NCBI RefSeq assembly: GCF_014645895.1
Contig: NZ_BMMP01000014.1
Location: 124,001-188,000 of the forward strand
Direction of reading: 5' to 3'
Length of the DNA: 64,000 nt
Source: Streptomyces daqingensis
Lineage (GTDB): Bacteria > Actinomycetota > Actinomycetes > Streptomycetales > Streptomycetaceae
Part shown: positions 1 to 64,000 of the stretch, one piece after another
How the letters are laid out: each line of letters opens with the position of its first letter
Position numbering within the stretch: the first letter of the stretch is position 1
Notes under the pieces: model-generated
The model's input: only the letters and a program-made list of their open reading frames with translations
The model's database searches: none
What the model was told of the DNA's origin: nothing
Position numbers and translations under genes: made by a program

Positions 1-212
1 GCGTCGAATCCCGCCTCGCTGTCCCCTCCCCCGTCGTCGACAGCGCAGACGAGTGCGCCGATGCCGACGGTGGCGACGACGACGGCCAGCAGCGAGCCCA
101 CCGACGAGCGCAGCGATCTGACCTTGACCCACTCGGACCTGGCAGCCGCCGTGAAGGACGCGACCGGATCGGCTGATACGGGCGGTACAGCCGTGGCGGT
201 GGATGCGGACAT
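1..212 (-). CDS. ABC transporter permease, ABC-2 type (N-terminal part only)
   Basis: The first about 70 codons of an integral membrane subunit of an ABC exporter; the rest lies beyond base 1. The protein begins MSASTATAVPPVSADPVAS, then has the EWVKVRSLRSSVGSLLAVVV pattern typical of actinobacterial ABC-2 permeases, where a charged cytoplasmic stretch leads into the first membrane helix. The start is the ATG at 212, preceded by AGGAGG inside the end of the upstream ATPase gene, whose stop lies only 3 bases away. ATPase and permease are therefore translationally linked and form one exporter. The substrate cannot be told from sequence; this class in Streptomyces is often antibiotic or stress related. 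Confidence 0.85.
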   Translation of the reverse strand, partial: MSASTATAVPPVSADPVASFTAAARSEWVKVRSLRSSVGSLLAVVVATVGIGALVCAVDDGGGDSEAGFD

Positions 213-215
213 GTC

Positions 216-1148
216 TCAGACCTCCTGGGCGAGTACGGAAGGGGCGGCGGCGAACTGGGTCTCGTCCGCGGTGAGTGCGAGATAGGCCTCTTCCAACGTG
301 GCCTCGTCGTTGGCGAGTTCGAGGACGGGAAGGTTCTCCTCGGCCGCGAGCGGACCGAGGCGGGCCGCGCGGGCGCCCGGCACAGTCATGCGTCCGTCCT
401 CGCCGAGTTCGGGTTCGTAGCCGGCGCGGAGCAGGACGCTGCGCAGCCGCTCCGGTTCGGTGGAACGCAGCCGCACGCGCGGCTGCACGTGGGCGTCGAT
501 GAAGGCGCGCATCGGGCTGTCCGCCAGCAGCCTGCCCTTGCCGAGCACCAGCAGGTGGTCGGCGTACGAGGCGGTCTCCGACATCAGGTGGCTGGAGACG
601 AGGACGGTGCGCCCCTCGGCAGCGAGGCGGCGCAGCAGCTCCCGGATCCAGATGATGCCCTCCGGGTCGAGCCCGTTCGACGGCTCGTCCAGCATGAGCA
701 CGCCGGGATCGCCCAGCAGTGCGGCAGCGATGCCGAGACGCTGGCGCATGCCGAGCGAGAACGTCCTGACCCTGCGCCGGGCGACCCCGGCGAGACCGGT
801 CTCCTCCAGCGCCTCGCCTGCCCGGGCGGCGGGGATGCGGTTGGCAGCGGCGAGCGTGAGGAGATGGTCGCGGGCGGTGCGGGAGCCGTGCGCGGCCTGG
901 GCGTCCAGGAGTGCTCCGACGTGCCGCAGCGGCTGCCCCAGGCCGGCGAACGGCCGCCCCCCGACGGTTGCGGTGCCCGCCGTCGGACGTGAGAGCCCCA
1001 GTACGAGGCACATGGCGGTCGACTTTCCGGCTCCGTTGGGCCCGAGGAAGCCGGTGACCCTCCCCGGTTCAACGGAGAAGGTGACGCGGTCGACGGCACG
1101 CACGGCGCCGTACTCCTTGGTGAGTCCGTTCGCTTCGATGCAGGTCAT
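216..1148 (-). CDS. ABC transporter ATP-binding protein (DrrA/CcmA-like)
   Basis: Nucleotide-binding subunit (310 aa) that powers the permease encoded directly downstream. Visible are Walker A (GPNGAGKS, about residue 39), the signature FSLGMRQRLGIA, Walker B (VLMLDEPSNGLDP) and the switch histidine in VLVSSHLM. The C-terminal 80 residues are the extension usual for drug-export ATPases. I chose the ATG at 1148 (MTCIEANGLTKEYG) because the reading frame continues upstream without family similarity. The gene is divergent from a histidine kinase/response regulator pair at 1279, so that two-component system is a plausible controller of this exporter. That link is an inference from position. Confidence 0.93.
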   Translation of the reverse strand: MTCIEANGLTKEYGAVRAVDRVTFSVEPGRVTGFLGPNGAGKSTAMCLVLGLSRPTAGTATVGGRPFAGLGQPLRHVGALLDAQAAHGSRTARDHLLTLAAANRIPAARAGEALEETGLAGVARRRVRTFSLGMRQRLGIAAALLGDPGVLMLDEPSNGLDPEGIIWIRELLRRLAAEGRTVLVSSHLMSETASYADHLLVLGKGRLLADSPMRAFIDAHVQPRVRLRSTEPERLRSVLLRAGYEPELGEDGRMTVPGARAARLGPLAAEENLPVLELANDEATLEEAYLALTADETQFAAAPSVLAQEV

Positions 1149-1278
1149 GGCAGCAAGCCTGCCGACGCACGACGCCGGGCGCCTCCCCCGCCGGTGGGCC
1201 GTGCCTCCCCCGCGGGAGGAACGCTCCTCCCCCGCCCGGGGGAGGCGGGAGCACTTGCGGCGCTGGCACGATGAGGCC

Positions 1279-2631
1279 GTGCCCGCCCTCTCACTGCTGC
1301 CGCGACCGCTGCGAATGCCCGGCGCGCTGGTTCGCGCCGTCACCTACACGCGGTGGCTGCACCTGCTCATCGGCTCGTTGCCCGCGGTGGTGTGCAGCTT
1401 CGTCTACCCCGGCTGGATCGGCCTGCTGGAACCCGGCCTGCTGTGGGTCCTGGTGCTGCCGCTGCCGCTGCTGTGGTGTGCGGCGATCCTGCCGGACGCC
1501 CGGCTGGCCGAGGGGCTGCAGGCCCGGCTGATGCTGCGGCCGGGCCCGCACGCCCGGCACAGCCCCGAGGGAGCGGGCACCACCGTCCACGACGGTCTCT
1601 CGGCGGCTCCTTCGGCGTCCTGGAACGACCGCGCGAGGACCGCTCTCTGGCTGACGTTCCGGCACCAACTGGGCTTCGCCGTCGCCTGGTCGAGCGTCGT
1701 CCTCACGACGGCGGTAGTCGATCTGCTGGTCACTGCCTCGTCCGGCGCCCCGCAGACGGAGCTGGGCCCGTTCCTCCCGTCGGAGCCCGGGCAGTGCCTG
1801 CTCCTGGCCGCGGCGGCGTTCACCACGCTCGTGTGCGTCGTCGTGCTTCCCGGGCGGGTGGCGCTGGCGGCGGCCCGCCTCCTCCTCGGGCCCTCTCCCA
1901 CGGAGTTGCTCGCCGCGGCGGAGGAGCGCACCGAGGCGATGCTCGAACGCAGCCGTCTGGCCGGGGAGTTGCACGACTCGATCGGGCACGCGCTGACGTT
2001 GTCCGTCGTCCAGGCGGGCGCGGCGCGTGCCGCGGGTTCGCCGGAGTTCACGGAGCGGGCCCTGTCCGCGATCGAGTCGTCCGGCCGGGAGGCGCTCGAG
2101 GACCTGGAACGCGTCCTGCGCCTGCTGCGCGAGGACGCGCCCCGGCCGGCGTCACGGCCGGGCGTCGAGGACGCCGGACGCCTGCTGGCCTCCGCGCGGG
2201 CGGCCGGGGCCCAGGTCACCGAGCGGATCAGGGGACCGCTCGGCGACCTCCCCGGCCCCGTCTCGCGCGAGGGCTACCGCATCCTGCAGGAGGCGCTGAC
2301 CAACGTGCTGCGCCATGCGGGCCCGGTGCCGGTGGCGGTCTCACTCGAAGCCGGCGGGGGCGGCCTGGAACTCGAAGTGCGCAACCCGCTGCCGGAGAGT
2401 TCGACGTCCGCCGCCGGCCGCGCGGGAGGAAGGGGGCTGCGCGGGATCCGCGAGCGGGCCGAACTGCTGGGCGGCCGGGCAGAGACGGGGCCGGCCGGTG
2501 ACGAGTGGCGCGTACGGGCCGTGCTGCCGCAGGCACCCCCGGGCGGCGGCCTCCGGGAACGCGGGCGCCGCCTGCCGGAGTCCGTGGCCTCCTCACCGGA
2601 CGGCGCCCGCAGCACCGGGGGAACGGCGTGA
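1279..2631 (+). CDS. Two-component sensor histidine kinase (NarL/DesK-type, HisKA_3)
   Basis: Membrane sensor kinase of about 450 aa that should phosphorylate the response regulator encoded next. The N-terminal half has about four hydrophobic segments (residues about 20-170). The dimerisation/phospho-acceptor helix carries ELHDSIGHALT with His at about residue 232. The HATPase domain follows, with the N box EALTNVLRHA and a G box RGLRGIRERAELLGG. The start is uncertain: GTG at 1279 is preceded by GAGG rather closely, while ATG at 1315 has no clear ribosome site. The stop is 19 bases before the regulator start, so the two are one operon. It is divergent from the ABC exporter on the other strand. 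Confidence 0.9.
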   Translation: MPALSLLPRPLRMPGALVRAVTYTRWLHLLIGSLPAVVCSFVYPGWIGLLEPGLLWVLVLPLPLLWCAAILPDARLAEGLQARLMLRPGPHARHSPEGAGTTVHDGLSAAPSASWNDRARTALWLTFRHQLGFAVAWSSVVLTTAVVDLLVTASSGAPQTELGPFLPSEPGQCLLLAAAAFTTLVCVVVLPGRVALAAARLLLGPSPTELLAAAEERTEAMLERSRLAGELHDSIGHALTLSVVQAGAARAAGSPEFTERALSAIESSGREALEDLERVLRLLREDAPRPASRPGVEDAGRLLASARAAGAQVTERIRGPLGDLPGPVSREGYRILQEALTNVLRHAGPVPVAVSLEAGGGGLELEVRNPLPESSTSAAGRAGGRGLRGIRERAELLGGRAETGPAGDEWRVRAVLPQAPPGGGLRERGRRLPESVASSPDGARSTGGTA

Positions 2632-2650
2632 CAGGCTTCGGGGTGCGCCC

Positions 2651-3301
2651 GTGCCGGTGACCGTGCTCCTCGTCGACGACGAGCCGCTCGTGCGGGCGGG
2701 ACTCAGGGCGATCCTGGAGGCCCAGCCGGACATCAGCGTGGTGGGCGAGGCCGCGGACGGCGCGGCCGTGGTGCCGCTGGTGCGTCAACTGCGCCCCGAC
2801 GTGGTGGCGATGGACGTCCGCATGCCGCTGCTCGACGGGATCGAGGCGACGCGGGCGGTGCTGCGTTCCGTCCCCGGCCCGCCGAAGATCCTCGTGGTGA
2901 CGACGTTCGAGCAGGACGACTACGTCTACCAGGCGCTGCGGGCGGGAGCGGACGGCTTCCTCCTGAAGCGCGCCGCGCCCGCCGAGATCGTCCACGCGGT
3001 GCGGCTCGCCGCCGAGGGCGAGAGCCTGCTCTTCCCAGCCGCTCTGCGCGAACTCGCCGCAGCCCACGGCAATCCGCGGGCGCGGGCGGTGCTGGAGCGT
3101 GCCGCGCTGACGGCCCGCGAGGAGGAGGTCCTGCGGCTGGTGGCCGCCGGGCTGACCAACGCGGAGATCGCGCAGCGGCTCGTTGTCGGCACGGAGACGG
3201 TGAAGACACACGTCAGCTCGCTGCTCGCGAAGCTCGGCGCGCGGGACCGCACGCAGGCCGTGATCCTCGCGTACGAGTCCGGTTTCGTCGCCCCGGGCTG
3301 A
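2651..3301 (+). CDS. Two-component response regulator, NarL/LuxR family
   Basis: DNA-binding regulator of 216 aa. The receiver domain starts with the acidic pair in VLLVDDEP, has the phospho-acceptor in VVAMDVRMP (Asp about 55), the Thr in VVTTFEQ and Lys in LLKRA. The C-terminal LuxR-type helix-turn-helix is LTAREEEVLRLVAAGLTNAE followed by TVKTHVSSLLAKLG. The GTG start at 2651 fits the receiver domain exactly. It is the cognate partner of the kinase just upstream. The most obvious candidate target is the divergent ABC exporter at 1-1148. Confidence 0.95.
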   Translation: MPVTVLLVDDEPLVRAGLRAILEAQPDISVVGEAADGAAVVPLVRQLRPDVVAMDVRMPLLDGIEATRAVLRSVPGPPKILVVTTFEQDDYVYQALRAGADGFLLKRAAPAEIVHAVRLAAEGESLLFPAALRELAAAHGNPRARAVLERAALTAREEEVLRLVAAGLTNAEIAQRLVVGTETVKTHVSSLLAKLGARDRTQAVILAYESGFVAPG

Positions 3302-3372
3302 CCGCCCCCTACTCGTGGTAATGGGAGGCCGGGCGGTACGATCCGCCTCACGGGACAGGCAGGGAGGCGGAC

Positions 3373-4533
3373 TTGGCGCGGCTCTCCGGCAGGGATCCTT
3401 CTCTGCTGCGACGGATCAACTCGACTGCCGTGCTGCGTGTGCTGCGCTCCCAGTTCGGCCGCCCTCCGCTGACGCTGACGGACCTGGCCCACGCCACCGA
3501 GCTCTCCCGCCCGACGGTCGAGGGCGTCGTCGAGGGTCTGGTCGATGCCGGGCTCGCCGCCGAGGCCGAGGAGGAACCCGGCTCCGCTGCCCAGCACGCG
3601 CGACGGGGCCGTCCCGCCCGGCGCTTCCGCTTCCGGGCCGAGGCCGGGTACGCGCTCGGCGTGGAGGTCGGGTCGCACCGCATCGCGGCCGTCCTCTCCG
3701 ACCTGACGGGCCGCACCACCGGCACGGCCGCGCGCGAGGTCGGCGAGGGAGCCCCCGAGGACCAGCGGCTGGCCGAGGCCCACGGGGCCGTGGACGAACT
3801 GCTGGAGAGCAGCGGCGTGCGGCGCGAGTCGCTGCGGGCGGTCGGCGTGGGCACGCCGGGCATCGTCGAGGCCGACGGCACCGTACGGCTCGGAACCGCG
3901 CTGCCCGGCTGGACGGGACTGCCGCTGGGCGAGCGGCTGAGGGAGCGTTTCTGCTGCCCCGTTCTCGTGGAGAACGACGCCAACGCCGGTGTCGTCGCCG
4001 AGCGTTGGAAGGGCGCGGCGGTCGGCGCCGAGGACGTCGTGATGGTGCTGATCGGGCTCAGCCCCGGCGCCGGCTCACTGATCGGCGGGCGGCTGCACCG
4101 CGGTTTCGGCGGCGCGGCCGGTGAGATCGGCGCCCTGCACCTGCTGGGGCGGGAGGCGACTCCGGAGCGGCTGCTGTCGACGACGGGCGAGCCGCTCCAC
4201 CCTCTCGACGAGGCGGCGGTGGCGGGGGTCTTCGCGCTCGCCCGCGCCGGCGACGAGCAGGCGCGCCGGGCGATGGAACGCTTCGTGCAGCGGCTCGTCC
4301 ACGACGTGGCCGCGCTGGTCCTCGCGCTCGACCCCGAACTGGTCGTCATCGGCGGCTGGGCGTCCGGGCTGGACGGCGTACTGGAGCCGCTGCGGGGCGA
4401 GTTGGAGCGCTACTGCCTGCGCCCCCCGCGCGTGGAGCTGTCGGTGCTGGGCGAGGCGGCGGTCGCGACGGGAGCGCTGCGGCTCGCCCTCGACCAGGTC
4501 GAGGACGAGCTGTTCAGCGTGGACGCCGGCTGA
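3373..4533 (+). CDS. ROK family transcriptional regulator
   Basis: A 386-aa repressor-type ROK protein. The N-terminal winged helix (residues about 15-60, TLTDLAHATELSRPTVEGVV) is followed by a sugar-kinase-like ROK fold with VGVGTPGIVEADG and VENDANAGVVAERW. The cysteine-rich zinc motif found in ROK glucokinases after HxGxxGEIG is absent: HRGFGGAAGEIGALHLLGRE runs on without cysteines. A sugar-sensing regulator rather than a kinase is therefore likely. The start is TTG at 3373, supported by AGGGAGG eight bases upstream. The gene stands alone and is convergent with the GntR gene. Its target sugar genes are not visible here. Confidence 0.9.
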   Translation: MARLSGRDPSLLRRINSTAVLRVLRSQFGRPPLTLTDLAHATELSRPTVEGVVEGLVDAGLAAEAEEEPGSAAQHARRGRPARRFRFRAEAGYALGVEVGSHRIAAVLSDLTGRTTGTAAREVGEGAPEDQRLAEAHGAVDELLESSGVRRESLRAVGVGTPGIVEADGTVRLGTALPGWTGLPLGERLRERFCCPVLVENDANAGVVAERWKGAAVGAEDVVMVLIGLSPGAGSLIGGRLHRGFGGAAGEIGALHLLGREATPERLLSTTGEPLHPLDEAAVAGVFALARAGDEQARRAMERFVQRLVHDVAALVLALDPELVVIGGWASGLDGVLEPLRGELERYCLRPPRVELSVLGEAAVATGALRLALDQVEDELFSVDAG

Positions 4534-4554
4534 CTGCCGGGCTCAGCCCGGCAG
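4534..4554. terminator. Hairpin between convergent ROK and GntR genes
   Basis: A perfect inverted repeat with 10-base arms, CTGCCGGGCT and AGCCCGGCAG, around a single central base, immediately after the ROK stop codon. It is suited to act as a terminator in both directions. It is also the first member of a short tandem repeat (4541-4610), so its origin may be repeat expansion rather than selection as a terminator. Confidence 0.5.
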
Positions 4555-4610
4555 TTGGGGCTCAGCCCGGAGTCGGGGGCTCAGCCCGGCAGTTGAGGAC
4601 TCAGCCGGCC
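4541..4610. repeat. Tandem 19-20 bp repeats ending at a stop codon
   Basis: Three near-identical units start at 4541, 4561 and 4580. Each has the form CTCAGCCCGG(C)AGTyGgGG, and a partial fourth unit starts at 4600. The last unit contains the stop codon of the GntR gene (TCA at 4601-4603, read on the minus strand). Only 67 bases separate the two convergent genes, so the repeats fill almost the whole gap. Confidence 0.75.
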
Positions 4611-5344
4611 ATCAGGGCGCCGGGCTGGGCGTCCCCGAAGGTGAGCCTGCACGTGTCGGCCCGGTAGGTGGCGACGGCGACGGCGGCCGTCGTCCCGCGC
4701 GCGAGGTAGCGCGTGGTGACCACGAGCACCGGGGCGCCGGGCAGCCGGTCAAGCTGGCGGGCGTCGTCGGCGCGGGCCGAGCCCAGCTCCACGGTCCGCT
4801 CCTGCCCCTCGAGTTCGAGACGGTGCAGTTCGCGCAGGACCGCGCGGCCCCGGGCGGAGCCTCCCGCGGCCTCTATGGCGGGCAGTCCGGGGACGGATGC
4901 GTGCGGAACGTAGAGGAGTTCGGTGGCGACGGGCTGCCCGTGCGTCATGCGCGTACGGCGCACCGAGTGGACGGGTGACCCGGCGTCGTCACCCAGCAAC
5001 CGCGCCACCGGGGCCGGCGGTTCGACGTCCTCGCAGTCGCCGGTCTGCCACGCGTCGTCGGGTGCGCCGGGCCAGCTGTCCTCCGCGGGGCCGACGTCGA
5101 CACCGAAGCGGGGCGGTGCGACGGTGGTGCCCACGCCGCGCCTGCGCTGCAGGCGTCCCTCCAGTTCGAGCTGCTCCAGCGCCTGGCGCAGGGTCGCCCG
5201 GGCGACGCCGAAGCGGGCGGCGAGTTCGCGCTCGTTCGGCAGGATCTCCCCCACTTCGAACTCGGAGTCCAGCGCGTCGGACAGCACCGTCTTCAAGTGC
5301 CAGTACTTCGGCTCCGGCACAGCCTCCACCTGTGTGGTCCCCAC
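4601..5344 (-). CDS. GntR/HutC family transcriptional regulator (DasR-like)
   Basis: A 247-aa regulator with an N-terminal winged helix (residues about 14-75, ILPNERELAARFGVARATLR and GRLQRRRGVGTTV) and a C-terminal UTRA ligand-binding domain (about 105-240, VHSVRRTRMTHGQPVATELL). This is the architecture of DasR and NagR-like sugar-phosphate sensors. The start is GTG at 5344 with GGAGG upstream. The 207-base region shared with the divergent SDR gene holds a TTGGTCAAGACCAA palindrome, close to the TGGTCTAGACCA sites bound by this family. It is therefore likely to control itself and the SDR gene. The effector is unknown. Confidence 0.92.
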   Translation of the reverse strand: MGTTQVEAVPEPKYWHLKTVLSDALDSEFEVGEILPNERELAARFGVARATLRQALEQLELEGRLQRRRGVGTTVAPPRFGVDVGPAEDSWPGAPDDAWQTGDCEDVEPPAPVARLLGDDAGSPVHSVRRTRMTHGQPVATELLYVPHASVPGLPAIEAAGGSARGRAVLRELHRLELEGQERTVELGSARADDARQLDRLPGAPVLVVTTRYLARGTTAAVAVATYRADTCRLTFGDAQPGALMAG

Positions 5345-5444
5345 AGTGGCCTCCGCTTTCCCCGCGTCCAGCCCGGCCCGCAGCGGCCGGACTTTATACG
5401 TGCTTGTTTTTTAAAGGTTGTTGCGTATGGCCGACGATAGGGCG

Positions 5445-5478
5445 GGTCCCCAGCTTGGTCAAGACCAATCCGGGGACC
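5445..5478. promoter_or_regulatory. 34-bp palindrome with a DasR-like operator core
   Basis: The core is TTGGTCAAGACCAA (5455-5468), a perfect palindrome matching the TGGTC-N2-GACCA pattern of HutC/DasR-type operators. It is flanked symmetrically by GGTCCCC (5445-5451) and GGGGACC (5472-5478), so 15 of 17 base pairs of the whole element are symmetric around 5461/5462. It sits between the divergent GntR and SDR genes. An AT-rich stretch at 5394-5420 next to it is the most promoter-like part of the region. Confidence 0.75.
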
Positions 5479-5509
5479 GGGAACCGTTCCCCGAAGCCGC
5501 CCTCAGCTG

Positions 5510-5525
5510 CGATGATCGATCATCG
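5510..5525. promoter_or_regulatory. Perfect 16-bp palindrome upstream of SDR gene
   Basis: CGATGATCGATCATCG is a perfect palindrome ending 26 bases before the SDR start codon. Its position, between the probable promoter and the ribosome site, would suit a repressor site. It differs from the GntR-type core at 5455, so a second regulator may act here. No binding protein can be assigned. Confidence 0.45.
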
Positions 5526-5551
5526 TTCACCAGGGTCGGGAGGGCATCGTC

Positions 5552-6307
5552 ATGACGGAACAGCAGCGGGTCACGGTGGTCACGGGAGGCAGCAGAGGCA
5601 TCGGCGCGGCCGTCGCCGTGCGCCTCGCGCGGGCCGGCCACCACGTCGGCATCGGCTACGAGCGCTCGCGGGAGGACGCGCAGGAGACGGCCCTCGCCGT
5701 CCGGGCCGAGGGCATGCGCGCGGTGGCCGTTCAGGTGGACACCAGCGTCGAGGAGCAGGTCGAGCGGCTCTTCGACACGGTGCGCGACGAGCTGGGCGCT
5801 GTGACGGGCCTCGTCAACAACGCCGCGGTGTCCGGCCCGTTGGGCGGTTTCACCGAGACGCCGACGTCCGTGATGCGCCGCGTGCTCGACGTGAACGTCC
5901 TCGGCGCGCTGCTGTGCGCGCGGCGGGCCCTGCTGGAGATGTCGACGGGACACGGCGGCGAGGGAGGCAGCATCGTCAACATCTCCTCCTGCGCGGCGAC
6001 CCTCGGGGCACCCGGCGAGTACGTCCACTACGCGGCGTCCAAGGCGGCGGTGGACGCGATGACGGTCGGACTGGCGAAGGAGTTCGGGCCGCAGGGAGTC
6101 CGCGTCAACTCGGTGCAGCCGGGGGCCGTGCTGACCGGGATGCACGCCGCCATGGGCGATCCGGACAGGGCGTGGAAGAAGGCGGACGCGACGCCGCTGC
6201 GCCGCCCCGGCGAGCCCCGGGAGATCGCGGACGCCGTCGCCTGGCTGATGTCGGACGAGGCGTCCTTCACCAGCGGTGCCGTTCTGCGCGTCTCCGGCGG
6301 ACTGTGA
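5552..6307 (+). CDS. SDR family NAD(P)-dependent oxidoreductase
   Basis: A classical short-chain dehydrogenase of 251 aa. The cofactor motif TGGSRGIG is at residues about 10-17, followed by NNAAV, the catalytic Ser in NISSCAA, and YAASK (Tyr and Lys). The C-terminal SGAVLRVSGGL is the usual ending of FabG-like enzymes. The ATG at 5552 has GGGAGGGC upstream. The substrate cannot be told. It is divergent from a GntR regulator with an operator-like palindrome between them, and convergent with the ECF41 sigma gene. SDRs are common partners of ECF41 factors, though usually on the same strand. Confidence 0.92.
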   Translation: MTEQQRVTVVTGGSRGIGAAVAVRLARAGHHVGIGYERSREDAQETALAVRAEGMRAVAVQVDTSVEEQVERLFDTVRDELGAVTGLVNNAAVSGPLGGFTETPTSVMRRVLDVNVLGALLCARRALLEMSTGHGGEGGSIVNISSCAATLGAPGEYVHYAASKAAVDAMTVGLAKEFGPQGVRVNSVQPGAVLTGMHAAMGDPDRAWKKADATPLRRPGEPREIADAVAWLMSDEASFTSGAVLRVSGGL

Positions 6308-6382
6308 CCGACGCCGGACCGTGGTCGAGGCGGGCCGCCGGACAGCCCGGGGTGAGGGGCTGCCGGCTGCCGGGCGGAGCGG

Positions 6383-7516
6383 TCAGGGCGTGAACCGGGT
6401 CAGCTTGTCGGGGTTGGCGACGATGTAGACGCTCTGGATGCGGCCGCCGGCGACGTCGATCTGCAGGACGTCCGTGGGGACTCCCTGCTCCGTCGCGAGC
6501 AGGGCGGGGCCGCCGTTGACCTCGATGAACCTGAAGTCCTTCGCGGCGAGGCCGCGTCGGGCGATCGCCTCCGCGAAACGGCCGACCTTGTCCGCGGTGG
6601 TGATGGCGCGCATCGGCGCCTTCGCCTTGCCGCCGCCGTCGCCGAGGAGGCGGACGTCCGGGGCGAGCATCTCCATCAGCGCGGCGAGGTCGCCCCGGGT
6701 GGCGGCGGCCAGGAACCGCTCGGTCAGGTCGCGCCGGGCCTCGGGGTCGACGTCGAAACGGGGGCGCCGCTCGGCCACGTGCGCGCGGGCTCGGCCGCCG
6801 AGCTGGCGTACTGCCGCCTCGCTGCGGTCGAGGGCGGCGGCGATCTCCGCGTACGGGAACCCGAAGGCCTCGCGCAGGACGAACACCGCGCGCTCCAGGG
6901 GCGAGAGCGACTCCATCACGACCAGCAGGGCGAAGGAGACGGACTCGGCGGCCAGCACGCTCTGCGCGGCGTCCGGTTCCGCACCGCCCCGCTCCGGGCC
7001 GGTGCCCGCGTGCGTGAGGAGCGGCTCGGGCAGCCACGGCCCGACGTAGGTCTCCCGGCGGCGCTGCGCCGAGCGGAGCCTGTCGACAGCGAGGCGGGTG
7101 GCCACGCGCACCAGGTACGCGCGGGGCTCCCTCACGCCGTCCCTTCCCGCGGACTGCCAGCGCAGCCAGGCGTCCTGGACGACGTCCTCGGCGTCGGCGA
7201 CGCTGCCGAGCATGCGGTAGGCGACGCCCATCAGGACCCCGCGGTGCTGCTCGAAGACGGCCGTGGCGTCCTGGGCGGCATCCGGACCGCGGCCGCCTCG
7301 GCCGTCGCGGTCGTCCCGGGCACCGCCGCCGCGACCGACGAGCGGGCCGCCGCCGGCAGAACCGCCCCCGTCCGGGGCTTCGTTGGAGGATGTGCCGGCA
7401 CGGCGGAGTCGGGCGTCGGGGTCGGCTGCGCTCTGTTCGGCGTCCACCCGCACATCATCGCAGTCCTGCCCCCGCGGACAGCGGGCGACCTTCCACGCGG
7501 GCTCACTTGCTGACAT
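6383..7516 (-). CDS. RNA polymerase sigma factor, ECF41 group (SigJ-like)
   Basis: Extracytoplasmic-function sigma factor of about 377 aa. Region 2 includes YRMLGSVADAEDVVQDAWLR, and region 4 includes LSPLERAVFVLREAFGFPY and the recognition helix after it. A fused C-terminal SnoaL-like domain carries the three marks of ECF41 proteins: WLPEPL in the linker, DGGGKA, and the terminal NPDKLTRF. In this group the C-terminal domain takes the place of an anti-sigma factor. The first about 85 residues are a low-complexity Gly/Asp/Arg stretch, so the true start may be internal. It is divergent from an alpha/beta hydrolase 68 bases away. I could not find a convincing TGTCACA/CGTC promoter pair for it. 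Confidence 0.93.
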   Translation of the reverse strand: MSASEPAWKVARCPRGQDCDDVRVDAEQSAADPDARLRRAGTSSNEAPDGGGSAGGGPLVGRGGGARDDRDGRGGRGPDAAQDATAVFEQHRGVLMGVAYRMLGSVADAEDVVQDAWLRWQSAGRDGVREPRAYLVRVATRLAVDRLRSAQRRRETYVGPWLPEPLLTHAGTGPERGGAEPDAAQSVLAAESVSFALLVVMESLSPLERAVFVLREAFGFPYAEIAAALDRSEAAVRQLGGRARAHVAERRPRFDVDPEARRDLTERFLAAATRGDLAALMEMLAPDVRLLGDGGGKAKAPMRAITTADKVGRFAEAIARRGLAAKDFRFIEVNGGPALLATEQGVPTDVLQIDVAGGRIQSVYIVANPDKLTRFTP

Positions 7517-7584
7517 CGTGTCTACGAACTGCCGTGCCCCCGCACCGCGACCGGTGTCCGGGCCCGAACCCGACAGGAACGCCC

Positions 7585-8457
7585 ATGACCGCTGTCGCCT
7601 CGCCCCATGTCCCCGTACCCCGGACCGAGTCGTTCGTGCGCGTCTCGCCCGCCGGGTCGCCGTCCTTCGACCTCGCCTACGAGCGCCGCGGCAGCGGCGA
7701 ACCCGTCGTGCTGCTGCACGGCATCGGACACCACTGGCAGGCGTGGGAGCCGGTGCTGAGCATCCTGGCCGCCTCGCACGAGGTGGTCGCCGTCGATCTG
7801 CCGGGCTTCGGCGCCTCGCCGCGGCTGCCCGAGGGCGTCTCCTACGAACTGGAGAGCGTGATCCCGCTGCTGGGCGAGGGTCTCCGTGCCCTGGGGCTCG
7901 ATCGGCCGCACCTGGTCGGCAACTCCCTGGGCGGGCTGCTGGCCCTGGAGCTCGCGCTGCACGGCCACGCGAGCTCGGTCACCGCACTGTCCCCGGCCGG
8001 CTTCTGGACACAGGCGGAGCGCCGCTACGCCTACGCCCTGCTGACGGGCATGCGGACCGGGGCGAAGGCCATACCGGACGGGCTGCTGCGGCGGCTCGCG
8101 GGCAGCACCGCCGGGCGCGCCGCGCTGACCGGCACCATCTACGCCCGGCCCGGCCGCCGTTCACCCGAGGCGGTCGTCGCCGAGACCCACTCGATGCGCG
8201 CGGCCACGGGTTTCGCACCGGTGCTGGCCGTCGGCAGGCGCCCCGGCTCCGTCTTCGACCACGACCTCCCCGGGATGCCCGTGACCATCGGCTGGGGCGC
8301 CAAGGACCGCTTGCTCCTCCCCCGCCAGGGGATCCGCGCGAAGAAGACGATCCCCGGCGCCCGTCTGGTCCCCCTCCCCGGCTGCGGGCACGTGCCGATG
8401 AACGACGACCCGGCGCTCGTCGCACGGCTCGTACTGGAGACGGCGCGGGCCGCCTGA
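7585..8457 (+). CDS. Alpha/beta hydrolase
   Basis: A soluble 290-aa serine hydrolase. The oxyanion-hole motif is HGIGHHWQAW, the nucleophile elbow is GNSLGG, the acid is probably the Asp in WGAKDRLLLP, and the catalytic His is in GCGHVPMNDDP near the C-terminus. The ATG at 7585 has AGGAA upstream and fits the fold; about 65 codons further upstream lack similarity. It lies divergent from the ECF41 sigma factor and could be one of its targets, as hydrolases sometimes are. The substrate is unknown; lipases, esterases and haloperoxidase-like enzymes share these motifs. Confidence 0.9.
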   Translation: MTAVASPHVPVPRTESFVRVSPAGSPSFDLAYERRGSGEPVVLLHGIGHHWQAWEPVLSILAASHEVVAVDLPGFGASPRLPEGVSYELESVIPLLGEGLRALGLDRPHLVGNSLGGLLALELALHGHASSVTALSPAGFWTQAERRYAYALLTGMRTGAKAIPDGLLRRLAGSTAGRAALTGTIYARPGRRSPEAVVAETHSMRAATGFAPVLAVGRRPGSVFDHDLPGMPVTIGWGAKDRLLLPRQGIRAKKTIPGARLVPLPGCGHVPMNDDPALVARLVLETARAA

Positions 8458-8485
8458 CAGCACCGCCTCCGCCGGACGGCGCCGC

Positions 8486-9517
8486 TCAGGGCCGGTGTGC
8501 CGCCGGCACCTCCTCCTCCGGGGGCGGCGGCGGGGGCGGGGTGCCGTCGCCGAAGGGGCGTCCGCCCAGTTGCTCGCGGTGGTGCGGGGACGTCCAGCCG
8601 GACAGGTCCGGCCCGCAGGGCACGATGCCCGTGGGGTTCACGCCGGTGTGGACCTCGTAGTAGTGCCGCTTGATGTGGTCGAAGTCGACCGTGTCGCCGA
8701 AGCCGGGCGTCTGGTACAGGTCCCGGGTGTAGGCCCACAGGACGGGGTCCTCGGTGAGCTTGTAGCGGTTGCACTTGAAGTGGCCGTGGTAGACGGCGTC
8801 GAAGCGCACCAGCGTCGTGAACAGGCGGATGTCGGCCTCGGTGATGCTCTCGCCGACGAGGTAGCGGCGGCCTGCGAGCCGTTCGGAGAGCAGTCCGAGG
8901 CGGCGGAAGACGTCCTCGAAGGCGGCCTCGTACTCCGCCTGGCCGGTGGCGAAACCCGCCCGGTACACGCCGTTGTTGAGGTCCCGGTAGACCCCCTCCA
9001 TCACCTCGTGCATCTCCTCGCGCAGCTCCTGCGGATACAGGTCGGGCGCGCCCGGCCTGTGCAGGTCCGTCCACTCGGTGGCGAGGTCCAGGGTGATCTG
9101 CTGGAAGTCGTTGGTGACCAGCCGGCCGCTGGGCACGTCCACCACGGCGGGGACGCTCACGCCGCCGGGGTAGTCCCTCTCGCGCGCGTCGTATGCCTCG
9201 TGGAGGTAGCGGATGCCCAGGACGGGGTCCTTGCCGTCCGGGTCGAGCGTGAAGCGCCAACTGCGCTCGTCCTGGAGGGGATCGGTGACGGCCAGCGACA
9301 GCGCGTCCTCCAGCCCCAGCAGCCGCCTGGAGATCGCCGCCCTGCTCGCCCACGGGCAGGCCCGGCTGATCACGAGCCGGTAGCGGCCGGCCTCGACGGG
9401 CCAGCCGTCCGCCCCGTCCGCTGTGATCCGGTCCGCGAAGTGGCTCTTCGACCTCTTGAAGGGCTTCTTGCCGTACTTCTCGTTGCCGTCCATCGTGCCG
9501 TCGCCCTCGCGGCTCAT
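8486..9517 (-). CDS. Glutathione S-transferase family protein, glutathionyl-hydroquinone reductase type (YqjG/ECM4-like)
   Basis: A 343-aa thiol-transferase. The thioredoxin-like N-terminal domain carries the diagnostic SRACPWASRA motif, whose Cys is the catalytic residue in YqjG/ECM4 enzymes. These reduce glutathionyl-hydroquinones in other bacteria. The helical C-terminal domain has GRRYLVGESITEADIRLFTT. Actinobacteria use mycothiol, so the physiological adduct is probably mycothiolated (inference). I chose the ATG at 9517 (AAGGAA upstream) over ATG at 9565. The end is a proline-rich tail encoded by a run of GGC/GGG. It is followed by a VOC-family gene upstream on the same strand. Confidence 0.9.
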   Translation of the reverse strand: MSREGDGTMDGNEKYGKKPFKRSKSHFADRITADGADGWPVEAGRYRLVISRACPWASRAAISRRLLGLEDALSLAVTDPLQDERSWRFTLDPDGKDPVLGIRYLHEAYDARERDYPGGVSVPAVVDVPSGRLVTNDFQQITLDLATEWTDLHRPGAPDLYPQELREEMHEVMEGVYRDLNNGVYRAGFATGQAEYEAAFEDVFRRLGLLSERLAGRRYLVGESITEADIRLFTTLVRFDAVYHGHFKCNRYKLTEDPVLWAYTRDLYQTPGFGDTVDFDHIKRHYYEVHTGVNPTGIVPCGPDLSGWTSPHHREQLGGRPFGDGTPPPPPPPEEEVPAAHRP

Positions 9518-9578
9518 CGTGCACGTTCCTTCCCTGTCGGGTCTCCGTCGCGGAGACCTGCCCACCTCGAAGGGGCGC

Positions 9579-10040
9579 CTACGGGCCCCCCGGGACCGCC
9601 GTCGCGGCTGTGCTCGGGCCCTCGTCCTCTGCCCAGCCCCGCGTGCACAGCACCAGCCGGTATCCGTCCGGGTCCTCGACGGTCACGCCCCAAGTGTCCC
9701 AGTACGGGTTGCGCGCCGGTACGCGCCTGCCGCCGTGCTCCTCCAGCTTCGCCACCGTCTCCTCCGGAACGGGGCCGTCGAGGTAGATCACGAGCAGATC
9801 GTCCTCCCCCGGTGTCGGCTCCACGGGACGCTCCTCGTCCCGCGCCAGCTCCAGGTGCCAGCCCGCGCCCCGCGGCCCCGCCATCAGCAGCGCGTACTCC
9901 TCCCCGCCGCCCCTGGCGGGGCCGGGCTCACCGCGGTAGAGCACGTCGAGGCCGAGGCCGCCCACCCAGAAGCGCTCGGCGGCCGCCAGGTCGCGCGTCG
10001 GGCGGGCGATACGGATGTGGTCGCGGACGCCGATCGTCAT
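9579..10040 (-). CDS. VOC family (glyoxalase/bleomycin-resistance fold) protein
   Basis: A small 153-aa protein with the paired beta-alpha-beta-beta-beta repeats of the vicinal-oxygen-chelate superfamily: DHIRIARPTRDLAAAERFWV opens the first module, and WGVTVEDPDGYRLVLCTRGW closes the second. His at residue about 8 and Glu in WHLELARDEE are candidate metal ligands. The ATG at 10040 has AGGGAG upstream. It lies 61 bases upstream of, and on the same strand as, the glutathionyl-hydroquinone-reductase-like gene, so the two may form a small electrophile-detoxification pair. The function is otherwise open. Confidence 0.88.
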   Translation of the reverse strand: MTIGVRDHIRIARPTRDLAAAERFWVGGLGLDVLYRGEPGPARGGGEEYALLMAGPRGAGWHLELARDEERPVEPTPGEDDLLVIYLDGPVPEETVAKLEEHGGRRVPARNPYWDTWGVTVEDPDGYRLVLCTRGWAEDEGPSTAATAVPGGP

Positions 10041-10244
10041 GGATCACGGGCTCCCTGTCTGCGCCCGGGGGCGCGCGGTCTGCGGGCTCGGCCGGGGCGT
10101 GGCCCCCCGACCGCAAACCGTAGACAGCGCCGCGTCCGAACTCCTCGGCCCGCAGGACCTGTTGACGTACGTCCGCGGACCTGGGCCGGAGGTCCCGGCC
10201 GCGACCGGACGCCACAGGGCGGGCCCCGGTGCCGGGCCGTGGGG

Positions 10245-11771
10245 TCAGACGATCTCCTCGCTCATCTCCGCCAGTTCGCGTTCGTCGCCGCCGGCCCGGT
10301 ACCCGGGTGTGGTGTACGAGCCGCGCCCGGAGACGGCCCACCACAACGTCGCCAGGCCCAGCACGCCGATGAGCGCGAGCGGCGCGTAGTTGAAGGACTC
10401 GACGTCGACGGGCGTCTTCTGGGGGAGGCAGAAGAGCACCGTCACGAAGACGACCCAGACCACGGCCGTCCAGCCGATGGGCACTCCCCAGCGTCCGAGG
10501 TTCCACTTGCCCTGCTGGAAGCGGTCCTTGTTGCGCAGCCGCAGGTAGATCGGGATCGCGTAGGCGGGTGTGACGCCGATGACGGCGATCGCGGTGACCG
10601 CGCCGTACGCGGCCTCGCTGTAGAGCGCCGGCAGGGCGAGCAGGGCCGCGACTGCCACCGTCAGCATGACCGCGCGCGCCGGCGTGCCGGTGCGCGGGTG
10701 GACGCGCCGCCAGTGCGTGGAGAAGGGCAGTGCGCCGTCGCGGGAGAAGGCGAAGACCATGCGGCTGGCGGCGGCCACCTCCGCGTTGCCGCAGAAGAGC
10801 TGGGCGACGATCACGACGAGCAGCAGCAGCTTCGCGCCCGTGAGTCCCAGCGCGTCCAGGAAGATCTGCGCGGGCGGCACTCCGGTCGCGCTGCCCTGTG
10901 TCCCGGCGTAGTCCTGGATCGCGAACGTCAGCCCGACCAGCAGCACGAAGCCCGCGAGCCACGACCAGCCGACGGCCCGCACGATGCCGCGTGCCGCACT
11001 GACCTCGGCGTTCGTCGTCTCCTCGGAGAGGTGTGCGCTGGCGTCGTACCCCGTGAAGGTGTACTGGGCCACCAGCAGACCGATCATGACGACGTACACC
11101 GGGCTCGACCAGTTCGTGTCGTTGACGAACTCACCGAAGACGAAGGACGCGGAGCGGTGTTCCGACGGGACGACCGCCAGCACCGTGACGATCAACGCGA
11201 CGCCGGCGAAGTGCCACCACACGCTCACCGAGTTGAGCACGCTGACGAGGCGCACGCCGAAGAGGTTCAGCGCCGCGTGCAGCACGAGGATGCACAGGAA
11301 GATCAGCATCACGGTCCCCGGCGTCGGCTCGATCCCCCACTGGAGGTTCAGCAGCGCTCCGGTGAACATCGCGGCGCCGTAGTCGATACCGGCCAGAGTG
11401 CCCAGCAGCCCCAGCAGGTTGAGCCACCCGGTGTACCAGCCCCAGCGGCGCCCTCCGAGCTGGTCCGCCATGTAGTACAGCGCACCCGAGGTGGGATACG
11501 CGCTGGTGACCTCCGCCAGCCCGGCACCGACGAACATCACCATCAGGCCCACCAGGACCCAGCCCCAGATCATCACCGCGGGCCCGCCGGTGACCAGGCC
11601 GAAGCCGTAGAGCGTCATGCATCCGGAGAGGACGGAGATGACGGAGAAGCTGATGGCGAAGTTGCCGAACGAGCCCATCCGCCGGATCAGCACGGGGTGG
11701 TAGCCCAGATCGCGGAGCTTGGCGTCGTCGTCGATGCGGCCGGGGCGACGCGACCTGGCGGTGGGGAACAC
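10245..11771 (-). CDS. APC superfamily amino acid permease
   Basis: A 508-aa secondary transporter with about 12 membrane helices. The N-terminal LRDLGYHPVLIRRMGSFGNF leads into helix 1, and helix 1-3 motifs such as GFGLVTGGPAVMIWGW and AEVTSAYPTSGALYYMADQL are those of the GABA/choline/amino-acid permease branch (UGA4/BAT1-like). FSRDGALPFS appears in the middle, as in that branch. The GTG at 11771 has AGGAGG upstream. The substrate is probably an amino acid or amine. It stands apart from its neighbours, with no catabolic genes beside it. Confidence 0.9.
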   Translation of the reverse strand: MFPTARSRRPGRIDDDAKLRDLGYHPVLIRRMGSFGNFAISFSVISVLSGCMTLYGFGLVTGGPAVMIWGWVLVGLMVMFVGAGLAEVTSAYPTSGALYYMADQLGGRRWGWYTGWLNLLGLLGTLAGIDYGAAMFTGALLNLQWGIEPTPGTVMLIFLCILVLHAALNLFGVRLVSVLNSVSVWWHFAGVALIVTVLAVVPSEHRSASFVFGEFVNDTNWSSPVYVVMIGLLVAQYTFTGYDASAHLSEETTNAEVSAARGIVRAVGWSWLAGFVLLVGLTFAIQDYAGTQGSATGVPPAQIFLDALGLTGAKLLLLVVIVAQLFCGNAEVAAASRMVFAFSRDGALPFSTHWRRVHPRTGTPARAVMLTVAVAALLALPALYSEAAYGAVTAIAVIGVTPAYAIPIYLRLRNKDRFQQGKWNLGRWGVPIGWTAVVWVVFVTVLFCLPQKTPVDVESFNYAPLALIGVLGLATLWWAVSGRGSYTTPGYRAGGDERELAEMSEEIV

Positions 11772-11877
11772 GGAACCTCCTGCGGGACTTTCTGGGTACG
11801 GAACGGCGAGGGGGTGGCGGCGGAAGAGGGGCGGAGCGGAAAGAGGGGAACGGCGAGGGGCGGCGGAGCCGGAGGGG

Positions 11878-12912
11878 TCAGTCGTCCGCGGCGAGGCAGT
11901 GGTCGCGCGCCCGGAGGAACTCCGTCCTGGCCGCTTCCGGCTGTTCGGGGTCCTCGGCGACCTGCAGCCAGGGCTGCGGGGTGAAGTACGGGCCGAGAGC
12001 GGCGAAGACCCGGGCGGCGTCCGACGTGCGCTGGCCGGCCCACAGGGCGTGGGCCAGATGGTTCAGGTCCAGCACCGACTGGGTGGTGGGGTCCGTCAGC
12101 TCGAACCACCCCTGCAGCGCCGATCGCGCGTCGAGGGCGACCGGGTCGTGCGACCACTGCCTGCTCAGCAGCAGATGGCCGCTGGACGGCTGGGCAGCGC
12201 GCTGGCGCCGGTACTGCTCCACGTAGGCGTACAGGGGCAGCGCCAGCAGTTCCGAGCCGGCCGGGGCCCACGAGGAGACCCAGCGGACGAAGTCGATCGC
12301 CGAGGCGCGTGACCCCGCGTTCCCCGCGTCCCGCTCCGCGCGGGCGTGGAGGAAATGGAGCATGCGGTGGTGCGCCTCGCGGTTGTAGCGGTCGCGCTCG
12401 TAGACGCGGTACAGCAGGCCCCAGGGGCCGGGCGGCAGCATCGGCTCGGCGGCGCGTTCGCGGTGCTCTGCGCGTTCCTGGCGCTGGTCGAGTCTCGCCA
12501 GGGCGAGCAGCGCCACCCAGGGCACGGGGTCCGCGGGCAGCAACTCGGCCGCCGCATAGCACTCCTGACGGGCTTCCTGCTCCAACTCCTGTGCGGTGTG
12601 GTGTTGTTCACGACGGGCCCGGACCGCGCGCTCCACGGCCACCCTGGCGTGCATCATGCGTGCGTCGGGGTCCTTCGGCGACTCCTGCAGCCAGGTCTCG
12701 ACCACGTGCGAACCCGCCGCGACGACGCCGAGCACCTGCGAGCGCGTCGTACGCAGCCCCCAGGAGCTGCCGGTACTCGCCAGCAGCGTGCGCATCGCCA
12801 TCCAGCGTCCGGCGCGCAACTCCTCGACGGCGCCGCGCAGTTCGAAGTCGAAGCCGGCGGGGCTGTAGACGATGCGGACGCCGCGGCCGTGGCTGCCTGC
12901 CGTGCCCCTCAT
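11878..12912 (-). CDS. Hypothetical protein, helical repeat (TPR-like), conserved-looking
   Basis: I do not recognise a named family. The 344-aa protein is strongly helical and rich in Ala, Arg, Leu and Glu, with repeated A-x2-L and WLQ/RW patterns (DARMMHARVAVERAVRARRE, VPWVALLALARLDQRQERAE, YRVYERDRYNREAHHRMLHF) that resemble tetratricopeptide-like solenoids. There is no signal peptide or membrane helix. Coding bias is normal for this chromosome. The ATG at 12912 was taken, but the GTG ten codons on (VRIVYSPAGFDFEL) is also possible. A G-rich 106-base gap with a repeated GGAACGGCGAGGGG (11800 and 11847) separates it from the permease downstream. Confidence 0.72.
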   Translation of the reverse strand: MRGTAGSHGRGVRIVYSPAGFDFELRGAVEELRAGRWMAMRTLLASTGSSWGLRTTRSQVLGVVAAGSHVVETWLQESPKDPDARMMHARVAVERAVRARREQHHTAQELEQEARQECYAAAELLPADPVPWVALLALARLDQRQERAEHRERAAEPMLPPGPWGLLYRVYERDRYNREAHHRMLHFLHARAERDAGNAGSRASAIDFVRWVSSWAPAGSELLALPLYAYVEQYRRQRAAQPSSGHLLLSRQWSHDPVALDARSALQGWFELTDPTTQSVLDLNHLAHALWAGQRTSDAARVFAALGPYFTPQPWLQVAEDPEQPEAARTEFLRARDHCLAADD

Positions 12913-13616
12913 CGGCGCTTCCCCGCAGCCTCACAGCCGGCACGCCCCGGCTGCGGGCACGGCTCGGGGGCAGGGGGGCTGTACGACATCACAAGCGGTC
13001 CTCAACGACTGGGGCAGGGCCCGCTCCGGCATGCGTGCACCGCTGGTCAGGCAAGCAGGCATGCGCGACGACGGGTCCCGGATTCGCCACCGAACCTAAC
13101 CTTTCACCATCGCCTGACGGCGGTCGGGAAGTGTGACGGTTCTGCGCCGAAAGCCGCAAGCGCAGACAGCTTTGGAGTCATTGTCGTTTCAGTCCGTTCT
13201 CGTCGGTGCTCTGCCCGCGCCGCACGCCGCATCAGGGCATGCGGGCCCTCAGCCGCCCGCGGCCGGCACGTCCGCGAGTCGAGTGACGTCACTTTGACCT
13301 CCGGCGGGCCAGGAGGGAAGAGTCCTGCGGCAATCGAGACCCGACCGCGTCATAGCCCCCGGCGCACCCCGGGCGGCACCGGGACGTCGTCCGGAACCGG
13401 GGCCCCCTTGCCCGGACGGGCCCCGTCCCCGGGATGACGAGCACCACGCCGATCATCCGGAACCCTTTCAGCCGCCGCGGCGTCGGTGTTGACTGAGTCC
13501 AGTCCCATGCTGCGCTCCACGCAGCGCCGCGTGCGCCGCCCCCGGCGGTGGCACGTGTCGCTGTGCTCGGCCCGTACCCGCCTGCTCCGTACGACCGCGA
13601 TCCAGGAGGCTCGTCC
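12913..13616. other. Long intergenic region between divergent genes
   Basis: About 700 bases separate the divergent helical-repeat gene and phoD. Open frames here are short and lack family similarity or ribosome sites. Features seen are a perfect GTGACGTCAC palindrome (13283-13292) and a hairpin with arms CGGGGCCC (13398-13405) and GGGCCCCG (13418-13425). I looked for GTTCACCC-type PHO boxes upstream of the phosphatase and found none. Confidence 0.5.
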
Positions 13617-15206
13617 ATGGCGCACGAGGAACCCGGCAACCCGCTCACCCCCGGCCTGGTCCCGGCACGCCGCACGCTGCTGCGCGGCTCGCTCGCGGCC
13701 TCGGCCGCGCTGTCCCTCTCGGGGGCGGCCCCCGCCCAGGCGCTCAAGGGGCGTCCCGCCGCGAAGTGGGGGGTGCAGGCGGGGGACGTGACCTCGTCGT
13801 CGGGACTGATCTGGGTGCGGTCGGACCGCAGGGCCCGGATGGTCGTGGAGACCTCGGCGACGGAGTCCTTCCGCAACGCGCGCCGCTGGATCGGCCCCGT
13901 CGTGGGCCCGGACACGGACTACACGGGCATGACGCCGGTGCACGGCCTGCCCGCCGGGGAGCAGGTGCACTACCGGGTCATGCTGGCCGACGCGGACGAC
14001 CCGCGGCGCACGGGCGAGCCCGTACGCGGCACCTTCCGCACGGCTCCGGACAAGCGCCGCCACAAGGTGCGCTTCCTCTGGTCGGGCGACCTCGCGGGAC
14101 AGGGCTGGGGCATCAACCCCGACCGGGGCGGCTATCCGATCTTCGAGGAGATGCGCCGCCTCGACCCCGACTTCTTCCTCAACAGCGGCGACTCGATCTA
14201 CGCCGACGGCCCGCTCGCGGAGAAGGTCGCCCTGCCGGACGGCGGGGTGTGGCGCAACGTCGTCACCGAGGAGAAGTCCAAGGTCGCCGAGACGCTCGCG
14301 GAGTTCCGCGGCAACTTCCGCTACAACCTGCTCGACGGCAAGCTGCGCCGCTTCCAGGCCCAGGTGCCCTCCATCGTCCAGTGGGACGACCACGAGGTCC
14401 TCAACAACTGGTATCCGGGCGAGATCCTCGACGACGACCGCTACAAGGTCAAAGACGTGGACACCCTCGCCGCCCGCTCGCTGCGCGCCTTCAGCGAGTA
14501 CCACCCCCTCACCACGCTGCCGCCGAAGGACGAGGACGGCCGCGTCTACCGGGTCGTGCGGCACGGCCCGCTGCTGGACGTCTTCGTCCTCGACATGCGC
14601 GCCTACCGGGGCCCCAACTCGCCCGGCAGGCAGGACCAGGCCCCCCGGGGCATCCTCGGCGAGCGGCAACTGAAGTGGCTGAAGCGGGAGTTGTCGCGCT
14701 CGCGTGCGGTGTGGAAGGTGATCGCCTCGGACATGCCGGTCGGGCTCGTCGTCCCCGACGGCAAGACGGACTTCGAGGGCGTGGCGCAGGGCGACCCCGG
14801 TGCCCCGCTGGGCCGGGAGCTCCAACTGGCCGAACTCCTGCGGCACATCAAGACGGAACGCATCACCGGCACCGTGTGGTTCACCACCGACGTGCACTAC
14901 ACCTGCGCCCAGCACTACGAGCCGGAGAAGGCGGCATTCAAGGACTTCGAGCCCTTCTGGGAGTTCGTCTCGGGCCCGCTCAACGCAGGAGGCTTCCCCG
15001 CGCTGAAGCTAGACGGCACTTTCGGGCCCGCCCAGCCGTTCGTCAAGGCACCGGAGACGGCCAACGTGCCGCCCACGGAGGGCGGTCAGTACTTCGGACA
15101 GGTGGACATCGACGGGGAGAGCGGTGAGATGACGGTGCGTCTGCGGGAGGAGGGCGGCGCTGTGCTGTTCACGAAGGTGCTGCAGCCCGGCCGCGTCGGC
15201 CAGTGA
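13617..15206 (+). CDS. phoD: Alkaline phosphatase/phosphodiesterase D, Tat-exported
   Basis: A secreted metallophosphoesterase of 529 aa. The N-terminus has a twin-arginine signal (RRTLLRGSLAASAALSLSG ending APAQA, residues about 18-44). The mature part has an Ig-like N-terminal PhoD domain (WGVQAGDVTSSSGLIWVRSD) followed by the catalytic domain, with FLNSGDSIYADG, QWDDHEVLNNW and WFTTDVHYT supplying the Asp, Asn and His metal ligands of the Fe/Ca enzyme. The start is ATG 13617, eight bases after AGGAGG. It releases phosphate from phosphodiesters outside the cell. The DUF1990 gene starts 4 bases after its stop, so they are co-transcribed. Confidence 0.94.
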   Translation: MAHEEPGNPLTPGLVPARRTLLRGSLAASAALSLSGAAPAQALKGRPAAKWGVQAGDVTSSSGLIWVRSDRRARMVVETSATESFRNARRWIGPVVGPDTDYTGMTPVHGLPAGEQVHYRVMLADADDPRRTGEPVRGTFRTAPDKRRHKVRFLWSGDLAGQGWGINPDRGGYPIFEEMRRLDPDFFLNSGDSIYADGPLAEKVALPDGGVWRNVVTEEKSKVAETLAEFRGNFRYNLLDGKLRRFQAQVPSIVQWDDHEVLNNWYPGEILDDDRYKVKDVDTLAARSLRAFSEYHPLTTLPPKDEDGRVYRVVRHGPLLDVFVLDMRAYRGPNSPGRQDQAPRGILGERQLKWLKRELSRSRAVWKVIASDMPVGLVVPDGKTDFEGVAQGDPGAPLGRELQLAELLRHIKTERITGTVWFTTDVHYTCAQHYEPEKAAFKDFEPFWEFVSGPLNAGGFPALKLDGTFGPAQPFVKAPETANVPPTEGGQYFGQVDIDGESGEMTVRLREEGGAVLFTKVLQPGRVGQ

Positions 15207-15210
15207 CCCG

Positions 15211-15780
15211 ATGACCGGCGCCCGTCTGAACTACCCGGCGGCCGGGGCGACCCGGCACGGGCCGCAGGAGTGGCCGGACGGCTATCGCAGGCTCCGGGTC
15301 CGTACGCGACTGGGGCACGGCCAGGCCGACTTCGAGGCCGCCGCCGAGGCGCTGTCGACATGGCGACTGCACCGGGAGGCGGGCGTGCGCTTCGGCACGG
15401 AGGCGCTGCGCGCGTCCCCGGGCGTCGACGTCGTCGTCGGGCTCGGCGTCGGAGCGCTGCGGCTGCACGCCCCCTGCCGGGTGGTGTGGACCGTCGCCGA
15501 GAAGCGCAGCGCCGGCTGGGCGTACGGGACGCTGCCGGGCCACCCGGTGCGCGGCGAGGAGGCGTTCGTCGTCAGCAGGGACGCAGGCGGCACGGTCTGG
15601 CTGGAGGTGCGCGCCTTCAGCAGACCGGTGTCGTGGTTCACGGTCGCCGCCGGTCCCCTGCTGCCGGTCTTCCAGCGCTGGTACGCACGCCGGTGCGGCA
15701 CCGTGCTGCGGCGGCTGGTCGCCCGGTCCCGGGACGGCGCGGCGAGCGGTACGGGGACCGGCCCGGCGGAGCGCCGGTGA
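15211..15780 (+). CDS. DUF1990 family protein
   Basis: A 189-aa protein that matches the DUF1990 pattern: LNYPAAGATR at the start, the central ALRLHAPCRVVWTVAEKRSA and AYGTLPGHPVRGEEAFVV, and a C-terminal VFQRWYARRCGTVLRRL. The family has no firmly assigned function, and its fold has been likened to polyketide-cyclase/START-like proteins. There is no signal peptide. It begins 4 bases after the phoD stop and must share its transcript, which hints at a role near cell-envelope or phosphate metabolism (inference). Confidence 0.87.
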   Translation: MTGARLNYPAAGATRHGPQEWPDGYRRLRVRTRLGHGQADFEAAAEALSTWRLHREAGVRFGTEALRASPGVDVVVGLGVGALRLHAPCRVVWTVAEKRSAGWAYGTLPGHPVRGEEAFVVSRDAGGTVWLEVRAFSRPVSWFTVAAGPLLPVFQRWYARRCGTVLRRLVARSRDGAASGTGTGPAERR

Positions 15781-15875
15781 CGGCGCGCCGTTCTCGGGAC
15801 GTCCCGAAGCAGCCGTAATCCGACGGTCACAAAGCGTTCTTGATCGGGCAATGGCAGTGGGTGAGAGTGGGTCGC

Positions 15876-17237
15876 ATGACTGACATGTCGCAGAACGAGC
15901 AGCCATCCCGTCACGGCTTCCTGCGTCTGGTCGGCGGAAGCGTGCAGGAGAGCTGGAGCAGGCTGCGGCGGCGCTGCGCCTCCGCGGCGGAGCCGCCGCG
16001 GAGCGGCGCCGGCGGCGTGGAACCACCGGCGGGGGCCGGGGCGACGTCGCTGTGGCTGATGCGCACGACGGTGCACGAGGAGCCAGGGGCGCTCGCCGAA
16101 CTGTGCACCGCACTGGCGCGCGGACGCATCGACATCGTCTCGCTGCAGACCTTCCCGCTGGGACCGCGGCCGGCGGACTCCTCCACCGCAGCGGATACTC
16201 CGTCCCCGTCCGGGGGCCGGCTCGACGCGGACGCCGGGCACTTGCCGGAGCAGAGCATCGACGAGTTCGTGCTGCGCGCTCCCCGCGAGGTCGAGGCGGC
16301 GGAGCTGCACCGGCTGATCGAGGCGGCGGGCGGGCGCCACACATGGGCGGAGCGCGCCGACGAGGATTCCCTCGTCGACATCCCGACCCGTGTCCTGCAG
16401 CTCGCCACCCGCACCGCCCTGGACACGGCCGAACTGCCGCTCGTCCTGCGGCAGTTGCTCGGCAGATGCACCATCCGCTCGGTTCCGCGCGTCTCACCGT
16501 CCGGCCGCAGGACCGATCCGGAGGTGCTGGACGTGCCTCCGGAGGGCCGCTGGGAGGGGACCGTGCTGCGGCTGCGGGACCCGGCAGGAGGGGTCCTCGT
16601 CATCGAACGGCCGCAACTGCCCTTCGCGCCCAGTGAGTTCGCTCGCGCACGCGCGCTCGTCGAGCTGGACCGGCAGCTGGGCGCCGGGAAACGGGTGCCG
16701 CACTCCCCGGACAGCGTCACTCTCTCCGGAGGGCCGTCCGTCACGGTGCGCCGTGCCGACACCCGGGACGTCGACGCGGCGCTCGCCCTGCACGGGCGCT
16801 GCTCCCGGGAGACGCTCTCCAAGCGCTACCACGGGCCCGTCGCCGACGCCGACTCCTTCCTCACGCATCTGCTCTCCCCCCGTTTCGGCCGCTCCCTGGC
16901 GGTGGAGACCGCACCGGGGGAGTTCGCCGCGCTCGGCCACCTGCTGTGGGACGGCGAGGAGACCGAGGTCGCCCTCCTCGTCGAGGACGCCTGGCAGCAC
17001 CGCGGCCTCGGCGGCGAACTGCTGCGCCGTCTCGTCGAGATGGCGCTGGAGGACGGCGCGGGCAGCGTGTACGCCGTCACCCAGGCGTCCAACACGGCCA
17101 TGGTCGCGGCGATGCGCGGCCTCGGTCTGCCGCTGGACTACCAGATCGAGGAGGGCACGCTGGTCGTCACGGCGCAGCTGTCGGGTGCAGCTCCCGCTGT
17201 ACGGGCTCTCTCGTGCGCCCCGTCGGTTTCGGACTGA
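15876..17237 (+). CDS. ACT-like domain plus GNAT N-acetyltransferase fusion
   Basis: A 453-aa two-domain protein. Residues about 55-120 resemble an ACT domain (TTVHEEPGALAELCTALARG then IDIVSLQTFPL), the small ligand-binding fold used to sense amino acids. Residues about 285-430 are a GNAT acetyltransferase, with VTVRRADTRDVDAALALHGR, the acetyl-CoA loop in QHRGLGGELLRRLVEMALED and AMVAAMRGLGLPLDYQ. The middle part has no clear assignment. This matches the idea of an amino-acid-regulated protein acetyltransferase, as known from actinobacteria. I used ATG 15876; TTG 15840 is possible. Its last 71 bases overlap the convergent PLP-enzyme gene. Confidence 0.82.
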   Translation: MTDMSQNEQPSRHGFLRLVGGSVQESWSRLRRRCASAAEPPRSGAGGVEPPAGAGATSLWLMRTTVHEEPGALAELCTALARGRIDIVSLQTFPLGPRPADSSTAADTPSPSGGRLDADAGHLPEQSIDEFVLRAPREVEAAELHRLIEAAGGRHTWAERADEDSLVDIPTRVLQLATRTALDTAELPLVLRQLLGRCTIRSVPRVSPSGRRTDPEVLDVPPEGRWEGTVLRLRDPAGGVLVIERPQLPFAPSEFARARALVELDRQLGAGKRVPHSPDSVTLSGGPSVTVRRADTRDVDAALALHGRCSRETLSKRYHGPVADADSFLTHLLSPRFGRSLAVETAPGEFAALGHLLWDGEETEVALLVEDAWQHRGLGGELLRRLVEMALEDGAGSVYAVTQASNTAMVAAMRGLGLPLDYQIEEGTLVVTAQLSGAAPAVRALSCAPSVSD

Positions 17238-18411
17238 CCCCCAGAGCACGGTCCAGGTCCTGCCACAGGTCCTCGACGTCCTCCAGACCGACCGACATGC
17301 GCAGCAGCTTCTCGCTGATCCCGGCGCTGTGCCGGTCGCCCTCGGCGACGATGCGGTGGCTGATCGACGCGGGGTGCTGGATGAGGGTGTCGACGGAGCC
17401 GAGGCTGACCGCCGGGGTGATCAGCCGCACCCCGGCCGTGACGGCGTGCGGGTCGCCCTCCACCTCGAAGGCGACCATCGCCCCGCCGAGCCGCGGGTAG
17501 TGCACGCGGGCGATCCGGGGGTCCGCCCCCAGCCGCCCGGCGAGCTCGGCCGCGGTGCGGGACTGCGCCCGTACGCGCACCGGCAGCGTGGACAGCCCGC
17601 GCAGCAGCAGGTATCCGGCGAGCGGGTGCAGTACGCCGCCCGTCGCGAAGCGCACCTGCCGCAGCCGGCAGGCGAACTCCTCGTCGCAGGCCACGATCCC
17701 GCCCAGTACGTCGCCGTGGCCGCCCAGATACTTTGTGGCGCTGTGCAGGACCAGGCGCGCCCCCGATTCGTGCGGGCGCTGCAGGACGGGAGTGGCGAAG
17801 GTGTTGTCCGCCAGCAGCGGCACCGAACCGCACGAGCGGGCGAGGGCGGCGAGGTCGACCTCCGCGAGTGTGGGGTTCGCGGGGCTCTCGACCATCACGA
17901 GTCCGGTGTCGGGCCGGATCGCCGCCTCGACGCCGGCCGGGTCGGTCCAGGTGACCTCGGTGCCCAGCAGCCCGCTCTCCAGCAGATGGTCGCTGCACCC
18001 GTACAGCGGGCGCACGGCGACGACGTGACGCAGCCCCTCGGCGGCCCGGACCAGCAGCGTGGCGGTGAGCGCGGCCATACCACTGGCGAACGCCACCGCG
18101 GACTCCGTCCCTTCGAGCCGTGCGAGGGCGTCCTCGAAGCGCGCGACCGTCGGGTTGTCCAGCCGCGCGTACACCGGCGGGCCGTCGGGCCGTGCGCCGC
18201 CCGAGGCGAACTCGTCGATGCGTGCCGCCTCGGCACGGGTGTCGGGTGCGGGGTAGGTGGTCGACAGATCCAGCGGGACCGCGTGCACGCCGAGGGCCGC
18301 GAGGTCGTCCCGTCCGGCGTGGACGGCCTCGGTCGCCTGAGCGCGCGGGTACGGGGCGGCGGCCGGCGCGCTCGAGGGGGCCGGCGGGGCGCTGGTCTGC
18401 GTGTTCTCCAT
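17167..18411 (-). CDS. Trans-sulfuration family PLP enzyme (cystathionine gamma-lyase/methionine gamma-lyase type)
   Basis: A 414-aa Cys/Met-metabolism PLP-dependent enzyme. YARLDNPTVARFEDALARLE and AFASGMAALTATLL are the N-terminal landmarks, MVESPANPTL and LADNTFATPV follow, and the PLP Lys is in LHSATKYLGGHGDVLGG. The C-terminal domain ends with SVGLEDVEDLWQDLDRAL. It should act on cystathionine, methionine or a related substrate; the exact reaction is uncertain. ATG 18411 has AGGA upstream. It is divergent from an Lrp-type regulator, 59 bases away, a standard arrangement in Streptomyces. Its 3-prime end overlaps the ACT-GNAT gene by 71 bases on the opposite strand. Confidence 0.92.
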   Translation of the reverse strand: MENTQTSAPPAPSSAPAAAPYPRAQATEAVHAGRDDLAALGVHAVPLDLSTTYPAPDTRAEAARIDEFASGGARPDGPPVYARLDNPTVARFEDALARLEGTESAVAFASGMAALTATLLVRAAEGLRHVVAVRPLYGCSDHLLESGLLGTEVTWTDPAGVEAAIRPDTGLVMVESPANPTLAEVDLAALARSCGSVPLLADNTFATPVLQRPHESGARLVLHSATKYLGGHGDVLGGIVACDEEFACRLRQVRFATGGVLHPLAGYLLLRGLSTLPVRVRAQSRTAAELAGRLGADPRIARVHYPRLGGAMVAFEVEGDPHAVTAGVRLITPAVSLGSVDTLIQHPASISHRIVAEGDRHSAGISEKLLRMSVGLEDVEDLWQDLDRALGVSPKPTGRTREPVQRELHPTAAP

Positions 18412-18470
18412 GCGCGCATCCTGAACAACTGCCGGACTGCGGGGTGGAACGACCGTGCTACGTTCGCCAG

Positions 18471-18944
18471 ATGAACGATTCTGTCGCACTGGATCCGGTC
18501 GACCTGGAGCTCCTCCGTCTCCTGCAGAACGACGCCCGGATGACGTACCGCGACCTGTCCGCCGCCGTGGGCGTCGCGCCGTCGACCTGCCTGGACCGGG
18601 TGACGCGGCTGCGCCGCAGCGGCGTCATCCTCGGCCAGGAGCTGCGCCTCGACGCGTCGCGGCTGGGCCGTCCGCTGCAGGCGCTGCTGTCGGTGCAGGT
18701 CCGGCCGCACCGGCGCGAGCTGGTCGGCCCCTTCGTGGAACGCATCCGCGCCCTCCCGGAGTCGCGCGCGCTGTTCCATCTGGCGGGCCCCGAGGACTAC
18801 TTGGTCCACGTGGCGGTGACCGGCACGTCGGATCTGCAGCGGCTCGTGCTGGACGAGTTCACCTCGCGCAAGGAAGTCGCCCGTGTGGAGACCCGGTTGA
18901 TCTTCCAGCGCTGGGAGTGCGGTCCGCTGCTGCCGCCGGGCTGA
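18471..18944 (+). CDS. Lrp/AsnC family transcriptional regulator
   Basis: A 157-aa regulator. The N-terminal helix-turn-helix is LDPVDLELLRLLQNDARMTY through VAPSTCLDRVTRLRRSGVI, and the C-terminal RAM/AsnC domain has LFHLAGPEDYLVHVAVTGTS. These proteins form octamers that respond to amino acids. It sits back to back with the PLP lyase gene (59-base shared region), so it very likely controls that gene in response to a sulfur or other amino acid. The start at 18471 places the helix-turn-helix at the usual distance. Confidence 0.95.
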   Translation: MNDSVALDPVDLELLRLLQNDARMTYRDLSAAVGVAPSTCLDRVTRLRRSGVILGQELRLDASRLGRPLQALLSVQVRPHRRELVGPFVERIRALPESRALFHLAGPEDYLVHVAVTGTSDLQRLVLDEFTSRKEVARVETRLIFQRWECGPLLPPG

Positions 18945-18985
18945 TGTTGATGACGGCGGGGGCCCGCACGTACGAGGATGGATCC

Positions 18986-20701
18986 ATGTCCGATGCCAAG
19001 AACCCCACCCCCCTCCCGCGGCAGGTCGCCGACTCCTACGTCGACGCCCTCGTCGAACTCGACCCGATCACCGGCAGCTACCTCGGCGTGCCCGAGAGCC
19101 ACAGCCGGCTGCCCGACTTCTCCCCCGCCGGTCAGGAGGCCCTCGCCGATCTGAGCCGCATGACCCTGCGCAAGCTCTCCGAGGCCGAGGAGCAGCAGGG
19201 CGCCTCCGACCCCGCTGAGCGGCGCTGCGCGCGGCTGCTCCGCGAGAGGCTGACGGCCGAACTGGCCGTGCACGACGCCCAGGAGGGCCTCCGGGCGGTC
19301 AGCAACATCCACTCGCCCGTCCACTCCGTGCGGGGCATCTTCACCGTGATGCCCTCCGAGACCCTCGAAGACTGGACGGCCGTGGCGCAGCGGCTGCGCG
19401 CCGTCCCCGAGGCGCTGGAGGGCTACCGCGAGTCGCTGGCCGCCGGGCTGGAGAAGGGGCTGCACGCGGGGCCGCGCCAGGTCTCCACCGTCCTGACGCA
19501 GCTGGATGAGTGGGTCGGCGACGGCGACGGCGACGGCGAAGGAGGGGACGGGCGAGGCTGGTTCTCGGCCTTCGCCGCCGAGGGTCCCGAGTCGCTGCGC
19601 GACGTGCTCGACGCAGCGGCGGCGGAGGCCACCGGCGCCGTCGCCCGACTGCGCGACTGGCTGCGCGACGTGTACGCACCCGGGGTCGAGGGTGCGGCGG
19701 AGATCGTCGGACGTGAGCGCTACGCGCTCTGGTCCCGCTACTGGAACGGGACCGACCTCGACCTCGACGAGGCGTACGCCTATGGCTGGTCCGAATTCCA
19801 CCGGCTGCTGGCCGAGATGCGCACGGAGGCGGAGAAGATCCTGCCCGGCGCCTCCACGCCGTGGGACGCGCTGCGCCACCTCGACACCGAGGGGGAGGCC
19901 GTCGAAGGCGTCGACGAAGTACGGGACTGGCTGCAGGGGTTGATGGACGAGGCCGTCGAGAAGCTGGACGGCACGCACTTCGAACTCGCCGGGCCGGTCA
20001 AGCGCGTCGAGTCGCGGATCGCGCCGCCCGGCGGTGCGGCGGCCCCCTACTACACGCAGCCGTCGCTGGACTTCTCCAGGCCGGGGCGCACCTGGCTCCC
20101 GACGATGGGCGAGACCCGCTTCCCCGTCTACGACCTCGTCTCGACGTGGTACCACGAGGGCGTTCCGGGGCACCATCTGCAGCTCGCGCAGTGGGTGTAC
20201 GTCGCGGACGAACTGTCCCGGTACCAGACCACGGTGGGCATGGTCAGCGCCAACGCCGAGGGGTGGGCGCTGTACGCCGAGCGGCTCATGGACGAACTCG
20301 GCTTCCTGGTCAACGCCGAGCAGCGGCTGGGCTACCTCGACGCGCAGATGATGCGGGCGGCGCGGGTGATCGTCGACATCGGCATGCACCTGGAGCTGCG
20401 GATCCCGGACGACTCGCCGTTCCACCCGGGCGAGCGGTGGACGCCGGAGCTCGCGCAGGAGTTCTTCGGCATGCACAGCGGCCGCCCGGCCGACTTCGTG
20501 GAGAGCGAGCTGGTGCGCTACCTGGGCATGCCGGGCCAGGCGATCGGCTACAAGCTGGGCGAACGCGCCTGGCTCAAGGGCCGCGAGGCCGCCCGCGAGG
20601 CGCACGGCGACGACTTCGACCTGAAGAAGTGGCACATGGCGGCGCTGTCCCAGGGCTCGCTCGGTCTCGACGACCTCGTCACCGAGCTCTCCGCTCTCTG
20701 A
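18986..20701 (+). CDS. DUF885 family metallohydrolase
   Basis: A 571-aa soluble protein of the DUF885 family, which is related to M3-like zinc peptidases. The key motif WYHEGVPGHHLQLAQW (residues about 388-403) provides the HExxxGHH-type ligands, and NAEGWALYAERLMDELGF and FFGMHSGRPADFVESELVRY are further family landmarks. The N-terminus lacks a signal peptide. ATG 18986 has GAGGA upstream. A short Gly/Asp-rich stretch (GDGDGDGEGGDG, about residues 175-186) is encoded by a GGCGAC repeat. The substrate is not established for this subgroup. It follows the Lrp gene by 41 bases. Confidence 0.9.
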   Translation: MSDAKNPTPLPRQVADSYVDALVELDPITGSYLGVPESHSRLPDFSPAGQEALADLSRMTLRKLSEAEEQQGASDPAERRCARLLRERLTAELAVHDAQEGLRAVSNIHSPVHSVRGIFTVMPSETLEDWTAVAQRLRAVPEALEGYRESLAAGLEKGLHAGPRQVSTVLTQLDEWVGDGDGDGEGGDGRGWFSAFAAEGPESLRDVLDAAAAEATGAVARLRDWLRDVYAPGVEGAAEIVGRERYALWSRYWNGTDLDLDEAYAYGWSEFHRLLAEMRTEAEKILPGASTPWDALRHLDTEGEAVEGVDEVRDWLQGLMDEAVEKLDGTHFELAGPVKRVESRIAPPGGAAAPYYTQPSLDFSRPGRTWLPTMGETRFPVYDLVSTWYHEGVPGHHLQLAQWVYVADELSRYQTTVGMVSANAEGWALYAERLMDELGFLVNAEQRLGYLDAQMMRAARVIVDIGMHLELRIPDDSPFHPGERWTPELAQEFFGMHSGRPADFVESELVRYLGMPGQAIGYKLGERAWLKGREAAREAHGDDFDLKKWHMAALSQGSLGLDDLVTELSAL

Positions 20702-20794
20702 GCGGCGGCCTCCGCCGGACAGTGAGCCGCCGCGGCGCGCCGAGGCGTCGCACACCGGTCGCGGACGGAGGGGGCGCGGTTCGTGACGCCATGT

Positions 20795-20828
20795 CGACGG
20801 GTCGACTTCTCGAGAAGTCGGCCCGTCG
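20795..20828. terminator. Strong bidirectional hairpin between convergent genes
   Basis: The centre is a perfect 18-base palindrome, CGACTTCTCGAGAAGTCG (20803-20820). Pairing continues outward through CGACGGG/CCCGTCG with a single T-G wobble, giving arms of 17 bases with no loop bases besides the central turn. It lies between the 3-prime ends of the DUF885 and SDR genes, which fits a shared factor-independent terminator. Confidence 0.7.
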
Positions 20829-20888
20829 GCTCGTCGTCACAGCCGTGGCGATGCCGCGGTGGCGCTATGGCGGTTCACGCTGCCCGGC

Positions 20889-21755
20889 TCAACGGCCGAA
20901 GCCGTTCTCGGAGTTGACGACCTCACCGGTGATCCAGCTCGCCTCGTCCGTGGTGAGCCAGGAGACCAGCCTGGCCGGCACGTCCGGGGTCGCCCACTGC
21001 CCACCGGGGAAGAGCGCGGCGACTCTGTCGTAGTCGGCCCCGGTGCGGTAACCGGTGTCCACCGGGCCGGGGTTGACCGCGTTGACCGTGATTCTGGGGG
21101 CCAGCGCCGTGGCAAGCGTGCGCACCGACGACGCCAGCGCGCCCTTCGCGAGGGCGTAGCACAGCTCGCCGGGCATTCCGCCCCTGACGTCCTGACCGGA
21201 GGTCATCGTCACCACCCGTCCTGTGGGGGCGTCCTCGCCGCGGTGCTGCGCGGCGAAAGCCTGCACCAGCAGGATCACCGAGCGGGTGTTGACGGCCCAG
21301 TGGGCGTCGAGCATGGCGGCGTCGACGGACTCGAGCGGCCCGTCGCTGCCGCTGAGCGCGTGGTTGCAGACGAGGGCGTCGAGCCGGGGCGCGGCGAGCG
21401 CGCCGGTCGCCTCCTCGACCAGCCGGGCCGGGGCGCCGGGCTCGGTCAGGTCGGCGGGGCCGTGGGCGACGAGTGCTCCGGCGGTCGCCGTCTCCTGGAC
21501 GCTGCGGACGAGCGCCTCCGGCCCGTCGGGGTCGGAACCCCAGGGCTGCGCGTCGTCGTGCGGACGGTGATGGTGCAGGTAGACGGACGCTCCGTAGGCG
21601 GCGAGGCGCCGCGCGACGGCGAAACCGATGCCGGTGCGGCGGCTCGCCCCCGTGACCAGTGCGGTGCGGCCGCGCAGCGGCAGCGCGTCCCTGTACGGGG
21701 CGTTCTCCGCGGGCGGTCCGGGCTGCGTGCCGGGCTGTCGTGAGGTGAAGGTCAT
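20889..21755 (-). CDS. SDR family oxidoreductase with extended cofactor loop
   Basis: A 288-aa short-chain dehydrogenase. The nucleotide motif is TGASRRTGIG, two residues longer between the TG and GIG elements than in classical SDRs, as in a recognised minority branch. CNHAL stands where NNAG normally lies, the catalytic Ser is in TMTSGQD, and YALAK carries Tyr and Lys. The C-terminal WITGEVVNSENGF is normal. ATG 21755 (MTFTSRQ) was chosen because upstream codons show no similarity. It lies 134 bases downstream of sbcC on the same strand. The substrate is unknown. Confidence 0.9.
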   Translation of the reverse strand: MTFTSRQPGTQPGPPAENAPYRDALPLRGRTALVTGASRRTGIGFAVARRLAAYGASVYLHHHRPHDDAQPWGSDPDGPEALVRSVQETATAGALVAHGPADLTEPGAPARLVEEATGALAAPRLDALVCNHALSGSDGPLESVDAAMLDAHWAVNTRSVILLVQAFAAQHRGEDAPTGRVVTMTSGQDVRGGMPGELCYALAKGALASSVRTLATALAPRITVNAVNPGPVDTGYRTGADYDRVAALFPGGQWATPDVPARLVSWLTTDEASWITGEVVNSENGFGR

Positions 21756-21889
21756 GGCCGCCACCCTGACGGCCGGCGGGGCTGCCGTCACATCGATTTC
21801 CGGCTCGCCGCCGGATGCCGGCCCGCCGCCTCGGGCGCACTCCGCCCTCGTGCCCGCGCCCGGCGCCGCGCCCGGTGCCGCGTCCCCCG

Positions 21890-24800
21890 TCAGCCGGCTG
21901 CCGGGGCCGTACGGTGACGCAGCGCCGAACCCTCCCGGGACTTGACGACCTCCAGCTGCACGGGGATGCGCTGGCGCAGGTCGGCGACGTGGCTGACGAT
22001 GCCCACGCAGCGGTCCCTCTCCCGCAGGGAGTCCAGGACGTCGAGGATCTCGTCGAGCGTCTGCTCGTCGAGGCTGCCGAAGCCCTCGTCGATGAAGAGG
22101 GTCTGCAGGCGCGTGCCGCCCGCCTCGTCCGTGACGACGTCCGCGAGGCCGAGCGCCAGGGCGAGACTGGCGGAGAAGGTCTCGCCGCCGGAGAGCGTCG
22201 CGGTGTCGCGCTCCGCGCCGGTCCACGCGTCGACGACGTGCAGGCCCAGACCCGAGCGTCCGCGTCCGCCGGAGCGCTCGTCGGAGTGGACCAGCGTGTA
22301 GCGGCCCGCCGACATCCGCGCCAGACGCGCGCTCGCCGCCGCGGCGACCTGCTCCAGCCTGGCCGCCAGCACGTACGACTCCAGCCGCATCCGGTGCTCG
22401 TTCTCCACCGACGTGCCCGCCGCGAGGCCCGCGAGCCGGGCGATCCGCTCGTACTCGGCACGCAGCGGGGCGAGGCCGCGGGCGTCGGCCAGGGCCTGCC
22501 GGGTGAGTTCGTCCAGCTCGCCGCATCGGGTACGGGCCGCCTCCAGCGTGGCCGAGGCCGCCCGGAGCCGCTGCGTCGCCTCTTCCGTCGCGCGCAGGGC
22601 GGCGCCCGGGTCCGCGGCCGGAAGGGCCGCGGCGGCCGCCAGCCCGGGATCGGCGAGGGCCGAGGCCACCGCTGCCTCGGCAGCCTGCCACTCGTCGGCA
22701 CGCTGCTGGAGAGCCCGCTGCTCCGCCTCGCCGAGCACGGCTGCCGCCGCCTCGTCCGGGCTCCCGAACCCCGCACGCTTCGCGGCCTCGCCGAGCTGGC
22801 CGTCCGCCTCCGCTGCCCGGTCGGCCGCGGCCTGCTCACGGCGGGCCGCCTCCGCGGCCTCCGCCAGCAGGACGGCGCGTCGCCGCAGCAGCGTGGAGCG
22901 CTCGGCCACGCTGGCGGAGCCACCGCGAGCCTTGGTCAACTCGCTTTCCAGAGCGGCACGTTCACGCTGCAGCGCCTCCCGGTGCGAGGTGCGGGCCGCC
23001 GCACGCCGGCCCGCGTCCTGCTGCTGGGCGAGCCGTCCGGAAGCTTCCCGTTCCGCCTGGGCGAGGGCTTCGCGTGCCGCGTGGGCCCCGGCCGCCTCGG
23101 CGTGGGCCGCGGCGTGTTCCTCCTCCAGACCGGCGACGGCGGACGCCAGGGCCGTCGTCTCCTCGTCCTTCGACTCGGCGCGGGCGGCCGCGAGCGCCTC
23201 CCGTACCTCACGGGCCGCCTGCTCCGCCTCCTGGCGGGCCGCCTCCGCCTCGCGGTACGTCCCCAGCGCCGCGTCCTCGGCCGCCTGGTCCACGTGGCCC
23301 GAGCCCGCGCGCGCCGGGTCGGGGTGCTCCGTCGCTCCGCACACCGCGCAGGGGCTGCCGTCCCGCAGGTCCGCCGCGAGTTCCGCGGCGATGCCGCGCA
23401 GCCGCAGATCCTTCAGCCGCAGCCACTCCTCCTGGGCGGCCGCCGCGCGCTCCCGCGCCCGCAGGAGGCTCTCCTCCGCCCCTCGCGCCCGGTCGAGGAG
23501 CACGTCCCGGCGCCTCGCCGCGTCCAGCCGCTGCCGGGCGGGGTCGAGCCGGCCCGCCAGGTTCTCCGCGCGGGCCGCCGCCTCCTGCGCGGAGTCCACC
23601 CGCCGCTGGAGGACGGGACGCTCCCTCTCCCATCCGGCCAGCCACTCCTCCGCCTCCCGCAGCACCTCCTCGTCCGCTCTCGATTCCCTTTCCAGAGCGG
23701 CCAGTTCGGAGTCGATGCCGGTGCGGCGCTCTTCCGCCCGCCGGGCCGCGTCGAGGCCGCCCAGCTCCTGGCGCACCTCCCCGGCGAGGCGGGAGAGGTG
23801 ATCCGGCCCGGCGTCCCTCAGCTCCGCGGGCAGTTGGGCGCGGCTCCGACCCTCGTCCGCCCGCGCCTCGCGGTGCGCCGCCGCGGCCGCGTCCCGCAAC
23901 GCCAGTGCCGGAGCGACGCCCGATGCGGCGCGGGCGCGTTGCAGGCGTTCACGGGTGTGCTCGCGTTCGCCCGCCTGGCCGGCCAGCGCGCGGGCACGCT
24001 CCTGTGCCTCGGCGAACTGCCTCTGCTTTCTGGCGACTTCACGGGTCGCATCGAGGTGCGCCATGGCCTCGGAATGGCGCTCTTCCGCCGCGCCGGCGGC
24101 GATCGAGGCGGCGCAGGCGCGTTCGCGGGCGTGCGTACGGGCCAGCGCGGCCCATTCCAGGACGGCCGCGGCGAGCCCAGGATCGCCGGGGGACGGCTCC
24201 CCGCCGGCGTGGCCCGCGCCGCCGTTCTCGCGTCCGCGCTGATCCGGGACTGCCGTGCGGGCGGATCTGCCGGTGCGGGAAGCGGATCCGCCGCCTCCCA
24301 GCACGCGGCCGGCCGGCGCAAGACCGGCCGGCTCCGCCTCGCTGCCGACGGCCTGCCGCATCCGGTGCAGGAGCCGCAGCAGCGCCTCGTCTCCGGCGCG
24401 CACAGCTTCCTGGGCGTTCCTGCGCATCCGCGCCAGCTCCTCCTCGGCCGCCGCGAAGCGCCCGGTGTCGAAGAGCCTGCCGAGCAGCTTGGCCCGGTCC
24501 TCGGCGCCGGCGCGCAGAAACCGGGCGAAGTCCCCCTGCGGGAGCAGCACGACCTGGCAGAACTGGTCGCGGCTCATGCCCGTCAGCTGGGCGATCTCCT
24601 CGCCGATCTCCTGGTGGGAGCGGCTCAGCGCACGCCACTCCCCCGTATCCGCGTCGTACTCGCGCAGCCATGACTGGGCACGCTCACGGGTGGAGCCGGT
24701 GCCGCGGCGTTTGGGGCGGCTCTGCTCCGGGCGTCTGGTGATCTCCAGGCGCCTGCCGCCGATCGTCAGGTCGAGGACGACCTCGGTGAGGGTGTCGGGG

Positions 24801-25018
24801 GCGGCGTAGTCGCTGCGCAGGGTGCCGCCCGGCTGCTGACGGGCGCCGGGGACGCCGCCGTAGAGGGCGAAGCAGACGGCGTCCAGCACGGATGTCTTGC
24901 CCGCGCCGGTCGCGCCGTGCATCAGGAAGAGGCCGGCGGCGGAGAGCTCGTCGAAGTCCACCGCCGTCTCGCCGGCGAACGGCCCGAAGGCGGTCAGGGT
25001 CAGCCGGTGGAGCCTCAT
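21890..25018 (-). CDS. sbcC: Exonuclease subunit SbcC (Rad50-like SMC ATPase)
   Basis: The ATPase subunit (1042 aa) of the SbcCD nuclease, which processes hairpins and blocked double-strand ends. Walker A is GATGAGKTS at residues about 36-44, followed by the Q-loop region FCQVVLLPQGDFARFLRA. A long Ala/Arg/Glu-rich coiled coil folds at the zinc hook CAVC (Cys 557 and Cys 560). The C-terminal lobe has the signature LSGGETFSASLALALGLAD and Walker B TLFIDEGFGSLDE. The length is typical. The start codon overlaps the stop of sbcD by 4 bases (ATGA), so the two are coupled. It differs from Smc and RecN by the hook motif and partner. Confidence 0.97.
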   Translation of the reverse strand: MRLHRLTLTAFGPFAGETAVDFDELSAAGLFLMHGATGAGKTSVLDAVCFALYGGVPGARQQPGGTLRSDYAAPDTLTEVVLDLTIGGRRLEITRRPEQSRPKRRGTGSTRERAQSWLREYDADTGEWRALSRSHQEIGEEIAQLTGMSRDQFCQVVLLPQGDFARFLRAGAEDRAKLLGRLFDTGRFAAAEEELARMRRNAQEAVRAGDEALLRLLHRMRQAVGSEAEPAGLAPAGRVLGGGGSASRTGRSARTAVPDQRGRENGGAGHAGGEPSPGDPGLAAAVLEWAALARTHARERACAASIAAGAAEERHSEAMAHLDATREVARKQRQFAEAQERARALAGQAGEREHTRERLQRARAASGVAPALALRDAAAAAHREARADEGRSRAQLPAELRDAGPDHLSRLAGEVRQELGGLDAARRAEERRTGIDSELAALERESRADEEVLREAEEWLAGWERERPVLQRRVDSAQEAAARAENLAGRLDPARQRLDAARRRDVLLDRARGAEESLLRARERAAAAQEEWLRLKDLRLRGIAAELAADLRDGSPCAVCGATEHPDPARAGSGHVDQAAEDAALGTYREAEAARQEAEQAAREVREALAAARAESKDEETTALASAVAGLEEEHAAAHAEAAGAHAAREALAQAEREASGRLAQQQDAGRRAAARTSHREALQRERAALESELTKARGGSASVAERSTLLRRRAVLLAEAAEAARREQAAADRAAEADGQLGEAAKRAGFGSPDEAAAAVLGEAEQRALQQRADEWQAAEAAVASALADPGLAAAAALPAADPGAALRATEEATQRLRAASATLEAARTRCGELDELTRQALADARGLAPLRAEYERIARLAGLAAGTSVENEHRMRLESYVLAARLEQVAAAASARLARMSAGRYTLVHSDERSGGRGRSGLGLHVVDAWTGAERDTATLSGGETFSASLALALGLADVVTDEAGGTRLQTLFIDEGFGSLDEQTLDEILDVLDSLRERDRCVGIVSHVADLRQRIPVQLEVVKSREGSALRHRTAPAAG

Positions 25019-26244
25019 CCCGCCGCCTCCGCCCCGGCCTTGACGGGCCGCATCCGCGCCGCGCCCGGGGCGCCGGGCTGCGAGTCGCCCTCCTGTGCCT
25101 CCTCGACGCGGGCCGCCTCCAGGGCCTCCCCCAGCATCTCCCGCTCCAGTTCGTCCGCTTCACGCCCGGTGCGCACGTGCCCCACGAAGTCCTCGGCGAT
25201 CTGCTGGTCGCTGCGGCCCCGCAGGCGGCGGGCGTAGGAGACCTGCTCGCCGCCCCCGTCGCGGACGCCGGGGTCGAAGACGATGCTGACGATGTGCGGG
25301 AAGCGGGCGGCGAGGGTGGCCATCGCGCCGTGGGGGCGTACGGGGTCGGTCAGGGTCGCCTCGACCCACGCCTGCTCGTGCCGCGCCAGCTCCGGCCCCT
25401 CCAGGAGCTGTTCGAGGGTGCCCCGGATACGGGCGAGGGGCCGGGGGACGGGGCATTCCAGGCGCCGCGCCGACACGCCGCCCCCGGCGTCGAGGTCGAC
25501 GAGCCACATGGACTTGCGGTGGCCGCTCTCGGAGAAGGAGTACGCGAGGGGCGAACCGGAGTAGCGCACACGTTCGTTGATGGTCTGGCAGCCGTGCAGG
25601 TGCCCGAGCGCCGCGTAGTCGACGCCCTCGAAGACGGACGCCGGCACGGCGGACACCCCGCCGACGGTGATGTCCCGTTCGCTGTCCGAGCTCTCGCCCC
25701 CGTGCACGAAGGCGTGGGCGAGCACGACCGAGCGGGTGGTGCCGGAGCGGGCGGCCAGGTCCTCGCGCACCCGCTCCATGGCCGCGCCGAGGACCGCGGT
25801 GTGGCCGCCCTCGTGGGCACCCAACGCGGCCCGGGCGAGGGCGGGTTCCAGGTAGGGCAGCCCGTAGCAGGCGACGTCGCCGTGCTCGTCCGTGAGGACC
25901 ACGGGTGTTCCGCAGCCCTCCGGGTCGGTGCGCAGATGGATCCCGGCGTGCCGCATCAGCCCGGACCCGACTCCCAGACGGCGGGCGGAGTCGTGGTTCC
26001 CGGAGATCATGACCGTGGGCACGCGCAGTTCGGCGAGCCGGTGCAGAGCGTGGTCGAACAGCTCGACGGCGGCCAGCGGAGGCACCGCTCTGTCGTACAC
26101 GTCTCCCGCCACCAGAACCGCGTCGACCCGCTCCTCCTCGACGGTGGCGAGAAGGTGGTCGAGGAAGTCCCGCTGCGCATCGAGGAGGCTGATGCGGTGA
26201 AAGCTCCGCCCCAGATGCCAGTCGGACGTGTGCAGCAATCTCAC
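25015..26244 (-). CDS. sbcD: Exonuclease subunit SbcD (Mre11-like)
   Basis: Metal-dependent nuclease subunit (409 aa) of SbcCD. The phosphoesterase motifs run in order: TSDWHLG (residues about 7-13), AGDVYDRAVP, SGNHDSA, AHAFVHGG and GHLHG. The GTG at 26244 begins VRLLHTSDWHLG and has GGGAG seven bases upstream; a longer frame upstream adds 28 codons without similarity. The C-terminal part (LEREMLGEALEAARVEEAQE and beyond) is an acidic tail that may contact SbcC. The promoter must lie in the 280 bases before the next gene at 26525. Confidence 0.96.
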   Translation of the reverse strand: MRLLHTSDWHLGRSFHRISLLDAQRDFLDHLLATVEEERVDAVLVAGDVYDRAVPPLAAVELFDHALHRLAELRVPTVMISGNHDSARRLGVGSGLMRHAGIHLRTDPEGCGTPVVLTDEHGDVACYGLPYLEPALARAALGAHEGGHTAVLGAAMERVREDLAARSGTTRSVVLAHAFVHGGESSDSERDITVGGVSAVPASVFEGVDYAALGHLHGCQTINERVRYSGSPLAYSFSESGHRKSMWLVDLDAGGGVSARRLECPVPRPLARIRGTLEQLLEGPELARHEQAWVEATLTDPVRPHGAMATLAARFPHIVSIVFDPGVRDGGGEQVSYARRLRGRSDQQIAEDFVGHVRTGREADELEREMLGEALEAARVEEAQEGDSQPGAPGAARMRPVKAGAEAAG

Positions 26245-26524
26245 AGAAGTGCTCCCACCCGCACGTTCAACTCTCCCCGCTGTTACGCCGGTCCGGACCA
26301 CCACTGGTCTACCAGCCGCCACTGACATCCGCCTTCAGCACCCCGGACGGCACGCCCGGCGAGTGTGCGGCCAAGGGAGTCCGCGCACCCGGCGTCCCGG
26401 CAGCGCGCACGCTGCGGGCGGCCGGCGGACGCTCCCCGGTGACGGACGGTCAGGTGGATGGGCGAGGAGGACGCGGTTCAACGCCCGTGCGGCGCGGGCC
26501 ACTTGCGGCACCCGGGCGGCGGGG

Positions 26525-27325
26525 TCAGGCGGGAGGCTCCGCCGGACGCACGCGCAGCCCGTGCATGCCGCCGTCGACGGCGAGCGCCGTGCCGGTCGTC
26601 GCACCGGCGAGGGGCCCGGCCAGGTAGCACACGGCCGCGGCGACCTCCTCGGCCGAGACCAGCCGCCCGGTGGGCTGCCGGGCCTCCAGCGCAGCGCGTT
26701 CCCCCGCCGGGTCGGGCGCGATCTCCAGCAGCCGGCCGATCCAAGGGGTGTCCACCGTGCCGGGGTTCACGCAGTTGACGCGGATGCCCTCACGTACGTG
26801 GTCCGCGGCCATCGCCCGCGTGAGCGCGAGGACCGCTCCCTTACTCGCGGAGTACAGGGCACGCTGGGGCAGGCCCGCCGTGGCGGCCACCGAGCAGGTG
26901 TTGACGATCGCCGCCCCGCCCCCGGACGCGGCGGCGCCTCGGCGCAGCAGCGGCAGCGCGGCGGCGGAGACGCGTGCCATGCCGGTGACGTTGACGTCGA
27001 GCACGCGGCTCCATTCATCGTCGCCGTTGTCCTCCACAGTGCCCTGAGCGCCGATGCCCGCGTTGTTGACGAGGACGTCGAGACGGCCGAAGCGCTCCTC
27101 GATCCGGCCGAAGGCCCGTTCCACGGAGGCGCGGTCGGCTACGTCGCAGGCGATCCCGTGCAGGTTTTCGTGCGCGGAATCGGCCGACAGGTCGAGCACG
27201 CACACCTCGGCCCCACGGCGGCTCAGTTCCCGCGCGACGGCCAGTCCGATCCCGGAGGCGCCGCCGGTCACGGCGGCGGTGCGTCCGTCGAACTCGCCCT
27301 TCGCGGCTGCCGTCTGCTGCGTCAT
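26525..27325 (-). CDS. SDR family oxidoreductase
   Basis: A classical 266-aa short-chain dehydrogenase. Motifs are TGGASGIG (residues about 20-27), the acidic VLDLSAD that favours NAD(H), NNAGIG, a catalytic Ser in NTCSVAA, and YSASK. The end GTALAVDGGMHGLRV is typical. ATG 27325 has GGAAGGACG upstream. The substrate is unknown; similarity to sugar dehydrogenases of the fuconate type is loose. It stands alone between sbcD and an MFS gene, with 289 bases before the MFS stop. Confidence 0.92.
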   Translation of the reverse strand: MTQQTAAAKGEFDGRTAAVTGGASGIGLAVARELSRRGAEVCVLDLSADSAHENLHGIACDVADRASVERAFGRIEERFGRLDVLVNNAGIGAQGTVEDNGDDEWSRVLDVNVTGMARVSAAALPLLRRGAAASGGGAAIVNTCSVAATAGLPQRALYSASKGAVLALTRAMAADHVREGIRVNCVNPGTVDTPWIGRLLEIAPDPAGERAALEARQPTGRLVSAEEVAAAVCYLAGPLAGATTGTALAVDGGMHGLRVRPAEPPA

Positions 27326-27614
27326 CGCTGCGTCGCGTCCTTCCCCGCCCGGCGGGCCGGTCCGTGCCGTGCGGCGGGGACGGCCGGAGCCGTCCCCGCC
27401 ACCTGTTCCAGCTGCTCAGCAAAGCGTAAGGGCCGGTGTGTACATGTCGATCCACAGGGCCGGGTCCAGCGTGTGCTCCAGGCCCGTGCCCGTGTGCCGA
27501 CGCGATCCGGGGCGCTGTCCGCCTCGGCAGCCTTCCCGTGTGCCTGCGACGCCCCGGTCCCGACCCGCGTTCGTCGCCGCGGCCCCGGGTAACCGCCCGT
27601 CTCGGTGCGGCAGT

Positions 27615-29135
27615 TCAGCCGTCGCTCTCGGGCGGCCCCGTCGTCCGCCCCACCGCCAGGTCCCTCGGACGCCCCCGCTGATAGAGGACGAGGGTCGCGA
27701 TCAGGCCGACGGCGAAGAAGCCCGTCGCCCACCAGTAGGCCACCGAGAAGCTGTGCACCTGGGCCCGCGCGGCCACGCCGGGAGTGCGGGGACGGTTGCG
27801 CAGGTAGTCCGTCACGGCGGACGCGGCCATGGTGTTGAACAGCGCCGTGCCGACCGAACCGCCCACCTGCTGCATGGTGTTGACGGTCGCCGAGGCGACG
27901 CCCTGGTCCCGCCCGGCGACACCCAGCGTCGCCAGGGAGATCGCCGACGGCATCACCAGCCCCAGCCCCACGCCGAGGACGATCAGCGGAGGCAGTACGT
28001 GCGACGCGTACTCGCTGTCCAGCCCGAGCGCGGTGAGCCAGATCAGCCCGGCGACGGCCAGCCCCATGCCCGTCGGCACCACGGGCTTCGGCCCCAGGCG
28101 CGGGATCAGCAGGTTCGTGGAGAGCTGTGCCGTCAGCATGAGGGAACCCACCAGGGGGAGGAAGGCCAGCCCCGTCGTCACGGGTGAGTATCCGAGCGTC
28201 CGCTGCAGGTAGTAGGTCAGGAAGAGGAAGACGCCGAACATGCCCGCGCCCGCGATGAAGACGCTGAGGAAGGACGCGGCCCGGTTGCGGTCCCGCAGAA
28301 CGCGCGGCGGGAGCAGCGGATTCGCGGCGCGCACCTCGTGGACGGCGAAGGCCGCGATGAGCAGCCCGCTCACCGTCAGCGCCCCCCAGCAGCGCCAGTC
28401 GCTCCAGGCCTCGGTGTCGGCGGCGGAGAACCCGTAGACCAGGCAGAACAGGCCGCCCGCGACCAGTGCCGCGCCGGTCATGTCCAGACGGGGGCGCTCC
28501 GTGGGTCTGTGCGGCGGAAGCAGCAGCATCCCTAGGATCGCGGCCACCGCGGCGATGACCACGTTCACGTAGAGCGTCCAGCGCCAGCTCAGATGCTCGG
28601 TGAGCACTCCGCCGAGCAGCAGCCCGATGGCGGCGCCGGACCCCGCGATGGCGCCGAAGACGCCGAACGCCCGCGAGCGTTCGCGGGGTTCGGTGAACGT
28701 GGTCGTCAGCAGCGAGAGCGCGGCCGGCGCCAGCACGGAGCCGAACGCGCCCTGGACGGCGCGTGCGCCGATCAGCCAGGCGAAGCTGCCCGCCGCTCCG
28801 CCCAGCACCGAGGCGACACCGAATCCGACGAGGCCGGTCACGAAGGTCCGGCGGCGGCCGAAGTGGTCGGACAGGCGTCCGCCGAGCAGCAGCAGGCTGC
28901 CGAAGGCGAGGGTGTAGGCGGTGACGACCCACTGCCGTCCGTCGTCGTCGAAGCCCAGCGAGCGCTGTGCGGAGGGGAGAGCGATGTTCACGATCGTCGC
29001 GTCCAGCACGACCATGAGCTGGGCGAGGCTGATCACCGCCAGCGTCAGCCAGCGGTGCGGGGTGTGCTCCGTGGCAGCGCCTCCGGCCGCCGGGCCGGCG
29101 GCGGGACCTCCGGGACCGTCCGGGGGTGCGGGCAT
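27615..29135 (-). CDS. MFS drug exporter, DHA2 family (14 TM)
   Basis: A 506-aa major-facilitator proton antiporter. The first helix region has the DHA2 marks QLMVVLDATIVNIALPSAQR and, in the loop 2-3 position, GGRLSDHFGRRRTF. Motif C-like glycines are in AIAGSGAAIGLLLGGVLTEH. About 14 hydrophobic helices span the protein, and the N-terminal about 30 residues are a Gly/Pro/Ala-rich cytoplasmic tail. ATG 29135 has AAAGGT upstream. It probably exports hydrophobic or cationic toxic compounds. No regulator gene is adjacent. Confidence 0.92.
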   Translation of the reverse strand: MPAPPDGPGGPAAGPAAGGAATEHTPHRWLTLAVISLAQLMVVLDATIVNIALPSAQRSLGFDDDGRQWVVTAYTLAFGSLLLLGGRLSDHFGRRRTFVTGLVGFGVASVLGGAAGSFAWLIGARAVQGAFGSVLAPAALSLLTTTFTEPRERSRAFGVFGAIAGSGAAIGLLLGGVLTEHLSWRWTLYVNVVIAAVAAILGMLLLPPHRPTERPRLDMTGAALVAGGLFCLVYGFSAADTEAWSDWRCWGALTVSGLLIAAFAVHEVRAANPLLPPRVLRDRNRAASFLSVFIAGAGMFGVFLFLTYYLQRTLGYSPVTTGLAFLPLVGSLMLTAQLSTNLLIPRLGPKPVVPTGMGLAVAGLIWLTALGLDSEYASHVLPPLIVLGVGLGLVMPSAISLATLGVAGRDQGVASATVNTMQQVGGSVGTALFNTMAASAVTDYLRNRPRTPGVAARAQVHSFSVAYWWATGFFAVGLIATLVLYQRGRPRDLAVGRTTGPPESDG

Positions 29136-29333
29136 CGGCGGACCTTTCGGCTCCACGGCGTCACGGCGGCGGGCGTCATGCCCCCTCGGGCGGCTGGACG
29201 GCTCCACGGCTGAGCGACGGACGGCTGGGCGACTCGACGGAGGGACAGCAGAATGGTTCGCTGCGGAAACCACACATTCGTCACGCTATGTCCGGCCCGC
29301 ACGGCCCGCAAAAGATCCGCCGCCCTCCACGGA

Positions 29334-29347
29334 CGGGGCCGGCCCCG
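29334..29347. terminator. Palindrome downstream of yigZ-like gene
   Basis: CGGGGCCGGCCCCG is a perfect 14-base palindrome 13 bases beyond the stop of the minus-strand YigZ gene. It lies inside a 25-base segment (29324-29348) that recurs with one difference at 50175-50199, where it forms half of a longer terminator hairpin. A terminator role is likely but the loop-less form makes it weaker evidence. Confidence 0.45.
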
Positions 29348-29359
29348 CCCGCCCCGGGA

Positions 29360-29986
29360 TCAGACCGTGCCGTACGCCTCGCCGCCCAGGGCCAGCCGCG
29401 CCGTCCCGGCCGTGGCGTCCGCCAGCCAGCGGCGGAAGTCCTCGACGTCCGCCTCGGGCAGACCGATCTCGAAGGTGACCTCCGCGCCGTACGTCACGTC
29501 CCGCACCGAGCGGCCGCTGCCGCGCAGGTCGTTCTCCAGCCTGCCGGCCCTCTGGTGGTCGGCGGTGACGGTCACGAGGCGGTAGCGCTGCCGCACGCTG
29601 CACCCCACAGCGTCCAGCGCCTCCCCCACGGCGCCGCCGTACGCCCTGATCAGCCCGCCGGCACCGAGCTTGGTGCCGCCGAAGTAACGGGTGACGACGG
29701 CGGCCGCGTAGCGGATGCCGCGGCGGTTGAGCATCTGGAGCATGGGGAGACCGGCCGTGCCGCCCGGCTCGCCGTCGTCACTCGACTTCTGGATGCTGCC
29801 GTCCGTGCCGATGACGTACGCCCAGCAGTTGTGCGACGCCCCCGGGTGCCGCGCGCGGACCCGCTCGACGAACGCCCGCGCCTCCTCCTCCGTCGCCGCC
29901 GGGGCCAGCGCACACAGGAACCGTGAACGGCTGACCTCCGTCTCGTGCACACCCTCGCCTGCGACCGTCACGTACTGCTCCTGCAT
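29360..29986 (-). CDS. yigZ: YigZ/IMPACT family protein
   Basis: A 208-aa member of the UPF0029/IMPACT family. The N-terminal domain has SRSRFLCALAPAATEEEARA, HNCWAYVIG, the glycine-rich DDGEPGGTAGLPMLQML and VVTRYFGGTKLGAGGLIRAYG; the C-terminal ferredoxin-like domain follows from about residue 140. Such proteins are linked to translation control and ribosome function, but the bacterial role is not settled. ATG 29986 has AAGGTG upstream. It is divergent from the CoA-binding protein gene across 78 bases. Confidence 0.93.
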   Translation of the reverse strand: MQEQYVTVAGEGVHETEVSRSRFLCALAPAATEEEARAFVERVRARHPGASHNCWAYVIGTDGSIQKSSDDGEPGGTAGLPMLQMLNRRGIRYAAAVVTRYFGGTKLGAGGLIRAYGGAVGEALDAVGCSVRQRYRLVTVTADHQRAGRLENDLRGSGRSVRDVTYGAEVTFEIGLPEADVEDFRRWLADATAGTARLALGGEAYGTV

Positions 29987-30064
29987 GCCACGCACCTTAC
30001 GCAGCGCTCCCGGACCGCGGGACGGCACGGGAATGCCCGTGCGGACCGGCCCGTTGCACGGGGC

Positions 30065-30472
30065 ATGTACGCAGACACGGAGACGGTGCGCAGGATTCTG
30101 ACGGAGACCGGGGACACGTGGGCCGTGGTGGGGCTGTCGGGCAACCGGCAGCGTGCCGCCTACGGCGTGGCGGAGGTCCTGCAGCGCTTCGGCAAGCGTG
30201 TGGTCCCGGTGCATCCCAGAGCCGAGAGCGTGCACGGCGAGAAGGGCTACGCGGAACTGTCGGAGATCCCCTTCCCCGTGGACGTCGTGGACGTGTTCGT
30301 CAACTCGCAGCTCGCGGGGGCCGTCGCGGACGAGGCCGTGGAGATCGGCGCCCGCGCGGTCTGGTTCCAGCTGGGAGTGATCGACGAGGCCGCCTGGGAG
30401 CGGACGCGCGCGGGAGGGCTGGACATGGTGATGGACCGCTGCCCCGCCATCGAGATTCCGAAGCTGGGCTGA
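30065..30472 (+). CDS. CoA-binding (Rossmann) domain protein
   Basis: A 135-aa single-domain protein of the CoA_binding_2 type (YccU-like). WAVVGLSGNRQRAAYGVAEV carries the Rossmann glycine loop, VVPVHPRAESVHGEKGYAEL is the second conserved block, and VWFQLGVIDEAAW precedes the conserved DRCPAIEIPKL at the end. Proteins of this type bind CoA in crystals, but the cellular role is unknown. The start is ATG 30065 with only a weak ACGGGG upstream. It is convergent with the YbaK-type gene. Confidence 0.92.
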   Translation: MYADTETVRRILTETGDTWAVVGLSGNRQRAAYGVAEVLQRFGKRVVPVHPRAESVHGEKGYAELSEIPFPVDVVDVFVNSQLAGAVADEAVEIGARAVWFQLGVIDEAAWERTRAGGLDMVMDRCPAIEIPKLG

Positions 30473-30533
30473 CCGGCGTCGCGGCGGGCCCCGCTGCCCG
30501 GCAGTTCTGCCCGGCGGCTGCGCCCGGCCCGGT

Positions 30534-31097
30534 TCAGCCGGTGGCGGGGACCCCCAGCTGCTCCATGACGACGGCGCCCGGCAGTCCGGCCAGCGCCCTG
30601 CCGGGCACGATCAGCTTGCCCCGGCGCCTGCCGCTGCCGAGGAGCGTCCACGGAAGCTCCGTGACGGCACGGTCGACGAGCACCGGCCAGCCTTCGGGCA
30701 GGCCGAAGGGCGTGATGCCGCCGTACTCCATGCCGGTCTCGGCGACCGCGGTGTCCGCCGGGGCGAACGAAGCCTTGCGCGCTCCGAGTTGACGCCGCAC
30801 CGCCCCGTTGACGTCCACGCGCGTGCGGGAGAGGACCACGCAGGCGGCGAGCGTGCGCTCGCCGCCCCGCTTCGCGGCGACCACGACGCAGTTGGCGGAG
30901 GTCTCGTGCAGGTCGGCGCCGTAGTTCTCGATGAAGACGGCGGTGTCGGCCTTCTCCGGGTCGGTGTCCACGTAGAGCAGCTGGTCCGCCGGAACGTCGC
31001 CGCTCCAGCCCCGGACCGCCTCGGCGGCGGGCCCCGTGAACGCGTCCGCCTCGGCGGCCGGTGCGGCGGAGGCGAAGTCTCCGATGGGTGCGCGCAT
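30534..31097 (-). CDS. YbaK/EbsC family aminoacyl-tRNA deacylase
   Basis: A 187-aa protein of the YbaK/ProX editing family. Recognisable are TAVFIENYGADLHETSANCV, VVVAAKRGGERTLAACVVLS with the conserved Lys, VRRQLGARKASFAPADTAV, and the glycine-rich ETGMEYGGITPFGLPEGWPV, which is the substrate-pocket loop of these hydrolases. It probably clears mischarged tRNAs in trans, by analogy with YbaK acting on Cys-tRNA(Pro). The specificity is not readable from sequence. ATG 31097 was preferred over the frame start nine codons earlier. Confidence 0.9.
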   Translation of the reverse strand: MRAPIGDFASAAPAAEADAFTGPAAEAVRGWSGDVPADQLLYVDTDPEKADTAVFIENYGADLHETSANCVVVAAKRGGERTLAACVVLSRTRVDVNGAVRRQLGARKASFAPADTAVAETGMEYGGITPFGLPEGWPVLVDRAVTELPWTLLGSGRRRGKLIVPGRALAGLPGAVVMEQLGVPATG

Positions 31098-31136
31098 GCC
31101 GCGCACGCTAACACCGCGGAACACCGGGGCAGCGGG

Positions 31137-31709
31137 TCAGCGGGGCGCGGGGACGGAGACCGCCATGGTCATCTCCACCGGCTCAGCACCGTCGTTGCGG
31201 TAGCCGTGCGGCACGTTCGACTCGAAGCTCGCCGAAGTGCCCGCCGGCACCCGGTGGTCGCTGCCCTCGACGCAGAGGGTGAGCACGCCGGAGGTCACAT
31301 GCACCAGCTCCGTCGTGCCCGAGGGATGGGGGTCGGAGTCGCTGCCCTCCCCCGGCATCAGCCGCCACGACCACAGCTCGAGCGGGCCGGGAGCCTCGGC
31401 CCCGGCCAGCAGGGTGCTGTGGCTGCCCGCCTCCGTGGACCACAGCCGCACCGCCTGCTCCGCGGGGACGAGCCGCACCTGCGGTTCCTGGTCGAAGTCG
31501 AGCAGCGTGGTGATGCTGACGCCCAGGGCGTCGGCGACCTTGACGACGGTGCCGACGCTGGGGTTCGTACGGGCCTGCTCGATCTGGATGAGCATCCCCC
31601 GGCTGACGCCCGCGCGGGCGGCCAGGCCGTCCAGGGTGAAGTTCCGCTCCTGGCGCCAGTGCTTCAGGTTGCGGGCGAGGGACTGCGTGAGGTGGTCGAG
31701 ATCCGTCAC
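31137..31709 (-). CDS. XRE family regulator with cupin sensor domain
   Basis: A 190-aa regulator. The helix-turn-helix occupies residues about 10-65 (RNFTLDGLAARAGVSRGMLI followed by NPSVGTVVKVADALGVSI). The cupin domain (about 100-185) has SDPHPSGTTELVHVTSGVLT and PHGYRN, with His and Glu ligands in place. Start GTG at 31709. It is divergent from an EamA exporter, and the 103-base region between them holds three CTGTACT repeats. This gene pair is common in actinobacteria and suggests that the regulator senses a small molecule and controls its export. Confidence 0.92.
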   Translation of the reverse strand: MTDLDHLTQSLARNLKHWRQERNFTLDGLAARAGVSRGMLIQIEQARTNPSVGTVVKVADALGVSITTLLDFDQEPQVRLVPAEQAVRLWSTEAGSHSTLLAGAEAPGPLELWSWRLMPGEGSDSDPHPSGTTELVHVTSGVLTLCVEGSDHRVPAGTSASFESNVPHGYRNDGAEPVEMTMAVSVPAPR

Positions 31710-31755
31710 GGTCTTCGAGTACCGTCCATTATTGTGAATGATAGAGTTCAGTTCG

Positions 31756-31799
31756 CTGTACTACGGTGAGCTGTACTTCCGCGTTCAAATCACTGTACT
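31756..31799. promoter_or_regulatory. Three CTGTACT direct repeats in divergent promoter region
   Basis: CTGTACT occurs at 31756-31762, 31771-31777 and 31793-31799, in the unusually AT-rich gap between the XRE-cupin gene and the EamA gene. Start-to-start spacings are 15 and 22 bases. The last copy ends just before the GAGGTG ribosome site of the exporter. They are good candidates for binding sites of the adjacent regulator. Confidence 0.55.
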
Positions 31800-31812
31800 T
31801 CGAGGTGTTCCC

Positions 31813-32688
31813 ATGACCGCTGTCCTGGCCCTGACGACCAGCCTCATGTGGGGGCTGGCCGACTTCGGGGGCGGTCTGCTGACCCGCCGCATGTCCGCGC
31901 TGACGGTCGTGGTCGTCTCGCAGACGCTCGCGGCCGCCGCCCTGGGCGTGCTCGTCGTCGCCACCGGCGGCTGGAGCGAGTGGGGCGGGCACCTGTGGTT
32001 CGCGGCGGCCGCCGGCGTCGTCGGGCCCGTCGCGATGCTCGCCTTCTACAAAGCCCTCTCCAAGGGCCCCATGGGCGTGGTCTCCCCGCTCGCCTCGCTC
32101 GCGGTGGTGGTGCCCGTCGCCGCGGGGCTGGCGCTGGGCGAGCGGCCCGGCTGGCTGCAGGCCGTGGGCATCACCGTCGCGGTGGCGGGCGTGGTGCTCG
32201 CCGGCGGACCGGAGCTGCGCGGCGCACCGGTGCAGCGGCAGACGATCGCGCTGACGCTGGTCTCCGCGGTGGGATTCGGCGCCGTGATGGCGCTCATCGA
32301 GCACGCTTTCACGGCGACGGCGGGCGGACTGTTCCTCGCGCTGCTCGTCCAGCGGGTGTGCAACGTGGCCGTCGGCGGAGCGGCGCTGTACGTGCAGTCG
32401 AGGCGCGGCGTCCCCGTACTCCCCACGGGCAGTGACGGCGGCCTGCGCGCCGTGACGTCGGCCCTTCCCGCGCTGGCCTTCGTCGGCCTGGCCGACGTCG
32501 CCGCCAACGGCACCTACATGGTCGCGACCCTTTACGGCCCGGTCACGACCGCCGCCGTGCTCGCCTCGCTCTACCCCGTCGTCACGGCACTCGCCGCGCG
32601 CGGCGTTCTGCACGAGAGGCTGCGCGGGATCCAGGCCGCGGGCGCCGGGCTGGCACTGTGCGGCACGGTGCTGCTGGCCTCGGCCTGA
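31813..32688 (+). CDS. EamA/DMT family transporter
   Basis: A 291-aa membrane protein with ten predicted helices in two repeated five-helix halves, as in EamA exporters (for example TSLMWGLADFGGGLLTRR in half one and FVGLADVAANGTYMVATLYG in half two). The loop PMGVVSPLASLAVVVPVAAG is the usual end of helix 3-4. ATG 31813 has GAGGTG upstream. It is likely to export an amino acid or other metabolite and to be controlled by the divergent XRE-cupin regulator. Confidence 0.92.
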   Translation: MTAVLALTTSLMWGLADFGGGLLTRRMSALTVVVVSQTLAAAALGVLVVATGGWSEWGGHLWFAAAAGVVGPVAMLAFYKALSKGPMGVVSPLASLAVVVPVAAGLALGERPGWLQAVGITVAVAGVVLAGGPELRGAPVQRQTIALTLVSAVGFGAVMALIEHAFTATAGGLFLALLVQRVCNVAVGGAALYVQSRRGVPVLPTGSDGGLRAVTSALPALAFVGLADVAANGTYMVATLYGPVTTAAVLASLYPVVTALAARGVLHERLRGIQAAGAGLALCGTVLLASA

Positions 32689-32929
32689 CGGGGGGCCGGT
32701 CGCCCTCGGGAGCCGAGGAAGATCGGAACGCCCGCCGCACTGCCGGTCCGTCCTGGACGGGCCGGCGCCCCGAGCGCGACCACAAGGCCCGAGGGCCCCC
32801 TTCCGGGCGAAGCGACCGGCGGTAGCGCCGCACAAGCTCTCCGGCCTGGCCGGCGGTCACGATCCCGCCCGCGCGCAACGTGCCGACAGGGGCGTCGATA
32901 ACTTCGGATAGGATACCGACACTTGAGTC

Positions 32930-32953
32930 GTCAACTTTGAGCAAAAAGTTGAC
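32930..32953. promoter_or_regulatory. Operator-like inverted repeat upstream of ABC-TetR operon
   Basis: GTCAACTTT (32930-32938) and AAAGTTGAC (32945-32953) form a perfect inverted repeat with a 6-base centre. It lies 43 bases before the permease start, in an AT-rich part of a 307-base gap that otherwise shows no gene. Its size and symmetry match TetR operators, and the operon it precedes ends with a TetR gene, so autorepression is the simplest reading. Confidence 0.68.
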
Positions 32954-32995
32954 CTCTCAGTCGTGCCCCGTCGCCTTCGTCGCTCGGAGAATTCC

Positions 32996-34123
32996 GTGTT
33001 CCTCGCCCTACGCGATCTGCGCTTCGCCCGCGGTCGCTTCGCCCTGATGAGCGCGGTGGTCGCGCTCATCGCCGTGCTCGGCGTCCTGCTGTCCGGACTA
33101 GCCTCCGGTCTGGCGGACGCCGGTATATCCGGTCTTCGCGCGCTGCCCGTGACCCACATGGCCTTCGACGAGAAGGCGACCAGCGAGCAGTTCTCCCGCT
33201 CGACCGTGGAGGAGAAGGACTGGCAGGAATGGTCGAAGACCCCGGGCGTGGAGCGCGCGGAGCCCTTCGGGAACACTCTGGCCAGCGCCGAGGTGACCCA
33301 GGGTTCGAAGAAGGGCGAGCAGGTCAACCTCGCCGTCTTCGGCATGGCACCGGACTCCTCGATGGCCCCCACGCCGAACGAGGGTGAGGGCCTGGAAGAG
33401 GGCCGGGCGGGCATCGTGATCAGCCAGGAGATCGCCGACCTGGGCGTGCGGGTCGGCGATGTCCTGACCGCGGACAAGAGCGGCGTACGGCTGAAGGTCG
33501 TGGGCCTGGTCGAAGAGACCGTCTCCTACGGCCATATAGGCGCCGTCTACGCCGACCTCGACACCTGGCGGCATCTTCACTACGGACTGCCGGGGGACCT
33601 GCCCGAGGCCGCGAGCCGGCAGGCCACAGCCGTGGCCCTGTCCCTGAAGCCCGGCGCCGACATCGCCGCCGCGGAGAAGGCGACCGCGACCCGCGCGGAG
33701 ACCAAGGAGGCCACCTTCGACGCGTCTCCCGGTTACGCGGCCGAGTCGAGCACCATGACCCTGATCATGGGTTTCCTCTACGCCATCTCCGCCCTGGTGG
33801 TCGGTGCTTTCTTCACCGTCTGGACGGTCCAGCGCAAGTCCGAGATCGCTCTGCTGAAGGCGCTCGGCGCCTCCACCGGATACATCCTGCGAGACGCGCT
33901 CGCCCAGGTCGTGGCTGTGCTCGTCGGCGCCACGGTCACGGGCACCGCCGTCGGTCTGGCCCTCGGAAGCGCGATGATCGGCAAGGCTCCCTTCTCCCTC
34001 TCCGCCCCGGCCGTCGCCACCTCTTCCGGCCTCCTCATCGCCCTCGGGACCGTGGGTGCCGTCGTCGCCGTCCGCCGCATCACCGCCGTCGACCCCCTCA
34101 CCGCTCTGGGAGCCGCCCGATGA
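32996..34123 (+). CDS. ABC transporter permease, FtsX/MacB type
   Basis: A 375-aa membrane protein. The first helix is in the FLALRDLRFARGRFALMSAV segment, a large extracytoplasmic loop runs from about residue 40 to 240, and three C-terminal helices follow (TLIMGFLYAISALVVGAFFT onward) with the cytoplasmic EIALLKALGAS coupling loop. I chose GTG 32996, preceded by GGAGA, rather than the GTG at 32963. The stop overlaps the next start by 4 bases. With the ATPase it should form a mechanotransmission-type transporter for envelope substrates or antibiotics. Confidence 0.9.
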   Translation: MFLALRDLRFARGRFALMSAVVALIAVLGVLLSGLASGLADAGISGLRALPVTHMAFDEKATSEQFSRSTVEEKDWQEWSKTPGVERAEPFGNTLASAEVTQGSKKGEQVNLAVFGMAPDSSMAPTPNEGEGLEEGRAGIVISQEIADLGVRVGDVLTADKSGVRLKVVGLVEETVSYGHIGAVYADLDTWRHLHYGLPGDLPEAASRQATAVALSLKPGADIAAAEKATATRAETKEATFDASPGYAAESSTMTLIMGFLYAISALVVGAFFTVWTVQRKSEIALLKALGASTGYILRDALAQVVAVLVGATVTGTAVGLALGSAMIGKAPFSLSAPAVATSSGLLIALGTVGAVVAVRRITAVDPLTALGAAR

Positions 34124-34836
34124 CCACATCCGTCAGCGACCGCCAGGCCACCCCGGAGACCGCGGGCTCCGGCGAGCTGCGACTGGACGACGTCAGCCTC
34201 ACCCTGGGGGACGGCGACGCCGCAGTCACCGCCCTCGACCACGTCGACCTGTCTGTCGCCCCCGGCGAGTTCGTCGCCGTCGTCGGCCCGTCCGGGTCCG
34301 GCAAGTCCAGCCTCCTCGCCGTCGCCGGCGGCCTCCAGCGCCCCACTTCCGGCACCGTCCGGGTCGCCGGCGCCGAGCTGACCGGCCTGTCGGACAAGCA
34401 GCGCACCGCGGCCCGGCGCCACCACGTCGGCTTCGTCTTCCAGCAGTCGAACCTGCTGGCGTCCCTCACCGTCCTGGAGCAGCTCCTGCTGCCCCTGCAC
34501 ATCGACGGGCGCCTCGACACCGCGGCCCGCACCCGGGCGGCCGAACTCATCGATGCGGTCGGGCTCACCCACCGCACCGCCTCCAGGCCGCACCAGCTGT
34601 CCGGCGGAGAACGCCAGCGCGCGGGCCTGGCCCGGGCCCTGATGACCTCCCCCGCCGTCCTGCTCGTGGACGAACCCACCTCGGCGCTGGACCGGGTCCG
34701 CTCCGCCGAGGCGGTTCGGCTGATCGCCGAACAGACCCACGAACGCGGAACGGCCACGGTCATGGTCACTCACGAGACGGCGATAATGGACGCTGCCGAC
34801 CGGGTGCACGAGATGGTCGACGGCCGCCTGTCCTGA
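34120..34836 (+). CDS. ABC transporter ATP-binding protein (MacB/LolD type)
   Basis: A 238-aa ATPase partner of the FtsX-type permease. Walker A is GPSGSGKSS (residues about 59-67), the Q-loop VFQQSNLLASLTVLEQLLLP, the signature LSGGERQRAGLARAL, Walker B VLLVDEPTSALD and the switch MVTHE. The order and sequence are those of the LolD/MacB subfamily. ATG 34120 lies within the permease stop (ATGA), so translation is coupled. A TetR gene follows 59 bases downstream. Confidence 0.95.
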   Translation: MTTSVSDRQATPETAGSGELRLDDVSLTLGDGDAAVTALDHVDLSVAPGEFVAVVGPSGSGKSSLLAVAGGLQRPTSGTVRVAGAELTGLSDKQRTAARRHHVGFVFQQSNLLASLTVLEQLLLPLHIDGRLDTAARTRAAELIDAVGLTHRTASRPHQLSGGERQRAGLARALMTSPAVLLVDEPTSALDRVRSAEAVRLIAEQTHERGTATVMVTHETAIMDAADRVHEMVDGRLS

Positions 34837-34895
34837 CCGGCGCCGCCCACCGGACCTCGCTCCCGGCCCGTCCGCCACCCAGGAGCCCGTCCCGC

Positions 34896-35507
34896 ATGCC
34901 GAAGATCAACGCCTCCACCGTCGCCGAGCACCGCGCCCAGCAACGCGAGGCACTGATCGAGGCGGCAATCGACATCCTGGTGAACGAGGGCGCCACCGCC
35001 GTCACACCGGCGGCGGTCGGCGCCCTGGCAGGCCTGGCCCGCTCCAGCGTGTACCAGTACTTCGACTCCTCGGCAGCCCTCCTGACCACCGTCACGGAAG
35101 AAGCCTTCCGGCGCTCCAACGAGGCACTCACCCGCGCCATGGCCTCTGCGAACGGGCCGCTGGAACGCGTCGAGGCGTTCTTCCGGGAAAGCCTCCGCCT
35201 CGGCGCCGAAGGCGCACACCGGCCGGCCGCCGCCCTCATGAACGCCGGTCTCCATCCCGCCTGCCGGCAACGGCTGATGGAACTCCACAAGGAACAGGTC
35301 GAACCGTTCCGCGCAGCCGTCCGGCAGCTAGGTGCTCCCGAGCCCGCGCTCACGGCGGATCTGATCGCCGGAATACTGCACACAGCCCTGGCCGCGGTCG
35401 AGCACGGCACCCCCCTCGGCACGGTCACGGAACGCACCCTCACACTCGTGCGCCGGTGCCTCACCCCGCCCGGCAGCGCGGTTCACACATCGCCCGAAGG
35501 GCGCTGA
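34896..35507 (+). CDS. TetR/AcrR family transcriptional regulator
   Basis: A 203-aa repressor. The helix-turn-helix covers residues about 20-65, with ALIEAAIDILVNEGATAVTP and the recognition segment GLARSSVYQYFDSSAALLTT. The C-terminal ligand-binding part is divergent, as usual. AGGAG stands ten bases before ATG 34896. It is the last gene of the permease-ATPase-TetR operon and probably binds the inverted repeat at 32930-32953, switching on the transporter when its ligand appears. After its stop a run of nine C residues follows (35528-35536). Confidence 0.92.
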   Translation: MPKINASTVAEHRAQQREALIEAAIDILVNEGATAVTPAAVGALAGLARSSVYQYFDSSAALLTTVTEEAFRRSNEALTRAMASANGPLERVEAFFRESLRLGAEGAHRPAAALMNAGLHPACRQRLMELHKEQVEPFRAAVRQLGAPEPALTADLIAGILHTALAAVEHGTPLGTVTERTLTLVRRCLTPPGSAVHTSPEGR

Positions 35508-35612
35508 AGCCCTCATACCGGCGAGATCCCCCCCCCGGCCGGCCGAGGCCCGTCCGAATCAGGCGGCCCGGCTCAGCTCCGGCAGAGTCGGTTGTTCCTC
35601 GTTCCCGTCCTC

Positions 35613-36341
35613 TTACTCGGCGTCCGCGACGAGTTGGGCCGCCGCGAGCAGCTCCTCGGAGGTGACCCCCGCGGGCACCGGCTCGGGGGCCGGGGTCCGA
35701 AGCGGCGGCTGCCAGCCGCGCTCCGCGTCCCACCGACGCACGATCCGCGCGGGCGCTCCGGCGACCACGGCGTGGTCCGGGACCTCTCCCCGTACGACCG
35801 CTCCTGCCGCCACCACCACGTTGCGCCCGAGCCGCGCGCCCGGCAGGACCACTGATCCCGCGCCCAGCCAGCTTCCGGCGCCGATCTCCACGGGGGCGGT
35901 GCGGGGCCACTGCTTGCCGACCGGTTCGTGTGGATCGTCGTAGGAGTGGTTGGTGGAGGTGACGTAGACGTACGGGCCGCAGTAGACGTCGTCCCCGATG
36001 ACCACCGACCGCTGCGCGTCACCGATGACGTGGCTGCCGCGGCCCAGGACGACGCCGTCGCCGAGCGTCACCACAGGTGCGGGACCGAGGTCCAGGCCGG
36101 GCAGCATCCCGGCGCTCAGCGTGACCTCCCGGCCGATGACGCAGTGGGCGCCCAGCTCGATCCAGGGCGTGCCGAAGACCGTTCCCTGCGGGAAGGCCAG
36201 CCTCGTCCCCTCGCCGATGCGGCGGAAGGAGTACGGGCCCTGGTGCTCGGCGGTCACCGCGCCCGCTTGCTGCGCGAGGCGCCAGACGCCGTGCACCGCC
36301 CGGGAGGCGAGCGCTGCGGGGAGGTTCCGGATCGAGGGCAC
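35613..36341 (-). CDS. Acyltransferase with left-handed beta-helix (hexapeptide, WbbJ-like)
   Basis: A 242-aa O-acetyltransferase-type protein. Hexapeptide repeats run from about residue 60 to 195 (LGDGVVLGRGSHVIGDAQRS, VVIGDDVYCGPYVYVTSTNH, IGAGSWLGAGSVVLPGARLG, VVAAGAVVRGEVPDHAVVAG). The STNHSYDDP loop provides the catalytic His seen in such enzymes. It most likely acetylates a sugar of a cell-surface polymer or secondary metabolite. The start is uncertain: GTG 36341 (VPSIRNLP) is my choice, and ATG 36404 or 36413 would add about 20 residues. It is divergent from the gamma-carbonic-anhydrase-like gene. Confidence 0.87.
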   Translation of the reverse strand: MPSIRNLPAALASRAVHGVWRLAQQAGAVTAEHQGPYSFRRIGEGTRLAFPQGTVFGTPWIELGAHCVIGREVTLSAGMLPGLDLGPAPVVTLGDGVVLGRGSHVIGDAQRSVVIGDDVYCGPYVYVTSTNHSYDDPHEPVGKQWPRTAPVEIGAGSWLGAGSVVLPGARLGRNVVVAAGAVVRGEVPDHAVVAGAPARIVRRWDAERGWQPPLRTPAPEPVPAGVTSEELLAAAQLVADAE

Positions 36342-36470
36342 GCCGTCACGGTAGTGCGCGCGGGCCCGAGCGGAGAGGACGGTCCCCTGTGATCTTCCAC
36401 CCATCCATCGCATACGGTTCAGCGGGAGGCTGGCGTACAGCCGGGCGGGAAGCGAACGGAGACGAAGACG

Positions 36471-37013
36471 ATGACGGAGCAGCGACCGGTGATCGCGGGC
36501 GTGAGCGGCAGGGTTCCCAAGATCGACGAGGACGCCTTCACCGCACCGACCTCGGTGGTCGTGGGCGACGTGACCATGGGGGCTGCGTCAAGTGTCTGGT
36601 ACGGCGCGGTACTTCGTGCGGACTGCGACTCCGTCACCCTGGGGGCCGGCTCCAACATCCAGGACAACTGCACGGTGCACGCCGACCCCGGCTACCCCAC
36701 GCACGTAGGCGAGGGCGTCTCGGTCGGGCACAACGCCGTACTGCACGGCTGCGTCGTGGAGGACGGCGTCCTGGTCGGAATGAGCGCCACCGTCCTCAAC
36801 GGCGCCCGCATCGGGGAGGGTTCCCTGATCGCCGCGCACGCGCTCGTCCCCCAGGGCATGCAGGTGCCCCCGGGGTCGCTGGTCGCGGGAGTGCCGGCCA
36901 AGGTCAAGCGCGAGCTGACCTCCGAGGAGCGCGAGGGCATCCGGGCCAACGCGGAGATGTACCAGCACCTGGCACGCGCCCACCGCGACGAGGTCACTCC
37001 CGTCGGCGAGTGA
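36471..37013 (+). CDS. Gamma carbonic anhydrase family protein
   Basis: A 180-aa trimer-forming left-handed beta-helix protein. The three zinc-ligand histidines are visible in DNCTVHADPG, VGHNAVLHGC (His at positions 3 and 8). GAVLRADCDSVTLGAGSNIQ and VAGVPAKVKRELTSEE are further family marks. ATG 36471 has GGAGACG upstream. Homologues reversibly hydrate CO2 or serve as scaffold proteins, and activity in actinobacteria is seldom tested. It is convergent with dedA, with only 3 bases between stops. Confidence 0.93.
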   Translation: MTEQRPVIAGVSGRVPKIDEDAFTAPTSVVVGDVTMGAASSVWYGAVLRADCDSVTLGAGSNIQDNCTVHADPGYPTHVGEGVSVGHNAVLHGCVVEDGVLVGMSATVLNGARIGEGSLIAAHALVPQGMQVPPGSLVAGVPAKVKRELTSEEREGIRANAEMYQHLARAHRDEVTPVGE

Positions 37014-37016
37014 CGG

Positions 37017-37796
37017 TCAGTCGGTCCGCTCGGCGGCCGGGACCGCCTCCCGGCCGCCGGCCTTGTCGCCGCCCGTCGCCGCACCTGCCTCGCCCGGAGC
37101 GTCGGCTCCGCTGTCGCCCGCCCCCTCGCGGGGGGCATCCGGCGTCTGGGCGCTGGAGGCCAGCGGTTCGCCCTGGGCGCCCGCCTGCTCCGCCTCGGCC
37201 TTCCGGGACCGGCGCCGGAGTACGAGCATCGAACCGATTCCGAAGAGGACGGCGACGACCAGGCCCAGCCAGGAGAAGCGCTTGAGCCACGCCTCCGCGA
37301 CGATGCCCACGTAGTAGATGACGGCCGTGGTGCCGCCCGCCCAGACGATCCCGCCCAGCACGTTGGCGGTGGCGAACTTCCAGTACGGCATCTTCAGCAC
37401 ACCGGCCAGCGGGCCCGCGAAGATGCGCAGCAGGGCCACGAAGCGGCCGAAGAAGACGGCCCACATCCCCCAGCGCTCGAAGGAGCGTTCCGCGGTGGCG
37501 ACATGGTGGGGTCCGAAGTGTTTCGGGAACTTCCGTCCGAGCCAGGCCAGCAGGGGTTTGCCGCCTCTGCGTCCGATGGCGTAGCCGATGGAGTCGCCGA
37601 CGATGGCGCCCGTCGTGGCGCACGCGCCGAGGACGAGCGGGTCGATCTCACCGTGCTGGGAGGCCAGAAGCGCGGAGCTGACGAGGATGATCTCGCCGGG
37701 GAGCGGGATACCCAGGCTCTCCAGCCCGATCACCAGCCCCACGAGGAGGTAGATGCTCACCGCCGGCACGTTCTCGAGCCACTCCTGGACGTGCAA
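37017..37796 (-). CDS. DedA family membrane protein
   Basis: A 259-aa inner-membrane protein of the DedA family, now associated with undecaprenyl-phosphate and lipid flipping. LESLGIPLPGEIILVSSALL is the signature, and GYAIGRRGGKPLLAWLGRKF, FFGRFVALLRIFAGPLAGVL and YWKFATANVLGGIVWAGGTT are the re-entrant and helix motifs. The start is TTG 37796 (reading LHVQEWLENVPA), since GGAGG lies eight bases upstream and homologues begin MHVQEW. The C-terminal about 65 residues are a charged Ala/Gly/Asp-rich tail. UppP (40578) in the same neighbourhood acts on the same lipid carrier. Confidence 0.93.
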   Translation of the reverse strand: MHVQEWLENVPAVSIYLLVGLVIGLESLGIPLPGEIILVSSALLASQHGEIDPLVLGACATTGAIVGDSIGYAIGRRGGKPLLAWLGRKFPKHFGPHHVATAERSFERWGMWAVFFGRFVALLRIFAGPLAGVLKMPYWKFATANVLGGIVWAGGTTAVIYYVGIVAEAWLKRFSWLGLVVAVLFGIGSMLVLRRRSRKAEAEQAGAQGEPLASSAQTPDAPREGAGDSGADAPGEAGAATGGDKAGGREAVPAAERTD

Positions 37797-37970
37797 CTGT
37801 GCATCCTCCCGCCGGTGATGAACGCGGGAGGCATTCGGTCCGGTGGTCAACCCGCGCACGCCGCCCGCACTCCGCGGGCACACGTTCCGCAGCCTAACCG
37901 ATGCGCGGGAACAGCGTTCCGCGCCGCCGCAGGCGGCCCAGAGCGGCGGCGGGAGAACGTCCGGCGGAGG

Positions 37971-38429
37971 TCAGGCGGTGTGCGGCCGCAGCGTCCAGAT
38001 GATCTTCATCTCGCCGGTGACGGCGCCGTCCTCGCGGGTGATCGAGACCTGCACCGGGAACTCCGGCCGGTCCCCGGCGTCGAGCTCCGCGAGCACCTCA
38101 GCGACCGGCCGGCCCAGCTCCGCCGTCGCGGTCACGGTCCCCATCGCGAGCTTCTTGTAGTCGATCTCGGCCCGTACGGCCAGCGGCACCGCGCGCTTGA
38201 GCTGGTCCCCGAAGGCGGCGAGCACGATCGCGCCGCTGGCCGACTCGGCCAGCGTGAACATCGCACCCGCGTGCGGGCCGCCCACGTGGTTATGGAAGGC
38301 GCTCTGGTCGGGCAGGACGACGACGGCACGCTCCGGGGTCGTCTCGGAGAACTCCAGGTTGAGCGTGCCTGCCATCGGGACGGTGGTCGCCATCATCTCG
38401 CCGATGGACGGAAGGGATTCTGTGGGCAT
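37971..38429 (-). CDS. DUF4442 hotdog-fold thioesterase-like protein
   Basis: A 152-aa hotdog-fold protein. The core is SAFHNHVGGPHAGAMFTLAE, where the His/Gly-rich turn precedes the long central helix, followed by AVPLAVRAEIDYKKLAMGTV and FPVQVSITREDGAVTGEMKI. This matches the DUF4442/YiiD-like branch of acyl-CoA thioesterases. The acyl substrate is not known. It stands alone, with 174 bases before the dedA start and 100 bases before the methyltransferase-like gene end. Confidence 0.88.
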   Translation of the reverse strand: MPTESLPSIGEMMATTVPMAGTLNLEFSETTPERAVVVLPDQSAFHNHVGGPHAGAMFTLAESASGAIVLAAFGDQLKRAVPLAVRAEIDYKKLAMGTVTATAELGRPVAEVLAELDAGDRPEFPVQVSITREDGAVTGEMKIIWTLRPHTA

Positions 38430-38529
38430 GCCCGGACGTTACCACTGAGTAACCACGGTCGGTAAGCCCCCTCCGGCAGCGGGCGCCGGCCGGACACCGC
38501 AGGTCGGGCGCCGACGGGCGGCCGGCCCG

Positions 38530-39438
38530 TCAGCCGATGGTGAAGGCACCCTCGGGCGGTACCGGGGACGGACTTGCGTCCCCGTCGTGCACCGGCTTCC
38601 TGCCCTCGGTGAGCCGGGCCAGCGCCGCACCCGCCTCGACCCTCGCGGGGAAGGCGTCCGAGGCGGTGCGGCGGGAGAGCTCCGCGAGCGGCAGCGGCTG
38701 GTGCGCGCCCACGAGCACGGTGTTGCCGAACCGGCGCCCGCGCAGCACGGAGGGTTCCGCGATGAGGCACATGTGCGGGAACACCTCGGCGAAAGTGGCC
38801 AGTTGCGCCCCCACGAAGGGGAAGGGCGCCGAATCGGCGAGGTTGGCGATGTACATGCCGTGCGGGCGGAGGACGCGGCAGGCCGCACGGGCGTAGCCGA
38901 GGGTGGTCAGGTGCGCCGGAACGTGGACGCCGCCGTAGACGTCGGCGACCACGGCGTCCGCCGACTCCGCCGGTGAGGCGTCGAGGAAGCTGCGGGCGTC
39001 CGCGGCCTCGACCACGACACCGGACTCCTCCGGCAGCGGGAGGTGCTCCCCGACGAGCGCGGACAACTCCTCGTCCATCTCGGCCACGCGCTGCCGGGAC
39101 CCGGGCCGGGTGGCGGCGACGTAGCGGGGCAGGGTCAGGGCGCCACCGCCGAGGTGCAGCACGTCGAGCGGGCGTGCGTCCTCGGCGGCGAGGTCGAGGA
39201 CGTGGGCGACCCGCCGCGCGTACTCGAACTCCAGGTGCCTGGGGTCGCGCAGGTCGACGTACGACTGGGGAGCGCCGTCGACGGTGAGCAGCCAGGCGTC
39301 CGGCCGGTCGACGTCGGGCATCAGCTTGGCGGTCCCCGAGCCGACGGTCCGCATCACGGGTATCGCCTCGGGCTCGGGCGGCACCTCCGGCGCCGGGGAC
39401 TGACGGCTTCCCTGCTGTTCGGGCTGGTTCTTCTCCAC
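38530..39438 (-). CDS. Spermidine synthase-like protein (aminopropyl/methyltransferase fold)
   Basis: A 302-aa protein with a spermidine-synthase-type Rossmann domain. DVLHLGGGALTLPRYVAATR is the SAM-type glycine loop, QRVAEMDEELSALVGEHL follows with the acidic residue at the end of strand 2, and DARSFLDA and DAVVADVYGGVHVPAHLTT correspond to the later motifs. The catalytic residue pattern of true spermidine synthases (GGGDG and DSSDP) is changed, so aminopropyl transfer is doubtful. The N-terminal about 30 residues are Gln/Pro/Glu-rich. The start is GTG 39438. The role is unknown. Confidence 0.87.
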   Translation of the reverse strand: MEKNQPEQQGSRQSPAPEVPPEPEAIPVMRTVGSGTAKLMPDVDRPDAWLLTVDGAPQSYVDLRDPRHLEFEYARRVAHVLDLAAEDARPLDVLHLGGGALTLPRYVAATRPGSRQRVAEMDEELSALVGEHLPLPEESGVVVEAADARSFLDASPAESADAVVADVYGGVHVPAHLTTLGYARAACRVLRPHGMYIANLADSAPFPFVGAQLATFAEVFPHMCLIAEPSVLRGRRFGNTVLVGAHQPLPLAELSRRTASDAFPARVEAGAALARLTEGRKPVHDGDASPSPVPPEGAFTIG

Positions 39439-39744
39439 CGTCCCATTGTGGGGCGTGCGGGGCGCCGCCCGTACGCACGCTGCGGCGGCAGCGGTGCAGG
39501 CCGCGGAGGGGCGGCTCGCCGCACGGGAGCGGCCGCCTCGGCTGCTGCGGACGTGCCCACGGAGGTCACATGGGAACGCGCGTACGGTCCGAACGCCCCA
39601 ACAGCCGTATAGCGAGCGAGTTTTCCCGCCCTCGTCCCGAGCCCCGCGTCCGGCCGCCGCGGCATCCCTTCTCCCGTGTGTGACGCCGCACTTCCGGCGT
39701 TCTCACCCCGCGGAGCCCCCGGAACGTCCGTTACGCTCGCCGAC
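39439..39744. other. Divergent intergenic region without recognised gene
   Basis: This stretch separates the spermidine-synthase-like gene and the VTT membrane protein gene. Open frames here are short and show no family pattern. A TATAGC element near 39609 resembles a minus-10 box for the rightward gene, but no matching minus-35 box is clear. Part of it could be coding if the VTT gene starts at GTG 39676. Confidence 0.4.
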
Positions 39745-40458
39745 GTGCCGGTAACCGCCACGCAGTCCGCCGAGCCGACCAGCCGGCTGGCACGGACGCT
39801 GCTCTCGCCCAGGTGCCGCCTGGCCCTGCTGCTGGTGCTCCTGTGCGCCGGCGGCATATCGGTGCTGGTGTACGAGCCGCAGCGGTTCTTCATCCACGGC
39901 CTGCCTCCGCACCTCTCGAGCGGCGTGGCGGGCGTCGTCTTCACCGTGGCGTACGGCCTGTGCACGGCGGCCTTCGTCCCGCGCCCCGTCCTCAACGTCG
40001 CCGCGGGCGCGCTGTTCGGCATCGAGGCCGGCACCGTCTCGGCCGTCGTCGGGACGGTCATCGGCTCCGGCATCGCGTTCGGCCTGGGACGCATGCTCGG
40101 CCAGGACGCCCTGCGCCCCATGCTGCGGGCGCGGTGGCTCAGCGCGGCGGACCGCCAACTCAGCAAGCACGGCTTCCGTTCGATGCTGGTGATCCGGCTG
40201 CTGCCCGGTGTCCCCTTCGCGGCCTCCAACTACGGGGCGGCCGTCTCCCGGATGACATGGCCCGCGTTCCTCGCGGCCACAGCGCTTGGCGTGATCCCCA
40301 ACACCGCCGCGTACGTGATCGCCGGCAGCCACGCCGCGGCGCCGACCTCGCCCGTCTTCCTCGCCGCGTTCGGCTTCATCGCCCTGTCCGGCCTGGGCGG
40401 CGCCGTCGTCGCCTGGCGCAAGCGCGCGATGCTGCGCGACACCGAACCGCGCCCGTAG
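39745..40458 (+). CDS. VTT/TMEM64 (TVP38) family membrane protein
   Basis: A 237-aa membrane protein of the DedA-related VTT superfamily. A helix at about residues 20-40 is followed by FVPRPVLNVAAGALFGIEAG, the glycine-rich GTVIGSGIAFGLGRMLG and IRLLPGVPFAASNYGAAVS, the re-entrant loop signature, then WPAFLAATALGVIPNTAAYV. Such proteins are thought to move lipids between membrane leaflets. I chose GTG 39745 (VPVTATQSAEP); GTG 39676 would add 23 codons. It lies 119 bases upstream of uppP on the same strand, and dedA lies on the other side, so lipid-carrier handling is a local theme. Confidence 0.88.
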   Translation: MPVTATQSAEPTSRLARTLLSPRCRLALLLVLLCAGGISVLVYEPQRFFIHGLPPHLSSGVAGVVFTVAYGLCTAAFVPRPVLNVAAGALFGIEAGTVSAVVGTVIGSGIAFGLGRMLGQDALRPMLRARWLSAADRQLSKHGFRSMLVIRLLPGVPFAASNYGAAVSRMTWPAFLAATALGVIPNTAAYVIAGSHAAAPTSPVFLAAFGFIALSGLGGAVVAWRKRAMLRDTEPRP

Positions 40459-40577
40459 AACCCGTCCGCGCCCCCCTGAGGCCGCGTCATCCAGCCGCTG
40501 TAGTGTGCTCCGCGTGATCGCGGCGCGCGCTCGCGCGGCTCACCGGCATGTCTGATGACAGGACGGGTCTTAAGCAG

Positions 40578-41465
40578 ATGTCTTGGTTCGAATCGTTCAT
40601 CCTCGGGCTCGTCCAGGGACTGACCGAATTCCTCCCGATCTCCTCCAGCGCCCACCTCCGGCTCACCGCGGCCTTCGCGGGCTGGGAGGACCCGGGGGCC
40701 GCGTTCACCGCCGTCACGCAGATCGGGACGGAGGCGGCGGTCATCATCTTCTTCCGCAAGGACATCGCCCGCATCGTCTCCGCGTGGTTCCGCTCGCTGA
40801 CCGACCGCGAGATGCGGCGCGACCACGACGCGCAGATGGGCTGGCTGGTGATCGTCGGCTCGATCCCCATCGGCGTGCTCGGACTGACGCTCAAGGACCA
40901 GATCGAGGGGCCCTTCAGGGACCTCCGCCTGATCGCCACCACCCTGATCGTGCTGGGCGTCGTCCTCGGCATCGCCGACAGGCTCGCCGCCCGCGACGCA
41001 CACGGCGGAGAGAACCGGCCGCGCCGCGAGCGCAAGACGCTGGAGCAGCTGACGGTCAGGGACGGGCTCCTCTACGGCTGCGCCCAGGCGCTGGCCCTGG
41101 TGCCGGGCGTCTCCCGGTCGGGCGCCACCATCAGCGGCGGCCTGTTCATGGGCTACACGCGTGAGGCCGCGGCACGCTACTCGTTCCTGCTGGCCATCCC
41201 GGCGGTGATGGCCTCCGGGGTGTTCGAGCTGACGGAGATCGGCGAAGGCCACGTCTCCTGGGGGCCGACGGTCTTCGCGACGCTGCTCGCCTTCTTCGTG
41301 GCGTACGCGGTGATCGCCTGGTTCATGAAGTTCATCTCCACGCGCAGCTTCATGCCCTTCGTGATCTACCGCATCCTGCTGGGCGTGCTGCTGTTCGTAC
41401 TGGTCGCCACGGGCGTGCTGAGTCCCAACGAAGGCGCGTCGTCCGGAGGCGTCTCCTCAGGCTGA
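40578..41465 (+). CDS. uppP: Undecaprenyl-diphosphate phosphatase UppP (BacA)
   Basis: A 295-aa membrane phosphatase that recycles undecaprenyl diphosphate to the monophosphate carrier needed for peptidoglycan and wall polymers; extra copies give bacitracin tolerance. The two active-site motifs are GLTEFLPISSSAHLRL (residues about 12-27, with Glu and the Ser run) and PGVSRSGATISGGLFMG (Arg). About eight helices are predicted. I used ATG 40578 (MSWFESFILGLVQG), as homologues start here; ATG 40548 is ten codons upstream. Confidence 0.96.
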   Translation: MSWFESFILGLVQGLTEFLPISSSAHLRLTAAFAGWEDPGAAFTAVTQIGTEAAVIIFFRKDIARIVSAWFRSLTDREMRRDHDAQMGWLVIVGSIPIGVLGLTLKDQIEGPFRDLRLIATTLIVLGVVLGIADRLAARDAHGGENRPRRERKTLEQLTVRDGLLYGCAQALALVPGVSRSGATISGGLFMGYTREAAARYSFLLAIPAVMASGVFELTEIGEGHVSWGPTVFATLLAFFVAYAVIAWFMKFISTRSFMPFVIYRILLGVLLFVLVATGVLSPNEGASSGGVSSG

Positions 41466-41499
41466 CCCGTGGGACCGGGTGGGGCTCGACGGGCCCGGG

Positions 41500-41519
41500 G
41501 CGCACCGCGCGAGGTGCGC
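41500..41519 (+). terminator. Hairpin downstream of uppP
   Basis: GCGCACC (41500-41506) and GGTGCGC (41513-41519) form a 7-base stem with a 6-base loop, 35 bases after the uppP stop. There is no T-run, as usual in high-GC actinomycetes. It would separate uppP from the DMT gene starting at 41638. Confidence 0.4.
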
Positions 41520-41637
41520 GAGAGTGCAGTCCTGGGGCCGTACGGCAGTACGCGCCCGCAGCACGGTGACGCCTCTCCCTCAATGGAGGCATCGTTGACG
41601 GTATGAACCGGATGTGCCTGTTCCGGCTGGTTCGGCC

Positions 41638-42663
41638 GTGAACGCCCTCATCGGCGCGGTGCTGCTGGCACTGCTCTCGGCCGTCTGCTATGCCACGGCG
41701 GCCATCGTCCAGGAACGCATCGCGGCGACGACGCCGCCCAGCCGCTACGGGCTGCTGCGCTCCCCCCGCTGGTGGGGGGCCGTCGCCCTCAACGGGCTGG
41801 GGGCGGTGCTGCACGTCGGCGCGCTGGGCCTCGGCCCCCTGTCAGTGGTGCAGCCGCTGGGCGTGCTCACCCTCGTCCTCGCCCCTCCCCTGGCGGCCGT
41901 CATGGTCCGGCGACCCGTGAGCCGCACGGCCTGGCGGGGCATCGCCCTCGTCTCGGGCGGCCTCGCCGTACTCCTGGTGCTCACCGGGTCCACACCGAAC
42001 CGCTCGCTCGCGGGGGCGGAGCAGCCGGTGCTCGCGGCAGCGGTGGCGTGCGCCCTCGTGCTCCTCGTGGCGACCGCTGCGACGGCGGGGCGTCGCTCGC
42101 GGCTGACGCGTACCGTCTCGCTCGCCACGGCGGCGGGGGTCGCCTACGGAGCCGCGTCCGTCTTCATCAAGACGGTGGCCGACAGCTGGGGCACGTCACC
42201 GCTGCTGGTCCTCGCGCCGCTGATGGGCCTGATCGGCGTGCTCGCCGCGACGGGGCTGGCGACGTCGCAGGCCTCCTACCGGGGCGGCGGGCTCGCCACT
42301 CCGCTCGCGACGGCCACGGTGGTCAACCCGGCCTTCGCCGCCGTCGTCGGCATCGTGCTGCTCGACGAGGGCTTCCTGTTCGGGGCCCCGGGCGCGGCGG
42401 GCGCGGCCCTCGCGGCCTGCGCCACCGTCCGGGGCCTCTTCGTGCTGGCCGTCGACCACAGCGGGCGCGGCGCTCCAGCGCGGGACCCCGCCGCTTCCAC
42501 GCCGGTGCGGGGCCCCGGCCCCGTCATGGTGCGCCCGCCCGGCCGGCTCTCCCGCGCCGTGCACAGGGCGGCCGCGCACGGACACCTGGACCTCCATCCG
42601 CGGCGTGCACGGATCTGCGCCCGCCCGCACCGGCCACGACGCGTCACGGGCTCCCGGCGCTGA
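41638..42663 (+). CDS. DMT family transporter-like membrane protein
   Basis: A 341-aa membrane protein with about nine helices. ALIGAVLLALLSAVCYATAA and SPRWWGAVALNGLGAVLHVG open it, and QPLGVLTLVLAPPLAAVMVR and YGAASVFIKTVADSWGTSPL are features of the drug/metabolite transporter group found widely in Streptomyces. The C-terminal about 60 residues (after VDHSGRGAPAR) are soluble and rich in Arg, His and Pro. The start is uncertain: GTG 41638 was taken, GTG 41614 would add eight residues. The substrate is unknown. Confidence 0.85.
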   Translation: MNALIGAVLLALLSAVCYATAAIVQERIAATTPPSRYGLLRSPRWWGAVALNGLGAVLHVGALGLGPLSVVQPLGVLTLVLAPPLAAVMVRRPVSRTAWRGIALVSGGLAVLLVLTGSTPNRSLAGAEQPVLAAAVACALVLLVATAATAGRRSRLTRTVSLATAAGVAYGAASVFIKTVADSWGTSPLLVLAPLMGLIGVLAATGLATSQASYRGGGLATPLATATVVNPAFAAVVGIVLLDEGFLFGAPGAAGAALAACATVRGLFVLAVDHSGRGAPARDPAASTPVRGPGPVMVRPPGRLSRAVHRAAAHGHLDLHPRRARICARPHRPRRVTGSRR

Positions 42664-42718
42664 GCCGCCGCTGCGGGTGGCCCGCGGGCCGCGCGGGCTG
42701 CCGAGGGTCACTCGGCCG

Positions 42719-43330
42719 CTAGCCGGACCGTCCCTGCCACTCGCTGTACGGGACGCGGGCGATCTCGCGGACCTCGCCGAGCGTGGCCCACTCGTTCCTG
42801 CCCATCCGAGTGAGCGGACGCAGCCGCTCCGCCTCGGGGTGGCCGTCGACGAGGACGCCGTCGGAGACGGCGGCGTGCACGACGCGGCCGAAGACGACGG
42901 TGGAGTCGCCCAGCCGGACCGTGCTGTGCAGTACGCACTCCAGCGCCGCCGGCGAGGCGGCCACCCGCGGGGGCTTCACGCGCAGGCTCGGCTCCCGCTC
43001 CACGCCGGCCGCGTCGAACTCGCTCGTCCCCCGGGGGAAGTCGGTGGCCGTGTCGTTGATCTGCTCGAAGAGCCGCTCGGGCGCGAAGTTCACCACGAAC
43101 TCCCCGGTCTCCTCGATGTTGCGCAAGGAGTCCTTGCGGCCGACCGACGAGAACTGCACGACGGGCGGCGTGACGCACGCGACGTTGAAGAACGAGTGCG
43201 GCGCGAGGTTGTCGGTGCCGTCCGGCGTGGTGCTGGATACCCAGGCGATCGGGCGGGGCACGACGAGCGCGGTCAGCAGCCTGTAGAAGTCGCCCCGGGG
43301 AAGGCTCCCGGGATCGAAGTCGGTACGCAT
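42719..43330 (-). CDS. Flavin reductase family protein (FMN-binding)
   Basis: A 203-aa FMN-binding split-barrel protein of the flavin reductase-like/DUF447 group. FYRLLTALVVPRPIAWVSST is the strand-helix start, and DNLAPHSFFNVACVTPPVVQ and EFVVNFAPERLFEQ hold the FMN-contact residues. A C-terminal block ECVLHSTVRLGDSTVVFGRV completes the barrel. It likely reduces or binds FMN for a partner oxygenase, but none is adjacent. ATG 43330 was chosen over the frame start ten codons earlier. Confidence 0.92.
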   Translation of the reverse strand: MRTDFDPGSLPRGDFYRLLTALVVPRPIAWVSSTTPDGTDNLAPHSFFNVACVTPPVVQFSSVGRKDSLRNIEETGEFVVNFAPERLFEQINDTATDFPRGTSEFDAAGVEREPSLRVKPPRVAASPAALECVLHSTVRLGDSTVVFGRVVHAAVSDGVLVDGHPEAERLRPLTRMGRNEWATLGEVREIARVPYSEWQGRSG

Positions 43331-43399
43331 GGTGACAAGTGTCCCAGCCTGCCGCCCCACTCCCGGCAGCGCGTCCGGGCGGGAGGCGAAGTGCCTCGC

Positions 43400-43927
43400 T
43401 CAGCCGCGGAGTTCACCCTCCAGCAAGCCCATCGTGAACATGTCGTACCAGCGGCCGTCCCGCCGGAAGACCTGCCGCAGGCGCCCCTCCTCGACGAACC
43501 CGACCTTCTCGTAGACGTGGCGGGCCGGGTGGTTGTCGGTGACGACGGTCAGCGAGATCTTGTGCAGGCGCATCTTGTCGAACCCGTAGCGGCAGACCGT
43601 GCGCACGGCGTCGGTCGCGTGGCCGCGCCCCCAGTACGCCTTCTCCCCGATGTAGATGTCGAGTTCGGCGCAGCCCGTCTCGGGTTCGGCGTCCCTCAGC
43701 CGCACGAGACCGATCAGCTCGCCGTCCTCGCGGACCTGGATGCCGAGGAGGACTTCCCCGTAGGCGTTCGTCGCCCGTTCCTCCAGACGCTTCCTGACCT
43801 GGGCCAGGGACTGCGGATAATTCTCCTGCATCCAGCGGAACACGTCCGGGTCGTGGTTCCAGCGCCACACCCGCTCCGCCTCGGACGGGTCGAGGGCCCG
43901 CAGTTCGATGCTTTCTCCGAGAACCAT
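43400..43927 (-). CDS. GNAT family N-acetyltransferase (RimJ/RimL-like)
   Basis: A 175-aa single-domain acetyltransferase. ELRALDPSEAERVWRWNHDP, GLVRLRDAEPETGCAELDIY, the CoA loop YWGRGHATDAVRTVCRYGFD and HPARHVYEKVGFVEEGRLRQ follow the RimL-type order (motifs C, D, A, B). ATG 43927 has AGGAAGG upstream. The substrate may be an N-terminal residue, an aminoglycoside-like amine or a small molecule; sequence does not decide. It is divergent from the mat-like operon across a long leader region. Confidence 0.9.
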   Translation of the reverse strand: MVLGESIELRALDPSEAERVWRWNHDPDVFRWMQENYPQSLAQVRKRLEERATNAYGEVLLGIQVREDGELIGLVRLRDAEPETGCAELDIYIGEKAYWGRGHATDAVRTVCRYGFDKMRLHKISLTVVTDNHPARHVYEKVGFVEEGRLRQVFRRDGRWYDMFTMGLLEGELRG

Positions 43928-44911
43928 GACGGGCCTTCCTGTCGTCTAGCAGAACTGGTGGCCCAGTGAGAAGTAGCACCTACTCGATTGCATGCTCAAC
44001 TGAATATGATGCAGGGGGTAATCGGCGTGACACGCAGGGCTGCGAGCGAACGCTTTGGCCGGACACAGGCGGCGCCCGGTACGAGTGGACTCGTTCGGCC
44101 GCCTCAGCGCTCCCGGCGGGAGTTTCCCCTTCGGCACTGGATCTTCACTTCTTCTTCACGCAGGCCCATGACGTGCGATCTCTCGCAGACGCGGTGACGA
44201 ATGTCGCGATTCAGCGGAAGACGAGGAACCTGCATCAGATCCGCCCCGTCGCGATTGACGGGAAAGTAAGGAAGAAGTCGATAATTACGCACAACGACTT
44301 CTTTGTCTTTCAGGGCTGTCAACTCGCCTTTATCCGCACCTGAGCGAAGGCCGGAGCCGTACACGAGAGAGGCGGCCGACTGCCGCACGCCGAGCGGATC
44401 CGGCCAATGTCACCGTCACGGGGCGGGCGACTCTGTGAAGACGCGGTGATCGGCGAAATGCCGACGAAAGGTTCAGAACGGCGAGGCGACGCCAGAGCCC
44501 GTACACCGGGCCCGTCGTGATTGCCGATCGCTGCGCGCACGCCTGTCCACCCCGCCACGACCGGGTCATTCCCCTCGCCCGTCCGCCGGGAAACCCCCGT
44601 GACCACTGCGCGAACGAATCTCCCCCGGCCCGTCAGGAGCGCCGCTCCCGAGGCGAATTCCCGCCACGTGACCGCAACGCGCAGCGGTGTCGGCGACAAG
44701 CCCCGACGCCCGCATGACTGCCTTTTCCGCACAGTCGAGCGGCATGATGCGCAGTGGGGGAACCGGGGGGCCGGACTGCCAACCAAGAGTGGTGACGCAT
44801 GCGAATACGGCTACTGCCCAGCACCCCTGAGAAAAAGGCGACACAGTTCACAGGTGGATTACTGAATCTTTCCGGCTCACTCGCGTTCCAGGCTGGCTAC
44901 ACTCACGCCCC
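43928..44911. other. Long lower-GC region upstream of the mat-like operon
   Basis: Almost 1 kb without a convincing gene. Open frames on both strands (for example 43966-44343 plus and 44104-44388 minus) have codon use unlike the chromosome, no ribosome sites and no family pattern. The part from about 43970 to 44340 is visibly richer in A and T than the rest of the window. It contains an inverted repeat at 44272-44303 and a repeated GTCGCGATT (about 44204 and 44249). It is most easily read as a long regulatory leader, or as decayed DNA. Confidence 0.5.
44272..44303. repeat. Inverted repeat in mat-like upstream region
   Basis: AAGAAGTCG (44272-44280) and CGACTTCTT (44295-44303) are perfect inverted 9-base arms around a 14-base AT-rich centre (ataattacgcacaa). 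The sequence after it is T-rich (TGTCTTTC). It could be a terminator for an upstream transcript or a binding site; distance to the operon (about 600 bases) argues against a simple operator. Confidence 0.5.
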
Positions 44912-45301
44912 ATGCGATCCATGAACGACAGCCGTCGGAGGCGTGAAGACCAGAATCACCCGATATTCATTGCCAGTTCAGGTAGGCGCCGGAGACTCGT
45001 GCGCTATGCGGCAGTGACCATCGGGTGTGCCTGCACCGGGTATCTCGCCATCTTCGCCGCTGTGTTCGGGGGTCTGCAGGAGTCCACGGGCGAGAACCCG
45101 CCGCGCATGGACGAGCCGCTGCCCAGCAGTTCCTCCCAGAAGGACTCGGACGTTCCCGCGGGTGCGCAGTTCCCCGCGCGTTCGGAGTCGCCCGGAGCGA
45201 ACCCCTCGCCCAAGTCCTCCCAGGACCAGGGCCGTGACCCCTCGCCGTCCCCGACCGCACCGGCCACCTCCTCGGCCCGTCCCGGCGGCGCGAACAGGTG
45301 A
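44912..45301 (+). CDS. Small membrane-anchored protein preceding MatB-like synthase (MatA position)
   Basis: A 129-aa protein. Residues 1-30 are basic and cytoplasmic (RRRREDQ, GRRRRLVR), about 31-53 form one membrane helix (AAVTIGCACTGYLAIFAAVF), and the rest is a Ser/Pro/Gln-rich, extracytoplasmic, probably unfolded tail. Its stop overlaps the start of the large gene by 4 bases (GTGA), so the two are made together. In Streptomyces the matA gene stands in this position and is needed with matB for the aggregating glycan. I cannot confirm homology by sequence, so no symbol is given. ATG 44921 is an alternative start. Confidence 0.75.
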   Translation: MRSMNDSRRRREDQNHPIFIASSGRRRRLVRYAAVTIGCACTGYLAIFAAVFGGLQESTGENPPRMDEPLPSSSSQKDSDVPAGAQFPARSESPGANPSPKSSQDQGRDPSPSPTAPATSSARPGGANR

Positions 45302-47379
45302 GCCGTCACGCGCTGCGCCGGGACCCGCGGGGGCACTGGCTGCTGCTGCTGCTCTTCCTCCCCGTGGTCATCGCCGCGCTCGTCTTCGAGGGCTGGACGA
45401 ACCACGAGGTCGACGACGCGCGCAACAAGCGCCCGTGCACGACTCCCATGCCCAAGGCCGCGGACACCGGCGACCCGGTCCTGCGCCTGAACGACGGCAC
45501 CATCCAGACCGCCTCCATGCCGCCGCGCACGGCCGCCCTCACCTTCAACGGCGGCCCCGATCCCGTATGGACGCCCCGGGTGCTGGACCTGCTGCGCAAG
45601 CACCGCGCGCAGGCCACCTTCTTCATCTACGGGTCCCAGGCGACCCGCCACCCGGAGCTGGTGCGCCGGATCCGCGCCGAGGGCCACGAGATCGGCTCGT
45701 ACACCTACACGGGCGGCGACCTCGGATCGGCCTCGCCGTTGCGCTCCAAGATGGAGCTGTCGCTGACGCAGACGGCGCTCGCCGGCTCGGCCGGCGTCAA
45801 CACGGGGCTGCTGAGGCTGCCGCACACGACCGCGGCGGACACCCTGTGCGGCGAGTCCTGGGACGCCGCCGTGCGCAGCGCCGAGCAGGGCTATCTGATC
45901 GTCGCGGCGGACCGCAAGTCGCGGAAGCCGTCGCAGGGCGTGGTGCGCCAGTACAGCAACTCGGACCTCGGTTATCACGAGGCTGAGCAGTTGCTGCGCA
46001 ACCGGAACGTGGAGAGGTTCACGACCGTCACAGACGGGCTGGGACGGCCCTCCCCCACCACGACCGTCTCCGCCGCGGAGAGGCTGCGGGGCGAGGGCCT
46101 GATCTGGGCGAGGATGCTCGGCGCCTTCTTCACCAGCGCGATGGCGTGGGCCCTCGTGGCGGCGGGAGGGCTCAGCCTTCTGAGGCTCATCCTGCTGCTG
46201 ATGTTCGCGCGGATGCACACGAACCGGCTGCAGCGGTTCCGGCCGGGCTCGCCGTGGCTGAGGGAGGTGAACGAACCGGTGACGGTGCTTGTGCCGGCCC
46301 ACAACGAGGAGGCGGGCATCGAGTCGACGGTGCGTTCGCTGCTGGCGTCCACGCATCCGTACCTGCAGGTGATCGTGATCGACGACGGCTCGACCGACGC
46401 CACCGCCGACATCGCCGAGCGCATCCAGGACCCGCGGGTCCTCGTCATCCGGCAGGGCAACACCGGCAAGCCGGGCGCCCTCAACACCGGTCTGGCGCAC
46501 GCGAGGTCGAACATCGTCGTGATGGTCGACGCGGACACCGTCTTCGAGCCGGAGGCCCTGCACCAGCTCGTCCAGCCGCTCGCCCACCCCGCGATCGGCG
46601 CGGTCAGCGGCAACACCAAGGTCGGCAACCGGCAGAAGCTGCTGGGCAAGTGGCAGCACCTGGAGTACGTCTTCGGCTTCAACCTCGACCGGCGCATGTT
46701 CGAGGTGCTGGAGTGCATGCCGACGGTCCCGGGAGCGATCGGCGCCTTCCGCCGCGACGCCCTGCTGGGCATCGGCGGCGTGAGCGAGGACACGCTGGCC
46801 GAGGACACCGACCTGACGATGGCCCTGTGGCGTGCCGGATGGCGCGTCGTCTACGAGGAGACGGCCATCGCCTGGACCGAAGTGCCCGAGACCCTGAGCC
46901 AGTTGTGGCGGCAGCGCTACCGCTGGTGCTACGGCACGCTGCAGTCCATGTGGAAGCACCGGCGGGCCGCGCTGGAGGTCGGGCCGGCAGGGCGCTTCGG
47001 GCGCCGCGGCCTGAGCTACCTCACGCTCTTCCAGATCGCGCTGCCTTTCGCCGCGCCCGTCGTCGACGTGTTCTTCCTGTACGGCCTCTTCTTCCGCCAC
47101 CCCCTGGAGGCGCTGGGCGTCTGGCTCGGCTTCCTGGTCATGCAGATGGTGACCGCCGCGTACGCGCTGAGGCTGGACAGGGAGCCCCTGCGCGAGCTGT
47201 GGTCGCTGCCTCTGCAGCTGTTCGTCTACCGGCAGCTGCTCTATTTCGTGATCATCCAGTCAGTGGTGACGGCGTTGCTGGGTAACCGGCTGAAGTGGCA
47301 GCGCATGCGCCGGTCGGGCACCGCCGACCAGCATCTGCTCAGCGAACCCGCCAAGCAGCGCACCCTGTCGTCGAAGTGA
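45298..47379 (+). CDS. matB: MatB-like bifunctional protein: degenerate NodB domain plus GT2 glycan synthase
   Basis: A 693-aa membrane protein. One helix at about 15-33 precedes an extracytoplasmic NodB/CE4 fold (about 75-270), helices near 285-320, a cytoplasmic GT2 domain (328-550) and C-terminal helices. GT2 residues are intact: VLVPAHNEE, IDDGSTD (Asp 362), VDADT (411-413), EDTD (502-505) and QRYRW (539-543). The NodB domain keeps AQATFFIYGSQATRHPELVR and AEGHEIGS. Its catalytic motifs are gone: TFDDGPD reads TFNGGPD (82-88), the HxxxH pair reads Tyr 135/Gly 139, and the later RxPY, W and LHD motifs are altered. MatB of Streptomyces makes poly-N-acetylglucosamine for hyphal aggregation. 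Here synthesis is plausible and deacetylation is not. Confidence 0.85.
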   Translation: MSRHALRRDPRGHWLLLLLFLPVVIAALVFEGWTNHEVDDARNKRPCTTPMPKAADTGDPVLRLNDGTIQTASMPPRTAALTFNGGPDPVWTPRVLDLLRKHRAQATFFIYGSQATRHPELVRRIRAEGHEIGSYTYTGGDLGSASPLRSKMELSLTQTALAGSAGVNTGLLRLPHTTAADTLCGESWDAAVRSAEQGYLIVAADRKSRKPSQGVVRQYSNSDLGYHEAEQLLRNRNVERFTTVTDGLGRPSPTTTVSAAERLRGEGLIWARMLGAFFTSAMAWALVAAGGLSLLRLILLLMFARMHTNRLQRFRPGSPWLREVNEPVTVLVPAHNEEAGIESTVRSLLASTHPYLQVIVIDDGSTDATADIAERIQDPRVLVIRQGNTGKPGALNTGLAHARSNIVVMVDADTVFEPEALHQLVQPLAHPAIGAVSGNTKVGNRQKLLGKWQHLEYVFGFNLDRRMFEVLECMPTVPGAIGAFRRDALLGIGGVSEDTLAEDTDLTMALWRAGWRVVYEETAIAWTEVPETLSQLWRQRYRWCYGTLQSMWKHRRAALEVGPAGRFGRRGLSYLTLFQIALPFAAPVVDVFFLYGLFFRHPLEALGVWLGFLVMQMVTAAYALRLDREPLRELWSLPLQLFVYRQLLYFVIIQSVVTALLGNRLKWQRMRRSGTADQHLLSEPAKQRTLSSK

Positions 47380-47439
47380 CCGGCGGCGCCGGACGAAGCG
47401 AAGTGACCGGAATCAAGTGAGCGAGGGGAGAGTCGGGCC

Positions 47440-49062
47440 ATGAAGGACCCACACGACCAGTGGGCCGAGGATGGCCGCGGTTCGCGCGCCGGGGCCCGTC
47501 GGGGCCGTGCCGCCCGTACCGGGGGCCGTCGCAAGCGCGACGACTTCGACACGGGCGAGTACGCCGTGGGCGACCCCGTCAACGTGGTGAGCCCGGCCCG
47601 GCCCGGAGGCCCCGTGACGTATCCGCCGAGGCCGGAGGAGCGGAAGCGCTCCGGCGGCGAGGTCATCCAGGGCGAGGCAGTATCCGGGCGCACCACGCCG
47701 CTGCCCGCCCAGGAGCCCCCGGCTGCCGGGGCGGCCGGGCAGGGAACGCGACGGAGTGGCGGCATGCCGCCCGGTGCGGCCCAGCCCGCGGGTCCTCCCG
47801 GCCACGTCCAGCCCGGGATGCAGCCCGGAGTCCAGCCCGGTGCGGCACAGCCCGGGACGCACCCCGGTGCGATGCAGCCCGGCGCACATCCCGGTGCCGT
47901 CCAGACAGGGAGCCATTCCTCAGCCGTCCAGCCCGTGGGCCGGCACGGTGCCGTCCAGCCGGGCGGCCCGGGCGGGCCCGGCACTCCGGCCTTCCCGCCG
48001 GGAGGGGACGGCCCGGGCGGTCCGGGTGACGGCTTCTCCTCGCGCTTCGGCCCCGAGGCCCCCCGCGCCGGCCGGCGTCCCAAGCGCCGCCGCCCGCTGC
48101 GCCGTGCGGTCGTCATCCTGCTCGCCACGGTCATCACGGGTTCCGTGGGGACGTACGCGTGGGCGGAGACGAAGCTGCAGCGCAACGTCGATCTCAACAA
48201 GTTCGACTCCCGGCCCCCGCCCGGCAAGGGCACCAACTACCTCATCGTGGGCTCCGACAGCCGTGAAGGCCTCTCCGAGGAGGACAGGAAGAGGCTCAAC
48301 ACCGGTGTCTTCGGGGGCCGTCGCACCGACTCGATGATCCTGGTGCACAAGGGTGTGAACGGCACGACGATGGTCAGCTTCCCGCGTGACTCGTGGGTCA
48401 CCCTCCCCGGGTACACCCACCCCTCCACGGGAAAGACCTCGGGGCCCGTGAAGAACAAGCTCAACGCGGCCTTCTCGCAAGGCGGTCCGGAGCTGCTGAT
48501 CAGCACCATCGAGCAGAACACGGGCCTTCGGATCGACCACTACGCGGAGATCGGGTTCGCCGGCTTCGTGAACATCGTCGACGCCGTGGGCGGCGTCCCG
48601 ATGTGCGTCGACCGGAACATCAAGGACAAGGACTCGGGCGCCAACCTGAAGAAGGGCTGCCAGAACCTCGACGGTGCGGAGGCCCTGGCCTTCGTCCGCC
48701 AGCGCAAGCAGGAGGCCAAGGGCGACCTGGGCCGGACGCAGAACCAGCAGAAGTTCCTCTCGGCACTCGCCAAGAAGGCGGCGGACCCGGACACGGCCCT
48801 CGACCCCGGTGCCGTGTATCCCGCCGTGAGCGCCGGGCTCGACACCCTGATCGTCGACCAGGGCATGAGCCTGAAGGAGCTGAGCACCATGCTGCGGACG
48901 GTGCAGGGCATCTCGGACGGCGGCGGCAAGCGGATCAACGTCCCGACGAAGGGCCCGATCCGTACCCGCAAGGGCGACGCGGTGGCCTGGAACTCTGCTC
49001 AAGCGGAGAAGCTCTTCGGCCAGCTGAAGCGGGATCAGAGGGTGACGGTCCGCTCGCAGTAG
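47440..49062 (+). CDS. LytR-CpsA-Psr (LCP) family wall-polymer ligase
   Basis: A 540-aa membrane-anchored protein. Residues 1-222 are cytoplasmic and unfolded, with a basic start and a Gln-Pro-Gly repeat tract at about 109-185. A membrane helix at about 223-243 (AVVILLATVITGSVGTYAWA) is followed by the extracellular LCP domain: YLIVGSDSREG (Arg 275), GGRRTDSMILVH (Arg 294-295, Asp 297), SFPRDSWVTLPGY and FVRQRKQEAKGDLGRTQNQQ. LCP enzymes join lipid-linked glycopolymers to peptidoglycan. It starts 60 bases after the MatB-like gene with GAGGGGAG upstream, so it may attach the glycan made there (inference). Confidence 0.92.
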   Translation: MKDPHDQWAEDGRGSRAGARRGRAARTGGRRKRDDFDTGEYAVGDPVNVVSPARPGGPVTYPPRPEERKRSGGEVIQGEAVSGRTTPLPAQEPPAAGAAGQGTRRSGGMPPGAAQPAGPPGHVQPGMQPGVQPGAAQPGTHPGAMQPGAHPGAVQTGSHSSAVQPVGRHGAVQPGGPGGPGTPAFPPGGDGPGGPGDGFSSRFGPEAPRAGRRPKRRRPLRRAVVILLATVITGSVGTYAWAETKLQRNVDLNKFDSRPPPGKGTNYLIVGSDSREGLSEEDRKRLNTGVFGGRRTDSMILVHKGVNGTTMVSFPRDSWVTLPGYTHPSTGKTSGPVKNKLNAAFSQGGPELLISTIEQNTGLRIDHYAEIGFAGFVNIVDAVGGVPMCVDRNIKDKDSGANLKKGCQNLDGAEALAFVRQRKQEAKGDLGRTQNQQKFLSALAKKAADPDTALDPGAVYPAVSAGLDTLIVDQGMSLKELSTMLRTVQGISDGGGKRINVPTKGPIRTRKGDAVAWNSAQAEKLFGQLKRDQRVTVRSQ

Positions 49063-49148
49063 AGCGGGGCGGCCTTCCGGCGCCCGGCCCGGAAAACGCC
49101 TTCCTGCCTCCTCCCGCGGGGCGCCTCGCAGGTCACGACAGCTGGTCG

Positions 49149-49194
49149 GCCGTGCCGGCCACGGGCGCCGTCTCACGCCCGTGGCCGGCACGGC
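49149..49194. terminator. Very strong bidirectional terminator
   Basis: A perfect 19-base inverted repeat (left arm 49149-49167 starting GCCGTGCCGGCC, right arm 49176-49194) with an 8-base loop ccgtctca. It is the longest perfect stem I found in the window. It lies between the convergent LCP and M23-like genes and would end transcripts from both sides. Confidence 0.85.
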
Positions 49195-49272
49195 TCACGT
49201 CTGCCGTCCGCTACATCGGCCCCCGGCCCGGGCCGTGGGAGCGGATCGCGCCCGCCGTGGTCGGCACGAGCG

Positions 49273-49974
49273 TCAGCAGGCCTGCTGCGGGCCGGAGTTC
49301 TGCGTGCCGACGCGGCCGACGACGGTCTCGTCGCCGAGCGTGGTGCCGGCGCCGCGGTTGATGTAGCAGGAATAGCGCGTCTTGTTGATGACTTCGAGGT
49401 GGATGTGGGCGCCGGAGTCGCCGTTGACCTGGTAGCACGAGGAGTAGCGGAACCGTCCGGTCTCGCCGAGCTTGGTCCACGGGCCGACGCTGGCTCCCAC
49501 GGCGATCGCGTCCGGCTTCTTGTCGACGTGCATGACGTCCGCGCGTCCGACGACCGTTCCCGTGGCGTCGTCGCGCGCCTCCAGGCCGATGCGGTAACCG
49601 CCGTCGGCGAGGTTCCCCGTGGCGCATCCCGGCTTGACGGTCACGACCCGGACGGACACCGGGTTCCCGGCGGACGTCTTGCTGCCGAACGGCGAGACGA
49701 CCGTGCCCCCCGGGTTGCGGTAGATGTCGACCGCCCAGTCGTTGAGATAGCCGTAGTTGTAGAAGACGCGGTGGTGGGAGGAGGGCGGCGTCTGGCCGAA
49801 CCGGTCCCAGATGGAGCTGCCCTGGATCGGCGGGTAGATGCCGATGGTGTCGGCGGCCTTCGGCGCTGCCTTTTCATCCGCCGGCTGCGCCGAGACGAGC
49901 GGCGCGGTCAGCAGGACCGAGGAGGCGGCGAGGGCCGTGGCGACGGCTATGCGTACGGAGGTTACGGGTCTCAA
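49273..49974 (-). CDS. Secreted M23-like (lysostaphin-fold) protein with altered first metal ligand
   Basis: A 233-aa exported protein. The Sec signal is at residues 1-30 (VRIAVATALAASSVLLTAPL ending VSAQP). The mature domain resembles M23 metallopeptidases: DWAVDIY (Asp 79, Asp 83), VVSPFGS and GAHIHLEV (His 190 and His 192). The normal pattern is HxxxD...HxH; here the first His is replaced by Asp (or Asn 78). Four cysteines (CATG, SSCY, YSCY and the terminal QAC) could form two disulfides. It may be a modified peptidase, or a binding protein that kept the fold. The start ATG 49974 fits the signal peptide. Confidence 0.75.
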   Translation of the reverse strand: MRPVTSVRIAVATALAASSVLLTAPLVSAQPADEKAAPKAADTIGIYPPIQGSSIWDRFGQTPPSSHHRVFYNYGYLNDWAVDIYRNPGGTVVSPFGSKTSAGNPVSVRVVTVKPGCATGNLADGGYRIGLEARDDATGTVVGRADVMHVDKKPDAIAVGASVGPWTKLGETGRFRYSSCYQVNGDSGAHIHLEVINKTRYSCYINRGAGTTLGDETVVGRVGTQNSGPQQAC

Positions 49975-50181
49975 GGTGTCTTCCTTGGGGTGGGGGGTTC
50001 ACGGAGGTGACCGGCCGTCGGCCGGCCGACGCAGAGTCAACCACTGGTGAGACCCGGCGGCCAGACGGCGCCGGCCCCGAGTGGACATGCCCGTGCGGGT
50101 GTTGGAATACCGGGACCGGAGCGTGAGGCGCCGGGCTCGCGTCGCCGCACGGCACAGCCGGACAGCGCCCGGGCCCTCAAC

Positions 50182-50220
50182 GGACGGGGCCGGCCCCGCA
50201 GCGCGAGGCCGGCCCCGTCC
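50182..50220 (-). terminator. Terminator downstream of dehydratase gene
   Basis: A perfect 14-base stem: GGACGGGGCCGGCC (50182-50195) and GGCCGGCCCCGTCC (50207-50220) around an 11-base loop, 32 bases after the stop of the minus-strand dehydratase gene. The left arm and flank repeat a sequence also present at 29324-29348 next to the YigZ gene. Confidence 0.75.
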
Positions 50221-50251
50221 GGCGGACCACACCGGCGAACTCCGGGGTGGT

Positions 50252-51997
50252 TCAGTGCGAGTGGCGCGGCACCTCGTCGCCGCTGCCGCCCGTCAGGAAG
50301 TCCAGGTCCGCACCCCGGTCGGCCTGCATGACGTGCTCCGTGTAGAGCCTCTCCCAGCCGCGCCGGCGGCCGGCCATGTCGGCGGGCTCACCCTGGGCCG
50401 CCGACTCCTCGCGCCGGGACGCGAGTTCGTCTTCGCCGACGCACAGGTCCAACCGCCGCCCGGGCACGTCGAGTTCGATGACGTCTCCCGTCCGCACGAG
50501 CGCGAGCGGCCCGCCGACAGCCGACTCGGGGGCGACGTGCAGCACGCACGTGCCGTACCCCGTGCCGCTCATCCGGGCGTCGCTGATCCGCACGACGTCC
50601 TCGACTCCCGCTTCCAGCAGGGCCTTCGGCACGGGCACGTTGCCCACTTCCGGAAAGCCCGGGTAGCCCTTCGGCCCTGCGTTGCGCACGACGATGACGG
50701 TGGAGGAGTCGACGGGCAGTCCGGGGTCGTCGGCGACCGCCGTGTAGTCCTCGACGCGGTCGAAGACGAGGGCCTTCCCCCGGTGCCGCAGCAGGCGCTC
50801 GTCCGCCGCGGAGACCTTGATGACGGCCCCGTCGGGGCAGAGGGTGCCGTGCAGCACCGCGGTTCCGGCGCCCGCCGCCATGAAGGGCTCGGACATCGTC
50901 CCGATGACCTCGCGGTTGTAGCACTCCGCGTCGGCGATCTCCTCACCGATGGGCCGGCCGGTGACGGTTACCGACTCGCGGTGGACGAGGTCGCCCAGTT
51001 CGCGCATGACCGCCGGCAGCCCGCCCGCGTAGTAGAAGTCCTCCATGAGGAAGCGTCCGGAGGGCATCATGTCGGCCAGCACCGGAACCTCCGCCGTGAG
51101 CCGGTCGAAGTCGGCGAGTTCCAGGGGCACTTCCACCCGTCCGGCCAGCGCCAGCAGGTGCACCACCGCGTTGGTGGAGCCCCCGAGCGCGGCGTTGACG
51201 CGGATCGCGTTCTCGAACGCCTCCCGGGTGAGGATGTGCGACGGCCGCAGGTCCTGCTCGACGAGCCGCACGGCCTGCCTGCCGGACGCCTGTGCCAGCG
51301 CGTACCGCCGGGAGTCGGCGGCGGGAATGGCCGCGCCGCCCGACATCTGCATGCCCAGCCCCTCCGAGATGCAGGCCATGGTCGAGGCGGTGCCCATCGT
51401 CATGCAGTGGCCCCGGCTCCGCGACATGCATCCTTCGGCCTCGCTCAGATCCGCGGCGGTCAGCTTCCCCGCGCGCATCTCCTCGCTCAGCTTCCACACC
51501 GCGGTGCCCGAACCGATGTCGCGTCCGCGGAACTTGCCGTTGAGCATCGGCCCGCCCGTGACCATCAGTGCGGGGATGTCGACGCTGGCGGCCCCCATGA
51601 GCATGGCGGGCGTGGTCTTGTCGCAGCCGGAGAGCAGGACGACGCCGTCGAGGGGGTTGGCCCGCAGGGTCTCCTCCACCTCCATGGCCATGAGGTTGCG
51701 GAAGAGCATCGTGGTGGGACGCATCAGCGTCTCCCCCAGCGACATGACGGGGAACTCCAGCGGCAGACCGCCGGCTTCCCACACCCCCCGCTTGACGGCC
51801 TCGGCGACGTCCCTCAAGTGCGCGTTGCACGGCGTGAGTTCGGACCAGCTGTTGCCGATGCCGATGACCGGCCGCCCGTCGAAGACCTCAGGGCCGAACC
51901 CCTGGTTGCGCATCCAGGACCGGTGGATGAAGCCGTTGCGCCCCTCCGCCGCGAACCATTCCGCGCTGCGCCGGCGGTTGGTCTCGTCGTTGCTCAT
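50252..51997 (-). CDS. IlvD/Edd family sugar-acid dehydratase (L-arabonate dehydratase-like)
   Basis: A 581-aa iron-sulfur dehydratase. The cluster cysteines are in ELTPCNAHL, LLSGCDKTTPAMLM and GHCMTMGTASTM. ALGGSTNAVVHLLALAGRVE and the C-terminal RISDARMSGTGYGTCVLHVA are hallmarks of the family. The pattern RGHCMTMGTASTM and overall length fit L-arabonate/D-xylonate-type dehydratases better than the branched-chain amino-acid enzyme IlvD. It would remove water from an aldonate to give a 2-keto-3-deoxy sugar acid. ATG 51997 has AGGGAG upstream. It lies 100 bases downstream of the GH92 gene, suggesting a carbohydrate-use link. Confidence 0.88.
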   Translation of the reverse strand: MSNDETNRRRSAEWFAAEGRNGFIHRSWMRNQGFGPEVFDGRPVIGIGNSWSELTPCNAHLRDVAEAVKRGVWEAGGLPLEFPVMSLGETLMRPTTMLFRNLMAMEVEETLRANPLDGVVLLSGCDKTTPAMLMGAASVDIPALMVTGGPMLNGKFRGRDIGSGTAVWKLSEEMRAGKLTAADLSEAEGCMSRSRGHCMTMGTASTMACISEGLGMQMSGGAAIPAADSRRYALAQASGRQAVRLVEQDLRPSHILTREAFENAIRVNAALGGSTNAVVHLLALAGRVEVPLELADFDRLTAEVPVLADMMPSGRFLMEDFYYAGGLPAVMRELGDLVHRESVTVTGRPIGEEIADAECYNREVIGTMSEPFMAAGAGTAVLHGTLCPDGAVIKVSAADERLLRHRGKALVFDRVEDYTAVADDPGLPVDSSTVIVVRNAGPKGYPGFPEVGNVPVPKALLEAGVEDVVRISDARMSGTGYGTCVLHVAPESAVGGPLALVRTGDVIELDVPGRRLDLCVGEDELASRREESAAQGEPADMAGRRRGWERLYTEHVMQADRGADLDFLTGGSGDEVPRHSH

Positions 51998-52097
51998 TTC
52001 ACTCCCTGTGCCGTCCCGCTTGTCTTCCGGCCCGACCTGTCCCCTCCTGACCTGACGTGACCCGGTAATCGATCTTGCTGGCCGTCCCGCCGCCGGG

Positions 52098-54491
52098 TCA
52101 ACGGTCCTGCTGCGTCGGTCTGCGCAGCGAGGGAGGCTCGTCGCCGTCGCCGGTCCCCCATTCCGAGGGCTCCCGCGCGAGGTCGAAGTGCAGGTCGTCT
52201 CCGCGCCGTATGTCCTCCGTGGTGATCCACGTGCGGGAGGTGCCGACGCCACCGAGCGAGGCGGAGCGGACGTAGCGGCTGCCGTCCTCCGTGCCGTCCG
52301 CGGTGACGGTGAAGCCGCCCTTCGGATACCACTCGCGGTCCAGTTCGAGTTCGACGCGGTCGAAGGCGGGCGTGTTCAGACCCCAGGTGTCCGTGCCGGG
52401 TGAGACCGGGAAGACGCCTATCGAGGAGAGCACCATCCACGACGACATGGTGCCCAGGTCGTCGTTGCCCGTTACCCCCGCCGGGGAGTCGTCGAAGAGG
52501 CGCAGCGCGGCGTCGACGACCTCCGTCGTCTTCCACGGCGAGCCCGTGGAGAGGTAGGTGTACGGGGCGGTGAGGTCGTGCTCGTTGTGCGGGTTGTACT
52601 TGTCGGTCCCGTAGTAGTCGTACGGGCCGTTCACCCACGTGCCGCGCGCCGTCCCCTCCGGGTCCCTGACCAGGTCGTCGTGGGCGAAGAAGGTGTCCAG
52701 GCGGTCCTCCGCGGCCTTCTTCCCGCCCATCAGCGACATCAGGCCGGGGATGTCGTGCGGCACCGACCACTGGTACTGCCAGGACGTGCCCTCCTGGAAG
52801 CCCTTGCTGTGAGCCGGATCGGAAGGCCCCGTGAACTCTCCGCGGCTGTCGCGGGCGCGCGGGAAACCCGTCTCCGGGTCGAAGGTCTCGCGGTAGTTGC
52901 GGGAGCGTGCGGCGTACCGCCGGGCGTCCTCGTCGTGGCCGAGGTCGCGCGCCATCCCGGCGAGGGAGGCGTCCGCGGCGGCGTACTCGAGGCTGGCCGA
53001 CGCGCTGTGCCGCCAGTCGGGGCTCCCGGGCTTCAGCTTCGGCCTGTCCGGCTGGTGCGGTATGTAGCCGTCCCGGATGTACTCCTTGTTCGCCATACGT
53101 CCGAGATAGGGCGATTGGCGCGGAGGTATGCCGTCCGCGTTCCTCTTCAACGCGCGGTAGGCCCGCTCCCCCTCGTCCTTGTCGAGCAGCCCCTGTTGGT
53201 AGGCGTTCGCGAGGAAGGGGGTGACGGGGTCCCCGGTCATGATGTTCGTCTCGGTCGTCCCGTAGCCCCACCGGGGCAGCCAGCCGCCCTGCTCCTCGAC
53301 GTCCAGCACGGAGAGCGCCATGTCGCGTGACTCGCGCGGCGCGACGAGGGTGAGCAGCTGCGCCTGCGTGCGGAACGTGTCCCACAGCGACCAGTTCTGG
53401 TAGTAGGTGTGCCCCTTCGCGCGGTGGATCCTCTGGTCCCATCCGCGGTACCGGCGATCGGCGTCCTCACCGATATTGGGGTGGAGCAGCGACCGGTACA
53501 GGGACGAGTAGAAGACGCGGCGCCGCTCGGGGCTCCCTCCCGTGACCTTCACCCTGCCGAGGCGCTCCCGCCACGCGGCCCGGGCCTTCTCGCGCGTCTC
53601 GTCGAAGGTGCTGCCGCCCTCTGCGTCGAGGTTGCGGGCGGCACCCTCTGCGTCGACGTACGACAGGGCGGTCACCGCTTCGACGTCCCGGTCCCCGTCC
53701 CTGGTGTCGAACCGGGCGTAGGCGCCGCGCCGTCCGCCGCCCTCCGAGGACCTGCTTCCCTCCGTGACGCGCTCCCCGTCCCACGTCCCGTAGGAGTCGA
53801 ACGGACGGTCGAAGCGGGTCACCTGCCAGACGGTGTACGGCTTCGTCCCCTGACAGAAGCCGCTTCCCGTGACCTTGGCGGCCACGGTCCGCTCGTCCAG
53901 GACGCGTACGGAGCTGTCGGTGACCTTGTGCAGGGCCTGGCCGGAGTTGAGCAGCACGTTGGCCTTGCCGGTCTCCGGGAAGGTGTAGCGCTGGTGGCCG
54001 GTGTGCCGGGCAGCGGTCAGCTCCGCCTTCGTGCCGCCGTAGTCGTCCAGCGCCACCTGGTACGAGCCGGGTGAGGCGCTCTCCTTCTCGTGGCGGAAGG
54101 CGGAGGCGTACTCCGCGTTGTCGGTGGTGGAGACGTCTCCGGTCGTGGGCATCACCGGCAGGTCGCCGCCCAGCTTGCAGCCCACGCCCGAGAGGTGGAC
54201 CGAGGAGAAGCCGCGGATGCGGTCGTCGTCCCAGTCGTAGCCGGTGTTGGCGCCGGTGTCCGGCGAGAGCTGCACCTTGCCGAAGGGGAAGGCCGCTCCG
54301 GGGAAGGTGTTCCCCTCGTTGCGGGTGCCGATGAAGGGGTTGACGAGGCTCACAGGGTCCCCGGCGGGCTTTCCGTCCGATATCTCCCCTACGCTGACCG
54401 GAGGGGCGTGCGGTGAGGCGCCCACCAGTCCCGCGCACAGGGCGGCACCGGCCAGACCCAGCAGGGTCCGGACGCGTTTCACTCGTACCAC
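52098..54491 (-). CDS. Secreted GH92 family alpha-mannosidase
   Basis: A 797-aa exported glycosidase. A Sec signal (KRVRTLLGLAGAALCAGLVG) precedes the GH92 N-terminal beta-domain (NPFIGTRNEGNTFPGAAFPF, GKVQLSPDTGANTGYDWDDD, GFSSVHLSGVGC) and the (alpha/alpha)6 catalytic domain with QNWSLWDTFRTQAQLLTLVA, WLPRWGYGTTETNIMTGDPV, GTSWQYQWSVPHDIPGLMSL and GNDDLGTMSSWMVLSSIGVF, which hold the acid/base Glu and the calcium ligands. It trims alpha-1,2-type mannose from glycans outside the cell. The start GTG 54491 has GGAGG close upstream; GTG 54482 is the alternative. Confidence 0.95.
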   Translation of the reverse strand: MVRVKRVRTLLGLAGAALCAGLVGASPHAPPVSVGEISDGKPAGDPVSLVNPFIGTRNEGNTFPGAAFPFGKVQLSPDTGANTGYDWDDDRIRGFSSVHLSGVGCKLGGDLPVMPTTGDVSTTDNAEYASAFRHEKESASPGSYQVALDDYGGTKAELTAARHTGHQRYTFPETGKANVLLNSGQALHKVTDSSVRVLDERTVAAKVTGSGFCQGTKPYTVWQVTRFDRPFDSYGTWDGERVTEGSRSSEGGGRRGAYARFDTRDGDRDVEAVTALSYVDAEGAARNLDAEGGSTFDETREKARAAWRERLGRVKVTGGSPERRRVFYSSLYRSLLHPNIGEDADRRYRGWDQRIHRAKGHTYYQNWSLWDTFRTQAQLLTLVAPRESRDMALSVLDVEEQGGWLPRWGYGTTETNIMTGDPVTPFLANAYQQGLLDKDEGERAYRALKRNADGIPPRQSPYLGRMANKEYIRDGYIPHQPDRPKLKPGSPDWRHSASASLEYAAADASLAGMARDLGHDEDARRYAARSRNYRETFDPETGFPRARDSRGEFTGPSDPAHSKGFQEGTSWQYQWSVPHDIPGLMSLMGGKKAAEDRLDTFFAHDDLVRDPEGTARGTWVNGPYDYYGTDKYNPHNEHDLTAPYTYLSTGSPWKTTEVVDAALRLFDDSPAGVTGNDDLGTMSSWMVLSSIGVFPVSPGTDTWGLNTPAFDRVELELDREWYPKGGFTVTADGTEDGSRYVRSASLGGVGTSRTWITTEDIRRGDDLHFDLAREPSEWGTGDGDEPPSLRRPTQQDR

Positions 54492-54541
54492 TGAGCCTCC
54501 GAGGCCGGGACATCGTTGTCGGGCGGCCCAGGTTTCGCCAC

Positions 54542-54572
54542 GTGACCTGCGGCTGTCTATGCCCCAGGTCAC
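54542..54572. promoter_or_regulatory. Inverted repeat between GH92 and lnt genes
   Basis: GTGACCTG (54542-54549) and CAGGTCAC (54565-54572) are perfect 8-base arms separated by 15 bases, in the middle of the 206-base divergent region. Spacing and symmetry would suit a dimeric regulator acting on the mannosidase promoter. No regulator gene lies beside it. Confidence 0.45.
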
Positions 54573-54697
54573 AACATGTCCGTACGATTGCCCCGGTGCA
54601 TGCGCGACCGTCCGTCGGGGAATCCCTCCGCACAGCCGGCGCTCCCGTCAATCGGCGGGAGGACGCGGGGCCGGGACACGGGAGACGGAGGGCGCGG

Positions 54698-56356
54698 ATG
54701 GCCGCACGGCGGGTACCGGGGCGGCTTGCGGCGATCGGCTCCCGAGTTCGATGGGTACGTGCCGTGCTCACGCTCGCGGCGGGGGCGTTGCCGGCCCTCG
54801 CCTTCCCCGCTCCGGCCCTGTGGTGGCTCGCCTGGGTGGCGCTGGTGCCGTGGATGCTGCTGATCCGTTCCGCTCCCTCCGGGCGTCAGGCGGCGGTGAG
54901 CGGCTGGCTCGGGGGCCTGGGTCTCATGCTGTCGGTGCACCACTGGCTGCTGCCGAGCCTGCACGTCTTCTTCCTCGTGCTGGCCGCTCTGCTCGCGCTG
55001 CTGTGGGCGCCCTGGGGGTGGCTGGTGCGGCGCATGCTGCACGGCCGCCCCGGGCCGTGGCGGATCGCGGCGGCTGCGGGCCTGGTGCCGTCCGGGTGGC
55101 TGATGGCCGAACTGGTCCGCTCCTGGGAGTACTTGGGAGGACCCTGGGGGCTGCTGGGCGCGAGCCAGTGGCAGGTGGCTCCGGTGCTGCGGCTGGCGTC
55201 GGTGGGCGGCGTGTGGCTCGCCGGCTTCGTGCTGGTGGCCGTCAACACCCTGCTCACCGCTCTCGTCGCACTGGCCGCGGGGCGTCCCGGGGACGGCGGA
55301 CAGCCGACCTGTGGAGCCGAGGCGGGAGTTGCGGCCGCCGGGCCCGCTCCGCTCCGGCGCCCCGCGGCCCCGGAAGCGGTGTGCGCCGTCTCGCTGCTCG
55401 CGGTGGCCGCCGGTGCCCTCGGCGCGGCGTGGGCCTGGGCTCCGGTGCCGCGTCCGGCCGGCGAGTCGCGCGTCGCGGTGGTGCAGCCGGGCGTCGTCGT
55501 CGGCCAGCGTGCGCGGCTGGAGCGCAGCGTAGAGCTGACCCGGCGGCTCGCGGGCCGGGACGTGGACCTGGTGGTGTGGGGGGAGAGCAGCGTCAGCTAC
55601 GACCTCGGCGCCCACCGCAGGGTGCGCGACCGGCTGGCCGCCCTCTCCTCCGAGGTCGGCGCCCGCATCCTGGTGAACGTGGACGCCCGACGCTCCGACC
55701 GTCCGGGCATCTACAAGAGCTCGATACTGATCGGACCGGACGGGCCCGTCGGCGACCGTTACGACAAGACGCGCCTGGTGCCGTTCGGGGAGTACGTCCC
55801 CGCCCGCGAACTGCTCGGCTGGGCCACCTCGGTGGGCCGCGCCGCCGACGAGGACCGGCTGCGCGGGGACGGACCGGTGCTGATGAGGGCCGGGGGCGTC
55901 ACCTTCGGGCCGCTGGTCTGCTTCGAGACGGCCTTCCCGGACATGAGCCGTGAACTGGCAGGTCAGGGTGTGGAGTTGCTCGTGGCGCAGTCCTCCACCT
56001 CGACGTTCCAGCACAGTTGGGCCCCAGCCCAGCACGCCTCCCTCGCGGCGCTCAGGGCGGCGGAGTCCGGTCGCCCGATGGTGCACGCCACCCTCACCGG
56101 CAGCACCGCGGTGAACGGACCGCGCGGCGAACCCGTCGGCCAGTGGCTGGGCACCGGGCGCAGCACCGCAGAGGTCTACCGCGTCCCCCTGGCCACGGGC
56201 CGGACGCTCTACGTGCGCTACGGCGACTGGGTGGTGTACGCGGCGGTGGCGGGGCTCGCCCTGTTCGCCGGCGCCGAGAGCGTGCGCCGGGTGCGCGACC
56301 GGCGGCGCGGGACGCCTTCGGGCCGCGCCGACAGCTCGCTCACCGGGCGGACTTGA
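54698..56356 (+). CDS. lnt: Apolipoprotein N-acyltransferase
   Basis: A 552-aa membrane enzyme that adds the third acyl chain to lipoproteins. About six helices fill the N-terminal half (ALPALAFPAPALWWLAWVAL, LGGLGLMLSVHHWLLPSLHV, WEYLGGPWGLLGASQWQ). The nitrilase-fold domain carries the triad Glu 296 (WGESSV), Lys 357 (YDKTRLVPFGEYVP) and Cys 408 (LVCFETAFPD). ATG 54698 has GGAGG six bases upstream. No dolichol-phosphate mannose synthase gene (ppm) lies beside it, as it does in some actinobacteria. The last 17 bases overlap the convergent Gfo/Idh gene. Confidence 0.95.
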   Translation: MAARRVPGRLAAIGSRVRWVRAVLTLAAGALPALAFPAPALWWLAWVALVPWMLLIRSAPSGRQAAVSGWLGGLGLMLSVHHWLLPSLHVFFLVLAALLALLWAPWGWLVRRMLHGRPGPWRIAAAAGLVPSGWLMAELVRSWEYLGGPWGLLGASQWQVAPVLRLASVGGVWLAGFVLVAVNTLLTALVALAAGRPGDGGQPTCGAEAGVAAAGPAPLRRPAAPEAVCAVSLLAVAAGALGAAWAWAPVPRPAGESRVAVVQPGVVVGQRARLERSVELTRRLAGRDVDLVVWGESSVSYDLGAHRRVRDRLAALSSEVGARILVNVDARRSDRPGIYKSSILIGPDGPVGDRYDKTRLVPFGEYVPARELLGWATSVGRAADEDRLRGDGPVLMRAGGVTFGPLVCFETAFPDMSRELAGQGVELLVAQSSTSTFQHSWAPAQHASLAALRAAESGRPMVHATLTGSTAVNGPRGEPVGQWLGTGRSTAEVYRVPLATGRTLYVRYGDWVVYAAVAGLALFAGAESVRRVRDRRRGTPSGRADSSLTGRT

Positions 56357-57233
56357 CCACCCGCTCGCACAACTCGTGCGTCCGCAGGGCGTCTTGAGCG
56401 GACAGCACTTCCCCTTCGCGTACCGCGTCAAGGAAGCGGAGCACGATCTGCTCGATGCCGCGCTGCCGCACGACCGGCACCCAGTCGCCCCGGCGCCGCA
56501 CGCTGGGCTGCCCCTTGTGGTCGACGACGTCGGCGATGTTGCGCACCTCGCGCTTGGAGTCCTGCCCGGAGACCTCGAGGACCTCCTCCGCCGATCCCGA
56601 CAGCCGGTTCATCGCGCCCACGGCGGTGAAACCGTCGCCGGAGAGCTGGAGCACCGCGTGGTGCAGCAACCCGTCCCGCACCCGCGTCCGCACGTCGACG
56701 TGGTCGACGGGGCCCGGAACGAGGAAGCGCAGCGTGTCGACGACGTGGATGAAGTCGTCGTAGACCATGCGCCGCGGCTCCTCGGGCAGGCCGAGCCGGT
56801 GCTTCTGCATGAGGATCAGGTCGCGGGGGTGTTCGAGGCACTGGGCGTACGCGGGCGCGTAGCGGCGGTTGAAGCCGACGGCGAGGCTGACGCCGCGCTC
56901 GGCGGCCAGACCGACGAGGCGTTCCGCCTCCTCCAGCCGGTACGCGAGCGGCTTGTCGACGTAGGTGGCGACGCCGGCGTCGAGCAGCCTGGAGACGATC
57001 TCGGGGTGCGCGGCGGTGGCCGCGTGCACGAAGGCGGCGTCGGGCCGCACCGCGAGCAGGGACTCCACGTCGGAGTGCCGGTGCGCGACGGGGACGCGGT
57101 AGGCGGCGCCGGCGGCTTCCAGGACGGCCGGGGTGCGGGTGACGAGATGCGGTTCGAGACCCGGCTGCGAGGCGAGCAGGGGCAGATACGCCTTCTGCGC
57201 GATGTCGCCGAGACCGATCACGCCGATCTTCAC
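56340..57233 (-). CDS. Gfo/Idh/MocA family oxidoreductase
   Basis: A 297-aa NAD(P)-binding oxidoreductase. The N-terminal Rossmann domain starts KIGVIGLGDIAQKAYLPLLA (GxGxxA type), and the catalytic YVDKPLAYRLEEAERLV contains the family EKP-like motif with Asp in place of Glu. AVGFNRRYAPAYAQ follows. The C-terminal domain has the His-containing DDFIHVVDTLRFL. Substrates of this family are sugars and sugar phosphates. GTG 57233 has GAGGAG upstream. It lies 10 bases after the flavin monooxygenase gene, so they form an operon. Confidence 0.92.
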   Translation of the reverse strand: MKIGVIGLGDIAQKAYLPLLASQPGLEPHLVTRTPAVLEAAGAAYRVPVAHRHSDVESLLAVRPDAAFVHAATAAHPEIVSRLLDAGVATYVDKPLAYRLEEAERLVGLAAERGVSLAVGFNRRYAPAYAQCLEHPRDLILMQKHRLGLPEEPRRMVYDDFIHVVDTLRFLVPGPVDHVDVRTRVRDGLLHHAVLQLSGDGFTAVGAMNRLSGSAEEVLEVSGQDSKREVRNIADVVDHKGQPSVRRRGDWVPVVRQRGIEQIVLRFLDAVREGEVLSAQDALRTHELCERVVKSAR

Positions 57234-57243
57234 GTGGTGCTCC

Positions 57244-58470
57244 TCAGTTCGGTGGGGACGGGGCCGCCGTACTGTCGCGCTGTGAGGGGGAAGCATACGT
57301 GTGACCCGGCGGGCTCCAGTCCGCGATCCCGTCCAGGGCGCGCAGGGCGAGGTGCGGGGCGATCCGGTTGACGGCCGTCATCGCACCGTCCCGCAGCAGG
57401 CATCCCGCGCGGGACGTCACCGTGACGAGCCGGGCGACGCGGACGGAGCGCCGCACGACCTCGGTGGTGCGCGGCAGACGGTCGGCGGTGTAGGCCGCCA
57501 GCGCCTCCCCGACCCCGCTGCCGGAGAGCGCGGCGGCGTGATGCGCGAGAACGACGCCGTCCTCGACGGCCTGGTTGCCGCCCTGGCCTAGGTTGGGCGG
57601 CATGGCGTGCGCCGCGTCCCCGAGCAGCGCCACCCGCCCTCGGTGGAGGGCGGGGAGCGGCCCGGCGGCCCGGTAGACGTCGTTGCGCAGGATCCGCTCG
57701 GCGGCGGCGGCGTCGAGGATGGCCGGCACGGGCGCGTGCCAGCCGCCGAACAGCCGCCGCAGTTCGGCGAGTTCACCGTCGGGAGACCGCTGCCCCGGCG
57801 GCACGGTCGCCGCGGCGTAGGCGTAGACGCTGCCGTCGGCGAGCGGCTGGGTGCCCCACAGCGTGCCCCGTCCCCACGTCTCGTGGGGCGGGTAGCCGGT
57901 ATCCGGGGCGGGGACGACCATGCGCCACGCGGTGAACCCGGCGTAGCGGGGCTCCGGGCTGCCGGGGAAGAGGACGCCGCGTGCCGTGGAGTGGATGCCG
58001 TCGGCCGCGACGACCAGGTCCGCTTCCCACCGGCTCTGACCGGCGCGGACGGCTGCCGGGCGGCCGCGGTCGCCGATGTCGTCGATCCGGCCCGCCACTC
58101 CGGTGACCACCGTCCCTTCCGGCAGTTGCGAGAGCAGCAGCGAGACGAGCGTGGCCCGGTGCACGGGGACGAGCGGACCGCCGAACCGGCGGGACGCGGC
58201 GTCCGAGTCGGTGCGGGAGAGCCAGCGCCCCGACGGTGAGCGCAGGCCCCCCTCCTGCGTCCAGGTGCGCCGGGCGCGCAGCGTGTCGCCGAGACCCAGA
58301 GTGTCCAGCGCGCGGAGGGAGTTGGGCGTCAGACCGAGGCCCGCTCCCACCGCCTCGACGCTCGGGGCGCGTTCGAGCACCGTGACGCACCACCCCCGCC
58401 GGTGCAAGGCGAGTGCGGCGGTGAGACCGCCGATTCCGGCACCGACGACGAGCGCACTGGGCTGGGACAT
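57244..58470 (-). CDS. FAD-dependent monooxygenase, group A
   Basis: A 408-aa aromatic-hydroxylase-type flavoenzyme. The FAD loop is VVGAGIGGLTAALALHRRG, the DG motif LVVAADGIHSTARG, and the second FAD motif LLGDAAHAMPPNLGQGGNQA. It resembles salicylate-hydroxylase-like enzymes. ATG 58470 has GAGGAG upstream. It is divergent from a TetR regulator, and two ACTAC-N4-GTAGT palindromes lie between them. The pair with the Gfo/Idh gene suggests an inducible route that oxidises an aromatic or polycyclic compound. The substrate is unknown. Confidence 0.93.
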   Translation of the reverse strand: MSQPSALVVGAGIGGLTAALALHRRGWCVTVLERAPSVEAVGAGLGLTPNSLRALDTLGLGDTLRARRTWTQEGGLRSPSGRWLSRTDSDAASRRFGGPLVPVHRATLVSLLLSQLPEGTVVTGVAGRIDDIGDRGRPAAVRAGQSRWEADLVVAADGIHSTARGVLFPGSPEPRYAGFTAWRMVVPAPDTGYPPHETWGRGTLWGTQPLADGSVYAYAAATVPPGQRSPDGELAELRRLFGGWHAPVPAILDAAAAERILRNDVYRAAGPLPALHRGRVALLGDAAHAMPPNLGQGGNQAVEDGVVLAHHAAALSGSGVGEALAAYTADRLPRTTEVVRRSVRVARLVTVTSRAGCLLRDGAMTAVNRIAPHLALRALDGIADWSPPGHTYASPSQRDSTAAPSPPN

Positions 58471-58532
58471 GGCGGGCTCCTCAACGCGTGGACCGAACAG
58501 CGGTCTCGGTGGCGGTACAGGTCGCACCGTCC

Positions 58533-58562
58533 ACTACAGTCGTAGTTTACTACGGCTGTAGT
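58533..58562. promoter_or_regulatory. Tandem TetR-type operator
   Basis: Two 14-base palindromes of the form ACTAC-N4-GTAGT, ACTACAGTCGTAGT (58533-58546) and ACTACGGCTGTAGT (58549-58562), are separated by TT. The whole 30-base element is itself symmetric at 26 of 30 positions. It lies 63 bases before the monooxygenase start and 43 before the tetR start. Such paired sites fit cooperative binding by two repressor dimers. Confidence 0.8.
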
Positions 58563-58604
58563 TCCCCGCTCCGCAGTGCCCGCCTCCCCACGTAGATTGC
58601 TGCC

Positions 58605-59198
58605 ATGCGCACCTCCCCTCCCCCGCGGCCCACCGCACGCGCCGAGTTGATCGCCGACGCGGCCATCGGCCTGCTCGCCCGGCGCGGGCTGCGGGGTCTC
58701 ACCCACCGCGCCGTGGACGAGGCGGCCGGGCTGCCGCAGGGGTCGACGTCGAACCACGCCCGGACGCGAGCGGCCCTGCTGGAGGCGACGGTGCGGCGGC
58801 TCGCCGTCCGGGAGGCGCAGGTCGTCTCCATGGACGAGCTGCCCCGCGGGGAAGGACCCGAGGAGCTGGCGGACGGTCTGTCCCTCGCCATGCACCGCTA
58901 CCTCACCGACGACCCCGACCTGCTCGTCGCCCGCTACGAGCTGGCGCTGGAGATCACCCGCAGGCCCGAGCTGCGGGAGATGTACGTGCGCACGGGCACC
59001 ACCGCGTTCCGGGAGCCGCTGGAGGCGATGCTGCGGCGTGCCGGCTCCCCCGACCCCGAGAGGCACACGCTCTCCCTGGTGTCGTGGTGCGACGGCATGC
59101 TCTTCTCCTGCATCGCCGGCTCCTACTCCTCGCACACTCCCGGGAGGGACGAACTGCGCCGCGGACTGCTGGAGTTGCTGCGGGGGATGCTCGGGTGA
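58605..59198 (+). CDS. TetR family transcriptional regulator
   Basis: A 197-aa repressor. The helix-turn-helix lies at residues about 12-58 (AELIADAAIGLLARRGLRGL, then THRAVDEAAGLPQGSTSNHA). The effector domain resembles the TetR_C group with DDPDLLVARYELALEITRRP and LSLVSWCDGMLFSCIAG. ATG 58605 has no strong ribosome site. It is divergent from the flavin monooxygenase gene and very likely binds the double palindrome at 58533-58562, repressing itself and the monooxygenase operon. Confidence 0.92.
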   Translation: MRTSPPPRPTARAELIADAAIGLLARRGLRGLTHRAVDEAAGLPQGSTSNHARTRAALLEATVRRLAVREAQVVSMDELPRGEGPEELADGLSLAMHRYLTDDPDLLVARYELALEITRRPELREMYVRTGTTAFREPLEAMLRRAGSPDPERHTLSLVSWCDGMLFSCIAGSYSSHTPGRDELRRGLLELLRGMLG

Positions 59199-59215
59199 AG
59201 CCCCCCCGGCCGGGC

Positions 59216-59285
59216 CTCAGGCTCGCGGCTCAGGTTCAGGGCTCGGGCTCAGATCTCCGGGCTCAGAGTGAGGACCGGAGCTCAG
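59216..59285. repeat. GGCTCAG repeats ending at a stop codon
   Basis: CTCAG at 59216, then GGCTCAG at 59227, 59246 and 59260, and GCTCAG at 59280, mostly 14-20 bases apart. The last copy contains the stop codon of the minus-strand gene at 59282 (TCA at 59282-59284). The arrangement closely resembles the array at 4541-4610, although the units are less regular. Confidence 0.6.
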
Positions 59286-59755
59286 CCGATCGCGAGGGTC
59301 CGCTCCAGGCGCTGGGCCGCGGCCCTGACCCCGGCCCCGTACTCGTCGTCCGCCAGCGTGCCCATCACGTCCTGAGCGCGACGCAACTCCCGGCGCGCAT
59401 CGTCCAGTTCACCGAGCCTGACGTGGCCGGCGGCCAGGTTCAGATACAGCGAGGGGTACAGGCAGCTCACCGCCAGGGCGTGCTCACCCCACTGCACCTC
59501 GTCCTCCGTCAGGGCGTCCGCCGCGGCCAGCGCGCGCCGGTCCCACTCGAGTTCGGTGGCCGGGTCGTCCTGGGTGTCGGCCATGTAGTGCGCGATGGTG
59601 CACCGGTGGAAGAGGGCCTCCTCGCCGGTCTGCGACCACAGCAGCGCGAAGCGGTTCCGGGCCTCCTCCCGGTCCCCAGCCCGGTGAAGCATGATCGCCT
59701 GACCGATCCGGACCATGATCGCGTCCGGAGACGTCTCCTGCTGCGGCTCCGCCAC
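59282..59755 (-). CDS. Small tetratricopeptide-like hypothetical protein
   Basis: A 157-aa soluble helical protein. Repeated pairs of helices are visible (AIMLHRAGDREEARNRFALL, ALFHRCTIAHYMADTQDDPA, LYLNLAAGHVRLGELDDARR), typical of TPR solenoids that bind other proteins. The start GTG 59755 has a clear AGGAGG upstream. I do not recognise a specific function. The adjacent 325-base gap up to ung contains three CGGCTGG repeats (about 59932-59955) and a terminator-like hairpin. Confidence 0.82.
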   Translation of the reverse strand: MAEPQQETSPDAIMVRIGQAIMLHRAGDREEARNRFALLWSQTGEEALFHRCTIAHYMADTQDDPATELEWDRRALAAADALTEDEVQWGEHALAVSCLYPSLYLNLAAGHVRLGELDDARRELRRAQDVMGTLADDEYGAGVRAAAQRLERTLAIG

Positions 59756-60010
59756 GGGGTTCCTCCTGCTCGCCAGCGCGTCAGGCACTGCCGCCTGCCT
59801 GTTCCGAGACGCTAGCGGCCGGTACCGACAATCGGGCTCAGGCGCTCTCGCGGCGCCCACCCACCCGCACGCACGGCGCACCCGCCCGTACCGCCCCTGG
59901 GGGGCACGAGCGGGTGCGGGGTGCGGCCGGGACGGCTGGTCCGGCTGGTCCGGCTGGGAAGCGCGATCCGCGGCTCAGGGGCACGGGCCCAGGCTCTGTC
60001 CGACGAATGG

Positions 60011-60033
60011 GCGCCGTCCGCGGCGGACGGCGC
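60011..60033 (-). terminator. Terminator downstream of ung
   Basis: GCGCCGTCCG (60011-60020) and CGGACGGCGC (60024-60033) form a perfect 10-base stem with a 3-base loop, 48 bases beyond the ung stop on the minus strand. The rest of the 59756-60080 gap shows only short G/C-rich repeats. Confidence 0.65.
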
Positions 60034-60080
60034 TCGCGGCGGGCGGTGCGTGCCGGCCGTCCCGGGCGAGGCGGGGCCGG

Positions 60081-60773
60081 TCAGACAGTGCCGAGGTCCG
60101 GGATGCGCCAGTCGACGGCGGTGTGGCCCTGGGCCGCGATCGCGGCGTCGATCTGGCTGAAGGGACGGGAGCCGAGGAACTTCTTCGCCGAGAGCGGCGA
60201 GGGGTGTGCACCCTGCACGACGACGTGCTTCTCCGTGTCGATCAAGGGCAGCTTTTTCTTCGCGTAGTTGCCCCACAGCACGAAGACCGCCGGGTTCTCC
60301 CGCTCGGAGACGGCGCGGATCACCGCGTCCGTGAAGGTCTCCCAGCCCTTGTTCTTATGGGAGTTGGCCTCCCCTTCCCTGACCGTCAGCACCGCGTTCA
60401 GCAGGAGCACGCCCTGCTCGGCCCACGGCATCAGGTAGCCGTTGTCGGGGACGGGATGGCCCAGGTCCTCGCGCAGCTCCTTGTAGATGTTGCGCAGCGA
60501 GGGCGGGGTCGGGACGCCGGGCCGCACCGAGAAGCACAGGCCGTGGCCCTGCCCGTGGCCGTGGTAGGGGTCCTGGCCCAGGACGAGGACCTTCACCTCG
60601 TGGTACGGCGTCGCGTGCAGAGCGGCGAACACCTCGTCACGCGGAGGGAAGACGCGGACGCGCTCCCGCTCCTGCTCGACGAACTCGGCGAGCTCCTTGA
60701 AGTAGGGCTTCCCGGTCTCCTCGCCCAGGGCGTGCTGCCAGGACTCGGGCAGCGTGCCCAGCATGTCGCTCAA
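60081..60773 (-). CDS. ung: Uracil-DNA glycosylase, family 1
   Basis: A 230-aa DNA repair enzyme that removes uracil from DNA. The catalytic-water motif is VLGQDPYHGHGQGHGLCFSV, with VPDNGYLMPWAEQGVLLLNA, VFVLWGNYAKKKLP and the DNA-intercalation loop GAHPSPLSAKKFLGSRPFSQ. All are family-1 hallmarks. The start is set at TTG 60773, because GGAGG lies eight bases upstream. ATG 60764 would place GGAGG too far away. It lies between a small TPR-like gene and a peptide-binding lipoprotein gene on the same strand but looks independently transcribed. Confidence 0.96.
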   Translation of the reverse strand: MSDMLGTLPESWQHALGEETGKPYFKELAEFVEQERERVRVFPPRDEVFAALHATPYHEVKVLVLGQDPYHGHGQGHGLCFSVRPGVPTPPSLRNIYKELREDLGHPVPDNGYLMPWAEQGVLLLNAVLTVREGEANSHKNKGWETFTDAVIRAVSERENPAVFVLWGNYAKKKLPLIDTEKHVVVQGAHPSPLSAKKFLGSRPFSQIDAAIAAQGHTAVDWRIPDLGTV

Positions 60774-60867
60774 CTGACTTACCTCCGCGATGCGTTCATA
60801 GCTGTCGGTGCGAGGAGAACGTACCGGCGACCGCTGACAACGCGTGAATCCCACCGCGGGAGGCGGT

Positions 60868-60893
60868 GCGGGGCCCGTGCTTCCGGGCCCCGC
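60868..60893 (-). terminator. Terminator downstream of peptide-binding lipoprotein gene
   Basis: GCGGGGCCCG (60868-60877) and CGGGCCCCGC (60884-60893) form a perfect 10-base stem with the 6-base loop tgcttc, 9 bases after the stop of the minus-strand gene. It separates that gene from ung. Confidence 0.75.
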
Positions 60894-60902
60894 GAGCCCC
60901 GC

Positions 60903-62495
60903 TTACCAGCTCGACTTCTTCTGCAGCTCCCACAGGCGCGGCAGGGTCGAGGGGTCGAGCACCCACTCGACGCCCGAGACCTCCTTGGCCGAGGCGACGT
61001 AGACCCGGCCCTGCCACAGCGGCAGCAGCCGCGCGTCCTTCGCGATGATCTTCTGCGCGCTCGTGAAGGCGCGGCTGGCGGTCGCGCGGTTGCTCTCCTT
61101 GCGCGACGTCGGCAGCAGGTCCTCGGTGATCTCGCGGTTCTCGTACGGCGTGCCGAGTGCGTTGTTCTCGCCCACGAACGGCGCGACGTAGTTGTCGGCG
61201 TCCGGGAAGTCGGGGAACCAACCGCGGCCGAACGCCGGGTACTTGCCCTTGCTGTACCCCTCGACGAACTCCGACCAGGGGCGGCCCTTGACGGTGATGT
61301 CGAAGAGCCCGGACTTGTTCAGCTGACGCTTGATCTCGGCGAAGGTGTCGCCGGTCGTGTCGCCGTAACGGTCCGTCGTGTACCAGAGCGTCAGCCGCAC
61401 TTTCTTGTTGATGCCGGCCTCGCGCAGCGTCTTCTCCGCCTCGGCCTTGCTCGGCTCCCCGTACGCGTCGTAGAACGCGCTGGTGTGGCCGGTGATACCA
61501 CCCGGGACCATCGAATACAGCGGGTCAGCGGTGCGCTTGTAGACGTTGCGCACCAGCGCCTTCCGGTCGATCAGCTCGGCGATCGCCTTCCGTACCGGCG
61601 CCTTCCCCGCGGTGGGGTCCTGGGGATTGAAGACGAGATAGCTGATCTCGGATCCGAGGATCTCGTTCAGCTCGATGTCGTTCTTGCCGTTGGCCTTGTC
61701 CTTCTGGAATCCCGTTACCTGATCGGGCGTCAGGCCCCGGTAGGCAACGTCGATCTTCTTGCCCTTGAGAGCCTTCACCATCTGGGAAGACTCCTTGTAG
61801 TAATTGACCGTGACGACGTCGTTCTTGACCTTCGCCGGTCCCTTGTAGTCGGCGTACTTCTCCAGCTTCGCGCTCTTGCCCTTGGTGTACGACTCAAGGG
61901 TGTAGGGGCCGGAACCCACGAGCTTGTCGCCTTTGAACAGCTTCTTCGCGGGATAGGTCTCGGGATCGACGATCGCCGTCGCCGGAGTCGCGAGGATGAA
62001 CGGGAAGGTGGCGTCGGGCTTCTTCAGGTGGAAGACGACCGTGCTCTTGCCGAGGGTCTCGACGCGGTCGAGGCTGCCCATCAGACCGAGCGGACCGGAC
62101 TTCGACTTGATCGCCCCGACGCGCTCCACGGAATGCTTCACGGCCTCCGCGTCCAGCGGATTCCCGTTGGAGAACTTCAGGCCCTTCTTCAGCGTGCAGC
62201 GGTAGACGCGGCTGGCGTTGTCAGTGAACCGGCACCGCTTGGCCGCGTCGGGCTCCGGCGAGGAGCTGCTGCTGGGGAAGGAGAGCAGCGTCTGGAAGGT
62301 GTTCTTGTACAGCTCCCAGGAGCCGTCCCACGCCGCGGCGGGGTCAAGGGTGCTGGGCGCGCTGGTGGTTCCCGTGACGATCTCGCGGCGCTGCTCCTCT
62401 GCGTCGTCCCCGGGAAGCGAACTGCACCCGGCGACCAGGGACGTCGATATGACGACGGTCGCTGCGATCCTCAGAGATCCGTTCCGGTCGGACAC
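60903..62495 (-). CDS. Peptide/oligopeptide ABC transporter substrate-binding lipoprotein (SBP_bac_5)
   Basis: A 530-aa lipoprotein. The signal peptide (IAATVVISTSL) ends in the lipobox LVAGC, so Cys is lipidated. The mature protein is a family-5 binding protein: IVTGTTSAPSTLDPAAAWDG, LKKGLKFSNGNPLDAEAVKH, LVGSGPYTLESYTKGK and the C-terminal WSEFVEGYSKGKYPAFGRGW, similar to BldK-type peptide binders of Streptomyces. It is orphan here, with no permease or ATPase genes beside it. Start GTG 62495 follows GAGGAG. The 311-base region upstream shows lower GC and probably holds its promoter. Confidence 0.93.
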   Translation of the reverse strand: MSDRNGSLRIAATVVISTSLVAGCSSLPGDDAEEQRREIVTGTTSAPSTLDPAAAWDGSWELYKNTFQTLLSFPSSSSSPEPDAAKRCRFTDNASRVYRCTLKKGLKFSNGNPLDAEAVKHSVERVGAIKSKSGPLGLMGSLDRVETLGKSTVVFHLKKPDATFPFILATPATAIVDPETYPAKKLFKGDKLVGSGPYTLESYTKGKSAKLEKYADYKGPAKVKNDVVTVNYYKESSQMVKALKGKKIDVAYRGLTPDQVTGFQKDKANGKNDIELNEILGSEISYLVFNPQDPTAGKAPVRKAIAELIDRKALVRNVYKRTADPLYSMVPGGITGHTSAFYDAYGEPSKAEAEKTLREAGINKKVRLTLWYTTDRYGDTTGDTFAEIKRQLNKSGLFDITVKGRPWSEFVEGYSKGKYPAFGRGWFPDFPDADNYVAPFVGENNALGTPYENREITEDLLPTSRKESNRATASRAFTSAQKIIAKDARLLPLWQGRVYVASAKEVSGVEWVLDPSTLPRLWELQKKSSW

Positions 62496-62720
62496 CTACG
62501 CGCTCCTCATTCGGCGGGGCCACTGCTGCTGATGCGGTTGCATAAGGGAAAATGCCGGTCGGCCGGTCAAAGCGTTCTTTGCGTTTCTCCGCGTCGCCGT
62601 AGCGGTACGCCGACGCCATACGCGGACCCGCTGGCCGAGGGGCGAGAGAGACCTTACCTCAGCACCCGAGCTCAGAACATGCACTGGTCAACCATTCGTC
62701 ATTTGCCAAGCCCGCCCGAA

Positions 62721-62766
62721 CCCGCTGATGACAGCGGGTGCCGGTCCGGCGACGGACCGGCACCCG
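62721..62766 (-). terminator. Two overlapping hairpins downstream of SDR operon
   Basis: The main stem is perfect over 13 bases: CGGGTGCCGGTCC (62735-62747) and GGACCGGCACCCG (62754-62766) with loop ggcgac, 40 bases beyond the SDR stop. A second hairpin, CCCGCTG (62721-62727) and CAGCGGG (62732-62738), overlaps its left arm, so only one can form at a time. The first is a good terminator for the minus-strand SDR/FabG operon. Confidence 0.7.
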
Positions 62767-62806
62767 AATTACCCTCCGTTCAAGGTGCCGAGCAGAGCGA
62801 ATATCC

Positions 62807-63577
62807 CTACTCCACACCCGCGTTGAGGGAGAGTCCGCCGTCGACGACAAGCGTCTGACCGGTGATCCAGGCGGAATCGGGGGACGTGAGGAAGGCCGCC
62901 GCCCCGCCGATGTCCTGGGGAACGCCCAGGCGCTGCATCGGGTAGCGCGCCACCGCCTCCTGCTCGCGGCCCTCGTAGAGCGCGGCGGCGAATTTCGTCT
63001 TCACCACGGCCGGCGCGACCGCGTTCACCCGGACCCCCGGCGAGAACTCGTGCGCGAGCTGCTGCGTGAGATTGATCATCGCGGCCTTGCTCATGCCGTA
63101 CGCCCCGATGAACGGTGACGCCGACATCCCCGCGATGGAGGCGACGTTGACGACCGTGCCGCCGTTGTCGCGCTGCCAGGCGGCCCAGGTGGCCTGGGCG
63201 AAGCCCAGCGCGGAGACCACGTTGGTCTCGAACACCTTGCGCGCCACTCCGAGGTCGAGTTCCGCGATGGGCCCGAACACGGGGTTCGTACCGGCGTTGT
63301 TGACCAGGTGGTCCACGCGCCCGTACGCCTCCATGACCTTCTCGACCGCGACGCGGCGGTGGTCCTCGTCGTGGGCCTTGCCGGCGACGTACATCGCGCA
63401 CCCCGGTCCCAGCCCGTCGACCGCCTCCCTGAGGGCGTCCTCTTTCCGCCCGGTGATGCACACGCGGTGGCCGCGCGCGATCAGCGCCTGCGCGACCCCG
63501 TAGCCGATGCCCCGGCTGCCGCCGGTGACGATCGCGACCTCGCCGCTGTCCTGCCGCTCTTCGCTCTGCTCTGCCAT
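62807..63577 (-). CDS. SDR family oxidoreductase (FabG-like)
   Basis: A 256-aa classical short-chain dehydrogenase. Motifs are TGGSRGIGYG (residues about 18-27), ITGRKEDA that favours NADP(H), NNAG, the Ser in NVASIAG, and YGMSK. The end ITGQTLVVDGGLSLN is typical. ATG 63577 follows GGAGG by ten bases. It starts 17 bases after the stop of the FabG-like gene at the window end, so both are co-transcribed. The reaction is unknown; two adjacent SDRs in one operon suggest successive steps in one pathway. Confidence 0.93.
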   Translation of the reverse strand: MAEQSEERQDSGEVAIVTGGSRGIGYGVAQALIARGHRVCITGRKEDALREAVDGLGPGCAMYVAGKAHDEDHRRVAVEKVMEAYGRVDHLVNNAGTNPVFGPIAELDLGVARKVFETNVVSALGFAQATWAAWQRDNGGTVVNVASIAGMSASPFIGAYGMSKAAMINLTQQLAHEFSPGVRVNAVAPAVVKTKFAAALYEGREQEAVARYPMQRLGVPQDIGGAAAFLTSPDSAWITGQTLVVDGGLSLNAGVE

Positions 63578-63594
63578 GTTCCCGTGTCCTCCGG

Positions 63595-64000
63595 TCAGTT
63601 GAGCGGGCCGCCGGCCACGTACAGGACCTGGCCGGAGACGAACCCGGCGTCCTCGCCGGTGAAGAAGGCGATGGCGTTCGCGATGTCCTCCGGCCTGCCC
63701 ACGCGCTGTACGGGGATCTGCGACGCGGCGGCCGCCTGGAAGTCCTCGAAGCCCATCCCGACGCGTTCAGCGGTCGCCGCCGTCATGTCGGTGACGATGA
63801 AGCCGGGGGCGACGGAGTTGGCGGTGACGCCGAACTTGCCGAGCTCCTTGGCGAGGGTCTTGGTGAAACCCTGCATGCCGGCCTTGGCAGCCGCGTAGTT
63901 GACCTGCCCGCGGTTGCCCAGAGCGGAGGAGGACGAGAGGTTCACGACGCGCCCGAAGCCGGCGTCGACCATGTGCTTCTGGCAGGCGCGGGACATCAGG
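63595..64000 (-). CDS. 3-oxoacyl-ACP reductase-like SDR (C-terminal part only)
   Basis: The last about 135 codons of a FabG-like reductase; the N-terminal part lies beyond base 64000. Visible are the catalytic Ser region VVNLSSSSALGNRGQ, YAAAKAGMQGFTKTLAKELG with Tyr and Lys, NSVAPGFIVTDMTAATAERV and the standard ending AGFVSGQVLYVAGGPL. Whether it serves fatty-acid synthesis or another hydroxyacyl/keto pathway cannot be told without the rest. It is the upstream gene of the SDR at 62807-63577. Confidence 0.9.
   Translation of the reverse strand, partial: LMSRACQKHMVDAGFGRVVNLSSSSALGNRGQVNYAAAKAGMQGFTKTLAKELGKFGVTANSVAPGFIVTDMTAATAERVGMGFEDFQAAAASQIPVQRVGRPEDIANAIAFFTGEDAGFVSGQVLYVAGGPLN

Follow-up and report, generated by a model that had tools for sequence, protein, structure and literature searches.

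Why should a Streptomyces glycan synthase that has all the motifs of a working polymerase carry an outer deacetylase domain that has lost its own, and what could such a domain still be for? The question is raised by a gene in the window, that is, the whole stretch of 64,000 nucleotides of Streptomyces daqingensis DNA analysed here, whose product can be divided as follows.

45298..47379, + strand: GT2 polymer synthase with an N-terminal pseudo-CE4 (NodB) domain, 693 aa, GTG start, open frame
45331..45405, + strand: N-terminal transmembrane helix, residues 12-36, a model helix with pLDDT mostly <50
45520..46005, + strand: pseudo-CE4 (NodB) domain, residues 75-236, from Pfam, a fold match and a median dN/dS of 0.25
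45547..45552, + strand: Asn84-Gly85, replacing the catalytic-base Asp and the metal Asp in the alignment
45700..45714, + strand: Tyr135-TYT-Gly139, replacing the metal-binding HxxxH in the alignment
46276..46935, + strand: GT2 catalytic domain, residues 327-546, from Pfam, with DDG, DAD, EDTD and QRYRW
46984..47277, + strand: C-terminal membrane helices, residues 563-660, modelled at medium to low confidence

The outer domain was analysed against its relatives. The degenerate form makes up a clade, largely from Streptomyces, with 119 proteins in the alignment (another count gave 109 relatives), of which 114 are core and 5 early-branching members, and the comparison set consisted of 64 other rows, which are a selection among the matches listed. 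Eighty loci, among them those of S. natalensis (L029) and S. noursei (L057), were found with peptide patterns derived from the window protein, a choice that by itself selects close relatives. HSPs of <450 aa were left out of the alignment, and L001 (the window itself) and L002 (the same gene as L137) were left out of the counts, which are not independent, some loci looking like one strain from two collections (for example L042 and L100). Three proteins of another family (L171, L172 and L175), counted among the 64 others, show a separate, partial loss of motifs.

The GT2 part was found to be as the initial annotation had described it, with all catalytic motifs in place: DDG, DAD, EDTD and QRYRW were read in the window protein, and DDG, EDTD and QRYRW occur in 119/119 clade members of the alignment. 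Pfam matched GT2 families, with the best stretch at residues 327-546, and the top-scoring named family was PgaC/IcaA (TIGR03937) at 195.8 bits, under its equivalog cut-off of 422.3. The window protein has the MatB-type layout, an outer NodB domain plus a membrane GT2 with QxxRW, and the whole-chain model resembles hyaluronan and cellulose synthases, at a mean pLDDT of 64.9 that is too low to place the outer domain above the membrane exit.

Pfam also recognised the outer part, scoring Polysacc_deac_1 at residues 74-184 with 80 bits against a cut-off of 23.1. When this part was set against the intact paralogue (L002), TFDDGPD had become TFNGGPD, HTFNH had become Y135-TYT-G139 and RPPY had become RLPH, while the DxxDW loop was deleted and LMHD was absent, so that each of the substitutions initially listed was confirmed. 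The broader statement that every catalytic motif had gone stood only in part: the metal ligands, the Trp loop and LHD are lost, but Arg173 and Pro175 of RxP(Y/F) are retained in the window protein, with Tyr replaced by His, and Asp84 persists in 106 of the 119 clade members.

Across the clade, position 85 (the metal Asp) is Gly in 119/119 members and Asp in all 64 of the other aligned relatives among the matches listed, where the whole metal triad is likewise intact (64/64). The second metal His of HxxxH is lost in 119/119 and the first is retained in 9/119, position 135 being Asn in 62, Tyr in 43, His in 9 and another residue in 5, and position 176 is likewise variable within the clade. Position 84 (the catalytic base) is Asp in 106 members and Asn in 13, as in the window; Arg173 is retained in 118/119, and the Trp loop and LHD, including the LHD His, fall in gap columns in all 119. 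Since the relatives share the Gly at the metal Asp (119/119 clade members, including the window), a one-base artefact, which had already been discounted from the open frame, is excluded. The closest relatives of the window protein carry the same lost residues in the alignment, and we consider it very likely that the NodB domain of the window has no deacetylase activity.

The loss is old and clade-wide. On a GT2-only tree of 63 rows (quick search, midpoint root, no bootstraps) loss of the metal Asp was one change, with SH-aLRT values of 97 for the dead clade and 98 for the clade plus its intact sister, a pair (L144 and L145) that already has two cysteines. Purifying selection on the domain was also seen, the median dN/dS being 0.25 for the dead domain (478 pairs) compared with 0.316 for intact CE4 domains (66 pairs), and 0.148 and 0.376 for the GT2 part and the linker of the dead clade; these are Nei-Gojobori medians over overlapping pairs, taken without a significance test, from which pairs with identity outside 80-98.5% and those with saturated or very few synonymous changes were left out. 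The model of the pseudo-CE4 domain (pLDDT 81.9) matched chitin deacetylase 2y8u with Z 19.7 and rmsd 2.5 over 178 aligned residues (VIA-align), predicting that the NodB fold is retained, and many buried-type residues are invariant across 25 aligned domains. Taken together, the single clade-wide loss, the kept fold and the dN/dS of 0.25 argue that the dead NodB domain is a retained pseudoenzyme, and that it has kept a non-catalytic role seems to us probable.

Two cysteines mark the outer region of the clade.

45436..45438, + strand: Cys47, first of the two clade cysteines, in 114/114 core members
45847..45849, + strand: Cys184, second clade cysteine, in 114/114 core and 5/5 early members

Cys47 and Cys184 could possibly form a disulfide. 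The Cys47 column holds Cys in only 2/5 early members. L144 and L145 have two cysteines each, like the clade's: one lies near Cys47 in a different alignment column, and both proteins carry the other, at Cys184, in the printed stretch, a column with Cys in 2/65 other rows. The outer region lacks any Cys in 61/65 other rows.

How, then, does this protein relate to known synthases? MatB (SCO2962 / SLI_3306) is presented in the accessible parts of PMC5972031 and PMC4391728 as a PNAG synthase with an outer NodB domain, a membrane helix and a GT2 domain, and the window protein shares this domain order and has a MatA-like protein upstream. The initial name, MatB-like, therefore fits the architecture, but the protein is a paralogue of MatB, with a separate intact MatB-type gene on another contig of the same genome (50% identity to the window protein, motifs intact). 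This paralogue (L137) sits apart from the window clade on the GT2-only tree; its name rests on architecture and neighbours, SCO2962 lying outside the alignment, and among MatB-type genes sharing a genome with the clade the motifs were read in L133, L134 and L137 only. Unlike MatB, the window clade lacks the metal site, the Trp loop and LHD, and has the clade cysteines and a downstream LCP gene; an acyltransferase adjoins 8 of the 17 intact MatB-type loci examined, whereas none lies beside the window gene. From PgaC/IcaA, to which its GT2 part is closest by score, it differs by falling under the equivalog cut-off and by its fused NodB domain, and it has DAD where its own nearest relatives have DGD.

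Three further proteins of the genome match the NodB part, and these, with the intact MatB-type protein, could carry out deacetylation in trans. In 11 of the 31 Streptomyces genomes with the clade, the intact-MatB query found the dead form only, and the deacetylase-dead synthase can therefore stand without MatB, which weakens the idea that it is an obligate silent partner of MatB.

NodB folds without catalytic residues are represented among solved structures by BA3943 (7bkf, termed a pseudoenzyme in its PDB title), BA0150 (4m1b) and EcCDA (2vyo), which the model matched with Z 17.9, 17.0 and 16.6; the accessible text of PMC10967932 treats BA0150 as a pseudoenzyme and EcCDA as probably inactive. 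Judged by titles and descriptions these CE4 pseudoenzymes have no synthase fusion, whereas the dead domain of the window sits on an intact-looking synthase throughout a clade. Among the titles and abstract openings listed from the open-licence literature, none described this dead-domain clade.

The synthase gene is flanked on the same strand by the following features.

44895..44903, + strand: promoter-like element GGCTACACT, 17 nt before the MatA-like ATG
44912..45301, + strand: small membrane protein resembling MatA, 129 aa, its stop overlapping the synthase start (GTGA)
47440..49062, + strand: LCP-family glycopolymer transferase, 540 aa, Pfam LytR_cpsA_psr 158 bits

Upstream, the MatA-like protein had no Pfam match and was recognised with the paralogue's MatA-position protein as tblastn query (35% over 66 aa, E up to 1e-3). 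In the 104 relatives for which 700 nt upstream could be read, tblastn gave a match in 40 and left the gene undetected in 64; a crude upstream scan for transmembrane ORFs gave candidates in 27/108 loci, and the MatA-like count rests on tblastn. Presence of the match tracks residue 135, which is Tyr in 35/35 proteins with it and Asn in 58/58 without it, a correlation that may go back to a single event on the tree and does not argue for contact. MatA is required for PNAG in S. lividans, according to the available part of PMC5972031. The element GGCTACACT occurs 14 times in 1.03 Mb of related loci, in 14/105 upstream regions, and TACACTC is found in 52/102 upstream regions against 0.3 expected.

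Downstream, the RTDS, PRDS and RQRKQ..GDLGR stretches of the LCP protein align to TagV (TagV/yvhJ structures); its closest known counterparts are the LCP glycopolymer transferases (TagT/U/V, CglA). Its gene is adjacent and co-directional in 104/108 core loci, the remaining 4 ending at contig edges, and the identity matrices of synthase and LCP protein correlate with r 0.92 over 98 loci (0/2000 permutations as high); both the linkage count and the r value are inflated by relatedness and duplicate strains, since the pair is inherited together. Clustering of neighbouring ORFs (at least 90 aa, 68 of the 80 loci, groups present in at least 12 loci) returned the LCP gene (62 loci), the synthase frame and frames that overlap it or run antisense, and was blind to small, fast-changing neighbours, as the MatA-like protein formed no group of its own. 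The flanks read around the five early clade members gave no LCP match, from which it follows that the link to LCP was not what gave rise to the dead domain. An LCP-domain query matched 99/101 Streptomyces genomes, most at 50-57% identity, including genomes without the synthase clade that matched at 56-60% (G018, G031, G035, G051, G060 and G089); the protein is therefore widespread rather than clade-specific, and only its position beside the synthase is particular to the clade. One clade genome, G032, had no LCP match at threshold; its synthase locus (L110) is close to the end of a contig and shows a partial LCP match. Streptomyces LCP proteins attach wall glycopolymers, as set out in the accessible text of PMC11481543, and the literature searched, as far as its accessible text goes, contained no case of a GT2-NodB synthase paired with an LCP gene. 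For a functional partnership of the synthase with the LCP protein we see the chances as evenly balanced.

Several other explanations of the dead domain have to be weighed. Ordinary decay of a spare copy, the gene being either a pseudogene in the process of being lost or a product of misassembly, would account for the lost motifs, for the intact MatB-type gene in the same genome and for the few relatives with an in-frame stop or without the outer domain. It is hardly credible, however, given the clade-wide pattern and the selection: the window frame is open, stops occur in only two clade places among the matches listed (G157 and one G022 fragment), the dN/dS is 0.25, one loss is common to 119 proteins, and in 11/31 genomes this is the sole such synthase found. 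The domain might instead still be an enzyme with other chemistry, either metal-independent, as the NodB-fold allantoinase PuuE is according to the available part of PMC10967932, or with a different ligand set. In favour of such an enzyme are the retention of Asp84 (106/119) and Arg173 (118/119), the invariant Gln218 (119/119, and 0/64 others in the counts shown, with Leu, Met or Thr elsewhere) and Tyr137 (119/119, and 9/64 others among the matches listed), and the enriched Asp181 and Asp205 (each 111/119, compared with 31/64 and 20/64 others among the matches listed). Yet the window protein lacks Asp84 too, all 119 members are without the Trp loop, the LHD His and the second metal His, 110/119 are also without the first metal His, and we regard other chemistry as very unlikely. 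An alternative conserved metal site found no candidate: no Asp, Glu or His column in the alignment (119 clade members, 64 others among the matches listed) combined invariance within the clade with absence outside it, although Asp39 (95% of core members, 15% of others) is enriched, as are Asp181 and Asp205.

A structural spacer or stabiliser, a folded outer cap for the membrane synthase that touches neither glycan nor partner, would agree with the kept fold and the invariant buried-type residues of the 25 aligned domains, with a cysteine pair already present in the intact sister and with the variability of the former pocket positions 135 and 176. It leaves aside that the clade gained, at high frequency or invariably, polar residues that its relatives have seldom or never (Gln218 in 119/119, Arg217 in 100/119). 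In L129, from a genome with another full copy, the promoter element and LCP gene are kept and the outer domain is missing; a functional L129 would mean that the synthase can do without the cap, but L129 may be a pseudogene. On balance a pure spacer is unlikely. That the polymer is not PNAG, the synthase product having changed and the deacetylase having died after its substrate disappeared, we take to be possible but rather unlikely. The donor-site motif is DAD in 114/114 core members and DGD in the five early members and 63/64 others among the matches listed, this change and the LCP link map to one and the same node, and the MatA-like gene went undetected in 64/104 loci, though MatA is needed in S. 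lividans in the accessible text of PMC5972031. On the other hand, PgaC/IcaA is the best named family (196 bits, below the 422-bit cut-off), the early members have a dead CE4 while DGD is still in place, DAD versus DGD alone predicts no sugar, and the search could have missed a MatA that evolves fast.

The explanation that we favour, and think reasonably likely, is a processive, deacetylase-dead GT2 synthase related in type to MatB, PgaC and IcaA, in which the conserved outer pseudo-deacetylase would steer or dock the growing polymer, perhaps so that it can be attached to the wall. The invariant polar residues Gln218 and Tyr137 of the dead domain count in favour of this reading as well. On the cytoplasmic face of the membrane a UDP-sugar, most likely UDP-GlcNAc, would be polymerised, and the chain would be pushed out between the membrane helices. 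Outside, above the exit, the dead domain would hold or guide the chain without removing acetyl groups and then pass it on or dock to a partner, which may be the LCP protein encoded next door; the polymer would in this way leave the cell acetylated or become fixed to the wall. Taken by itself, the idea that the domain serves to guide the chain or to dock a partner is plausible, if slightly short of an even call; against it, former active-site positions other than the invariant ones, such as 135 and 176, vary, which fits a strict ligand pocket poorly.

LCP enzymes transfer lipid-pyrophosphate-linked glycans, whereas the chains that GT2 synthases release are generally taken to be lipid-free; a direct hand-over between the two therefore has no known chemistry. 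The phosphotransfer of LCP proteins is described in the accessible part of PMC11481543. A bolder version, in which synthase and LCP protein form a two-part machine, the dead NodB domain capturing the acetylated GlcNAc-type chain made by the synthase on its way out of the membrane and the LCP protein fixing it covalently to peptidoglycan, is speculative and quite unlikely. If it were true, there would be a wall-attachment route for a polymer made without a lipid carrier, and the pseudo-deacetylase would be the adaptor through which a once free polymer of the matrix became one of the wall.

Deacetylation is usually taken to make PNAG-type polymers sticky and retained, and the clade offers a natural experiment on the non-catalytic work of the outer domain in such synthases. 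It also carries a warning for annotation, since the window protein scores above Pfam's threshold for the deacetylase family and could be mislabelled as a bifunctional deacetylase. With a deacetylase-dead synthase and an intact paralogue in one genome, the question may be put to the test in laboratory Streptomyces.

At this locus a synthase with a deacetylase-like outer domain stands between a small MatA-like gene and a gene of the LCP glycopolymer-transferase family:

44912-45301, + strand: MatA-like protein, 129 aa with one hydrophobic stretch, overlapping the synthase start in GTGA
45298-47379, + strand: synthase gene for a 693-residue protein, in which Pfam places Polysacc_deac_1 at residues 74-184 (the outer domain) and GT2 at residues 327-546
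47440-49062, + strand: LCP-family gene, downstream of the synthase

All the GT2 motifs are there, and the best matches of the whole-chain model, whose confidence is modest, include hyaluronan and cellulose synthases, so the polymerase part seems to be active and processive.

An own-genome search also turned up, on contig C25, another full-length relative that shares 50% identity with the window synthase and in which TFDDGPD, HTFNH, RPPY, DW and LMHD are each intact. Upstream of it lies a MatA-position protein and downstream an acyltransferase-like protein, which resembles the published MatB locus as given in excerpts of PMC5972031 and PMC4391728, with matA upstream and the acetyltransferase gene SCO2961 downstream. 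With this intact copy elsewhere in the genome, the window gene is a paralogue, and the C25 gene is the MatB candidate, recognised by architecture and neighbours. The degenerate form occurred in 31 of 199 Streptomyces genomes, counted among the matches listed; 17 of those also had a MatB-type match at 47-50% among the matches listed, and three more had a relative at 72-75% to the intact MatB protein. The other 11 gave only the dead form with the intact MatB protein as query (E 1e-60), suggesting that it can be a genome's sole synthase of this kind within reach of the search.

Relatives came from one contig scan (80 of 142 confirmed loci kept), from searches of genomes of the genus (199), the family (150) and the class (394), partly overlapping and each giving 30 loci at most, and from 33 hand-fetched regions, one part of which was used in the alignment. 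Among the 183 proteins counted in it, the degenerate clade has 119 members and the others number 64. Throughout the clade (119/119) the metal Asp has become Gly, and the Trp loop and LHD are missing; the second metal His is Gly in 113, Asp in four, Ala in one and Glu in one, the first is retained by nine, and the base Asp is Asp in 106 and Asn in 13. All 64 others have the metal Asp and both His, and 61 the LHD His.

The initial annotation had called the domain fully degenerate and asked when its motifs were lost. On a tree of 63 rows and GT2 columns only (quick search without bootstraps, midpoint root), loss of the metal Asp is one change. SH-aLRT for the clade is 97, and it is 98 when the sister pair L144/L145, whose CE4 motifs are fully intact, is included; the loss is, on this tree, old and common to the whole clade. 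From the states in the sister pair and the five early-branching members, we infer that the cysteine pair came first; the metal Asp, second His, Trp loop and LHD were lost next, the first His (replaced by Tyr or Asn) after them, and the base Asp last, in some lines including the window's. A separate partial loss is seen in L171, L172 and L175, three relatives that belong to a different actinobacterial family (f17): the metal residues are kept, the base Asp is Glu in two of the three, and Trp and LHD are gone. In the genome search L117 and L134 had one in-frame TGA each, possibly errors or decaying copies.

The dead domain is retained. Purifying selection on it, raised as a question by the same annotation, is borne out by a median dN/dS of 0.25 (GT2 0.148, linker 0.376; 478 pairs) against 0.316 for CE4 in intact relatives (GT2 0.118, linker 0.448; 66 pairs), so that by this simple measure it appears no less constrained than living domains. 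A domain model built with 25 sequences (pLDDT 81.9) has the NodB fold and matches chitin deacetylase 2y8u (Z 19.7, rmsd 2.5, 178 aligned) and the known pseudoenzyme BA3943 (Z 17.9). Every clade member has Gln218 and Tyr137, and all 114 core members share Cys47 and Cys184. No Asp, Glu or His in the alignment of 119 clade members and 64 others was both clade-invariant and missing elsewhere; Asp181 and Asp205 are commoner in the clade (111/119 each vs 31/64 and 20/64).

An LCP gene follows on the same strand, 66-1091 nt downstream (aligned start), at 104 of 108 core-clade loci, and the remaining four meet a contig edge 162-427 nt past the synthase. It is likewise downstream in two core members that belong to different genera within the family (L193, L197); the five early-branching members had no LCP match within the flanks read, and the 17 intact loci examined had an acyltransferase in eight and an LCP match in none. 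Across 98 loci the identity matrix of the synthase correlates with that of the LCP protein (r 0.92; 0/2000 permutations as high), as expected from a pair inherited together. The donor motif is DAD in 114/114 core members and DGD in the early members and 63/64 others. One and the same node thus carries the LCP link, DAD and fixed Cys47; a single node is no proof of linked function.

The window's MatA-like protein weakly matches the MatA-position protein of the intact locus (35% over 66 aa). A MatA-like protein was detected at 35/35 Tyr135 loci vs 0/58 Asn135 loci. The Asn135 subclade has a short ORF (61 and 43 aa in L048 and L063) behind the promoter element described next, and these two showed no evident MatA likeness. 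In the window a -10-like element, GGCTACACT, lies at 44895-44903, with the MatA-like ATG 17 nt further on; it occurs 14 times in 1.03 Mb of related loci and in 14/105 upstream regions, and TACACTC is present in 52/102 upstream regions vs 0.3 expected. In one clade member, L129 (reverse strand, ~3.9-5.3 kb), the promoter element, the GT2 part and the neighbouring LCP gene remain, but the frames read contain neither the first helix nor the outer domain. Its genome has another full copy, and L129 may be a pseudogene. Among the matches listed in one of the genome searches, G265, G331 and other genomes have GT2 relatives at ~60% identity whose alignment begins only at residue 230-240, so the outer domain joined to this synthase may be another one there.

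CE4 pseudoenzymes are already known as stand-alone proteins (PMC10967932, in excerpt; PDB titles), and in Bacillus the cell wall is supported by two NodB proteins that lack activity (PMC4505593, in excerpt). Here the dead domain is fused to an intact-looking synthase. None of the literature searched describes an intact synthase that has a conserved dead deacetylase domain and stands beside an LCP gene.

Most likely the chain would be polymerised inside the cell, then extruded across the membrane and passed along the outer NodB domain, which would leave the acetyl groups in place. The dead domain may instead guide the chain, dock or act as a stabiliser. The synthase and LCP protein may be partners. 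A simple hand-over between them is disfavoured, since the donors of LCP enzymes are lipid-linked and GT2 synthases are not known to work with such donors. As further NodB-like proteins are encoded in the genome (own-genome search), some of the polymer's acetyl groups may still be removed.
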